Of a stretch of DNA of 40,857 bases, positions 1-40,857 are shown piece after piece (position 1 is the stretch's first letter; each line of letters starts with the position of its first letter). This DNA is from Paramagnetospirillum caucaseum. Lineage in GTDB: Bacteria; Pseudomonadota; Alphaproteobacteria; Rhodospirillales; Magnetospirillaceae. The translations under genes and the position numbers were made by a program. The notes beneath the pieces were generated by a model that was not told where the DNA came from, searched no databases, and worked only from the letters and a program-made list of their open reading frames with translations. The stretch covers positions 1 to 40,857 of the forward strand of contig NZ_AONQ01000041.1 in NCBI RefSeq assembly GCF_000342045.1, given 5' to 3'.

Positions 1-175
1 GGGCGCGGGTGCGGCGGCGGGATCGTCGTCGCCCCCAGGCCTGTCCCCAGCCCCCCGCCTCGGGCCAGGCCTTCTGTTCGGAGATCAGATCGGCGCACGC
101 CGGCGCGGTCAGCGCCGAGGAGGCCGACAGCAAGGTGATGAGGAGCAGATGGCGGGAAGACGGCACGGTGGTCAC
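1..175 (-). CDS. Secreted protein of unknown function, N-terminal fragment
   Basis: An open frame starts at a GTG ten bases after the lptF stop and runs off the window edge. The first 28 residues look like a Sec signal peptide: a short polar start, the hydrophobic run HLLLITLLSASSALT, then an APACA cleavage site. The mature part visible is only about 30 residues (DLISEQKAWPEAGGWG..., then Arg-rich) and I do not recognise it. The small gap suggests co-transcription with lptF. In many proteobacteria lptG follows lptF; this N-terminus lacks the LptG membrane start, so it is something else. The start codon is weakly supported because the Shine-Dalgarno is poor and no ATG is available. Confidence 0.4.
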   Translation of the reverse strand, partial: MTTVPSSRHLLLITLLSASSALTAPACADLISEQKAWPEAGGWGQAWGRRRSRRRTRA

Positions 176-185
176 CCTGGGCCCG

Positions 186-1304
186 TCACGCGGCGCCCAT
201 GGCCGGTACGGTCCGGCGGCACGGCCACGGCGGGCGCGCCAGGACCCACAGGCCAAAGGCGATGGGAAGGGCGGCGTTGATGTAGATGAGCGGGACGAAG
301 GCCAGATTGCCGGCCGACAGGTTGGTGGCTCCCAGCGCCAGGGCCTGGACGGCGACCATCAGGGCGGTGGCGGTCATCACCTGCATGGTCTGGCCGCGCC
401 GGTCGAAACCGGAGGTCAGCAGGATGGCGGCGGCCAGCAGCGGAAAGCCCAGGCTGTACAGCGGCGCGGTCAGGCGGGAATGCAGCTCGGACTTGAAGCG
501 GCGGAAGTCGCCCTTGTTGGGCATGCTGTCGTCCATGGTCAGCAGCTCCAGGGTCGGGCGTTCGCGGGCGTCGCGGAAGCGGTCGGGCTTGTTGCCGGTG
601 GCGGTGTTGAAATCCACCGTGTAGTTGTCGAAATACAGCAGCGACAGCTTGCCGGTCCCCTGGGTCACTTCCTGGCGGTTGCCGTTGACCATCAGCACCC
701 GGGGCCCCTGCTCGGTATAGACCAGGGCGCCGCGCTCGGCCATCAGGGTGACGGGGCGCTGGGGATGGCGCTTGTCATGGACCAGCAGGCCGGTGAGCTC
801 GCCGTCGGGAGTGCGCGAGCGGACATAGATGGTCAGCCCGTCGCCGAACTTGTTGAACATGCCTTCCTGCAGCAACACGTTGCCGATGTCGTTGCGGATG
901 GTCCATTGCATCTCGTGGAAGCTGCGCACGGTGAGCGGAATGATCCAGCAACTGAGCAGATAGCCCACCGCGCTCACCGCCAGCCCGAGAACGATCGCCG
1001 GCCGCGCCAGGGCCAGATGGCTGAGGCCGGCGGCGCGCAGGACCACCAGTTCCCGGTCGGCGATCAGGCGGTTGTAGGTGAAGAGCACCACGGCGAACAG
1101 GGAGATGGGGATGATCACCACCAGGAAGCCCGGCATCAGCAGGATGGTGAGCTTGAGGAAGGAGCCGATGGACAGCCCCTTGTTGACGATCATCTCGACG
1201 AAGCGCAGCGACTGGGTCAGCCACAGGACGCAGGCCAGCGCGGCGGAGACGAAAATCATCCCCACCGCCATCTGGCGCATCATGTATCGCGTGATCCCCG
1301 ACAT
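186..1304 (-). CDS. lptF: LPS export permease, LptF family (YjgP/YjgQ)
   Basis: Inner-membrane permease of the Lpt lipopolysaccharide transporter; LptF pairs with LptG and the ATPase LptB to pull LPS out of the inner membrane. The 372 residues match the family length. Membrane segments lie near residues 12-33, 55-77 and 100-122, followed by a periplasmic beta-rich domain (about 130-265) and three more C-terminal segments (about 270-355). The motif FAVVLFTYNRLIADREL with RAAGLS after it is typical of the cytoplasmic coupling loop in YjgP/YjgQ proteins. I chose LptF over LptG from the N-terminus (SGITRYMMRQM). The next gene in the same direction is a secreted protein rather than lptG. Confidence 0.88.
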   Translation of the reverse strand: MSGITRYMMRQMAVGMIFVSAALACVLWLTQSLRFVEMIVNKGLSIGSFLKLTILLMPGFLVVIIPISLFAVVLFTYNRLIADRELVVLRAAGLSHLALARPAIVLGLAVSAVGYLLSCWIIPLTVRSFHEMQWTIRNDIGNVLLQEGMFNKFGDGLTIYVRSRTPDGELTGLLVHDKRHPQRPVTLMAERGALVYTEQGPRVLMVNGNRQEVTQGTGKLSLLYFDNYTVDFNTATGNKPDRFRDARERPTLELLTMDDSMPNKGDFRRFKSELHSRLTAPLYSLGFPLLAAAILLTSGFDRRGQTMQVMTATALMVAVQALALGATNLSAGNLAFVPLIYINAALPIAFGLWVLARPPWPCRRTVPAMGAA

Positions 1305-1366
1305 GGCGCGGGATTATAGACACGAGGCCGGCGGCGGAACAGCGAAAGCTTCGGGCCTTCGCCGAT

Positions 1367-2788
1367 TCATGGCCGCCCGGGGCCGGGGCGCAATATCTTT
1401 CCCGGATTCATCAGGCCGCGCGGGTCCAGCGCCTCCTTGACCCGGCGCATCAGCTCCAGGTCCACCCCCGGCTTGTAATGGGCCAGTTCGTCCACCTTGA
1501 GGCGGCCGATGCCGTGCTCGGCCGAGATGGAGCCCTCCATCTCCACCACGATGTCGTGGACGATGCGGTTCATCTCCGCCCAGCGGGCCAGGAAGGCGGT
1601 CTTGTCGGCCCCGATCGGCTGGGTCAGGTTGAAATGGGTGTTGCCGTCGCCCAGATGGCCGAAGGGCACCACCCGCACGCCGGGCATGGCCGCCTCCACC
1701 GCGCTGGTGCAGCGGCGGATCATCTCGGGCACGCGGGAGGTGGCCACCGCGACGTCGTGCTTGATGGAGCCACCCTCCTTCTTCTGTGCCTCGGGAATGG
1801 CCTCGCGGATGCGCCAGAAGCCGGCCCGCTGGCTCTCGCTTTCGGCCAGCACGGCATCCGCCGCCAGGCCGTCCGCGAAGGCGTCGCCCAGCACGTCCTC
1901 CAGCGCCTGGCGCAGGCCGCCGGGCCGCGACGACGACAGTTCCAGCAGCAGCATCCAGGGGTGGGGCGCGGCGAAGGGGTCGCGCACCCCGGGCACATGG
2001 CGCAGGCCCAGTTCCAGTCCCAGGCGGGGGATCAATTCACAGGCGGTGACGGAATCCCCCGACGCGGCGCGGGCGCGGGCGAACAGGGGCAGCGCCGCCT
2101 CCAGGTCGGACAGGGCCACCAGGGCCGTGGCTGTTTCGCGCGGACGGGGAAACAGCTTCAGCACGCAGGCGGTGACCACGCCCAGCGTGCCCTCGGCGCC
2201 GATGAACAGGTGCTGCAGGGCATAGCCGGTATTGTCCTTGCGCAGGCGCTTCAGCCCGTTCCACACGCTGCCGTCGGACAGCACCACTTCCAGGCCCAGC
2301 ACCAGGTCGCGGGTGTTGCCGTAGCGCAGCACGTTGGTGCCCCCGGCATTGGTCGAGATGTTGCCGCCGATGCGGCACGAGCCTTCCGCTCCCAGGCTCA
2401 GGGGGAACAGACAATCGGCGGCGGCCGCCGCCTGCTGCAGGGTGGCCAGCACGCAGCCCGCCTCGGCGGTCAGGGTGAAATCCACCGGATCGACGGCGCG
2501 GATGCGGGTCAGCCGCTCGCTGGAGATCACCACCGAGCCCCCGTCCTCGGACGGCACGCCGCCGCCGCACAGGCCGGTATTGCCGCCCTGGGGCACCATG
2601 GGGATGCCGGCGTCCGCGCAGACCTTGACCACCTCCGAGACCTCGGCGGTGGAGCCGGGGCGGACGACGCCCCGGGCGGCGCCCCGGTAGAGGCCGCGCT
2701 CCTCCGCCAGATAGGGGGCGAGGCCGGCGGGATCGGCGATGACGTTGCCGGGGCCGACGATGGCGGCCAGAGAGTCGAGAATGCTCAT
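1367..2788 (-). CDS. FAD-linked D-2-hydroxyacid dehydrogenase (GlcD / D2HGDH-like)
   Basis: Flavoprotein of the FAD_binding_4 plus FAD-oxidase C-terminal family, which oxidises D-2-hydroxyacids such as D-2-hydroxyglutarate, D-lactate or glycolate to 2-oxoacids. The FAD-binding part shows PQGGNTGLCGGGVP (near residue 67) and GGNISTNAGGTNVLRYGNTRD (near 142). The C-terminal half shows the metal/substrate motif GHLGDGNTHFN and the late SAEHGIGRLK. At 473 residues it is a full-length single-subunit enzyme. Its ATG overlaps the TGA of the 35-codon ORF upstream, which in turn overlaps the tsaC stop, so translation of the three may be coupled. Exact substrate cannot be read from the sequence; D-2-hydroxyglutarate is my preferred guess. 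Confidence 0.88.
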   Translation of the reverse strand: MSILDSLAAIVGPGNVIADPAGLAPYLAEERGLYRGAARGVVRPGSTAEVSEVVKVCADAGIPMVPQGGNTGLCGGGVPSEDGGSVVISSERLTRIRAVDPVDFTLTAEAGCVLATLQQAAAAADCLFPLSLGAEGSCRIGGNISTNAGGTNVLRYGNTRDLVLGLEVVLSDGSVWNGLKRLRKDNTGYALQHLFIGAEGTLGVVTACVLKLFPRPRETATALVALSDLEAALPLFARARAASGDSVTACELIPRLGLELGLRHVPGVRDPFAAPHPWMLLLELSSSRPGGLRQALEDVLGDAFADGLAADAVLAESESQRAGFWRIREAIPEAQKKEGGSIKHDVAVATSRVPEMIRRCTSAVEAAMPGVRVVPFGHLGDGNTHFNLTQPIGADKTAFLARWAEMNRIVHDIVVEMEGSISAEHGIGRLKVDELAHYKPGVDLELMRRVKEALDPRGLMNPGKILRPGPGRP

Positions 2789-2905
2789 TTCGGTTTGTCC
2801 CTCAGGCGCCGGGCGGGCGCCTTGGCGCCCTTGGCTCCTCCGCTGCGCTCCGGGTCGCTCAACGCTCCCGCGCTCGGCATAGCCTCGCTCATTTCTGCTT
2901 GTCCC
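2783..2905. repeat. Small repeat unit bounded by 19-bp direct copies
   Basis: Positions 2783-2801 and 2887-2905 are two copies of a 19-bp sequence (GCTCATTTCKGYTTGTCCC) that differ at two bases, 104 bp apart. The segment between them contains the perfect short palindrome GGGCGCC-TT-GGCGCCC (2815-2830). A related start context, ATGAGCGAAGAG preceded by GGGCACGGACAA on the minus strand, occurs at the brnA start (about 4214-4235), and both sites share a GCCGAGCG-GG-A stretch a little upstream. This looks like a small interspersed element or a local duplication at a stop/start junction. Confidence 0.5.
2785..2892 (-). CDS. 35-codon ORF between tsaC and the FAD dehydrogenase
   Basis: This short frame (MSEAMPSAGALSDPERSGGA..., ending RRLRDKPK) has its ATG overlapping the tsaC stop and its TGA overlapping the dehydrogenase ATG, both as ATGA. 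It is rich in Ala, Gly, Arg and Lys with no domain. It lies exactly inside a segment bounded by two near-identical 19-bp copies (see the repeat entry), and its tail RDKPK resembles the tsaC tail RDKQK. It is more likely a frame opened by a small inserted repeat than a functional peptide, though it could keep ribosomes moving between the two real genes. Confidence 0.35.
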   Translation of the reverse strand: MSEAMPSAGALSDPERSGGAKGAKAPARRLRDKPK

Positions 2906-3878
2906 TGGGAGCCGCCGCGCGGCGCAGGCGGTCGTTGATGGCCAGGCCCAGGCCCTTCTCGGGAATGGGCATCACGGCGATGCCCCGGTAGTCGGGGCGG
3001 TCGAGGGCGCGCAGCATGGCGAACAGATGGGCGGCGGCCTCGGACAGGTCGCCCTTGGGCGACAGGTTGAGGACGCAATCGGAGGCGGGGCCGAAGCCCA
3101 GCAGCGCCTCGCCGGGTTCGGCCCCGGCGGCGTCGAGGCGGACGGGCAGGGCGGGGGCATAGTGGCTTTCCAACTGGCCGGGCGAGCGTGGGGCGTCGGG
3201 CGTTTCCAGGGCGCGGCGGATGGGGTGGCCGAGGACGGCCTCCAACTCCTCGGCGGTGACGCCGCCGGGGCGCAGCAGGGTGGGGGGCTGCTCGGAGAGG
3301 TCGAGCACGGTGGATTCCACCCCCACCCGGCAGGGGCCGCCGTCCAGCACCATGGCGATGCGGCCTTCCAGGCATTGGGCGACGTGCTCGGCCCGCGTCG
3401 GACTGACCCGGCCCGAGCGGTTGGCCGAGGGCGCCGCCAGGGGGCGCCCCGCCGCCCTGATCAGGGCCAGGGCCACCGGATGGTCGGGCATGCGCACCGC
3501 CACCGAATCCAGCCCGGCCGAGGCCAGCAGCGACACCGGCGAATCGGGCCGCCTCTTCAGCACCAGGGTCAGCGGGCCGGGCCAGAAGCGCTCGGCCAGG
3601 CGGTGGGCGTCGCCGTTGAATTCCACCAGGGCGGCGGCCTGATCGAGGCCGCTGACATGGGCGATCAGCGGATTGAAGCTGGGACGGCCCTTGGCCTTGA
3701 AGATGGCGGCCACCGCCGCGTCCGAGGTGGCGTCGCCTCCCAGCCCGTACACCGTCTCGGTGGGAAAGGCCACCAGCCCGCCCTCGGCCAGCACGCGGCC
3801 GGCCCGCGCGATGGCGGCGGGGTCGGCGGACAGGATCATGGCGGAGGCGGGCTGGCTCATCCCCGGACCATAGTTCAT
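2889..3878 (-). CDS. tsaC: L-threonylcarbamoyladenylate synthase (Sua5/YrdC/YwlC type)
   Basis: Makes threonylcarbamoyl-AMP from threonine, bicarbonate and ATP, the first step of the universal t6A37 tRNA modification. The YrdC domain covers about residues 20-205: FPTETVYGLGGDA, KGRPSFNPLIAHV, WPGPLTLVL, AAPSANRSGRVSPT and VESTVLDL are all present. The C-terminal Sua5 domain follows (PGQLESHYAPALPVRLD). At 329 residues this is the long Sua5 form, not the short TsaC form. The ATG used here lies directly after a strong hairpin whose 3' arm contains the purine-rich AAGGGGGCTC; a second in-frame ATG (MSQPASA, 3860) is also possible. The downstream 35-codon ORF overlaps its stop. Confidence 0.92.
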   Translation of the reverse strand: MNYGPGMSQPASAMILSADPAAIARAGRVLAEGGLVAFPTETVYGLGGDATSDAAVAAIFKAKGRPSFNPLIAHVSGLDQAAALVEFNGDAHRLAERFWPGPLTLVLKRRPDSPVSLLASAGLDSVAVRMPDHPVALALIRAAGRPLAAPSANRSGRVSPTRAEHVAQCLEGRIAMVLDGGPCRVGVESTVLDLSEQPPTLLRPGGVTAEELEAVLGHPIRRALETPDAPRSPGQLESHYAPALPVRLDAAGAEPGEALLGFGPASDCVLNLSPKGDLSEAAAHLFAMLRALDRPDYRGIAVMPIPEKGLGLAINDRLRRAAAPRDKQK

Positions 3879-3904
3879 GAGCCCCCTTCCGGAAAAGGGG
3901 GCTC
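3879..3904 (-). terminator. GC-rich hairpin between brnA and tsaC
   Basis: A perfect 10-bp inverted repeat (GAGCCCCCTT / AAGGGGGCTC, six-base loop) sits six bases after the brnA stop and touches the first tsaC ATG. No T-run follows on the minus strand, so termination would be inefficient. The 3' arm could also hide a Shine-Dalgarno for the first tsaC start. Confidence 0.5.
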
Positions 3905-3909
3905 GAGCT

Positions 3910-4221
3910 TCAGCCGCCCTTGCGGTGGGCCTTCACATAGGCGGCCAGCACCGCGTTCATGCGCGACTGGTAGCCCGGCCCTTGGCCCTTGAACCAGTCG
4001 AGGACCTCGCGGTCGACGCGGATGGAGATGGCCGCCTTGGGCTGGGGCATGACCAGTTGGGCGGTGCGGAACCATTCCTCGTCCAGGACGGGGGCGGCCT
4101 CCGGGTCGGCGGCGATGGCGGCGTCGATGGCGGAATCGGGCAGCGCCTTGACCCGCACCCAGTCGGTCTTGCCTTTGTGGCGCTCAGTGAGAGTGCGCCT
4201 GATGATATGCTCTTCGCTCAT
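3910..4221 (-). CDS. brnA: BrnA-family antitoxin, orphan
   Basis: A 103-residue protein whose C-terminal half matches the BrnA antitoxin family, which neutralises the RNase toxin BrnT and represses its own operon. The signature AAISIRVDREVLDWFKGQG (about residues 63-81) followed by GYQSRMNAVLAAYVKAHRK is the ribbon-helix-helix DNA-binding part. The N-terminal half is acidic and would normally wrap the toxin. In known brnTA operons the toxin gene lies immediately upstream; here only about 100 bases of non-coding DNA separate brnA from the unrelated DUF2325 gene, and no BrnT frame is visible on either side. It has its own AT-rich promoter. It may be a solitary regulator, or the toxin may have been lost. 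Confidence 0.8.
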   Translation of the reverse strand: MSEEHIIRRTLTERHKGKTDWVRVKALPDSAIDAAIAADPEAAPVLDEEWFRTAQLVMPQPKAAISIRVDREVLDWFKGQGPGYQSRMNAVLAAYVKAHRKGG

Positions 4222-4282
4222 TTGTCCGTGCCCTTCGCGCCGAGATCAAGCGCTTGGCTGTTCCACGCTCGGCTATCCGCCC

Positions 4283-4313
4283 ATAATATGTATATACAAT
4301 TTACCTTTGCCAA
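4283..4313 (-). promoter_or_regulatory. AT-rich promoter with TGTATATACA operator upstream of brnA
   Basis: On the minus strand a TTGGCA-like -35 (4313-4308) and TATTAT -10 (4288-4283) are separated by 19 bases. The perfect 10-bp palindrome TGTATATACA (4289-4298) lies in the spacer, where a BrnA ribbon-helix-helix repressor would be expected to bind. The AT-rich block stands out sharply from the surrounding GC-rich DNA. Assignment of BrnA as the ligand is inference from the known autoregulation of brnTA. Confidence 0.5.
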
Positions 4314-4321
4314 GGAGAGCG

Positions 4322-5554
4322 CTATTGCCCCGCCACGGTGGACAGCGCCCGGATGAAGGCGCCGAGGCCGGAGCGGCGGACCGGCACGAAGGGTTTTTCC
4401 CAGCGGCGGCACAGGCGCTTGACCTCGTCGTGGGCGCCGTGGCTGACGCTGTCCACCGGGAACAGCACGGCGTCGGCGCGGCCGAACAGCGAGTGCAGGC
4501 GGCCCATGCTTTCCTCGAAGCCGCCGTCGTGGTGGGTGAAGGTGCCGCCCGCCTCTTCCACCAGCCGGCGGAAATGGGGCAGGTGCTGGTTGCGGCCGCC
4601 GACGAACAGGATGCAGCGGCCGCACAGGTCCAGGCGGGCGCACTCCTCGTCGCATTGGCCGAGTCCGTCGCCCGCCGTCTCGGCCGGGGCCAGGGTGGCG
4701 GCCAGCCGGGTTTCCGAGGCGGCCAGCTCATCGCGCATGTCGCGCAGTTCGCGGTGCAGGCGGTCGTTCTCCGCGTCCCGGTCGCGGGCCTGGGCCTGCA
4801 GTCGGCGCGCCTCGTCCTCGGCCACCTGGCGGAAGGCGGTCTCCACCTCCAGCAGGTGGCGCAGTTCGCCCACCTCGTGGTGCAGCCGATCCATGTTGAG
4901 GGCGGATTCGGCGGCATGGGCGAGGCGGCGGGATTCGGCGGCCTCCTGGTCGAGCAACTGGCGCAGTTCGCGGATTTCGGTGTTGCGCCGGCCGATCTCG
5001 GCCTTCAGGCGGTCCTGCTGGCGCGCCACCTTGGCCTCCAGGTCGGCCTTGTCGCGCTCCAGCTGGTGGATGGACCTGAGATCGGCGCGCGCCGCCGCTC
5101 CCACCTGATGGGACAGCATGTGGATGTCGCCGAAGATCCGGCTGCGCAGCGAATCGGTGCAGTCGGGGTGGCTCATCACCGCCCAGCAGGCGGCGGCGAC
5201 CTCGCCCTTGCCCAGGCATTCCTCCCACCAGGCGCCCAGAGTCTCCTCGCCGGCCAGCGGCTTGGCGCGGTTGATGGCGGCGGCGTGCTTGCGGTCCAGC
5301 AGCTTGTTCAGCGTCTTGCCCACCAGGCGTTCCCGCGACGCCAGATGGATCATCGAGGTGTGGATTTCATAGGCGGTGGGCTTGGCCGAGCGCATCTGCA
5401 CTCCCAGCTTGGAGGCCACTCCCCTCAACTCACCCAGGCTGAGGCAGGTGCCGATGATGGTGCAGTGCCACTGGTTGTCGATCTCCCACAGCCGGGCGCG
5501 GTGGCGGGGCGTCGGGGCCGCTTCGGCCAGGGCGGGGTGGCATTGCTCACACAT
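4322..5554 (-). CDS. DUF2325 coiled-coil protein under a Fur-like box
   Basis: A 410-residue protein in three parts. The N-terminus carries MCEQCH and a helical region. Residues about 155-310 are a long coiled coil of charged heptads (RSIHQLERDKADLEAKVARQ...). The C-terminal ~95 residues are a DUF2325 domain (ILFVGGRNQHLPHFRRLVE, then HHDGG, then DAVLFPVDSVSHGAHDEVKRLCR). Just before DUF2325 lies a Cys cluster, C-x3-C-x5-C-x2-C. DUF2325 has a Rossmann-like look but no settled function. The ATG has a good AAGGAG Shine-Dalgarno, and a Fur-like operator lies 22-36 bases upstream, suggesting iron-regulated expression. The Cys residues could bind metal; that is inference. Confidence 0.82.
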   Translation of the reverse strand: MCEQCHPALAEAAPTPRHRARLWEIDNQWHCTIIGTCLSLGELRGVASKLGVQMRSAKPTAYEIHTSMIHLASRERLVGKTLNKLLDRKHAAAINRAKPLAGEETLGAWWEECLGKGEVAAACWAVMSHPDCTDSLRSRIFGDIHMLSHQVGAAARADLRSIHQLERDKADLEAKVARQQDRLKAEIGRRNTEIRELRQLLDQEAAESRRLAHAAESALNMDRLHHEVGELRHLLEVETAFRQVAEDEARRLQAQARDRDAENDRLHRELRDMRDELAASETRLAATLAPAETAGDGLGQCDEECARLDLCGRCILFVGGRNQHLPHFRRLVEEAGGTFTHHDGGFEESMGRLHSLFGRADAVLFPVDSVSHGAHDEVKRLCRRWEKPFVPVRRSGLGAFIRALSTVAGQ

Positions 5555-5575
5555 GGGAAGCTCCTTGAGTGCAAA

Positions 5576-5590
5576 TGCGAATGACTCGCA
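5576..5590 (-). promoter_or_regulatory. Fur-like box TGCGAATGACTCGCA
   Basis: This 15-mer has the 7-1-7 symmetry of Fur sites: TGCGAAT-G-ACTCGCA, six of seven base pairs symmetric. It is flanked by an outer inverted pair GCAAAT (5571-5576) / ATTTGC (5591-5596). It lies directly before the Shine-Dalgarno of the DUF2325 gene on the minus strand, and before a strong Shine-Dalgarno/ATG on the plus strand (5612), so it could serve both directions. Confidence 0.6.
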
Positions 5591-5611
5591 ATTTGCTTTG
5601 GAAGGAGATCA

Positions 5612-5647
5612 ATGTCAAGCGCTCTTCGCCAGACCGCTGTCGGGTGA
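5612..5647 (+). other. Twelve-codon reading frame with a strong ribosome site, possible gene remnant
   Basis: GGAAGGAG sits six bases before an ATG that encodes only MSSALRQTAVG before a stop. A near-perfect ribosome site just downstream of a Fur-like box is unexpected in front of so short a frame. It may be the surviving start of a deleted iron-regulated gene, or a leader peptide for the hemerythrin gene 127 bases downstream. The plus-strand DNA from 5648 to 5774 shows no other coding signal. Confidence 0.3.
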
Positions 5648-5774
5648 CTCAACCCAGCCTCTCCAGCGACGGCGCCGCTGTTGACGAACGTCATAGATAC
5701 CTCCCTCAACCCGATTCACCATATCTGGCGGCCGAGGCTGCATGGAGGCAGCAAGGCACCAGGATGAATCGACG

Positions 5775-6431
5775 ATGAAGCTGATCGACATTCTCCAAGA
5801 CGAGCACGTCCTGATCGAGCAGGTGCTGGGATCCCTTCGCACGTATGTCGGCGGACTCGTCGACGGGACTGCGGACCCGGATGACGGCAAACGCTTTGCC
5901 GCGTTCTTCACCGAGTTCGCGGGCCATTTCCATCATGATCGCGAGGAACGAGTGTTCTTCGAGGCTCTGGTGACGGAGGCGGAACTGCCGGGCGACCGCG
6001 GGCCATTGCACGCCGTCACGCTCGAGCACGTCGAGATGGGAGGGTGGCTGTGCGAGATGACGCCGCTTCTCCAACAGAGGCCGCAGTCCGAGGATGATCG
6101 TGTTCGGCTTCAGGCTCTGGCAATTCGCTACTCGCACGCGCTCTGGCGCCATATCGACGCGGAGAACTCCGTCCTGTACCCGGAGGGTGCCGAGCGGCTT
6201 TACCGGTGCGGCATTCGCGAGTTGCCGGATCGGCCGATGAGCGATGTGGAGGCCGCCGCGCGTGAGGCCGGCGCGGCCCTGCTGCTCCGTTATCCGCCGG
6301 TCGAGGACGCGACGCTCACGCGTGGCGACGGTTGCTTCATGTGCCGAGCCTACGGTGACACCTGCGACGGCTTCGAGGCCGAATGGTGGACCGAGTTCGA
6401 GTGGGACGAGGAGGGTGACGCAAGCGACTGA
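5775..6431 (+). CDS. Hemerythrin-like (HHE domain) protein with Cys-containing tail
   Basis: Residues 1-150 form a four-helix hemerythrin-like domain with the expected diiron ligand pattern: His in QDEHVLIEQ, the H-x-x-x-E in HFHHDREERVFFEAL, His in HAVTLEHVEMG, and His/Glu in SHALWRHIDAENSVLYPEG. Such proteins bind oxygen or sense/handle iron, oxygen or NO. The last ~50 residues are unusual: CFMCRAYGDTC supplies three Cys (one CxxC), followed by an acidic Trp-rich end (EAEWWTEFEWDEE). I start at ATG 5775 (MKLIDILQDEH) because this is where family similarity begins; an in-frame ATG at 5742 lacks a ribosome site. It lies beside the Fur-boxed DUF2325 gene, fitting an iron or redox theme. Confidence 0.8.
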   Translation: MKLIDILQDEHVLIEQVLGSLRTYVGGLVDGTADPDDGKRFAAFFTEFAGHFHHDREERVFFEALVTEAELPGDRGPLHAVTLEHVEMGGWLCEMTPLLQQRPQSEDDRVRLQALAIRYSHALWRHIDAENSVLYPEGAERLYRCGIRELPDRPMSDVEAAAREAGAALLLRYPPVEDATLTRGDGCFMCRAYGDTCDGFEAEWWTEFEWDEEGDASD

Positions 6432-6527
6432 AACTCCTGGTGCGCCACGAAGGTCAAATCCATCTTCGACACTTCGAGCAAGACACAGACACGGAGCACC
6501 GCCACCATTGTTTCCAGTGGATTGGGA

Positions 6528-7139
6528 TCAGCAGCTTTGCGGGGTATGCGTCACCCGACAACCGCTGGCTTCGAACAATGGTTCGACCGGCGATCCCACG
6601 ATCAGCAGGGCGCTGTAGGAATCCATCATTTCCGCCCAGTCGTGGATCACCGCGAACAGGCCGCTGCTGATCTCCTCGGTCACCGTGGCCGGATCGGGCG
6701 GGGTGAGGTCGAGGAAGGCCTCGGCCTCACCGCCCTCGAAATGCACCTGCATGCCGGCGCGCCGCGCCAGGGCGACCATGGACCGGTTGTCCGACAGGCA
6801 CAGGGTATAGAGCTTTTCCGCCCGGCGGTTGCGGGCGAAGGCCACCGCCTGACGCAGCAGTTTGGAGCCGATGCCGTCGGTGCGGTGGCGCTCGTCGACG
6901 CTGACCCCCACCTCGGCGAGGCTGCCGCTCAGCGCCACATGGGCGGCCCCCACCAGTTCGTCGCCGGCGAAGGCGGCCAGGATCAGGTCGCCGACGCCGA
7001 TGGTGGCGACATAGTCGTCGATCACCCGGTCGGCCACGCCGGAGCGGGCGAAGCGCAGGCGACGGTCCTCGGCCGACAGCCCCTTCAGATGGGCAACATA
7101 GGCGGCGCGTTCATGGATATAGAGTCTGCGGATCAGCAT
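6528..7139 (-). CDS. GNAT-family N-acetyltransferase
   Basis: A 203-residue Gcn5-related acetyltransferase. The core strands are visible as LILAAFAGDELVGAAHVALSG and AEVGVSVDERHRTDGIGSKLLRQAVAFARNR; the acetyl-CoA loop RTDGIGSKLL corresponds to the family Q/R-x-x-G-x-G/A motif. Then comes LYTLCLSDNRSMVALARRAGM, the usual third motif. The substrate cannot be told; similar short GNATs in alphaproteobacteria act on proteins or small amines. The ATG has an excellent AAGGAGG ribosome site seven bases away. A double palindrome 40-70 bases upstream probably controls it. Its 3' end faces the hemerythrin gene with about 96 bases between, in which I see nothing. Confidence 0.85.
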   Translation of the reverse strand: MLIRRLYIHERAAYVAHLKGLSAEDRRLRFARSGVADRVIDDYVATIGVGDLILAAFAGDELVGAAHVALSGSLAEVGVSVDERHRTDGIGSKLLRQAVAFARNRRAEKLYTLCLSDNRSMVALARRAGMQVHFEGGEAEAFLDLTPPDPATVTEEISSGLFAVIHDWAEMMDSYSALLIVGSPVEPLFEASGCRVTHTPQSC

Positions 7140-7177
7140 GGCCGACCTCCTTCACTGGTCATACCATGAGATGGGAT

Positions 7178-7208
7178 GTTTATGTTGCGGTGCAACATAA
7201 ACTTATGT
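7178..7208. promoter_or_regulatory. Double palindromic operator upstream of the GNAT gene
   Basis: A perfect inverted repeat with 11-base arms (GTTTATGTTGC / GCAACATAAAC, three-base centre) covers 7178-7202. It overlaps a second palindrome, ACATAA-AC-TTATGT (7195-7208), so three copies of a TTATGT half-site are arranged alternately. A TTGACA element on the minus strand lies beside it (7213-7208). The core TTGC-N3-GCAA recalls sites of PhaR-type regulators, but the regulator is not identifiable here. Confidence 0.6.
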
Positions 7209-7267
7209 GTCAAGGGATGCATGGGGGCATGCGGGACGGGACCGGAATGGGGCCGGAGCGGAATGAA

Positions 7268-7303
7268 GAAAGCCCCTTTCCCCGGCGAGGGAAAGGGGCT
7301 TTC
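7268..7303 (-). terminator. Terminator hairpin after alaS
   Basis: A perfect 15-bp stem (GAAAGCCCCTTTCCC / GGGAAAGGGGCTTTC) with loop CGGCGA lies 17 bases beyond the alaS stop on the minus strand. The stem is very strong, with only a short T stretch after it. Confidence 0.8.
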
Positions 7304-7320
7304 GCGGTCCAGGGAGAAGG

Positions 7321-9954
7321 CTATCCCGCCAGGGCCTGCTCGATCCTGTCCAGGGCCGCCTGGGCCGCCGAGGCGTCGGGGCCGCCGGCCTGGGCCATGT
7401 CGGGACGGCCGCCGCCGCCCTTGCCGCCCAGGGCCTCCGAGCCGACGCGGACCAGGTCGACGGCGCTGTGCTTGCCCGTCAGGTCCTCGGTGACGCAGAC
7501 CACGATGGAGGCCTTGCCTTCGGCGTCGGAGACCAGGGCGATGATTCCCGAACCGATCTGCTTCTTGATCTCGTCGGCCATGCCCTTCAGATCCTTGGCG
7601 GGCACACCGCTCAGCACCTTGCCGGCATAGGTGATGCCGTTAACGCTCTTGGTGGCGGCGCCCTGGCCGCCGCCGGTGGCCAGTTGCTTCCTGACTTCGG
7701 CCAGTTCGCGCTCCAGCTTGCGCCGCTCGTCCATCAGGCCGGCGATGCGGGCCGGCAGGTCGGCGGGGGCCGCCTTCAGGGTGTCGGCGGCCTTGGCCAG
7801 CAGGTCTTCCTGCGCCTGTGCCCAGGCCAGGAAGGCCGGGCCGGTCACCGCTTCGATGCGGCGCACGCCCGACGCCACGGCGCTTTCCGCCACGATCTTG
7901 AAGCCGCCGATGTCGCCGGTGCGGGTGGCGTGGGTGCCGCCGCACAATTCGGTGGACAACTCGCCCATGGAGACCACGCGGACCTCGTCGCCGTACTTCT
8001 CGCCGAACAGGGCCATGGCGCCGGCCTTGATGGCGTCGTCGGGGGTCATCACCTTGGTGGCGACCTCGGCGTTGACGCGGATGCGGCGGTTGACCTCGGC
8101 CTCGACGGCGCGGGATTCCGCGGCCGACAGGGCCTTGGTGTGGGCGAAATCGAAGCGCAGGCGGTCGGGGCCGACCTGGCTGCCTTTCTGGGTGACGTGG
8201 TCGCCCAGGATGTCGCGCAGCGCGGCGTGCAGCAGGTGGGTGGCCGAGTGGTGGCCGCGGGTGGCGTCGCGGCGGGTGGATTCCACGGCGAAATGGGCAT
8301 CCTCGCCCACCGCCACCGGCCCGCCCTCGACGGTGCCGAAATGGACGATCAGGTCGCCCAGCTTCTTCTGGGTGTCGGTGACGGTGACGATGGCCTTGCC
8401 GCCGGCGACGGTGATCAGGCCGCAATCGCCCATCTGGCCGCCCGATTCGCCGTAGAACGGGGTCTGGTTGGCGATGATCGCCACCTGATGGCCGGGATGG
8501 ACGGCCTCGACGCTCTTGCCGTTCTCCACCAGGGCGATGATCTTGCCCTCGGCCTGCTCGGCATCGTAGCCGAGGAACTCGCTGGCCCCCAGGCTTTCCC
8601 GCAGTTCGAACCACAGGGATTCGGTGGCCGCCTCGCCCGAGCCGGACCACGCCTTGCGGGCCTCGGCGCGCTGGCGCTCCATGGCCGAGGCGAAGCCGTC
8701 GGTGTCGACGCCGATGCCCTTGGCCTTCAGGGCGTCCTGGGTCAGGTCGAGGGGGAAGCCGTAGGTGTCGTAGAGCTTGAACGCCACCTCGCCGGCCAGC
8801 TTCCGGCCTGACCCGATCCGGGTGATTTCGTCGTCCAGCAGCTTGAGGCCCTTGTCCAGGGTGACCTTGAAGCGGGTTTCCTCCAGCTTCAGGGTCTCGG
8901 TGATCAGGGCGTTGGCGCGCACCAGTTCGGGATAGGCCTCGCCCATCTGGCGGGTCAGCGCCGGGACCAGCTTCCACAGCAAGGGCTCGGAGCAGCCCAT
9001 CAGATGGGCGTGGCGCATGGCGCGGCGCATGATGCGGCGCAGCACGTAGCCGCGCCCCTCGTTGGAGGGCAGCACGCCGTCGGCGATCAGAAACGCCGAC
9101 GAGCGCAGATGGTCGGCGACCACCCGGTGGCTGATCTTGTGCGGGCCGTCGGCGTCGGTGTTGGAGCCCTCGGCCGAGGCCTCGATCAGGGCGCGCATCA
9201 GGTCGATGTCGTAATTGTCGTGCTTGCCCTGCAGCAGGGCGGTCAGGCGTTCGAGGCCCATGCCGGTGTCGATGCTGGGCTTGGGCAGGGGAATGCGGGT
9301 CTGCTTGTCCACCTGCTCGAACTGCATGAACACCAGGTTCCAGATCTCGATGAAGCGGTCGCCGTCCTGGTCGGGGCTGCCGGGCGGGCCGCCGGGGATG
9401 TGGTCGCCGTGGTCGTAGAAGATCTCCGAGCACGGGCCGCAGGGGCCGGTGTCGCCCATGGCCCAGAAATTGTCCGAGGTCGGGATGCGGATGATGCGCG
9501 ATTCGGGCAGGCCGGCGATCTTCTTCCAAGCCTCGGCCGCCTGATCGTCGTCGTGGTAGACGGTGACCAGCAGGCGGTCCTTGTTGATGCCGAAATCCCT
9601 GGTGATCAGGTTCCAGGCCAGTTCGATGGCCAGATCCTTGAAATAGTCGCCGAACGAGAAATTGCCCAGCATCTCGAAGAAGGTGTGATGCCGCGCGGTG
9701 TAGCCCACGTTGTCCAGGTCGTTGTGCTTGCCGCCGGCCCGCACGCATTTCTGGGCGGTGGCGGCGCGGACGTAGTCGCGCTTCTCGATGCCGGTGAAGA
9801 CGTTCTTGAACTGCACCATGCCGGCGTTGGTGAACATCAGCGTCGGATCGTTGCGCGGCACCAGCGGGCTGGAATTCACGACGGTGTGGCCGTTCTTCTC
9901 GAAGAAGTCGAGGAATGTGCGGCGAATCTCGTTGGCGGTCTGCATGGCATCCAT
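7321..9954 (-). CDS. alaS: Alanyl-tRNA synthetase
   Basis: Charges tRNA-Ala and hydrolyses mischarged Ser/Gly-tRNA. Full length (877 residues) with all domains: class II catalytic core at the N-terminus ([55 protein letters not shown]), the editing domain with HHSATHLLH (near residue 566) and [13 protein letters not shown] (near 670), and the C-terminal oligomerisation domain ending in a Gly-rich segment ([16 protein letters not shown]). The frame begins [12 protein letters not shown]; family members usually begin at the MxTANEIRR Met, so the real start may be 9945. It is a single-gene unit ending in a strong terminator. Confidence 0.98.
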
Positions 9955-10098
9955 CGCGGGCTAGGGGGACGGCGTAACGGGCGGTTTTAACCCGTGGGGG
10001 GTTGGGCTGTCCAGGGGCGGCCCGAAGGCCGGGGAGGGGGTGGGGATAAATACCAGACATGGGATTGTGGGTTTTATGTAAAACACAGGAAATGCCGC

Positions 10099-10147
10099 TT
10101 GACCAGGCTCAAGGCAAAGCCTTAGCGCGGCGCTTATGTATTTATCA
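10099..10147 (+). promoter_or_regulatory. Class II FNR/Anr-type promoter for the DUF2249-cytochrome c' genes
   Basis: TTGACCAGGCTCAA (10099-10112) keeps both TTGA...TCAA half-sites of the FNR/CRP-family box with a six-base centre. A -10-like TATGTA lies at 10135-10140, which predicts transcription start near 10147 and puts the box centre (10105.5) at -41.5, the position for class II FNR activation. Another imperfect palindrome, GTTTTATGTAAAAC, lies at 10071-10084. Between alaS and the next ORF (9955-10232) I see no gene. Confidence 0.6.
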
Positions 10148-10232
10148 GAGCCCCGGTGCGGCAGGCCCTCCCCTCCCCACTCCCCTCCCGCCGTATCGGG
10201 GCCTCCCCAATTCCCAAGGAGCAGCGACCGCC

Positions 10233-10463
10233 ATGTCCGAACCCCAGCTCGACGTCCGCGCCATCCAGCCGCGCGACCGCCATCCCCAGATCTTCGGGAC
10301 CTTCGAGTCCCTGGCCGTGGGCGGTGCCTTCATTCTGGTCAATGACCACGACCCCAAGCCGCTCTATTATCACTTCAACGCCGAGCGCGCCGGCACCTTC
10401 GGCTGGGAATACCTGGAAGACGGCCCCGAGGTCTGGCGGGTGCGCATTTCGCGGACGGCCTGA
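10233..10463 (+). CDS. DUF2249 domain protein
   Basis: A 76-residue protein consisting of a single DUF2249 domain (TusA-like fold family). Diagnostic stretches are DVRAIQPRDRHPQIFGTFESL, GGAFILVNDHDPKPLYYHF and FGWEYLEDGPEVWRVRI. DUF2249 proteins are often encoded near denitrification, hemerythrin or cytochrome genes, but no reaction is established. A longer in-frame extension exists upstream, but the ATG at 10233 follows an AAGGAG ribosome site (11 bases away) and begins where the family begins. It is the first gene behind the FNR-type promoter, 18 bases before the cytochrome gene, so it is probably expressed at low oxygen. Confidence 0.85.
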   Translation: MSEPQLDVRAIQPRDRHPQIFGTFESLAVGGAFILVNDHDPKPLYYHFNAERAGTFGWEYLEDGPEVWRVRISRTA

Positions 10464-10481
10464 GGCAAAGAGGAACTTGCG

Positions 10482-10943
10482 ATGATGAACCGTCTGGGGC
10501 TGATCGCCCTTGTCCTGTGGTTGGTGTCGGCCGTCGGCCTGGGCGCCTTGTTCGTCCACGGGCGGACCGCAAAGGCCCCGGACGGCCGCACCGCCATTCT
10601 GCTGAGCGGGGCCGAGCGCGAGATGGTGTTCTCCGAGATGCGCGGCCTGCTGGTGGTGGTCCGCGACATCACCGCCGCCCTGGCCGAGGGCGACACCGCC
10701 AAGGTCGGCCGGGCCGCCCGGGCCATGGGCATGGGCGAGGCCCACGACAAGGCCCCCGACCTGCTGCTCAAGCTGCCGCTGGACTTCAAGCGGCTGGCCA
10801 TGGGCCTGCACGGCGGTTTCGACGAGATGGCCGACGCGGCGGCCAAGGGCGAGAGCCCGGCCCAGCTCAACAGCCGGCTGATCGCCCAGCTGGACCGCTG
10901 CACCACCTGCCATGCCGGCTTCAGGATCGACGTCGCGCAATAA
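10482..10943 (+). CDS. Membrane-anchored cytochrome c'-like protein
   Basis: A 153-residue protein with one N-terminal membrane helix (LIALVLWLVSAVGLGALFV, residues 6-25), a mostly helical periplasmic domain, and a single heme c site CTTCH close to the C-terminus (near residue 142). A C-terminal CxxCH after a four-helix body is the cytochrome c' arrangement; such cytochromes bind NO or take part in microaerobic electron transfer. The anchor looks uncleaved. It follows the DUF2249 gene in the FNR-type operon with a GAGGAAC ribosome site, and its stop abuts the next gene, consistent with one transcript. Confidence 0.8.
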   Translation: MMNRLGLIALVLWLVSAVGLGALFVHGRTAKAPDGRTAILLSGAEREMVFSEMRGLLVVVRDITAALAEGDTAKVGRAARAMGMGEAHDKAPDLLLKLPLDFKRLAMGLHGGFDEMADAAAKGESPAQLNSRLIAQLDRCTTCHAGFRIDVAQ

Positions 10944-10961
10944 GTGCTCTACCTTGGGCTG

Positions 10962-11516
10962 ATGCATGCAATCGCACTCGCCCTGACCGCCCTGATCCTG
11001 TCGGCCCCCGTCCTGGCCGCCGGGCCGCAGGCGCCGCCCGCCACGCCCGCTCCCGCCGCTCCCCTCCGCTGTCCCGAGGATGCCGAGGGCGGTGCCTGCG
11101 TGTGGGGCAAGGCCGAGGGCTACGACGCCGGCGCGGTTCAGGTGCGCGGCCTGCACATCGCCCTGGCCGGCATCGCCGCCCCGGGACGCAAGGATTGGTG
11201 CGCCAGCAAATCGGCCAAGGACGAATTCGACTGTGCCCGCCCGGCCAGGAAGCGCATGGGCGAAGCGCTGGCCAAGGGGGTGGCCTGCGAGATCGTCGAT
11301 GTGGCTTCGGGCCAGCTGTGGGGGCGGTGCCGGGTGGCCGAGGGTGATCTTGGCCGCCTGCTGGTCCAGGCAGGGCTGGCCCGCGCCGCCAAGGACGGCC
11401 CCTATGCCGAGGCGCAGAAACAGGCCGTCGCCGCCCGGCGCGGCCTGTGGGCCGCCGACATGATCCTGCCCCGCGACTGGGAAACGGCGCGGCGCAAGGC
11501 GGCGGACGAGGATTAG
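10962..11516 (+). CDS. Secreted SNase-like (thermonuclease-fold) protein, probably inactive
   Basis: After a signal peptide (HAIALALTALILSAPVLAAG) and a Pro/Ala linker comes a staphylococcal-nuclease-like OB-fold domain (about residues 45-165), recognisable by VQVRGLHIALAGIAAPG, GRLLVQAGLARA and AVAARRGLWAADMILPRDW. In active nucleases the first motif reads close to RLxxIDxPE; here Arg, Asp and Glu appear as Ala, Ala and Gly (ALAGIAAPG), so three catalytic residues seem lost. It may bind nucleic acid or another ligand. I start at ATG 10962; a GTG at 10944, abutting the cytochrome stop, is the alternative. Third gene of the FNR-type cluster. Confidence 0.72.
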   Translation: MHAIALALTALILSAPVLAAGPQAPPATPAPAAPLRCPEDAEGGACVWGKAEGYDAGAVQVRGLHIALAGIAAPGRKDWCASKSAKDEFDCARPARKRMGEALAKGVACEIVDVASGQLWGRCRVAEGDLGRLLVQAGLARAAKDGPYAEAQKQAVAARRGLWAADMILPRDWETARRKAADED

Positions 11517-11517
11517 G

Positions 11518-12039
11518 TTATTCCGCCTTCCGGGCGATTCTCTTCGGCTTCGTCCCGGCGTCGGCCTGTCGGGTTTCGGGGCAGGGGCTGATATCCGCCG
11601 GCTTGCCCACCGTCTCGCCGGCCAGGGCGATCAGTTGGTGGCCATTGGCCGAGGCGGCCTTGTCGAACAGCGGGGCATGCATCTCGCAATAGCCCTCGGT
11701 CTCGTGCACGCGGATCGACTCCCGGTTGGTCAGTACCGTGTTGTAACGGTCGAAGCTCGCCGCGCCCTTGCCGGTGCGCTGGAAATAGCCGCGCATGAGC
11801 TTGGCGTTGTCGCTCATGGTGCCACCGTGGCGGTGGACATAGGTGCTCCACTTGCCGGGCAGCGAGGGATCGTCGCCCCGGCAGTTCAGCGCCGCCACCT
11901 GCAACTGATAATGGAACTGGCGCAACTGGGCCGCCTTGATCTCCTCGGGCGTGCCGCAGGCCGACTTGGCGGCGGCGGGCAGGGCGGCGAGGGCGAGGAC
12001 GAAGGCAAAGGCGGCGGGGCGAAGGATCAAGGCGGCCAT
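11518..12039 (-). CDS. Secreted protein of unknown function
   Basis: A signal peptide (LRPAAFAFVLALAALPAAAKS) precedes about 150 residues with no domain I recognise. Visible features are two pairs of Cys (KSACGTPEE / LNCRGDD and GYCEMH / ISPCPE) that could form disulfides, a YVHRHGGTMSDN stretch, and a basic C-terminus (KPKRIARKAE). The start at 12039 (MAALILRP) gives a normal signal peptide; the frame extends 15 codons further upstream. It converges tail-to-tail with the SNase-like gene, with one base between the stop codons. The glycosyltransferase gene upstream in the same direction ends at 12088, inside that extension. Confidence 0.55.
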   Translation of the reverse strand: MAALILRPAAFAFVLALAALPAAAKSACGTPEEIKAAQLRQFHYQLQVAALNCRGDDPSLPGKWSTYVHRHGGTMSDNAKLMRGYFQRTGKGAASFDRYNTVLTNRESIRVHETEGYCEMHAPLFDKAASANGHQLIALAGETVGKPADISPCPETRQADAGTKPKRIARKAE

Positions 12040-12087
12040 CCTGGTCGGGGCAAGGGGCACCAGTGTGCTCTTCCCGGCGGGCAAAGA

Positions 12088-13104
12088 TCAACTGGCTCGT
12101 GCCCGCCGGGTGAAGGGGCGCAGATGGCTGAGGAATTCCGCCGCCACCCGTGACCAGGAGAAGCGGCAGGCATGGCGGCGGCAATCCTCGGGCGGGATCG
12201 TCAGGGCCCGCAGGGCGGCGGCCCGCAAGTCCTCGTCCAGCACGCCGACGGAGGCGCCTCCCACGACGTCCAGCGGACCGGTGACCGGGAAGGCCGCCAC
12301 CGGCACGCCCGAAGCCAGGGCTTCCAGCATCACCAGGCCGAAGGTGTCGGTGCGCGAGGGAAAGACGAAAACGTCGGCGGCGCGATAGGCTCGGCCCAGT
12401 TCCTGATCGCCGTTGACGATGCGGAAATGGGCCTCCGGATAGCGCCGCATCAGCCCGGTCCGCGCCGGACCGTCGCCCACCACCACCTTGGAGCCCGGCA
12501 GGTCGAGATCCAGGAAGGCCGGCAGGTTTTTCTCCACCGCCACCCGGCCCACATACAGGAAGATGGGGCGCGGCAGATCGAGGAAATCCCTGGGGCCGGG
12601 GCGGAAGAGACCGGCATCCACCCCGTGCGACCACGGCACGGCGTTGGAGAATCCCTTCTGCCGCAATTCGCGGTGGACCGAGGGCGACGGGCACAGCACC
12701 GTCGCCGCCGGGCCGTGAAAGCGCCGCATCAGGCCATAGGCCCAGTCCAGCGGAATGCCGGTGCGGGTATGGATGTATTCGGGGAATTTGGTGTGGTAGG
12801 CGCTGGTGAAGGGCAGGTGGTGCTTCAGGCACCAGGACCGCCCCGCCCAGCCCAGCGGCCCCTCGGTGGCGATGTGGACGGCGTCGGGGGCGAACTCGTC
12901 CAGCATCCGCGCCATGCGGCGGCCGGGCAGCAACGCCAGCGGAATCTCCGGGTAGGACGGGCAGGGAAGGGTGGTGAAGGCCGAAGGCTCGATCACCCGC
13001 ACCAGATGGCCGAGATCCCCCAGCGTGTCGGCCAGGGTGGCCAATACCCGCACCACCCCGTTGCGTTGCGGAGTCCAGGCGTCGGTAACCAGGGCGATGC
13101 GCAT
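12088..13104 (-). CDS. GT4-type glycosyltransferase (GT-B fold)
   Basis: A 338-residue retaining glycosyltransferase of the GT4 group. The N-terminal domain begins RIALVTDAWTPQRNGVVRVLATLADTL and the C-terminal nucleotide-sugar domain contains FLYVGRVAVEKNL, VVVGDGPAR and the E-x7-E motif SRTDTFGLVMLEALASGVPVAAF. The closest familiar types are the mannosyl/glucosyltransferases that modify diacylglycerol or phosphatidylinositol (MgtA/DgdA-like); I infer a lipid or cell-envelope acceptor. The ribosome site GGGAGGA lies in the 3' arm of a small hairpin just before the ATG. The murI gene upstream in the same direction ends 74 bases before it. Confidence 0.85.
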   Translation of the reverse strand: MRIALVTDAWTPQRNGVVRVLATLADTLGDLGHLVRVIEPSAFTTLPCPSYPEIPLALLPGRRMARMLDEFAPDAVHIATEGPLGWAGRSWCLKHHLPFTSAYHTKFPEYIHTRTGIPLDWAYGLMRRFHGPAATVLCPSPSVHRELRQKGFSNAVPWSHGVDAGLFRPGPRDFLDLPRPIFLYVGRVAVEKNLPAFLDLDLPGSKVVVGDGPARTGLMRRYPEAHFRIVNGDQELGRAYRAADVFVFPSRTDTFGLVMLEALASGVPVAAFPVTGPLDVVGGASVGVLDEDLRAAALRALTIPPEDCRRHACRFSWSRVAAEFLSHLRPFTRRARAS

Positions 13105-13110
13105 GATGTC

Positions 13111-13129
13111 CTCCCGGATATTTCGGGAG
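13111..13129 (-). promoter_or_regulatory. Hairpin covering the glycosyltransferase ribosome site
   Basis: On the minus strand CTCCCG-AAATATC-CGGGAG forms a six-base-pair stem whose 3' arm holds part of the Shine-Dalgarno GGGAGGA, six bases before the ATG. Folding would hide the ribosome site. The stem is short, so the effect may be small. Confidence 0.35.
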
Positions 13130-13178
13130 AAGGCCTAGGCCGCGCCACGCCGCGGCTCAAGTGACAGGTCGGTGACGT

Positions 13179-14057
13179 TTACAGATCCGCCAGTTCCACC
13201 TCGGGCGCCGGGCCCAGCGCCGGGAACAGCTTTCCCACCATGCGGGCGAAGCGTTCCGGCGCGTCGGTGGAGATCAGCTGCAGGCCGCCGCCGCCCGGGG
13301 GGGCTTCGCGTCCCGCCAGCCGGCGGACCAGCATGGAGGCGGTCGCCTCGGCGCAATCCACCAGGGTGACGTCCGGCCCGGCGAGGCGCGCCAGGGCCGG
13401 GGCCAGCAGGGGGAAATGGGTGCAGCCCAGCACCAGGCAGTCGCCGGCCTCGCTGCCGTCGAACAGCGATCCCAGATAATGGCGGGCGACGCTGTCCACG
13501 ATGGGGCCGTCGGTCAGCCCCTCCTCGGCCAGGGCGACGAACAGCGGGCAGGGCACGCAGCGCACCCGGGCGCCTTCGCGGCGCCGCGCGATGGCCCGTT
13601 CGTAGGCCTGGGAGCGGCAGGTGCCCTCGGTGGCCGCCACCACGATGCGGCCGTCCGCCGAGGCCTTGGCCGCGCCGTCGGCGCCCGCCTCGACCACGCC
13701 GAGCACCGGCAGGTGGGGAAAACGCTCGGCGATGGCGTCCAGGGCCACCGCCGAGGCGGTGTTGCAGGCCACCACCAGGGCCTTGATGCCCTTTTCAACC
13801 AGGAATTCAGCCGCCTGCACCGCGTAGCGGGTCACGGTGCGCGGCGATTTGGTGCCGTAGGGCTGGCGCGCCACGTCGCCAAGATAAAGCAATCGCTCGT
13901 CGGGCATGCTGCGCCGGATGGCCGCAGCGATAGTCAGTCCCCCCACCCCGGAGTCGAAAATCCCGACCGGATATGTCGCTGGTATAGCATCGGGTGAGGT
14001 GAACACTGTATGTCCTTGCTGCGAAGTCATTGGAATCTTTTGCCCGAGGGACCACAT
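13179..14057 (-). CDS. murI: Glutamate racemase
   Basis: Converts L- to D-glutamate for peptidoglycan. Catalytic and substrate motifs are complete: GIFDSGVGGLTI (catalytic Asp/Ser), LYLGDVARQPYGTKSP, VVACNTASAVAL (first Cys), and LVLGCTHFPLLAP (second Cys and His). At 292 residues including an N-terminal extension it is slightly longer than usual; the in-frame ATG at 14030 (MTSQQGH) would give a more typical length, and neither start has a clear ribosome site. It is transcribed away from the signalling operon that starts at 14219, and the 160 bases between hold the operon's promoter. Confidence 0.95.
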   Translation of the reverse strand: MWSLGQKIPMTSQQGHTVFTSPDAIPATYPVGIFDSGVGGLTIAAAIRRSMPDERLLYLGDVARQPYGTKSPRTVTRYAVQAAEFLVEKGIKALVVACNTASAVALDAIAERFPHLPVLGVVEAGADGAAKASADGRIVVAATEGTCRSQAYERAIARRREGARVRCVPCPLFVALAEEGLTDGPIVDSVARHYLGSLFDGSEAGDCLVLGCTHFPLLAPALARLAGPDVTLVDCAEATASMLVRRLAGREAPPGGGGLQLISTDAPERFARMVGKLFPALGPAPEVELADL

Positions 14058-14114
14058 GATTGAACGGGAGATGAAGATTCTCCGGTCTTCATGGGAATTC
14101 AGACCGCCACGCTC

Positions 14115-14143
14115 TTGGACAGCCTCGGTAAATATCCTATAAA
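14115..14143 (+). promoter_or_regulatory. Sigma70-type promoter of the six-gene signalling operon
   Basis: TTGGAC (14115-14120) and TATAAA (14138-14143) are 17 bases apart, a near-consensus pair in AT-rich sequence, predicting transcription from about 14150 into the gene at 14219. Just upstream is an inverted repeat ATGAAGA / TCTTCAT (about 14079-14100) that could be an operator. Confidence 0.6.
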
Positions 14144-14218
14144 CAGAGCCTGCTTCTAATCGCTTCGGCGGTTCGGTTCAACCGTCACCCGGTGGGAAGG
14201 ATACGGGTCTTGGAATTG

Positions 14219-15055
14219 ATGGGGCAATCCAGTATCGCGGGGGGCGCCGGAGCCTGCCTGCCGCCGGCGCGTCCGGTACGCTGGTCGCTGGCCCGCAAGG
14301 TCTCGCTGGCCCTGGTTTCCATTCTGCTGTCCACCCTGCTGCTGACCGCCTTCTTCGCCTATTACAAGTTCGAAAGCGTCTATTCCGCCCAGGTGCAGTC
14401 CCGCTACTCCTTCGTGGTGTTCACCATCAAGAAGCGGATCGAGGACAGTCTCAACCTGGGGTTCGCCCTGCGCCAACTGCGCCAGGTACAGGAAATCATC
14501 GAGCGCGAGAAATCGCGCGATTCCCAGATCCTGGCGGTGGAGGTCTACGACTACCGGGGCGAGGTGCTGTTCGACACCGACCGCGGCGCCATCGGCACCA
14601 GGGTGTCGGATTCCCTGGCCGAGGCCATTCGCAGCGGCATGCAGCAATCCTTCAGCGTGGTGGACGAGGACAACCTGATCGTCGGCCTGCCCCTGGTCAA
14701 CAACCTGGGCAAGGTTGAAGGCGGCGTGGTGCTGCGCTATCCCATGGCCTATGTGGAGAAGGGGGTTTCCGGGCTGCTCAGCCAGTTGCTCAAGAGCATC
14801 GCCATCGCCCTGGCGGCGGCCTCGGTGGTGGCGGTCGGCGGATTGTACATCCTGTTCGGCGGCGTCGGACGCAAGCTGGGCAGCATGGAAAAGACCATGG
14901 GCGAGGTGCTCTCGGTGGGCGGGCAGGCGATCCCCGAGAGCGGCGGCGATTCCTTCGAGGCGCGCTTCGCCGAGTTTGTCGGCAAGACCCGCGAGACCAT
15001 CGACCACGTCAAGGACGCCACCGACGAGGTCGGCCGTCTTGACCGGCTGATGTGA
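14219..15055 (+). CDS. Membrane sensor protein with periplasmic domain, no output domain
   Basis: A 278-residue protein: N-terminal cytoplasmic tail, membrane helix at about 31-52 (VSLALVSILLSTLLLTAFF), a periplasmic domain of about 140 residues with a PAS/Cache-like look (ILAVEVYDYRGEVLFDTDRGAIGTRVSD), a second helix at about 194-215 and a short HAMP-like cytoplasmic tail. There is no kinase, cyclase or methyl-acceptor region. The DTDRGAIG and LVNNLGKVEGGVVLRYPM stretches resemble sensor domains of chemoreceptors and histidine kinases. A GTG at 14192 could add nine residues. It is the first gene of the operon, and its layout is repeated in the second and fifth products. Confidence 0.65.
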   Translation: MGQSSIAGGAGACLPPARPVRWSLARKVSLALVSILLSTLLLTAFFAYYKFESVYSAQVQSRYSFVVFTIKKRIEDSLNLGFALRQLRQVQEIIEREKSRDSQILAVEVYDYRGEVLFDTDRGAIGTRVSDSLAEAIRSGMQQSFSVVDEDNLIVGLPLVNNLGKVEGGVVLRYPMAYVEKGVSGLLSQLLKSIAIALAAASVVAVGGLYILFGGVGRKLGSMEKTMGEVLSVGGQAIPESGGDSFEARFAEFVGKTRETIDHVKDATDEVGRLDRLM

Positions 15056-15065
15056 GGGGGCGGCC

Positions 15066-17159
15066 ATGATCCTCGACCGCACCCGCCCGCTGTTCATCCG
15101 CCTGCTGCTGCTGGTGGTGCTGGTGCTGGTGCCGCCGGTGGCGTGGATCGCCCATCAGGCCACCGGCGAGTTCAGCCGCGGCCTGATTCCCGAGATGGAC
15201 AAGAAGGCCGAGGCCATCGGCCGCGATCTGGAGCAGTCCATCGAACGGGCGGTCGGCTACGGTATTCCTCTCGACCAGTTGCAGGGGATGGACCAGTTCT
15301 TCGCCCCCGTCCTGGCCGCCAACCCGGAAATCCGCTATCTGGCGGTGACCGACCGCGCCGGCAAGGTGCTGTTCATCGAAGGCGCCGAGCGGTCGGTGCT
15401 GGAAGCCGTCTATGGCGGCGCCGACTTCGCCGCCGGAACGGAGCATTCGCGCAAGCTGGCGCTGGGCGGTTTCATCGATCTGGCGCAGCCGTTGGCCATC
15501 AAGGGCGCTCGCATCGGCCACATCCATGTGGGCATGGACCAGGATTACGTCGGAGGCCGCCTGCAGGAGATTCTCGTCGATCTGGCGGTGGTCACCCTGG
15601 GGGCGCTGCTGGTGGCGGTGGAGATCCTGCTGTTCGTGGTGACCTTCAACATCACCGGCCCCATGCGGGTGGTGGGCACGGTGATGGAACGGGTGCGGCG
15701 CGGCGATTTCAGCTGTTCGGCCGGCGTCACCTCCGACGACGAGGTGGGGCGCTTCGTGCACGGCTTCAACGGCGCCATCCGGCTGGCCGACCAGTTGTTC
15801 CGCCGGCTGGAGGCCTATATCGACGAGGTCAAGGCCGCCCATTTCGATGCCGGCGTGGTCGAGAAGGTCAAGGACATCGAGTCCCGGGTGCGCTTCCTGT
15901 TCCGCTTCGCCCGCAACGGCCGGCCCGAGATCGTCAACGAGCACCAGGCCACCGACATCCGCCTGCCGCTGTTCCTTTTCGTGTTCGCGGAAGAGATCTC
16001 GCGCTCGTTCATGCCGCTCTACATCCGCGACCTCTACGCCCCCATTCCCGGCCTGACGCCGGAACTGGCCATGGGCCTGCCCATCGCCCTGTTCATGCTG
16101 GTGATCGCCCTGGCCTCGCCCTCGGCCTCGCTGCTGGCCAACCGGCTGGGGGCGCGCCGGGTGTTCCTGATCGGGCTGGTGCCGGCCACCATCGGCTTCG
16201 TCATGTCGGCGCTGGCGGTGACCATCTACGACCTGATCGCCTGGCGGGCGGCGACGGCGCTGGGCTACGCCTTCATCACCATGGCCTGCCAGGGCTACAT
16301 CGCCCAGGTGTCGCAGCAGCAGACCCGCACCCAGGGCCTGGGCGTCTATGTGGGCGCCGTGCTGACCGCCAGCGTGTGTGGCACCGGCATCGGCGGCGTG
16401 CTGGCCGAGCGGGTGGGCTTCCGCGTCACCTTCCTGGTGGCCGGCGCGCTGACGGTGATCACCGCCGTACTGATCTGGCGCCTGTTGGACAGCACCCAGC
16501 CGCAAGCCGAGGGGCCCAGCCCGCGCAAGCGCGACTTCCTGCGGCTGCTGCGCAACTGGCGCTTTTCGGCGCTGGTGGCCTTCGCCGCCATTCCCGCCAA
16601 GATGGCGCTCACCGGCTTCCTGTTCTTCCTGGTGCCGCTGACGCTCTCCCAGAACCCGTCCCTCGACCTGGGGGACGTGGCCCGGATGATGATGGCCTAT
16701 CCGGTGTCGGTGGTGCTGCTGTCGCCGCTGGTGGCCCGCTTCGCCGACCGGGTGGGGTGGCGGGTCGGGCTGGTGGCGGCGGGTGGCCTGCTGGGCGGGG
16801 CCGGGCTGGTGCTGCCCGCCTTCTGGGACGAGCCGGTCCTGGCGGTGCAGGCGGCCATCCTGCTGCTGGGCGTCTCGCACGGCCTGTCGGCCTCGCCGCA
16901 GCTGGCCATGATCCCCGATCTGTGCTGGACCGAGTGCCGGGCCATCGGCCAGACCAACGTGCTGGCCTTCCTGCGTCTGGCCGAGCGCATCGGCAGCTTC
17001 GCCGGGCCGCTGCTGGCGGCGGCGCTGATCCCGCTTTACGGCCATCAGGGGGCCATCGTGGCGCTGGGCTGGCTGGTGCTGGGCATGGCGGCGGTGTTCG
17101 CCCTGCTGTCCTTCGCCTACCATGCCGGTCCCCATATCGAGACGGAGTGGGGGGAATGA
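15066..17159 (+). CDS. Periplasmic sensor-HAMP-MFS transporter fusion
   Basis: A 697-residue protein in two halves. Residues 1-255 are a sensor: membrane helix 10-30, a periplasmic domain with the Cache-like IRYLAVTDRAGKVLFIEGAE, a second helix at about 169-196 and a HAMP domain (NITGPMRVVGTVMERVRRGDF ... DDEVGRFVHGF). Residues about 298-690 form a 12-helix major facilitator transporter with the loop motif [13 protein letters not shown] between helices 2 and 3 and ADRVGWRVG between helices 8 and 9. I know of no characterised MFS protein controlled by a covalently linked HAMP sensor. A frame fusion error is unlikely, since one open frame spans both. The gene starts ten bases after gene 1 with a GAGGGGG ribosome site. 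Confidence 0.8.
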   Translation: MILDRTRPLFIRLLLLVVLVLVPPVAWIAHQATGEFSRGLIPEMDKKAEAIGRDLEQSIERAVGYGIPLDQLQGMDQFFAPVLAANPEIRYLAVTDRAGKVLFIEGAERSVLEAVYGGADFAAGTEHSRKLALGGFIDLAQPLAIKGARIGHIHVGMDQDYVGGRLQEILVDLAVVTLGALLVAVEILLFVVTFNITGPMRVVGTVMERVRRGDFSCSAGVTSDDEVGRFVHGFNGAIRLADQLFRRLEAYIDEVKAAHFDAGVVEKVKDIESRVRFLFRFARNGRPEIVNEHQATDIRLPLFLFVFAEEISRSFMPLYIRDLYAPIPGLTPELAMGLPIALFMLVIALASPSASLLANRLGARRVFLIGLVPATIGFVMSALAVTIYDLIAWRAATALGYAFITMACQGYIAQVSQQQTRTQGLGVYVGAVLTASVCGTGIGGVLAERVGFRVTFLVAGALTVITAVLIWRLLDSTQPQAEGPSPRKRDFLRLLRNWRFSALVAFAAIPAKMALTGFLFFLVPLTLSQNPSLDLGDVARMMMAYPVSVVLLSPLVARFADRVGWRVGLVAAGGLLGGAGLVLPAFWDEPVLAVQAAILLLGVSHGLSASPQLAMIPDLCWTECRAIGQTNVLAFLRLAERIGSFAGPLLAAALIPLYGHQGAIVALGWLVLGMAAVFALLSFAYHAGPHIETEWGE

Positions 17160-18181
17160 GACGACTCGTCACCCTGATCCTGGCGGCATGCGCCCTGGCC
17201 CTGTCCGGGCCTGCCGGGGCGGCCGAGCCGGGGGCCAAGCCGTTCCGCATCTACATGGCCCTGTGGCGGGGCTGGGAGGATGCCGCCCAGGGCTTCAAGG
17301 ACTATTTCGCCAACCAGGGCATTCCGGTGGAGCTGATCATCCGCGACGCCGGCCAGGACAAGGCCAAGCTCAAGGATTTCGTCGCCGAGGCCAAGGCGCT
17401 GAAGGTGGATCTGGTGTTCACCTGGGGCACCACGGTCAGCGAGGAGATGCTGGGCCGTTTCGATTCCGCCGACCCGGCGCGGCACATCACCGACATCCCG
17501 GCGGTGTTCGCGGTGGTGTCGCAGCCGGTGGGCGGCGTGGTGCCCAGCCTGTCGTCGTCGGAGCGCAACATCACCGGCACCCTGTACCTGGTACCCATGG
17601 AGACCCAGGTCAACCTGATCCAGTCCTACCGGCCGGTGAAGCGGCTGGGCATGGTCTATAATCCGCTGGAGCGCAATTCCCAGGTGGCGGCCGAGCAGCT
17701 GGACGGCATCGGCAAGGCCACCGGCTTCGAGGTGGTGGCCCTGCCGGTGGATGTGGCCGAGGGCAAGCCCAAGCCGGCCAGCATCGCGCTCAAGGTGGCG
17801 GAGATCAAGGCGGCGCGGGTGGATTTCCTCTACATTCCGCCCGACACCTTCCTCAACATCAACCGCGACATCCTGACCCAGGCGGCGCTCGACCACGCCA
17901 TCCCCACCTTCGCGGCGGCGGAGAATCCGGTGGTGACCTCCAAGGCGATGTTCGGCGGCGTCTACCGCTACTACACGGTGGGCCAGCTGACTGCCTACAA
18001 GGCCGAGCAGATCCTGGTCCGCAAGATCGCTCCCAAGGACATTCCCATCGATGCGCCCAAGCGGCTGTCGGTGCTGATCAACATGCCGGTGGTGCGGCAG
18101 ATCGGTCTCTTTCCCCCCATGAAGCTGATGGGGCTGGCCGAGATCATCGACCGCACCGAGGCCAAGGAGAACAAGCCTTGA
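17157..18181 (+). CDS. ABC-type substrate-binding protein, PF04392 family
   Basis: A 341-residue periplasmic binding protein with signal peptide (RLVTLILAACALALSGPAGAAEP) and the ABC_sub_bind (PF04392) pattern: FRIYMALWRGWEDAAQGFKD, DLVFTWGTTVSEEML, IPAVFAVVSQPV, RLGMVYNPLERNSQ and PTFAAAENPVV. The family binds Trp/Tyr-like amino acids in some ABC systems, but many members stand beside signalling genes. No permease or ATPase gene is nearby, so it more likely presents a ligand to the neighbouring sensors or the MFS half of gene 2. Its ATG overlaps the preceding stop (ATGA). Confidence 0.85.
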
Positions 18182-19092
18182 TCACCTCCCACCCGCCCCT
18201 CCGCATTCTGGTCTGCACCAAGATGGACCTGGCGGGGGCCTTGATTCTCAACACCCTGCTGCCGCATCTGGCCGGCGACACGGTGATGGTGCTGATGAGC
18301 GAGAAGACGCGGCCCGTCGAGAACACCGTGCCCGAACTGGCGGAGATCAAGTTCTTCGAGCGCGACCTGCCCATGGACATCCTGTTCCCGCTGCTCGACC
18401 GGGCGGAAGCGTCCGGCGTCGGAGAGGGGGGGGCGCCGCTGCTGACCTTCGCCGGGCTGTCGCAGCGCTACGGCATCACCATCGAAAGCATCTCCGACCT
18501 CAACGGGCCGGAGGGCGAGGCCCGCATCCGCGCCTTCGCCCCCGACCTGACCATCTCGGCGCGTTTCTCGCTGATCTTCAAGCCCAACACCTACGATATC
18601 CCCCGGCTCGGCACCTACAACATCCATCCCGGCGCCCTGCCGCGCTATGCCGGGCTGTTCGCGCCGTTCCGCTGCCTGCTCGACGGCTCCGATTCCATCG
18701 GCTGCACCCTGCACCGGGTGGACAAGGGCATCGACACCGGCCCCATCGTCGGTATCGGCTATCTGCCCATCGAGCGGCAACGCTCGCTGCTCTGGCACGT
18801 GGTCAACACCTACCAGCCGGGCCTCGCCCTGTTCCTTGCCATGCTGGCCGGGCTGCGCCAGGGCCGCCAGCCCGAATACGCGGCGCAGGATTTCAGCCTG
18901 CGCCAGTACGGCTCGCTGCCGGGTCCCGAGCCCTTCGCCGCCTTCAAGGCCAAGGGGCTGAAACTGTTCGAACCGGCCGAGTATCTGGAGATACTGTCGG
19001 GCTTCCTGCCGCCGGACATGGCCATGCCCGGCGCGGTGGCCAACGCGGTGGTCAACGGGCGGGGGGATGCATGCTGCTCCGCACCCGCGTAA
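18178..19092 (+). CDS. Formyltransferase-family enzyme (formyl_trans_N fold)
   Basis: A 304-residue protein with the N10-formyl-THF-dependent formyltransferase fold. The catalytic Asn-His-Asp set is visible: YNIHPGALPRYAGLFAPFRC gives Asn and His, and HRVDKGIDTGPIVG gives Asp. The N-terminus (RILVCTKMDLAGALILNTLLPHL) is unlike Fmt or ArnA, so this is neither the methionyl-tRNA nor the L-Ara4N enzyme; a sugar-nucleotide or amino-compound N-formylase is possible. The start is an unusual TTG that overlaps the upstream stop (TTGA) but has a strong AAGGAG ribosome site eight bases away. The 3' end overlaps the next gene by 22 bases. A biosynthetic enzyme inside a sensor operon is unexpected. Confidence 0.75.
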   Translation: MITSHPPLRILVCTKMDLAGALILNTLLPHLAGDTVMVLMSEKTRPVENTVPELAEIKFFERDLPMDILFPLLDRAEASGVGEGGAPLLTFAGLSQRYGITIESISDLNGPEGEARIRAFAPDLTISARFSLIFKPNTYDIPRLGTYNIHPGALPRYAGLFAPFRCLLDGSDSIGCTLHRVDKGIDTGPIVGIGYLPIERQRSLLWHVVNTYQPGLALFLAMLAGLRQGRQPEYAAQDFSLRQYGSLPGPEPFAAFKAKGLKLFEPAEYLEILSGFLPPDMAMPGAVANAVVNGRGDACCSAPA

Positions 19093-21791
19093 CGCTCATC
19101 GTCACCGTCACCTATTCCCTGCTGGTGGCGGGGTTGTTCTTCGCCGGCCTGAAGAACGAGGAACTGGCCGACGAGCGTTATGTCCAGGCCACCCTCAACG
19201 GCCAGCAGATCTTCTGGGACAAGCTGGTGGAGAATACCGTCCAGCGCCTGGAAGCCGCCGCGCCGCTGCTGACCGCCAACCAGGAGATGATCGCCGCCAT
19301 CGCCCGCAAAAGCCCGAGCGAGGCGCGCGAGGCCATGGCCCCGACCATCGCCGGGCTGGCCCGGCGCGGTGTCGGGCGGGCCGAGATCGTTGGCCTGGAC
19401 GGCGACCTGCTCTATTCGTCCCAGGGTTCGCTGCTGGACACGCCCCTGGTGGATGCAGGCACGGTGCGGCTGATCGCCGAGAGCGGCAAGGCGCGCACCG
19501 GCATTACCCAGAACAGCGACAAGCAGTTCATCGCCGCCATCACCGTGCCGCTGGCCGGGCTGGACGGGACGGTGGTCGGCGTCGCCACCATCGTTTCCGA
19601 TCTGCGGCCGCCGCTGGAGGAGTTCAAGGCCTCGACCGGGTCCGATGTCTTCCTGGTGGACCGGGTCGGGCAGATGACCGACGGCACCAATGACCTGCTG
19701 TGGAAGGTGTTCGAGTCCAAGATTTCGGTCCGCAAGAGCCGGCTGGAGAGCTGGCGCGACGGCTCGCGCTTCTATTCCGTGGTGGTGTTCCCGCTGTCCG
19801 ACGGCGAGGGCAGGGTGATCGGCGCCCTGGTCAGCGTGCGCGATTCCACCGAGACCCAGGCCCGCCAGCACGAGATCCGCATGATCGCCATCGGGGCGGT
19901 GGGGCTGTTCCTGGTCTTCGTGCTGGCCGTGTTCTCGGTCTATCTGCGCCGCTCGTTCGATCCCCTCGACCAGGCCATCGCGGTGCTCAACGCCTTGTCC
20001 CGGGGCGATACCTCGGTGATGCTCGACGTGCGCCACGACAACGACGAGATCGGCCGCATCGCCAGCACGGTGGGAGTGTTCCGCGAGAACGCCATCAAGA
20101 TCGACCTGCTGGAGGAGCGGCGCGAGCGCCAGCGCCGCCGCCAGGAACTGTTCATCCGCCTGCAGATGCTGCGCCTGTCCGAGATGCTGGAGCAGGACGC
20201 CCGCGAGGCGGTGCTGGACGACCTCAAGCAGATCGAGGAACTGTCCAGCCGCCCGACCGCCGGCGCCGAGGGCGGCGACGGCTCCAAGGGCGAGCTGGAG
20301 GTGCTGGCGGTGGCCTTCCAGACCATGTCGTCGCGCATCCGCGAACAGCACGAGCGTCTGGAATCGCTGATTGCCGAGCGCACCCGCGACGTGGAGATCC
20401 TGCGCGAGGCCCTGCGCACCCGCGACCAGCTGGCGGCGCTGCGCCAGGAACTGGACTTCGCCCGGGAATTACAGCTGTCCTCGCTGCCCCAGGTGTTCCC
20501 GCCCTTCCCCGAACGGGGCGAGTTCCAGATTCACGCCTCCATGGTGCCGGCCAAGGAGGTGGGGGGCGATTTCTACGACTTCTTCCTCATCGACCACCAC
20601 CACCTGGGCTTCGTCATCGGCGACGCCTCGGGCAAGGGCGTGCCGGCGGCCATGTTCATCGCCATTACCCGCTCGCTGGTCAAGGCGGTGGCGCCGCTGT
20701 CCAGTTCGCCCGGCGAATGCATGGCCTTCGTCAACACCATGCTGGCCCGCGACAACCCCCAGACCCTGTTCGCCACCTGCTTCTACGGCGTGCTCGACAC
20801 CCGCAGCGGCGAGGTGGGGTTCTGCAATGCCGGCCACCCGCCGCCCATGATCCTGCGGGCCGACGGTTCCGTGCAGGCCATCCGCGACGTCTCGGGCGTG
20901 GCGTTGGGGGTGCTGGAGGATCTGGAATACGAGACCGGCACCTTCACCCTGAATCCCGGCGAAGTGGTCCATCTCTATACCGACGGCGTCACCGAGGCCC
21001 AGAATTCCGCCGATGCCCTCTATGACGAGCCGCGCCTGATCGCCGAACTGGGCGGTACCGAGGATTCAAATCCCGAGGCGGTGATCGCCGGGGTGCTGCG
21101 CTCGGTGGAGGCCTTCGTCGGCAACGCGCCACAATTCGACGATATCACCATGTTGACGCTGCGCTTCGATCAGGCTTCCATGGAGGCGGATGCGCCCATG
21201 GAAGTCCGGCCGCGGCTGATGCTGACCGGCTTCCAGGCGCCGGGAGGGAACGACATGGACGGCAGGGGCATGCCCGCGCCCGCGGACGAGATTGCGGCGG
21301 CTTCCGTGCCGCCCGCCATCGTACCGCCCGCCGTCACTCCGGCCCAGCGTCCGCCGTTCCAGGACATGGAACCCAAGCGGGCGGCCATGGTCATCGGCAA
21401 CGATGTCGCGGAACTGGAGCGGCTGGCGGATTTGGTGGACGTCTTCATCGAGGAGAACGGCCTGCCGGAAAAGCTGGCCTTCAACCTCAATGTCTGCCTG
21501 GACGAATTGATCACCAACATTATCTCGTACGGATACGATGACGAGGATGCCCATGAAATCCAGGTGGAGTTCGTCTACGATGGCCGGGAATTCGTGACCC
21601 GCATTATCGACGACGCCAAGGAGTACGATCCTTTTACCGAGGCGCCCATTCCCGACCTCGACCTGGACGTCGAGGACCGGCCCATCGGCGGGCTGGGGGT
21701 CTTCCTGGTGAAGGAGTTCATGGATGGAACCGAGTATGCGCACGAGGGCGGCCGCAACACCACCACCCTGCGCAAGACGATTTCGGCATAG
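19071..21791 (+). CDS. Sensor-HAMP-PP2C phosphatase-HATPase fusion (SpoIIE/RsbW type)
   Basis: A 906-residue signalling protein. Domains in order: membrane helix 5-25; periplasmic sensor (double Cache-like) 26-268; helix 270-292; HAMP 290-345 (SFDPLDQAIAVLNALSRGD...NDEIGRIAS); coiled coil to about 455; SpoIIE-type PP2C phosphatase 460-705 with metal motifs KEVGGDFYDFF, IGDASGKGVPAAMF, YTDGVTEAQN and FDDITMLTL; Pro-rich linker; RsbW-like HATPase 773-906 with the N-box CLDELITNIISYGY and RPIGGLGVFLV. Both the phosphatase and the kinase that act on a STAS antagonist are thus in one chain, and the STAS gene follows. The G1 box reads DDAKEYDP, with Ala where Gly is usual, which may weaken ATP binding. 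It overlaps the upstream gene by 22 bases. Confidence 0.9.
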   Translation: MLLRTRVTLIVTVTYSLLVAGLFFAGLKNEELADERYVQATLNGQQIFWDKLVENTVQRLEAAAPLLTANQEMIAAIARKSPSEAREAMAPTIAGLARRGVGRAEIVGLDGDLLYSSQGSLLDTPLVDAGTVRLIAESGKARTGITQNSDKQFIAAITVPLAGLDGTVVGVATIVSDLRPPLEEFKASTGSDVFLVDRVGQMTDGTNDLLWKVFESKISVRKSRLESWRDGSRFYSVVVFPLSDGEGRVIGALVSVRDSTETQARQHEIRMIAIGAVGLFLVFVLAVFSVYLRRSFDPLDQAIAVLNALSRGDTSVMLDVRHDNDEIGRIASTVGVFRENAIKIDLLEERRERQRRRQELFIRLQMLRLSEMLEQDAREAVLDDLKQIEELSSRPTAGAEGGDGSKGELEVLAVAFQTMSSRIREQHERLESLIAERTRDVEILREALRTRDQLAALRQELDFARELQLSSLPQVFPPFPERGEFQIHASMVPAKEVGGDFYDFFLIDHHHLGFVIGDASGKGVPAAMFIAITRSLVKAVAPLSSSPGECMAFVNTMLARDNPQTLFATCFYGVLDTRSGEVGFCNAGHPPPMILRADGSVQAIRDVSGVALGVLEDLEYETGTFTLNPGEVVHLYTDGVTEAQNSADALYDEPRLIAELGGTEDSNPEAVIAGVLRSVEAFVGNAPQFDDITMLTLRFDQASMEADAPMEVRPRLMLTGFQAPGGNDMDGRGMPAPADEIAAASVPPAIVPPAVTPAQRPPFQDMEPKRAAMVIGNDVAELERLADLVDVFIEENGLPEKLAFNLNVCLDELITNIISYGYDDEDAHEIQVEFVYDGREFVTRIIDDAKEYDPFTEAPIPDLDLDVEDRPIGGLGVFLVKEFMDGTEYAHEGGRNTTTLRKTISA

Positions 21792-21805
21792 GAGAGTTCT
21801 AGGTT

Positions 21806-22135
21806 ATGGAAATCCGTGAAGAACAGGCTGGCGACGCCACCGTGCTGGTTCCCCTCGCCCGGGTGGACAGTTCGACGGCCAAGGCCTTCGAGGCCCGCGT
21901 CCTGGCGGTGGTCAACGCCGGCGCGCCCAAGATTCTGATCGATTTCGGCGAGTTGGACTATATCTCCAGCGCCGGGCTGCGCGTGGTGCTGGTGGGGGCC
22001 AAGATGACGCGGGGCACCCGCAAGTTCGCGCTGTGCTCCATGCGGCCCCATATCCGCGAGGTGTTCGACGTCTCGGGCTTCGCCAAGATCCTGTCCATCT
22101 ACGCCGACCGCGAGGCCGCGCTGGCCGCCCTGTGA
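21806..22135 (+). CDS. STAS-domain anti-sigma factor antagonist
   Basis: A 109-residue single STAS domain, the SpoIIAA/RsbV type. The phosphoacceptor loop is intact (ELDYISSAGLRVVL, with the usual Ser-Ser-Ala-Gly-Leu), preceded by ARVDSSTAKAFE and followed by FALCSMRPHIREVFDVSGF. Its phosphorylation state should be set by the kinase and phosphatase domains of the preceding gene product, 14 bases upstream with a TAGGAGAG ribosome site. No sigma factor or separate anti-sigma gene is present, so the downstream target is elsewhere, or is the HATPase of the same fusion protein. Confidence 0.92.
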   Translation: MEIREEQAGDATVLVPLARVDSSTAKAFEARVLAVVNAGAPKILIDFGELDYISSAGLRVVLVGAKMTRGTRKFALCSMRPHIREVFDVSGFAKILSIYADREAALAAL

Positions 22136-22250
22136 CGGCATCGCGTCAGGGCGGCTGGAATGTCTTCCTCGTCTGCGCTACCATGAGGGCTCGACCCTAA
22201 CCGCCCCACCATGGGCAAGACCAGGGCTGCGGGCCGAGGAGGGCAGGACC

Positions 22251-22481
22251 ATGAACGATCCCTACAAGAATATGCTCGAGATGCAGCAGGCCATGCTGGA
22301 AGGCTGGATGAATTCCACCAACCAGATGATGCAGTACTGGAAGCACCTGATCGAATTGCAGGAGCGCCTGATGCAGCACGCCACGTTCGGCCGCGACCAC
22401 GTGGAGATCGACGACGGGCCGTCTTTCACCGGCAAGTACGGCAAACGCCGCTTCGACATCGATCCCGAACGGGACGTCTGA
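22251..22481 (+). CDS. Small helical protein of unknown function
   Basis: A 76-residue protein preceded by a GGAGGGC ribosome site. The first 45 residues are strongly helical and Met/Gln-rich (NMLEMQQAMLEGWMNSTNQMMQYW then KHLIELQERLMQH), recalling short phasin-like or granule-associated segments; the rest is polar and acidic (GRDHVEIDDGPSF...FDIDPERDV). I do not recognise a family with confidence. It lies 115 bases after the STAS gene, where I see no terminator, so some read-through is possible, and it is followed by its own terminator. Confidence 0.6.
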   Translation: MNDPYKNMLEMQQAMLEGWMNSTNQMMQYWKHLIELQERLMQHATFGRDHVEIDDGPSFTGKYGKRRFDIDPERDV

Positions 22482-22500
22482 CCCGTCCCAGAGCCCCACG

Positions 22501-22520
22501 GCCCCGCCGCGGGGCTTTTT
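22501..22520 (+). terminator. Rho-independent terminator after the small helical gene
   Basis: GCCCCG-CCG-CGGGGC followed by TTTTT, 20 bases after the stop at 22481. It separates this gene from rodA, which ends at 22536 on the other strand. Confidence 0.8.
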
Positions 22521-22535
22521 CTTTGGGCTCCGGCC

Positions 22536-23699
22536 TCAATCCTCGCCCATGCCGCGCCGCGAGATGGGGATGTCGCGGTGGATATAGGCGCTCATCACCA
22601 GCCCCCAGCCCAGCAGCAGCGACAGCATGGCGGTGCCGCCGTAGGAAATCAGCGGCAGCGGCACGCCGACCACCGGCACCAATCCCATCACCATGGCGGT
22701 GTTGATGAAGAAGTAGAGGAAGAAGGTGGTGGCGATGCCGTGGGCCACCAGCCGGCCGAACTGCGAGCGGCAGCGGATGGCGATGGCATAGCCGTAGGCC
22801 AGCAGCAGGGCGTAAAGGCCGAGCAGCACCAACCCGCCCATCATACCCCATTCCTCGGCGAACATGGTGAAGATGAAGTCGGTCTGCTTCTCGGGCAGGA
22901 AGTTGAGGCGGCTTTGCGTTCCCATCATGTAGCCCTTGCCGAACAAGCCGCCCGAGCCGAGCGCGATTTTGGACTGGGTGATGTGGTAGCCGGCCCCCAG
23001 GGGATCGCTCTCGGGGTTGAGGAACACCAGCACCCGCTTCTTCTGGTATTCGCGCAGGAACTGCCAGGCCACCGGAATGGCGGCCAGGGAACCGGCGATG
23101 ACCACCACGAACTTCCACATGCGGACCCCGGCCATGAAGAACAGGGCGCCCGACGACATGATCAGCATCATGGCGGTGCCGAGATCGGGCTGTTTCAGCA
23201 CCAGGATGGCCGGGGCGAACACCATGATCATCGGCGGGATGAGGAACAGCGGCCGTCCGATCTCCTGCTGGCCGGCGCCGTGGAAATAGCGGGCGAGCGA
23301 CAGGATCAGGGCGATCTTCATGATTTCCGAGGGCTGCAGTTGGATGAAGCCCAGATCGATCCAGCGTTGCGCCCCCATGCCGATGGTGCCCTTCACCTCG
23401 ACCGCCACCAGCAGCACGAAGGCGATGGCGTAGATGCCGTAGGCGTGGCGCATCCAGAAGCGCAGATCGATCATGGCCACGGTGATCATCAGGCCGATGC
23501 CGACGGCGAAGCGGACCATCTGCTTGATGGCCCAGGGTTCCATGGACCCTTGCGCCGCCGAATAGAGCGTGGCGAAGCCCACCGAGGCGATGGCGGTCAG
23601 CACGGCGATCAGCGACCAGTTGATCTGCCAGATTTTGTCGCGCATGGACATTTCGGTGCGGTTGAGGCGCGACGGCGTGCGCGGCAGCGGCCTCAGCAT
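22536..23699 (-). CDS. rodA: Peptidoglycan glycosyltransferase RodA (SEDS family)
   Basis: SEDS-family polymerase that builds glycan strands during elongation with PBP2. 387 residues with about ten membrane helices. Family signatures include GAQRWIDLGFIQLQPSEIMK, VLKQPDLGTAMM, FGKGYMMGTQSRLNFLPEKQTDFIFTMFAEEWG (the catalytic Asp loop) and GVPLPLISYGGTAML near the end. The start at 23699 overlaps the last base of the mrdA stop; an internal Met (MSMRDKIW, about 16 codons in) would also give a normal protein. It is the last gene of the mre operon. Confidence 0.96.
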   Translation of the reverse strand: MLRPLPRTPSRLNRTEMSMRDKIWQINWSLIAVLTAIASVGFATLYSAAQGSMEPWAIKQMVRFAVGIGLMITVAMIDLRFWMRHAYGIYAIAFVLLVAVEVKGTIGMGAQRWIDLGFIQLQPSEIMKIALILSLARYFHGAGQQEIGRPLFLIPPMIMVFAPAILVLKQPDLGTAMMLIMSSGALFFMAGVRMWKFVVVIAGSLAAIPVAWQFLREYQKKRVLVFLNPESDPLGAGYHITQSKIALGSGGLFGKGYMMGTQSRLNFLPEKQTDFIFTMFAEEWGMMGGLVLLGLYALLLAYGYAIAIRCRSQFGRLVAHGIATTFFLYFFINTAMVMGLVPVVGVPLPLISYGGTAMLSLLLGWGLVMSAYIHRDIPISRRGMGED

Positions 23700-25582
23700 C
23701 AGAATCTCCTCAGGTCGGACGTGGTGGGAACGCCGCCGTCATCGGTGGCGATACGCGCCATGTCGCGCTTCTGCACCTCGATCATGATGTCGCGGGCGAT
23801 GGGCGCCGCCACCGCCGAACCGCCGCCGCCATGCTCGACGATCACGGCGATGGAATAGCGCGGGTTGTCGTCGGGGGCATAGGCCACGAACAGGGCGTGG
23901 TCGCGCTCCTTCCACGGCAGCTGGTCGTTCTTCTTCACCCCGGTCTCGCGCTCGCGCATGGTGATGCGCCGCACCTGGGCCGAGCCGGTCTTGCCCGACA
24001 GCCACATGCCGTCCTGGAAGATGCGGGCCTTGTAGGCGGTGCCGCCCGGCTCGTTGGACACCGCGAACATGCCCTTGCGGATCAGGGCCAGGGACTGGCG
24101 CGACACGTCCATGCTGGGCCAGGCGGGGGCGGCGCGGCCCCGGGCGGATTTCTCGGTGATCTGGTCGCGGGCCACGTGGGGCACCACCGCATAGCCGCCG
24201 TTGGCGATACGCGCCGTCATGGTGGCCAACTGCATGGCGGTGGCGGTGACATAGCCCTGGCCGATGGCGTTGATCAGGGTCTCGCCCGGATGCCAGGGCT
24301 GCTTCAACACCGCCCGCTTCCACGCCTTGTTGGGGATGATCCCCGACTTCTCGCCGGGCAGGTCGATACCGGTGGGGGTGCCCAGGCTGAACTTCTTGGC
24401 CATCTCGGCGATCTTCTCGTAGCCGACGCGGCGCGCCACTTCGTAGAAGTAGACGTCGCAGGAATTCTTGATGCCGCTGATCAGGTCCTGTGCCCCGTGG
24501 CCTTCCTTCTTCCAGCAATGGAACTTGATGGAGCCCAGTTGGGTGTGGCCCGAGCAGAACACCCGCATCTCGGGCGTGATGTCGCGGGCCTCCAGCGCCG
24601 CCAGGGCGGTCAGCATCTTGAAGGTGGAGCCGGGCGCGAAGGTGCCGCCGATGGCCTTGTTGGTCAGCGGCGAGCGGGGATTGGTCGACAGGTCCTTCCA
24701 TTCGTCGACGGACAGGCCACGATTGAAGGAATTGGGGTCGAAGGACGGGGTCGAGGCCATGACCAGCACGTCGCCGGTATGGATGTCCATCACCACCACG
24801 GCGGCGCTTTCGTCGCCTAAGCGCTGGGCGGCGTATTCCTGCAACTTCATGTCCAGCGTCAGGTTGAGGTCGAGGCCGGGCTCGCCCTCCTTGCGCTCCA
24901 GCTCGCGGATGACGCGGCCCACCGAGTTGACCTCCAGGGTCGATGTGCCGTGGCGGCCCCTGAGCGCCATGTCGTAGATACGCTCCACGCCGCCCTTGCC
25001 GATGCGAAAACCCGGCAGTTCCTCCAGCGGGTCGCCGGTCAGTTCGTTTTCCGACACCGCCGAGACGTAGCCCAGGATGTGGGCGCCCAGGCTTTCCAGC
25101 GGGTAATAACGGCTTTGGCCCACGTCGATCACCACGCCGGGCAGGTCGGCGGCGTTGACCTCGACGCGCGCCACTTCCTCCCAGGTCAGGTTCTCGCGCA
25201 CGCTCAGGGGCACGAAGCTGCGCCGCCGGCGCACCTCCTTGTGGATGCGGGCGCGGTCGCCGTCGCCGATGGCGATGATCTTGGTCAGGGCGTCCAGGGT
25301 GTAGTCAAGGGACGGCGTCTGCTCCGGCACCACCATGACGCGGTAGTTGTGCTGGTTGACCGCCATGGCGATGCCGTTGCGGTCGAGGATCAGGCCGCGC
25401 GGCGGAGCCAGCAGGCGGGTGCTGATGCGGTTGTCCTCGGCCTGGACGGCATACTTGTCCGCCTCCATGACCTGCAGATAGTACATGCGGGCCGCCAGCG
25501 CCCCCATCAGGGTCGCCTTGCCGCCAGCCAGCATCATGGCCCGGCGGGAGAACAGCTTGGAACGGTCGTTGTCGTGATACAT
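23699..25582 (-). CDS. mrdA: Penicillin-binding protein 2 (elongasome transpeptidase)
   Basis: Class B PBP that cross-links peptidoglycan in the Rod complex. 627 residues: a cytoplasmic/membrane start with helix near 12-32, a pedestal/dimerisation domain (ISTRLLAPPRGLILDRNG, then GVERIYDMALRG), and the transpeptidase domain with the nucleophile motif STFK (GGTFAPGSTFKMLTAL), the second motif SCD (KNSCDVYFYEVA) and the third motif KTG (LSGKTGSAQVR). All catalytic residues are present. It sits between mreD (12 bases upstream) and rodA (one-base overlap), the usual alphaproteobacterial order. Confidence 0.97.
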   Translation of the reverse strand: MYHDNDRSKLFSRRAMMLAGGKATLMGALAARMYYLQVMEADKYAVQAEDNRISTRLLAPPRGLILDRNGIAMAVNQHNYRVMVVPEQTPSLDYTLDALTKIIAIGDGDRARIHKEVRRRRSFVPLSVRENLTWEEVARVEVNAADLPGVVIDVGQSRYYPLESLGAHILGYVSAVSENELTGDPLEELPGFRIGKGGVERIYDMALRGRHGTSTLEVNSVGRVIRELERKEGEPGLDLNLTLDMKLQEYAAQRLGDESAAVVVMDIHTGDVLVMASTPSFDPNSFNRGLSVDEWKDLSTNPRSPLTNKAIGGTFAPGSTFKMLTALAALEARDITPEMRVFCSGHTQLGSIKFHCWKKEGHGAQDLISGIKNSCDVYFYEVARRVGYEKIAEMAKKFSLGTPTGIDLPGEKSGIIPNKAWKRAVLKQPWHPGETLINAIGQGYVTATAMQLATMTARIANGGYAVVPHVARDQITEKSARGRAAPAWPSMDVSRQSLALIRKGMFAVSNEPGGTAYKARIFQDGMWLSGKTGSAQVRRITMRERETGVKKNDQLPWKERDHALFVAYAPDDNPRYSIAVIVEHGGGGSAVAAPIARDIMIEVQKRDMARIATDDGGVPTTSDLRRF

Positions 25583-25594
25583 GGCCCGTCCTCC

Positions 25595-26110
25595 CTACAC
25601 GTCGCGCAGGAAGGCGAGCTGTGTCCGGGCCAGCGTCCAGGTCAGCAGCGGGAACAGGGCCAGGGTCATCAGGTATTCGAACACCACCGGCGCGATATCC
25701 AGCGGCCGGCCCTTGATGAACGACAGCAGCAGCCAGGCCATGCCGATGGCGCCAGCGGTCAGCAGGCTGAACGCCCACCAGGTGACGGCGAACGACTTGC
25801 CCAGGAAGAACTTGCGCTGCGAGGCGGCAGTACCCTGGACCAGCAGCAGCACCAGGGCGTTGACCCCCAGCGGCGTGCCGGCGACGATGTCGTAGAGCAG
25901 GCCGATGACGAAGGCCAGCCAGGCGGGCAGCAGATCGGGGCGGTAGATGGCCCAGTAATAGACCCCCATCAGCGGCAGCATGGGCGCGATGCCGGAAAAG
26001 CCGGGAATGTGGGTCGGAATGGCGGTCAGCAGCAGCAGGAATACGGTGATGCCGAAGGGGACCGAATGGCGGACCCAGGTGTCCATCTTCACCCAGACGG
26101 AGGGTTTCAC
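25595..26110 (-). CDS. mreD: Rod shape-determining protein MreD
   Basis: Integral membrane subunit of the Rod complex that modulates MreC. 171 residues, five to six hydrophobic helices, with the MreD-typical start (VRHSVPFGITVFLLLLTAIP) and the conserved PLMGVYYWAIYRPDLLPAWLAFVIGLLYDIVAGTPLGVNAL. Weak sequence conservation is normal for this family; position between mreC (four-base ATGA overlap) and mrdA settles the call. Confidence 0.95.
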   Translation of the reverse strand: MKPSVWVKMDTWVRHSVPFGITVFLLLLTAIPTHIPGFSGIAPMLPLMGVYYWAIYRPDLLPAWLAFVIGLLYDIVAGTPLGVNALVLLLVQGTAASQRKFFLGKSFAVTWWAFSLLTAGAIGMAWLLLSFIKGRPLDIAPVVFEYLMTLALFPLLTWTLARTQLAFLRDV

Positions 26111-26994
26111 TCCTCCCTCCCGCGGCGGCGGCGCTCCGGCGGCGGCGGGCGCTCGAACGGCAGGATGCCGCCCAGGCCGAAATCGACGATGGACACGAAT
26201 TCCAGCCGGTGGCGCTGGACGAAGGGCTCAACCCGGACGATGCCGTCGGTCACCGACGACACCATGCCCACCGGAATGCCCGGCGGGAAGGCGCCGCCCG
26301 AGGCGGCGGTGACCACCCGGTCGCCCACCGAGATGGTCGGGCTGCCGGTGATGTAATTGAGGCGCGGCCGCTGGCTGTTGTCGCCGGTCAGGATGGCCCG
26401 GGTACGGGTGGCTTCCAGCATGACCGGGGTGCGGGCGTTGATGTCGGTGATCAGCAGCAGGCGCGACGAGCGGGCGCCCACCTCGGCCACGTGGCCGGCC
26501 AGGGCTTCGCCGGTCAGCACCGCCTGGCCCTTGCGCACCCCGTCCTTGGCGCCGGCCCCCAGCAGCATGCTCTGGCCGAAGGCCGAACCCATGTCGCCGA
26601 TCACCCGTGCGGTGACGAAGGCGGGGTCGGGATCGGGGACGTAGTTCAACTGGTCGTGCAGGACGGTGTTTTCCGCCTCCAGGCGGCGCGCCACCGTCTG
26701 CCAATGCATCAGCTTGGCGTTCTCTTCCTTGAGCCGGGCGTTCTCGGTGCGCAGGTTGGCCAACTCGTGGAAGTTCTCGGTGACCTGGGCGATGGTGGCG
26801 GCGGGCCGCGCCATGGCATCCAGCAGGGGGGCGATGGCGTCGGCGACCAGGGCGCGGGTGCGCTCGATCAGCACGATGTCGGCCTTGCCGAGGATCATCA
26901 GGGCCACCGAGGCGACGATCAGAGAAAGAAAGGCGAAGCGCTGGACCAGCAGCCTTAATGTCGCGAGCCGACCTGCCGCACCCGACTGCTTCAC
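26107..26994 (-). CDS. mreC: Rod shape-determining protein MreC
   Basis: Bitopic scaffold protein that activates PBP2. 295 residues: basic N-tail, membrane helix at about 19-39 (FAFLSLIVASVALMILGKADI), a coiled coil (FHELANLRTENARLKEENAKL), then the double beta-barrel (RVIGDMGSAFGQSMLLGAGAKDGVRKGQAVL, GHVAEVGARSSRLLLITD, VGDRVVTAASGGAFPPGIPVG). The C-terminal tail is basic (RPPPPERRRRGREE). The gap of 106 bases to mreB contains AT-rich sequence with no clear terminator, so the operon probably continues. Confidence 0.96.
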   Translation of the reverse strand: MKQSGAAGRLATLRLLVQRFAFLSLIVASVALMILGKADIVLIERTRALVADAIAPLLDAMARPAATIAQVTENFHELANLRTENARLKEENAKLMHWQTVARRLEAENTVLHDQLNYVPDPDPAFVTARVIGDMGSAFGQSMLLGAGAKDGVRKGQAVLTGEALAGHVAEVGARSSRLLLITDINARTPVMLEATRTRAILTGDNSQRPRLNYITGSPTISVGDRVVTAASGGAFPPGIPVGMVSSVTDGIVRVEPFVQRHRLEFVSIVDFGLGGILPFERPPPPERRRRGREE

Positions 26995-27100
26995 CTAGCC
27001 CCTCCGTTCCGCCGATGCTCCCCGGCACCATGGGGAAAACTTCGGCTCGATCCTACTATATCTAGTAACCGTAAAACTACCAATTACGGCAGCCGGGGGC

Positions 27101-28147
<1,047 letters not shown>

Positions 28148-28199
28148 TCACTCACCTTACGATGCGTCTTTGAATGATCCCAGCCGCGCGCGTGCTATA

Positions 28200-29744
28200 T
28201 CATGGCCCGGCGGCGTCGGGGGCGGTTTTTTGCCGCTTGACCAGAAGTTTGTTCAGGGCGTTGACGTAGGCCCGCGCCGACGCCACCAGGGTGTCGGTCT
28301 CGGCGCCCTGGCCGTTGACGCTCTTGCCATCCTCTTCCAGACGCACGGTAACCTCGGCCTGGGCGTCGGTCCCTTGCGTCACCGCGCTCACCTGATAGAG
28401 CTGCAGCTTGGCCTCGTGGGGGAACAGCGCCTTGATGGCGTTGAAGGTGGCGTCGACGGGGCCGTCGCCGGTGGCGCGGACTTCCCGCGTCACGCCGTCG
28501 ACGGACAGTTCCAGCACCGCCGACGGCGGCTGGTGCTTGGTGCCGCACAGCACCTCCAGCGAAATCAGCTTGACCCGGTCGTTGCCGCGCACCACCGCGT
28601 CGTCCACCAGGGCGACGATGTCCTCGTCGAACACGTCCTTCTTGCGGTCGGCCAGATCCTTGAAGCGGTTGAAGGCGTCCTCCACCGCGTTGTCGCCCAG
28701 GTCGTAGCCCAGTTCCTTCAGCTTGGCCTTGAAGGCGGCGCGCCCCGAATGCTTGCCCATCACCAGATGCGAGCGGTGCAGGCCGACGGAATCCGGGGTC
28801 ATGATCTCGTAGGTCTGGGCGTGCTTCAGCACCCCGTCCTGATGGATGCCCGATTCGTGGGCGAAGGCGTTCTTGCCGACGATGGCCTTGTTGGGCTGGA
28901 CCACGAAGCCGGTGATGGTCGAGACCAGACGCGACGCCTTGGTGATGTTCTCGGTCTTGATGCCGGTCTTGAAGGGCATCCGGTCGGGCCGGGTGCGCAG
29001 CGCCATGACGATCTCTTCCATGGCGGCGTTGCCGGCGCGCTCGCCCAGGCCGTTGATGGTGCATTCGATCTGCCGGGCGCCTTTGCCGACGGCGGCCAGG
29101 GAATTGGCCACCGCCAACCCCAGGTCGTTGTGGCAATGCACCGAGATGACCGCCTTGTCGATATTGGGCACCCGGTTGAACAGCATCTCGATCAGGGCGG
29201 CATACTCGTCGGGGACGGCGTAGCCCACGGTGTCGGGGATGTTGATGGTGCGCGCCCCGGATTTGATGGCGGCCTCGACGCAGCGGCACAGGAAGTCATG
29301 CTCGGTGCGCGAGCCGTCCTCGGCCGACCATTCCACGTCGTCTGTGAGCGAGCGGGCATAGGCCACCGATTCGGCGACCTTCTCCAGCACCTTCTCCGGC
29401 TCCATCTGCAGCTTGTATTTCATGTGCAGCGGGCTGGTGGACAGGAAGGTGTGGATGCGGCCGCTGGCCGCCGGCTTGATGGCCGCGGCGCAGCGCTCGA
29501 TGTCGCCCCTGGTGGCGCGGGCCAGGCCGCAGATCACCGAGTTCCTCACCGCCTTGGCCACCGCCTCGACCGCCTCGAAATCGCCGTTGGACGCGATGGG
29601 GAAGCCGGCCTCGATCACGTCGACCCCCATCTCCTCCAGCACCAGCGCGATGCGGACCTTCTCCTCCAGGTTCATGGAGGCGCCGGGCGATTGCTCGCCG
29701 TCACGCAGCGTGGTGTCGAAGATGATGACGCGGTTGTGGTCCAT
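28200..29744 (-). CDS. leuA: 2-isopropylmalate synthase
   Basis: First committed step of leucine synthesis: acetyl-CoA plus 2-oxoisovalerate to 2-isopropylmalate. 514 residues. The catalytic TIM barrel begins VIIFDTTLRDGEQSPGASMN and has the metal-binding HCHNDLGLAVANSLAAV and GLGERAGNAAMEE; the linker has NAFAHESGIHQDGVLK; the C-terminal regulatory LeuA-dimer domain (about residues 385-500) is intact, so leucine feedback is expected. A well-formed set of GTGAAAC repeats lies about 80 bases upstream. It stands alone, on the same strand as the mre operon but with different function. Confidence 0.97.
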   Translation of the reverse strand: MDHNRVIIFDTTLRDGEQSPGASMNLEEKVRIALVLEEMGVDVIEAGFPIASNGDFEAVEAVAKAVRNSVICGLARATRGDIERCAAAIKPAASGRIHTFLSTSPLHMKYKLQMEPEKVLEKVAESVAYARSLTDDVEWSAEDGSRTEHDFLCRCVEAAIKSGARTINIPDTVGYAVPDEYAALIEMLFNRVPNIDKAVISVHCHNDLGLAVANSLAAVGKGARQIECTINGLGERAGNAAMEEIVMALRTRPDRMPFKTGIKTENITKASRLVSTITGFVVQPNKAIVGKNAFAHESGIHQDGVLKHAQTYEIMTPDSVGLHRSHLVMGKHSGRAAFKAKLKELGYDLGDNAVEDAFNRFKDLADRKKDVFDEDIVALVDDAVVRGNDRVKLISLEVLCGTKHQPPSAVLELSVDGVTREVRATGDGPVDATFNAIKALFPHEAKLQLYQVSAVTQGTDAQAEVTVRLEEDGKSVNGQGAETDTLVASARAYVNALNKLLVKRQKTAPDAAGP

Positions 29745-29824
29745 GCACTCGCTCTTGAACTCTGGGGCGCGACGGGGGTGCGCGTACGGAAAAAGAGGCG
29801 AGCGCGGCCCGCCGGAAGCGGCCG

Positions 29825-29891
29825 GTGAAACAGGGTCGTGAAACCCGTTTCACCGCGCCTATAGGAAGGCCATTTCACGGGGCAATGTCAA
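29825..29891 (-). promoter_or_regulatory. leuA upstream region: TTGACA element and GTGAAAC repeats
   Basis: A consensus TTGACA on the minus strand (29891-29886) is followed by TTCCTATA-like -10 candidates (about 29867-29860) at 18-20 base spacing. Downstream of it, inside the untranslated leader, are GTGAAAC-CC-GTTTCAC (29838-29853, perfect palindrome) and a further GTGAAAC at 29825-29831. The arms can pair in alternative ways, so this could be a protein operator or an RNA switch. No leucine-rich leader peptide is visible. Confidence 0.4.
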
Positions 29892-30130
29892 CACAGATCA
29901 TGTGTCGGAATCGCAGGGGCCTCCAAGCTTTCCTCCCGTTGCTCCCGTCCGGCGGGGCCGGGGCGAGAGGGGGAGACGGCGGCGTCCAGGATTCATTCCA
30001 TGAAGCTGTCTAGCGGCTTGATGGGAAAGCGGAAAATTGTGTGCGCCCGCTCACAGTCCATACCCGACAAAAATACTAGCATGATTTCGGGATGGACGAT
30101 TGAGATGCATGGGTTTGGAGCCTTGACGTG
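29892..30130. other. Intergenic stretch between leuA and the 401-residue protein gene
   Basis: No coding signal seen. The right half (about 30000-30125) is less GC-rich, with the tract GACAAAAATACTAGCATGATTT (first part 30065-30080) that may hold a promoter for the plus-strand gene, but I cannot identify a convincing -35/-10 pair. Confidence 0.3.
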
Positions 30131-31336
30131 ATGCGTACCGCCTCGATCCAGTCCGCTGCCGCCCGGCAGTCGCGACAGACCATCAACCGGACCCTGGCGG
30201 GGCCGGTCATGGCCAAGCTGGTGGATATGGTTCCCGATCTGGCCTGGGTGCCGCGCGGCCGGGAACTGGAAACGGCATTGCGCGACTGCGACCTGCTGCA
30301 CCGCTGCTTCATCGCCTTCCGCACCCACCGGGCCAGCTTCCGCCCCCTGCTGGTGGACGGGCGCGGCCGTCCGGTGGACAACGACAACACCCCGCTGACC
30401 TGCGGCCGCACCGTCAACCAGATCATCTCCATGATCGTCCGCTCGGCGGCCAAGCGGCATTTCCGCGCCCGCCTGGATTGCGGCTTCCCGCCCGGCCGTG
30501 CCGAGCGGCTGCGCCGGCCCGAGGACGTGGGCTGGGGCGGCATGCTGGCCTGGATGAGCGACAGGACGGACGAGCGGCGGAACCGCAAGGGCCAATCCCC
30601 CGGCGACCTTCTGTACGGCGCCATCCGCCGCTACCTGCTGCACGACTGGCAGGTGCCGATCATTCCCCAATACGCCCGCATGACGCCGCCCGAGGTGCGC
30701 GCCCTGGGCTCGCGCATCCTCGACTTCCGCGATGCCGCCGAACTGGCCGCCTGGCTGGAGGGCGGCGAGACCGGGCGGCGGATGCCGGCCGAGTGGGTGG
30801 TCGAGCCGGTTTCCTTGGCGCCGGAGTCCGCCTCCGCGTCCGACTCCGTCCCCGATCCGGTGGCCGAGATTGCCGCCCCCGAGCCGGTCGAGGGTGCCGC
30901 CACCCTGCCGAGCGCTTCCTTGGCCGGCGACGGGCGGTCCCGTCTGGGCGAGGTGCTGTCCGCCGACGGCCGTCTGATCCGCATGGAAACCGTGGTGCCG
31001 CTGCTGACCACGCCGGAGCTGAAGGCCGCCCTGGGCCATCCGGGGCGGGAGGAGTTGCGCCGCGCCGCCCGTTCCCTGGCCGGCACGGGCGCCAACACCG
31101 TGCGCCGCCTGGCGGTGGATTACGGCCTGTCGCCGGAGCAGATGACCGCCATGCTGGCCAAGTCCGCCCTGCTGCTGCCCCCTGCCGTCTACGAAAGAAT
31201 GTTCGGCCGCAAGGGCGAACTGGTGCTGATCCTGGCCCTGATCGGCCGGGCGCGGGCCGCCGGCCTGGATGCCCAGGCCTCGCCCGCCGCCTTCGCCGCC
31301 TTCATGGAGGATCTGTTCGGCCGCTTTGCCCGCTGA
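30131..31336 (+). CDS. Unrecognised 401-residue protein
   Basis: I do not recognise a family. The N-terminal ~210 residues form one compact block with conserved-looking stretches (VPDLAWVPRGRELETALRDC, CFIAFRTHRASFRPLLVDGRG, TVNQIISMIVRSAAKRHFRAR). A linker rich in Ser, Pro, Ala and Glu (about 225-275) leads to a helical C-terminal region with a DegV/armadillo-like look (TVVPLLTTPELKAALGHPG, ANTVRRLAVDYGLSPEQMTAML). No signal peptide or membrane helix, so cytosolic. Arg is abundant in the first block, which could contact nucleic acid or phospholipid. Starts at ATG 30131 or the GTG immediately before it. Its 3' end overlaps the convergent DUF2461 gene by 35 bases. Confidence 0.6.
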   Translation: MRTASIQSAAARQSRQTINRTLAGPVMAKLVDMVPDLAWVPRGRELETALRDCDLLHRCFIAFRTHRASFRPLLVDGRGRPVDNDNTPLTCGRTVNQIISMIVRSAAKRHFRARLDCGFPPGRAERLRRPEDVGWGGMLAWMSDRTDERRNRKGQSPGDLLYGAIRRYLLHDWQVPIIPQYARMTPPEVRALGSRILDFRDAAELAAWLEGGETGRRMPAEWVVEPVSLAPESASASDSVPDPVAEIAAPEPVEGAATLPSASLAGDGRSRLGEVLSADGRLIRMETVVPLLTTPELKAALGHPGREELRRAARSLAGTGANTVRRLAVDYGLSPEQMTAMLAKSALLLPPAVYERMFGRKGELVLILALIGRARAAGLDAQASPAAFAAFMEDLFGRFAR

Positions 31337-32003
31337 GCAGGTGGTAGAGCGGTGCCATGCGGGCGAGGCGCGCCGTGAGTTCCGTGACGAGATCCGGCGA
31401 GAAGAACAGCGGCTCCATGGGGCGCTCGCGGATGAGCACGCCCGATTTTAGGCCGAACCAGCCGAGCACCGGGGTGGGCAGGGCGTCCTCCATGCCCTTG
31501 GGCAGGCGGGGACGGCGGTAGGCCTCCCCCGTCAGGGTGAAGCCCGCATCCGCAGCCGCCGCCATGGCCTCGGCGAAGCGGCCGGGGCGGGCGGCGATGG
31601 CGGCGCGCAGTTCGGTCATGGTGGCGGGGCTGGCGGCGTAGTAGCCCAGGCCGTAGCGGTAGCCGCCCGGCGCGAAGGCCAGGAAGAAGGTGGGGCGGCT
31701 CTGCCAGCCTTCGCCGGCCCGGCGGAAACTCATCCACTGCTTGACGCGGTAGGGCGACTTGTCGCGGGAGAAGCGGGTGTCGCGGCGGATGCGCGAGATG
31801 GCGCCGCCCATGGGACTGGCGTCGAAGCCGGGATCGATCTCCAGCATGGCCGGCGCCATGGTCGCGAACAACCGGCGCAGCGGCGTCTGGATCAGGTCGC
31901 GGTAGTCGTCCTTGCGGGCGTTGAACCAGCCGGTGTCGTTGTTGGCGGCCAGTTCGGCCAGGAAGGCGGGGGCCTGGGGGGCGAAGCCGGGAAAGTCGGT
32001 CAT
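31302..32003 (-). CDS. DUF2461 family protein (TIGR02453)
   Basis: A 233-residue DUF2461 protein. Signatures: FLAELAANNDTGWFNARKDDY near the start, RIRRDTRFSRDKSPYRVKQWMSF in the middle, and GYRYGLGYYAASPATMTELRAAI. The family is widespread in bacteria and fungi but has no established reaction. No membrane or export signal. The last ~12 codons overlap the convergent gene on the other strand (31302-31336). It lies after ilvC in the same direction, but a strong terminator at 32034-32068 separates them, so it likely has its own promoter in or near 32004-32033, which I cannot see. Confidence 0.88.
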   Translation of the reverse strand: MTDFPGFAPQAPAFLAELAANNDTGWFNARKDDYRDLIQTPLRRLFATMAPAMLEIDPGFDASPMGGAISRIRRDTRFSRDKSPYRVKQWMSFRRAGEGWQSRPTFFLAFAPGGYRYGLGYYAASPATMTELRAAIAARPGRFAEAMAAAADAGFTLTGEAYRRPRLPKGMEDALPTPVLGWFGLKSGVLIRERPMEPLFFSPDLVTELTARLARMAPLYHLLSGQSGRTDPP

Positions 32004-32033
32004 GGCGCGATGCTACCTCAGACCCGGCCCATG

Positions 32034-32068
32034 AAAAAAGCCCCGGCGATTTCCCGCCGGAGCCTTTT
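32034..32068 (-). terminator. Rho-independent terminator after ilvC
   Basis: On the minus strand AAAAGGCTCCGGCG pairs with CGCCGGGGCTTTTT (14 pairs, two of them G-U) around the loop GGAAAT and ends in a T6 run, 23 bases beyond the ilvC stop. Confidence 0.88.
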
Positions 32069-32090
32069 CCGAACCGTGCAGGGATCGGGC

Positions 32091-33164
<1,074 letters not shown>

Positions 33165-33686
33165 CTAAATCGGATTCGGTCCGCGCGCAATGGCGACGAC
33201 GCCGGTGCGCGAAACGTCGGTCAGACCCAGGGGCTCCATCAGCTTGATGAAGGCGTCCACCTTCTCGGTGGCGCCCACCACCTCGAAGACGAAGCTCTCG
33301 TTGGTGGAATCGATGGCCCGCGCCCGGAAGATGTCGGCGATGCGCAAGGATTCCACCCGCTTGTCGCCGGTGGCCACCACCTTGATCAGGGCCAGTTCGC
33401 GGCTGACATGAGGACCTTCGATGGTCAGGTCGTGGACCTTGTGCACCGGCACCAGGCGGCGCAGCTGGTTCTTGATCTGCTCGATGATCATGGCGGTGCC
33501 GCTGGTCACGATGGTGATGCGCGACAGCTTCTGCGCCGCGTCCACCTCGGCCACGGTCAGGCTTTCGATGTTGTAGCCGCGACCCGAGAACAGGCCGATG
33601 ACCCGGGCCAGCACGCCGGATTCGTTATCCACCAGGACGGCGACGGTGTGGCGGTTGATTTCCTCGATGGCTTTGGTCACTTGCAT
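33165..33686 (-). CDS. ilvN: Acetolactate synthase small (regulatory) subunit
   Basis: Regulatory subunit that gives valine feedback to IlvB. 173 residues with the N-terminal ACT domain HTVAVLVDNESGVLARVIGLFSGRGYNIESL and the second ACT-like half (RELALIKVV, RARAIDSTNESFVFEVVGATEKVDAFIKLMEPLG). Start chosen at the ATG for MQVTKAIEE, nine bases after the ilvB stop, with a G7 tract in between acting as ribosome site. Confidence 0.97.
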   Translation of the reverse strand: MQVTKAIEEINRHTVAVLVDNESGVLARVIGLFSGRGYNIESLTVAEVDAAQKLSRITIVTSGTAMIIEQIKNQLRRLVPVHKVHDLTIEGPHVSRELALIKVVATGDKRVESLRIADIFRARAIDSTNESFVFEVVGATEKVDAFIKLMEPLGLTDVSRTGVVAIARGPNPI

Positions 33687-33694
33687 TCCCCCCC

Positions 33695-35461
33695 TTACAC
33701 CAGAACCATGCCGTCTTGTTCCGAGCCCGGCTTGTCGCGGCCCTTGTCCTCCGGCCCCAGCACCATCTCGTTGTGGGCCATGCCGGGCATGATCATCGGG
33801 AAGACATTTTCCGAGGCGTCGGTGCGCAGTTCCAGGATCACCGGGCGGTCCACCGCGATCATCTCCTTGATGGCCTCGTCCACCTCGCCGGGCTTCTCGG
33901 CGCGCAGGCCGACGGCGCCGAACGCCTCGGCCAGCTTGACGAAGTCGGGGTGGTGGATCATGTGGCTCTCGGAATAGCGGCCGCCGTGGATCAGTTCCTG
34001 CCACTGGCGGACCATGCCGAGATACTGGTTGTTGAGGATGACGATCTTCACCGGCAGGCGGTGCTGCACCAGGGTGGCCATCTCCTGGATGTTCATCTGG
34101 ATCGAGGCCTCGCCGGCGATGTTGATGACCAGCGCCTCCGGGTGGGCCATCTGCACGCCCATGGCCGACGGCAGGCCGTAGCCCATGGTGCCCAGCCCGC
34201 CCGAGGTCAGCCAGTGGTGGGGCAGGTCGAACTTCAGGTGCTGGGCCGCCCACATCTGGTGCTGGCCCACCTCGGTGCAGAAATAGGGGTTGCGGTGGCG
34301 GGTCAGCTCGTACAGGCGCTGCACGGCGTATTGCGGCTTGATGATCTTGTTGGAATTCTCGAAGGACAGGCAGTCGCTGGCCCGCCACTGGTCGATCCTG
34401 GCCCACCAGGCCTTCAGCGCCTTTTCATCGATGCGGCACTGCTTGGCCTTCCACACCTTGATCATGTCTTCCAGGACATGGGCGCAATCGCCGACGATGG
34501 GCAGGTCGACCACCACGTTCTTGTTGATGGAGCTGGGGTCGATGTCCACATGGATCTTCTTGGACTTCGGGCTGAAGCCGTCCAGCTTGCCGGTGACGCG
34601 GTCATCGAAGCGGGCGCCGATGTTGATCATCAGGTCGCAATCGTGCATGGCCATGTTGGCCTCGACCGTGCCGTGCATGCCCAGCATGCCCAGGAACAGC
34701 GGGTCCGAGCCGGGGAAGGCGCCCAGGCCCATCAGGGTCAGGGTGCAAGGATACCCGGTCATGCGCACGAACTGGGTCAGCAGCTGGCAGGCCGCCGGGC
34801 CGGAATTGATCACGCCGCCGCCCACGTAGAACACCGGCCGCTTGGCGTGGGCGATCATCTCGACCGCCTTCTCGATGGCCTTGAGGTCGCCCTTGACCTG
34901 GGGCTTGTACTTGGACTTGACCTTGGACGGCGGCTGGTACTCGCCCTTGGCCTGGACCACGTCCTTGGGCAGGTCGATCAGCACCGGGCCGGGGCGGCCC
35001 GAGCGCGCCACGTGGAAGGCCTCGTGCACCGTCCGCGCCAGGTCGTTGACGTCCTTGACCAGGTAATTGTGCTTGGTGCACGGCCGGGTGATGCCGGTGA
35101 TGTCGGCTTCCTGGAAGGCGTCGTTGCCGATCAGGTGGGTGGGCACCTGCCCCGTCAGGCAGACCAGCGGCACCGAATCGCACTGGGCGTCGGCCAGACC
35201 GGTCACCGCGTTGGTGGCGCCGGGACCCGAGGTCACCAGCACGCAGCCCACCTTGCCGGTGGAGCGCGCATAGCCTTCGGCGGCATGCACGGCGGCCTGC
35301 TCGTGGCGGACCAGCACATGGCGCAGGCGGTTCTGCTTGAACAGCTCGTCGTAGATGGGCAGTACGGCGCCGCCGGGATACCCGAAAATGACCTCTACGC
35401 CCTGGTCGACCAGGGCCTTGAGGAGGATTTCCGCTCCGGTCAACGTATCGTGATGCACCAT
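33695..35461 (-). CDS. ilvB: Acetolactate synthase large subunit
   Basis: Thiamine-diphosphate enzyme joining two pyruvates (or pyruvate and 2-oxobutyrate). 588 residues when begun at the MVHHDTLTG Met, which has an AAGGTG ribosome site; the frame extends further but not in a conserved way. Catalytic Glu lies in VRHEQAAVHAAEGYARS; FAD/pyruvate region is PVLIDLPKDVVQ. The ThDP motif, commonly GDGSF in acetolactate synthases, reads GEASI here (NIAGEASIQMNIQEMATL), a variant I associate with alphaproteobacterial enzymes. The promoter is inside the 3' end of miaA. Confidence 0.97.
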   Translation of the reverse strand: MVHHDTLTGAEILLKALVDQGVEVIFGYPGGAVLPIYDELFKQNRLRHVLVRHEQAAVHAAEGYARSTGKVGCVLVTSGPGATNAVTGLADAQCDSVPLVCLTGQVPTHLIGNDAFQEADITGITRPCTKHNYLVKDVNDLARTVHEAFHVARSGRPGPVLIDLPKDVVQAKGEYQPPSKVKSKYKPQVKGDLKAIEKAVEMIAHAKRPVFYVGGGVINSGPAACQLLTQFVRMTGYPCTLTLMGLGAFPGSDPLFLGMLGMHGTVEANMAMHDCDLMINIGARFDDRVTGKLDGFSPKSKKIHVDIDPSSINKNVVVDLPIVGDCAHVLEDMIKVWKAKQCRIDEKALKAWWARIDQWRASDCLSFENSNKIIKPQYAVQRLYELTRHRNPYFCTEVGQHQMWAAQHLKFDLPHHWLTSGGLGTMGYGLPSAMGVQMAHPEALVINIAGEASIQMNIQEMATLVQHRLPVKIVILNNQYLGMVRQWQELIHGGRYSESHMIHHPDFVKLAEAFGAVGLRAEKPGEVDEAIKEMIAVDRPVILELRTDASENVFPMIMPGMAHNEMVLGPEDKGRDKPGSEQDGMVLV

Positions 35462-35541
35462 CTCAGCACCTTGTCTGTCATGTCGTTGTCGCCCGCCGGA
35501 AAGGCAGGCAAGCGCGCTGCTGCACTGCGGCGCGGGCGGAC

Positions 35542-35570
35542 AACCTAGCGGCATGTCCTCATGGGGTCAA
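35542..35570 (-). promoter_or_regulatory. ilvBNC promoter
   Basis: On the minus strand TTGACC (35570-35565) and TAGGTT (35547-35542) are separated by exactly 17 bases; this is the typical alphaproteobacterial housekeeping promoter shape. Transcription would begin near 35535, giving a leader of about 75 bases before ilvB. The -35 lies within the last codons of miaA. Confidence 0.72.
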
Positions 35571-36497
35571 GAGGTGTTGGCGAATTTTCAGAAAGATTGT
35601 GGCTATTAAACTTTCCGAAAATTGCTCTGAGACGGTGACGGACGCATTGATCTGGTGGCGGAACCAGGTGGATTGGCGCTTGGCGTAGTTGCGGGTGGCC
35701 TGTTGCCCGGCGGCGATGGCGGCGTCCAGGTCCAGTCCGCCCTCCAGATGGGCGGCCAGTTCGCGGCGTCCCAGGGCCTTGGCGATGGGCAAATCCGGGC
35801 CGAGGCGCAGGGCCTCGAAGGCGCGGACCTCGTCCAGGGCGCCGGCCGCCATCATGGCGCGGAAGCGGGACTCGCACTGGGCGTAGAGGCGCGGCCGCTC
35901 GGGGTCGAGGACGATGGTCAGCCAGCTGGCCGCCACGCCGCCGGCGCGCGGCTCGGCCTGCCAGACGGCCAGGGAGCGGCCGGTGGCGTCCAGCACCTCC
36001 CAGGCGCGGGCCAGCCGTTGGGAATTGCCGGGATCGAGCCTGGCCGCCATCTCCGGGTCGCGTTTGGCCAGCAGGTCGTGAAAGGCGGCGTTGCCCATCT
36101 CCGCCAGCCGCGCCCTGGCTTGCGCCCGGATATTCTCGGGGATGTCGGGAATCGGGGATAGGCCCTCCATCACCGCCCTGAGGTAAAGGCCGGTGCCGCC
36201 GGCGAGGATGGGCAGCCTGCCTTCCGCCCAGGCGGCCTCCATCTCCGTCGCGGCCAACGCCCCCCAGCGTGCCGCCGAACAGACCTCGCCGGGCGGCAGT
36301 ACGCCATAGAGGCGGTGCGGCGCCCGCGCCATGTCCTCGTCCGAGGGCCGCGCGGTGAGCAGCGGCAGGGCGTCGTAGACCTGCATGGAATCGGCGTTGA
36401 TCACCACGCCGCCGAATTCGCGGGCGACCTTGAGCGCAAGGCCGGACTTGCCCGACGCGGTGGGGCCGGCGATGACCAGGGCGGGGCGCAGGGTCAT
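35559..36497 (-). CDS. miaA: tRNA dimethylallyltransferase
   Basis: Adds the dimethylallyl group to A37 of tRNAs reading U-starting codons. 312 residues. P-loop VIAGPTASGKSGLALKVA, substrate motif VVINADSMQVYDALPLLTARP, LAGGTGLYLRAVMEG, and the late ATRNYAKRQSTWFRHQ are present. After this last motif, where the protein often ends soon, comes an unusual 26-residue tail (VTVSEQFSESLIATIFLKIRQ...) encoded by an AT-rich inverted repeat. The stop region carries the ilvB promoter. The nucleotidyltransferase gene ends 10 bases upstream. Confidence 0.95.
   Translation of the reverse strand: MTLRPALVIAGPTASGKSGLALKVAREFGGVVINADSMQVYDALPLLTARPSDEDMARAPHRLYGVLPPGEVCSAARWGALAATEMEAAWAEGRLPILAGGTGLYLRAVMEGLSPIPDIPENIRAQARARLAEMGNAAFHDLLAKRDPEMAARLDPGNSQRLARAWEVLDATGRSLAVWQAEPRAGGVAASWLTIVLDPERPRLYAQCESRFRAMMAAGALDEVRAFEALRLGPDLPIAKALGRRELAAHLEGGLDLDAAIAAGQQATRNYAKRQSTWFRHQINASVTVSEQFSESLIATIFLKIRQHLLTP
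35583..35623. repeat. AT-rich inverted repeat inside the 3' end of miaA
   Basis: Arms AATTTTCAGAAAG (35583-35595) and CTTTCCGAAAATT (35611-35623) match at 12 of 13 bases around a 15-base loop. The AT content is far above the surroundings and the segment encodes the non-conserved MiaA tail. It may be an inserted palindromic element, or an upstream element or regulator site for the ilvB promoter just downstream. Confidence 0.55.
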
Positions 36498-36507
36498 GCC
36501 CGTGCGT

Positions 36508-36741
36508 TCATAGCGGCTTGGCCTCGCTCAGGACTTCGTCGCGGATCACGTAATGGAGACTCTCGTCATCGACCACGTCCACCAGGGAACGGTCGTCCTC
36601 CACGTGGACGAGGAGGTCGATGTCGCGGCCGTCGCCGCGCGCCACCGAGCCGAACACCCGCACGTTGACCGCCCCGTGCAGGGCGGCCAGCCGCAGGATC
36701 TCCTCGCGCTTTTCTTCCAGCAGGGTGCGGGCCGATGCCAT
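36508..36741 (-). CDS. MntA-like minimal nucleotidyltransferase, shortened, without HepT partner
   Basis: A 77-residue protein of the polymerase-beta-like (MNT) family. The signature VRVFGSVARGDGRDIDLLVHVE holds the first two catalytic Asp, and the end (VDVVDDESLHYVIRDEVLSEAKPL) matches the usual MntA C-terminus with the third Asp. Compared with typical ~95-100-residue members, the helix between 'RSLVDL' and 'VDVV' seems to be missing (RSLVDVVDDE is read straight through), and the loop between GSVARG and DID is also short. In mntA-hepT toxin-antitoxin pairs a HEPN gene adjoins; here the neighbours are nnrS (20 bases upstream) and miaA (10 bases downstream). Good GGAGG ribosome site. Confidence 0.75.
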   Translation of the reverse strand: MASARTLLEEKREEILRLAALHGAVNVRVFGSVARGDGRDIDLLVHVEDDRSLVDVVDDESLHYVIRDEVLSEAKPL

Positions 36742-36761
36742 CCAGGTGCCTCCGGCGCCGA

Positions 36762-37901
36762 TTATAGTGCAGGCGGCGGCTTTCTCCACCCCCGCGCCAT
36801 GGTCCACGCCACCAGGGCGAAGGACGCCGACCACAGGGCCATGGAGGCGGGAATCAGGATTTCCGGCATCAGCGCGGCGGCGGTGCGCAGGTCGGCGCCG
36901 CCCACCAGCAGCACGGCGACGACGATGCCGGCGCGCGGCCACTGGCCCACCCGGCGCTCGCGGATGGCGTCGATGCGCAGCATCATGGCGGCGGTGACCA
37001 CCCCCATGCCGCCGATGGTGGCCAAATGCAGCGCGTCGGTGGACGGCCCGATGCCCAGCCGGTCCGAGGCGGCGGCGGCGATCAGCCCGAGGGCCAGCAG
37101 GGCGTGGCCCACCTGGAGCGGCCCCAGTGAGGAATCCGACAGCGCCAGGAGCGGCCGCCAGCTCCTCTGGCGCCACAGCCCGGCCAGCCCGGCCAGAGCC
37201 ATGGCCCCGAAGGTGGGCAGGCCCAGGGCCTGGGTGACGGCCTCGGCGGTCATGCCGAGCACGCACAGCCATTCCGCCCAGGGCCGGTTGCGATCGAACA
37301 GCTCTCGCGCCTCCTCCTTGCGCACCAGCCCGGCCATGCCGGCGGGGATCACCCGCCCGCCCATCACCAGGATCATCAGCGCCACCAGGCAGAAGGCCAT
37401 CATCACGCCCCGGCGCTCGGCCCCGTCGACCAGCCCCATGCGCCCGGCCTGGTACAGGGCCTCGGCCACGGCAAAGGCGGCGATGGCCGGGGCGAACACC
37501 ATGTTGTGGCCCAGTTTGGCGGCTTTCAGGAACGGCCAGCCGCCCAGGGCGAACAGGGCGATGGGATAGGCCAGCGACAGGGCCAGCCCGGCCTCGCCGC
37601 CGATTCCCGCCCAGGCGCCGATGCGCGCCGCCACCCAGGCCAGCAGGGCCAGGGCGAGCCGGAGGCGGGTGACCTTGGTGAACAGATAGCCGCCCAGCAC
37701 GGCGGCCGCGAAGCCCAGCAGCATCTCGTGGGCATGGCGGGCCACCGGGTCGCAGCCGTTGCAGCCGGGCAGCAACCCCGCCCATTCCGCCACCCACAGG
37801 GGCACCGACAGGGCGGCGTAAAGGCTGGCGGCCAGGAAGAACGGCCGGTGCGCCTTGGGAAAGCGGCCCGAGCGGGGCAGGGGAGCGGCGGCCCCGGTCA
37901 T
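36762..37901 (-). CDS. nnrS: NnrS family membrane protein
   Basis: Heme- and copper-containing membrane protein family linked to nitric oxide tolerance and denitrification. 379 residues, about twelve hydrophobic helices. Family marks are HRPFFLAASLYAALSVPLW at the start, the conserved VARHAHEMLLGFAAAVLGGYLFT, GHNMVFAPAIAAF, and HLATIGGMGVVTAAMMLRI. Nine bases after the lipoprotein gene and 20 before the nucleotidyltransferase gene, so they probably share a transcript. No FNR-type box is seen directly upstream. Confidence 0.92.
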   Translation of the reverse strand: MTGAAAPLPRSGRFPKAHRPFFLAASLYAALSVPLWVAEWAGLLPGCNGCDPVARHAHEMLLGFAAAVLGGYLFTKVTRLRLALALLAWVAARIGAWAGIGGEAGLALSLAYPIALFALGGWPFLKAAKLGHNMVFAPAIAAFAVAEALYQAGRMGLVDGAERRGVMMAFCLVALMILVMGGRVIPAGMAGLVRKEEARELFDRNRPWAEWLCVLGMTAEAVTQALGLPTFGAMALAGLAGLWRQRSWRPLLALSDSSLGPLQVGHALLALGLIAAAASDRLGIGPSTDALHLATIGGMGVVTAAMMLRIDAIRERRVGQWPRAGIVVAVLLVGGADLRTAAALMPEILIPASMALWSASFALVAWTMARGWRKPPPAL

Positions 37902-37910
37902 CGGCTCATC

Positions 37911-38540
37911 CTATTGCCAGGCGGGGATCGGCCCCAGCGACCGGAGCCATTCCTCGGCGGCCTTGGGGTGGGGATCGCGGAAGCCCTGGCCGGCCAGCCG
38001 GGCCAGATTGGGCGAGGACAGCAATTCGTCCAGCGGTTTCTTCAGGCACTGGGCGTAACCCGGCCCGACATCGCTCTGGTAGTCGGTCTTCACCGGCGAT
38101 TCCCAGCGCGCCACGAAATTGCCCAGCGGCACCCCGTCGGCGGTCCAGGCGTCGATGCCGCAGCCGATCTTCAGGGTGGTGTCCTGCTTGCTCCAGCTGG
38201 GGCGGCCGATGAGGCGGACGACGATGTGGGGACGGATGGAGGGGTCGTTGACCGCCACCTGCCTGAAGCCCTTGGTCAGCAGGGCCTGGGCGGTCTCGGC
38301 CAGGATGCGGCCGTCCAGCACCTTGGTTTCCTCGGACTGGTAGCGGCTGATCTGGATGGACATCTTCCGCTTCAGGTCGTTCTCGCCCATGTAGATCATC
38401 ACGCGGGCGTTGAAGGGCAGGGCGACGCCGGGCACCGGCGCCGGATCGACGCTGGCGGCGGGCGGCAGGCCCGAGGCGCAGCCGGCCACCAGCAGCGCCG
38501 CCAGGGCCGCCCCGATCCAATTGCGTCCAGCCATGCTCAT
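37911..38540 (-). CDS. Lipoprotein of unknown function
   Basis: A 209-residue protein with a lipoprotein signal peptide ending in the lipobox LVAGCAS, so an outer or inner membrane lipoprotein facing the periplasm. The mature part has RVMIYMGENDLKRKMSIQISRYQSEE, a DxR-like VVRLIGRPSWSKQDTTLKIGC and a C-terminal basic/Pro stretch; I recognise no named family. The ATG at 38540 follows GAGGATC. It lies 11 bases downstream of the large TPR-like protein gene, so the two products may act together in the envelope. Confidence 0.7.
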   Translation of the reverse strand: MSMAGRNWIGAALAALLVAGCASGLPPAASVDPAPVPGVALPFNARVMIYMGENDLKRKMSIQISRYQSEETKVLDGRILAETAQALLTKGFRQVAVNDPSIRPHIVVRLIGRPSWSKQDTTLKIGCGIDAWTADGVPLGNFVARWESPVKTDYQSDVGPGYAQCLKKPLDELLSSPNLARLAGQGFRDPHPKAAEEWLRSLGPIPAWQ

Positions 38541-38551
38541 GATCCTCTTCC

Positions 38552-40857
38552 TCAGTTGATGGACGACAGCCCTTGAGCCTTCACCCGCTTCTGCCACTCG
38601 CCCATGAAGGTCTGGAAGTCCTGGACTTGCTTGATCTTGTCGCCCAGCCGGCGGTAGTCGATGATGCCGCGCTCGGGCTCGCTGGTCAGCAGGTCGAAGG
38701 CCTCGCGCCATTCGGTGGGGGCCATCAGGGCGCCGTAGGTGCGCCGCAGCCGGGTCAGACCGCGCTCGTCCTTGGCGAGCGTCATGGCGGTGGCGGTGTC
38801 GAGCAGGCGGCGTGCCGTCGCCGGGTCGAGCGGGCGGTTGCCGATGGGCTTGACGATGGTCGATTCCAGGGCGGCGGCGGCCTCGGGCCAGCGCTTGAGC
38901 TTCCAGTTGATATCGCCCCTGAGGCGGTTGGCCTCCTCGCCCTGGTCGTTGATGATCAGGGCCAGCGCCTCGGCCGAGCGGCCGAGATCGGTCAGGGCCT
39001 GCACCCGGATATAGCGGCGCCGGGCGGCGAGGTCGGTGGGGATTTCCGGCGCCTCGCTGGCTTCCAGCGCTTCCAGGGCCAGGCTGGGCCGGCGGTCCGA
39101 CAGGTTGAGGAAGGCCAGCCGGGTGCCGACCCGGACCTTGTCCAGGCCAGACAGGCGGAATTCCACCTGATGGCGCAGCAATTCTCCTGCCCGCTCCAGC
39201 AGGTCCACCCCGGCCAGACGGTCGGCCAGGCGGCGGATCATCTCGTCGCCCTTGGTGCCCGAGGGCGTCAGTTCCTGGAACTCGTCATACAGGCCGATGG
39301 CCACCACCGGAGCCAGCTTGTCTGCCTCGCCGACCAGGAACAGGCGGTTGAAAGTGTCGCTCATCTCCTCCTGGACCTTGCCGATATCGGGATTGTCGGG
39401 ATAATTGGCGACCAGGGAGTGCATGGAGCGCAGGCCCTCGCCATAGCGGCCCGCCGCGATCTGCAACTGGCCCAGGCGCTTCATCAGCTGATATTCGAAG
39501 TCCTCGCCGCGCCAGGCGAAGCGCAGCTTTTCCAGGTCGCGGATGGCTTCGGTCGGACTCATCTTGTTGAGCTTGAGCATCAGTTCGACGCGGTCGCGGG
39601 CGGCATAGGCGCGGTCGGGGCGGCTCTCGCTGGCCTCGGCGTCGCGGTAGCGCGAGATGGTGGTGTCCCACTGCTTGCCCGCCTGGGCGGCCATGCCCGA
39701 CAGATAGGCCAGCTTGCCGACGTCGCGGCGCGACAGGCCGGGACCCATCATGGCGTCGACGATGCGCGCTGCTCCCTTGGAATCGCCCGCCCTGGCCACG
39801 GTCTTGGCGGCGACCTCGCCGATGGCGATGCGCAGGTTGCGCGGCCAGCCCTTGATGTCCTCGGGCGCCAGGCGCAGCACCAGAGCGTGCTTGTTGGGAT
39901 CGGGCAGCGAGCGGGCCGAGGCGGCGGCCAGGAACAGCTGCACCCGGGCGTCGCCCTTCAGCGCCGGGGTGGACAGATCGACGATGGCGTCGGCGTCGCG
40001 GCCCATCAGGAAGCTGGCGGCGCCGCGCACCGCGCGGAAGGGGGGCGTGTCGACAATCAGCGGGTCCACCGCCGCCATCACCCGCAATTCGCCCAGGGCC
40101 TCGGCCCCGAAGCCGTTGGCCAGGTAGTGGCGCGCGATCTCCATGCGCTGGGCGTTCTTCTCGTCGGGCCGCACATGGGCCAGGCGGCTGATCAGCTTGC
40201 GGTGGTCGTCCACGAACTTGTCGTTGCCGCCGCGCAGCCACTTGCTGATGTCCAGCGGGCCGGTGGCCATCACGTCGGCGCCCACATTGCCGTCGGTGGC
40301 CACCTTGCCGCCGCCGCCGGTGGCGCCCTCGGCGGCCAGCATGGGCGACAGGAACAGGCCGCCGGGCTGGCTGATCTCCACCTGCTCGCGGTTGGTGTCC
40401 AGGCGGACGGTGTCGCCGCGCGGGATCATGGCGATGCCCTGGGCGGTGGGCAGCAGTTCCGCCCCGGGATATTCGCGGCCGATGCGCACGCCGGCGCCGA
40501 TGGCCGGCACCGTCACCACATGGATCGAATCGCCCACTTCCGGGTCGCGCAGGATCATGGGCTGCGAGCCGTCGGTGGCCCTGATCACCACGCGGCCGCG
40601 TTCCTGGAAATCCATCTGGGTGGCGACGTCGAAGCCGGCCTTGGGGGCGATGGGCTGCTCGTGGATGTCCAGCACCCACAGTTGGCCTTCCTTGCGGACC
40701 GAGGGGTTGAAGCCCGGGCGGGTGATCATGCGCACGGCGGTGCCCTTGAAGCCCTGGACCTGCTCCACATGCAGCACCACGTCGCCGCCGGTGCGCTTCA
40801 GCAGCTTGGCGTCCATCTCGGCCTTGAGGTCGAACACCGCCCACAGCCAGCCGGAGC
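38552..40857 (-). CDS. Large repeat-rich (TPR-like) protein, N-terminus outside the window
   Basis: At least 768 residues; the frame is open through the window edge (SGWLWAVFDLKAEMD precedes the GTG at 40837), so the start lies outside. The first ~160 visible residues are beta-rich (VQGFKGTAVRMITRPGF, QLWVLDIHEQ, RGRVVIRATDGSQPMIL), then a Gly-rich linker (TGGGGKVATDGNVGADV), then some 550 residues of helical pairs of TPR type (AQRMEIARHYLANGFGAEALGEL, LGQLQIAAGRYGEGLRSMHSLVANYPDNPDIG, ALTDLGRSAEALALI). The function is unknown; a periplasmic scaffold is likely given the lipoprotein neighbour. Confidence 0.65.
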   Translation of the reverse strand, partial: SGWLWAVFDLKAEMDAKLLKRTGGDVVLHVEQVQGFKGTAVRMITRPGFNPSVRKEGQLWVLDIHEQPIAPKAGFDVATQMDFQERGRVVIRATDGSQPMILRDPEVGDSIHVVTVPAIGAGVRIGREYPGAELLPTAQGIAMIPRGDTVRLDTNREQVEISQPGGLFLSPMLAAEGATGGGGKVATDGNVGADVMATGPLDISKWLRGGNDKFVDDHRKLISRLAHVRPDEKNAQRMEIARHYLANGFGAEALGELRVMAAVDPLIVDTPPFRAVRGAASFLMGRDADAIVDLSTPALKGDARVQLFLAAASARSLPDPNKHALVLRLAPEDIKGWPRNLRIAIGEVAAKTVARAGDSKGAARIVDAMMGPGLSRRDVGKLAYLSGMAAQAGKQWDTTISRYRDAEASESRPDRAYAARDRVELMLKLNKMSPTEAIRDLEKLRFAWRGEDFEYQLMKRLGQLQIAAGRYGEGLRSMHSLVANYPDNPDIGKVQEEMSDTFNRLFLVGEADKLAPVVAIGLYDEFQELTPSGTKGDEMIRRLADRLAGVDLLERAGELLRHQVEFRLSGLDKVRVGTRLAFLNLSDRRPSLALEALEASEAPEIPTDLAARRRYIRVQALTDLGRSAEALALIINDQGEEANRLRGDINWKLKRWPEAAAALESTIVKPIGNRPLDPATARRLLDTATAMTLAKDERGLTRLRRTYGALMAPTEWREAFDLLTSEPERGIIDYRRLGDKIKQVQDFQTFMGEWQKRVKAQGLSSIN

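Follow-up and report, generated by a model that had tools for sequence, protein, structure and literature searches.

A six-gene operon of Paramagnetospirillum caucaseum that sets a predicted partner switch beside a recurring sensor, MFS fusion and binding protein triad

Described systems and layout of the operon

Several described systems resemble parts of the locus analyzed here, according to the available passages of the papers cited. In the HsbR-HsbA system of Pseudomonas aeruginosa, HsbR, like gene 5 of the present operon, joins an RsbW-like kinase to a PP2C phosphatase within a single protein; it sets the serine phosphorylation of a small STAS protein (PMC6482189). The input of HsbR is a cytoplasmic receiver domain, whereas that of gene 5 consists of periplasmic dCache and HAMP domains; gene 5, unlike HsbR as described in those passages, also shares its operon with a binding protein gene and an MFS fusion gene (PMC6482189). 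SiaA of the P. aeruginosa SiaABC system is similarly a HAMP-containing PP2C phosphatase with two transmembrane (TM) segments that acts on a STAS-type protein, but the kinase, SiaB, is a separate protein (PMC7647112). The RbaVWY system of Rhodobacter capsulatus is a further STAS/HATPase/PP2C set from an alphaproteobacterium, and no sigma factor partner of it is known; however, its REC-PP2C phosphatase is encoded elsewhere in the genome, and the available passages describe it without sensors, binding protein or transporter (PMC3999984). Finally, NspS-MbaA, which occurs in an alphaproteobacterium as well, pairs a periplasmic binding protein with a membrane sensor, but its output is c-di-GMP turnover and no MFS part appears in the passages available (PMC9993111). 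No paper on the combination of parts described below was found in the open-access literature (most subscription papers lie outside it, and part of it was represented by titles or abstract starts), in agreement with the initial annotation, which knew of no such system. The partner switch itself is thus of a known kind, and its input cassette is the part that we found undescribed. This new input is a periplasmic dCache domain in the switch protein together with a triad made up of a binding protein, a Cache protein that lacks an output and a Cache-HAMP-MFS fusion.

The window is the whole stretch of P. caucaseum DNA that was analyzed, 40,857 nucleotides in length. As the initial annotation had proposed, it contains six co-oriented plus-strand open reading frames (ORFs), which extend from 14219 (or 14192) to 22135:

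14115..14143, + strand: promoter-like element TTGGAC-17-TATAAA (read by hand; block kept in 6/6 aligned sequences)
14219..15055, + strand: gene 1, putative TM-Cache-TM sensor without output domain, 278 aa (fold match; dN/dS 0.10-0.14)
15066..17159, + strand: gene 2, Cache-HAMP-MFS fusion, 697 aa (MFS_1 over the Pfam cut-off, HAMP and Cache below it)
17156..18181, + strand: gene 3, periplasmic substrate-binding protein, PF04392, 341 aa (Pfam; solved relatives)
18178..19092, + strand: gene 4, formyltransferase (Formyl_trans_N), 304 aa, TTG start, optional member (Pfam; residues)
19071..21791, + strand: gene 5, dCache-HAMP-PP2C(SpoIIE)-HATPase_c_2 protein, 906 aa (Pfam, all over cut-off)
21806..22135, + strand: gene 6, single-domain STAS protein, 109 aa, predicted phospho-acceptor Ser55 (TIGR00377; alignment)

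Counted from ORF ends, the intergenic gaps are +10, -4, -4, -22 and +14; the second had been given as -3, and the other four stand. The promoter had been called near-consensus. Its -35 element TTGGAC (14115-14120) and -10 element TATAAA (14138-14143), separated by 17 bases, are invariant in 6/6 aligned sequences (the window and five relatives), but a promoter scanner that requires T as the last -10 base found none in 13900-22600, and the alternative -35 element, TGGACA with a 16-base spacer (five of six consensus bases), keeps its final A in only 2/6 sequences. The description is therefore generous for the -35 element. Among the window and five relatives, conservation of the leader from the promoter to the start of gene 1 (14138-14219) comes close to that of coding sequence, and since Rfam gave no match over 13900-22700, it is a conserved leader without a known RNA element. 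The start of gene 1 is most likely ATG 14219, with GTG 14192 as the alternative, because three of five aligned relatives (L049, L050 and L052) show indels between the two codons.

Predicted sensors, binding protein and partner switch

Cache-type membrane sensors were recovered in genes 1, 2 and 5, the number initially proposed. Pfam detected that of gene 5 above cut-off and that of gene 2 below it; in gene 1 it gave no match above cut-off (dCache_1, 12.8 versus 45). The AlphaFold2 model of gene 1 (4 sequences; mean pLDDT, 54.5) resembled the extracytoplasmic Cache/PAS domains of WalK, KinD and CitA in a fold search, so that the assignment of gene 1 as a probable membrane sensor is supported by a modest model. 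The sensor stretches of genes 1 and 2 are homologous. Gene 2 matched MFS_1 with 120 bits (cut-off, 33.4) and the 12-TM domain was recovered, whereas its HAMP (22.5 bits; cut-off, 25) and sCache_3_2 (20.3 bits; cut-off, 28.4) matches lie under their cut-offs. The fusion is retained across 17 aligned relatives, in several of which recognizable HAMP residues are gone. Six charged residues of the MFS half (R421, R540, D561, R637, E640 and R641) are invariant in 17/17 aligned sequences and are therefore consistent with a working transporter, as predicted. Gene 3 matched ABC_sub_bind (PF04392) with 83.6 bits and has the solved relatives 6hni, 3lkv and 3lft; against the NCBIfam TrpX tryptophan-binding equivalog it scored 82.7 bits, below the 390 needed. 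It was correctly read as a lone binding protein, because Pfam identified neither an ABC permease nor an ATPase in the operon. The same genome contains two PF04392 matches.

The partner-switching module was likewise borne out, with PP2C, HATPase and STAS domains present and their key residues intact. In gene 5, dCache_3 (27.5 bits), HAMP (34.1), SpoIIE (PF07228; 173) and HATPase_c_2 (PF13581; 86) all lie above the Pfam cut-offs. The PP2C metal-site residues D500, D503, D518, D638, D690 and D691 are present in 28/28 aligned rows, and HATPase residues E812, N816 and D847 are present in all 16 rows that reach this region (12 rows are gapped). The N and G boxes and PF13581 place the domain among RsbW-type HATPases, although it falls short of the NCBIfam RsbW equivalog (29.9 versus 145); the NCBIfam SiaA model gave 66 against a cut-off of 700. 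The HATPase and PP2C domains share one ORF in 27/29 family loci, the other two being cut by contig ends. Judging from the intact residues, gene 5 holds both predicted partner-switch activities in one chain. Gene 6 scored 46.5 bits for STAS (Pfam) and 59.1 for TIGR00377 (cut-off, 53.45), and its Ser55 is invariant in 28/28 aligned sequences. When gene 6 was aligned with 1tid, which we take to be the S58A mutant of SpoIIAA, Ala stood opposite Ser55. By this alignment, Ser55 is the counterpart of the SpoIIAA phosphoserine and the predicted phospho-acceptor.

The genome of P. caucaseum (G000) also has nine STAS matches and 11 HATPase_c_2 matches above cut-off, and a second PP2C-HATPase-STAS set lies on another contig (C54:19296-20587). 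Genes 5 and 6 therefore need not be an exclusive pair, and with the C54 set and a genome total of nine STAS and two PF04392 matches, cross-talk or another partner is possible.

Conservation in the family and the formyltransferase gene

A gene 2 orthologue was found in 30/55 family genomes, that of the window included (E <= 2.1e-187); the named relatives in this group are Phaeospirillum, Magnetospirillum and a Rhodospirillaceae bacterium. Three genomes of the same genus (G034, G035 and G041) have no gene 2 orthologue, with a best match of 2.6e-5 or none. A murI-like gene (Asp_Glu_race) adjoins the operon, in the same order, in 30/30 family loci. All six genes are present in 22 of these loci, counting one split over two contigs, L053 (gene 4 broken), L051 and L077 (gene 1 in two ORFs) and L064 (gene 2 end shifted). 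Two more stop at a contig edge before HATPase and STAS, and the remaining six lack gene 4 only. The expected co-conservation of the six-gene order therefore holds for the order itself, kept in 30/30 family loci, but not for the formyltransferase, missing in 6. All six genes are under purifying selection (dN/dS, 0.04-0.29 in 18 comparisons with three relatives), and together with the kept order this makes the six-gene arrangement more than chance.

Gene 4 matched Formyl_trans_N with 60.5 bits (Pfam). The residues N148, H150 and D186, which we take to be the formyltransferase catalytic Asn-His-Asp set, are intact in 23/23 aligned formyltransferases (alignment A4 holds 23 of 27 sequences; L053, which is broken, was left out, as were L064, L073 and L075). 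It scores below the NCBIfam equivalog cut-offs for both the methionyl-tRNA type (Fmt, 40.5 versus 201.5) and the ArnA type (46.7 versus 777), and sequence and profile searches against solved structures reached methionyl-tRNA, sugar and PurN formyltransferases alike. Its AlphaFold2 model (3 sequences; mean pLDDT, 42.6) was set aside.

The distribution of gene 4 differs from that of its neighbors. In G016, which has no gene 2 orthologue (best match, 6.0e-6), the formyltransferase gene is flanked by the murI-like gene and a PAS-GGDEF-EAL gene, without its operon neighbors. It occurred in 3/385 class-sample genomes (own included; E <= 1e-20), and in both of the others it lies beside the triad of genes 1, 2 and 3, upstream and co-oriented in G329 and tail to tail in G212. 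In the phylum sample, 10/398 genomes matched (E <= 1e-25), and in 8/8 of those besides the own genome and G212 no operon component was found within the fetched 10.7-19.9 kb. Matches in four f72 genomes were rejected; they are of a different formyltransferase type and cover part of the profile only. Either a single loss or a single gain of the formyltransferase was considered; on the gene 2 tree, its presence and absence need three changes (two to three in bootstraps), of which the starred branches force only one. Thus, the formyltransferase looks like a separable, optional extra of the operon.

The triad elsewhere and readings of the operon

The unit that recurs is a triad of an output-less Cache sensor, a Cache-HAMP-MFS fusion and a PF04392 binding protein. 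Gene 2 was found in 23/385 class-sample genomes, own included (E <= 1e-30). Of the 22 besides the own genome, 17 show all of genes 1 to 3 in the fetched stretch; in two (L093 and L102) the contig stops once genes 1 and 2 have been passed, and three (L106, L125 and L126) deviate from this pattern. Once the family's more distant copies and another two loci are added to the 22, the full triad is present in 23/31 other alphaproteobacterial loci. Its partners vary: they are PP2C/HATPase/STAS genes, a class III cyclase attached to the gene 5-type dCache sensor, or none recognized. A PP2C gene lies in the fetched stretch of 12/22 class genomes carrying gene 2, and PP2C, HATPase and STAS occur together in 7/22 (L108-L110, L116, L122, L123 and L126). 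Triads without any of the three were found in L114, L120, L121, L169 and L184, so that the triad need not signal via gene 5 at all. TRAP transporters are a known case in which a soluble binding protein serves a secondary transporter, as proposed here for the triad, but they are not MFS proteins and have no Cache-HAMP part.

Several loci differ in single components. At L112:14474-16660 and L113:2758-4947, the gene 5-type dCache sensor carries Guanylate_cyc (class III cyclase) and not PP2C; the two counterparts are 84% identical, and the arrangement in L112 marks the input as modular. An MFS-sensor protein without a recognized PF04392 partner is present in L081, L106 and L195-L197 (L195, 18 bits). 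In L081 (6349-10749), a 1466-aa open frame has MFS followed by a Peripla_BP_6 binding domain, and its C terminus, which has no Pfam match, resembles a pentameric channel by eye. At L123:13798-15657, a HATPase_c_2 protein is preceded by a weak match to a class III cyclase (Guanylate_cyc, 20.8 bits; cut-off, 21.9) and adjoins a STAS gene. We set aside the seemingly long HATPase proteins of L109 (584 aa) and L122 (591 aa) as artifacts of stop-to-stop ORF calling, because they have no Pfam match beyond HATPase and blastp similarity is confined to the HATPase part. Finally, a second, strongly diverged gene 2-like membrane protein adjoins the gene 5-type protein at four loci:

L112:12575-14470, diverged gene 2-like protein
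L116:10583-12661, diverged gene 2-like protein
L122:13564-15075, diverged gene 2-like protein
L123:5031-7211, diverged gene 2-like protein

A 17-row profile run against the phylum sample (E <= 1e-60) found 9/398 genomes, of which five lie outside the class. A family search around G737 found 15/111 genomes, and a plasmid search returned 12 records, 11 from Azospirillum and one from Vibrio sp. THAF190c. All three triad components are present in 14 of the 18 outside-class loci that were read. In 8 of these 14 triads the gene 1-like stretch lies within the gene 2 ORF, but such "fused" matches (38-45 bits) are weak evidence since the sensor stretches of genes 1 and 2 are homologous. L195-L197 match well in the MFS half only.

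At 17/18 outside-class loci (L168, L180-L183 and L186-L197), the neighborhood of the cassette consists of type VI secretion genes. In five of these it is followed by VgrG, DUF6931 and PAAR genes, and in 12 it sits between ClpV/TssG and TssK genes; VgrG, PAAR, TssG and TssK were confirmed by domain search in examples, and other neighbors are presumably TssA, TssF and ClpV. One alphaproteobacterial locus (L126:1935-19501) combines PP2C, HATPase, STAS and MFS-sensor proteins with VgrG/ClpV-like genes. By the same test, no VgrG/ClpV-like gene was found at the other 30 alphaproteobacterial and the 30 family loci. In the available passages of PMC3628861, the words "transporter" and "sensor" do not occur.

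We consider it somewhat better than an even proposition that the operon serves the sensing of a periplasmic solute, with the triad and gene 5 setting the state of Ser55 of gene 6, sensor-tuned MFS transport and an accessory formyltransferase. Gene 3 would capture the solute, and the Cache domains of genes 1, 2 and 5 would read either the solute or loaded gene 3, perhaps in a physical complex; by analogy, the binding protein may deliver ligand to the Cache domains as NspS serves MbaA (PMC9993111, in the passages available). Movement of the HAMP domain would tune, or gate, transport by the MFS half in gene 2, and in gene 5 it would shift the balance between the PP2C phosphatase and the RsbW-like kinase. 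That balance would set phosphorylation of Ser55, and the STAS protein would then bind a target. Gene 4 could be an accessory enzyme whose substrate is perhaps the compound that is transported, or else something that the response produces. A single six-part machine, as initially envisaged, is not supported by these data, because the formyltransferase is absent from six of 30 operons and alone at its locus in G016, and because the triad occurs elsewhere with other partner genes or none recognized.

The same distribution could mean that the operon has two jobs, the triad being a self-contained uptake or efflux device and genes 5 and 6 an independent dCache-PP2C/STAS switch with only the promoter in common. 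The five switch-free triads named above and five more with type VI genes (L168, L180, L181, L186 and L187) would be expected on this account, but the gene order retained at 30/30 family loci, and the PP2C gene with a gene 5-type dCache sensor in common in 12/22 class stretches with gene 2, argue for a tie between the two, and we regard separate jobs as rather doubtful. It is somewhat less probable again, and in our view unlikely, that the formyltransferase is integral and makes a formylated compound for sensing by the binding protein or for export by the MFS half. Its rarity in the class sample, where both other copies stand beside the triad in differing orientations, and its translational overlaps of -4 and -22 in the window speak for such a role; its loss from 6/30 operons, its solitary position in G016 and the eight phylum genomes without operon components in the fetched stretches speak against it. 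That the MFS half is a transceptor, a membrane sensor domain that signals only and has lost transport, appears the least probable of these accounts. The diverged gene 2-like proteins beside gene 5 in L112, L116, L122 and L123 have weak or no MFS scores, which would favor this account, but the MFS half of the window is far above cut-off and keeps its charged residues in 17/17 sequences.

For the solute-sensing operon itself, a further and more tentative proposal, which we think possible rather than probable, is that genes 1 to 3 constitute an undescribed class of solute device, a binding protein-served, Cache-HAMP-gated MFS protein that forms a portable input for partner switches, cyclases and type VI secretion. 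If the solute-sensing account is right, it would add a way for bacteria to couple the capture, transport and signaling of one solute. It would also give a defined periplasmic input to partner switches, whose inputs are often unknown, and, through the association of this cassette with type VI secretion genes, it would open the signal for type VI secretion to experiment.
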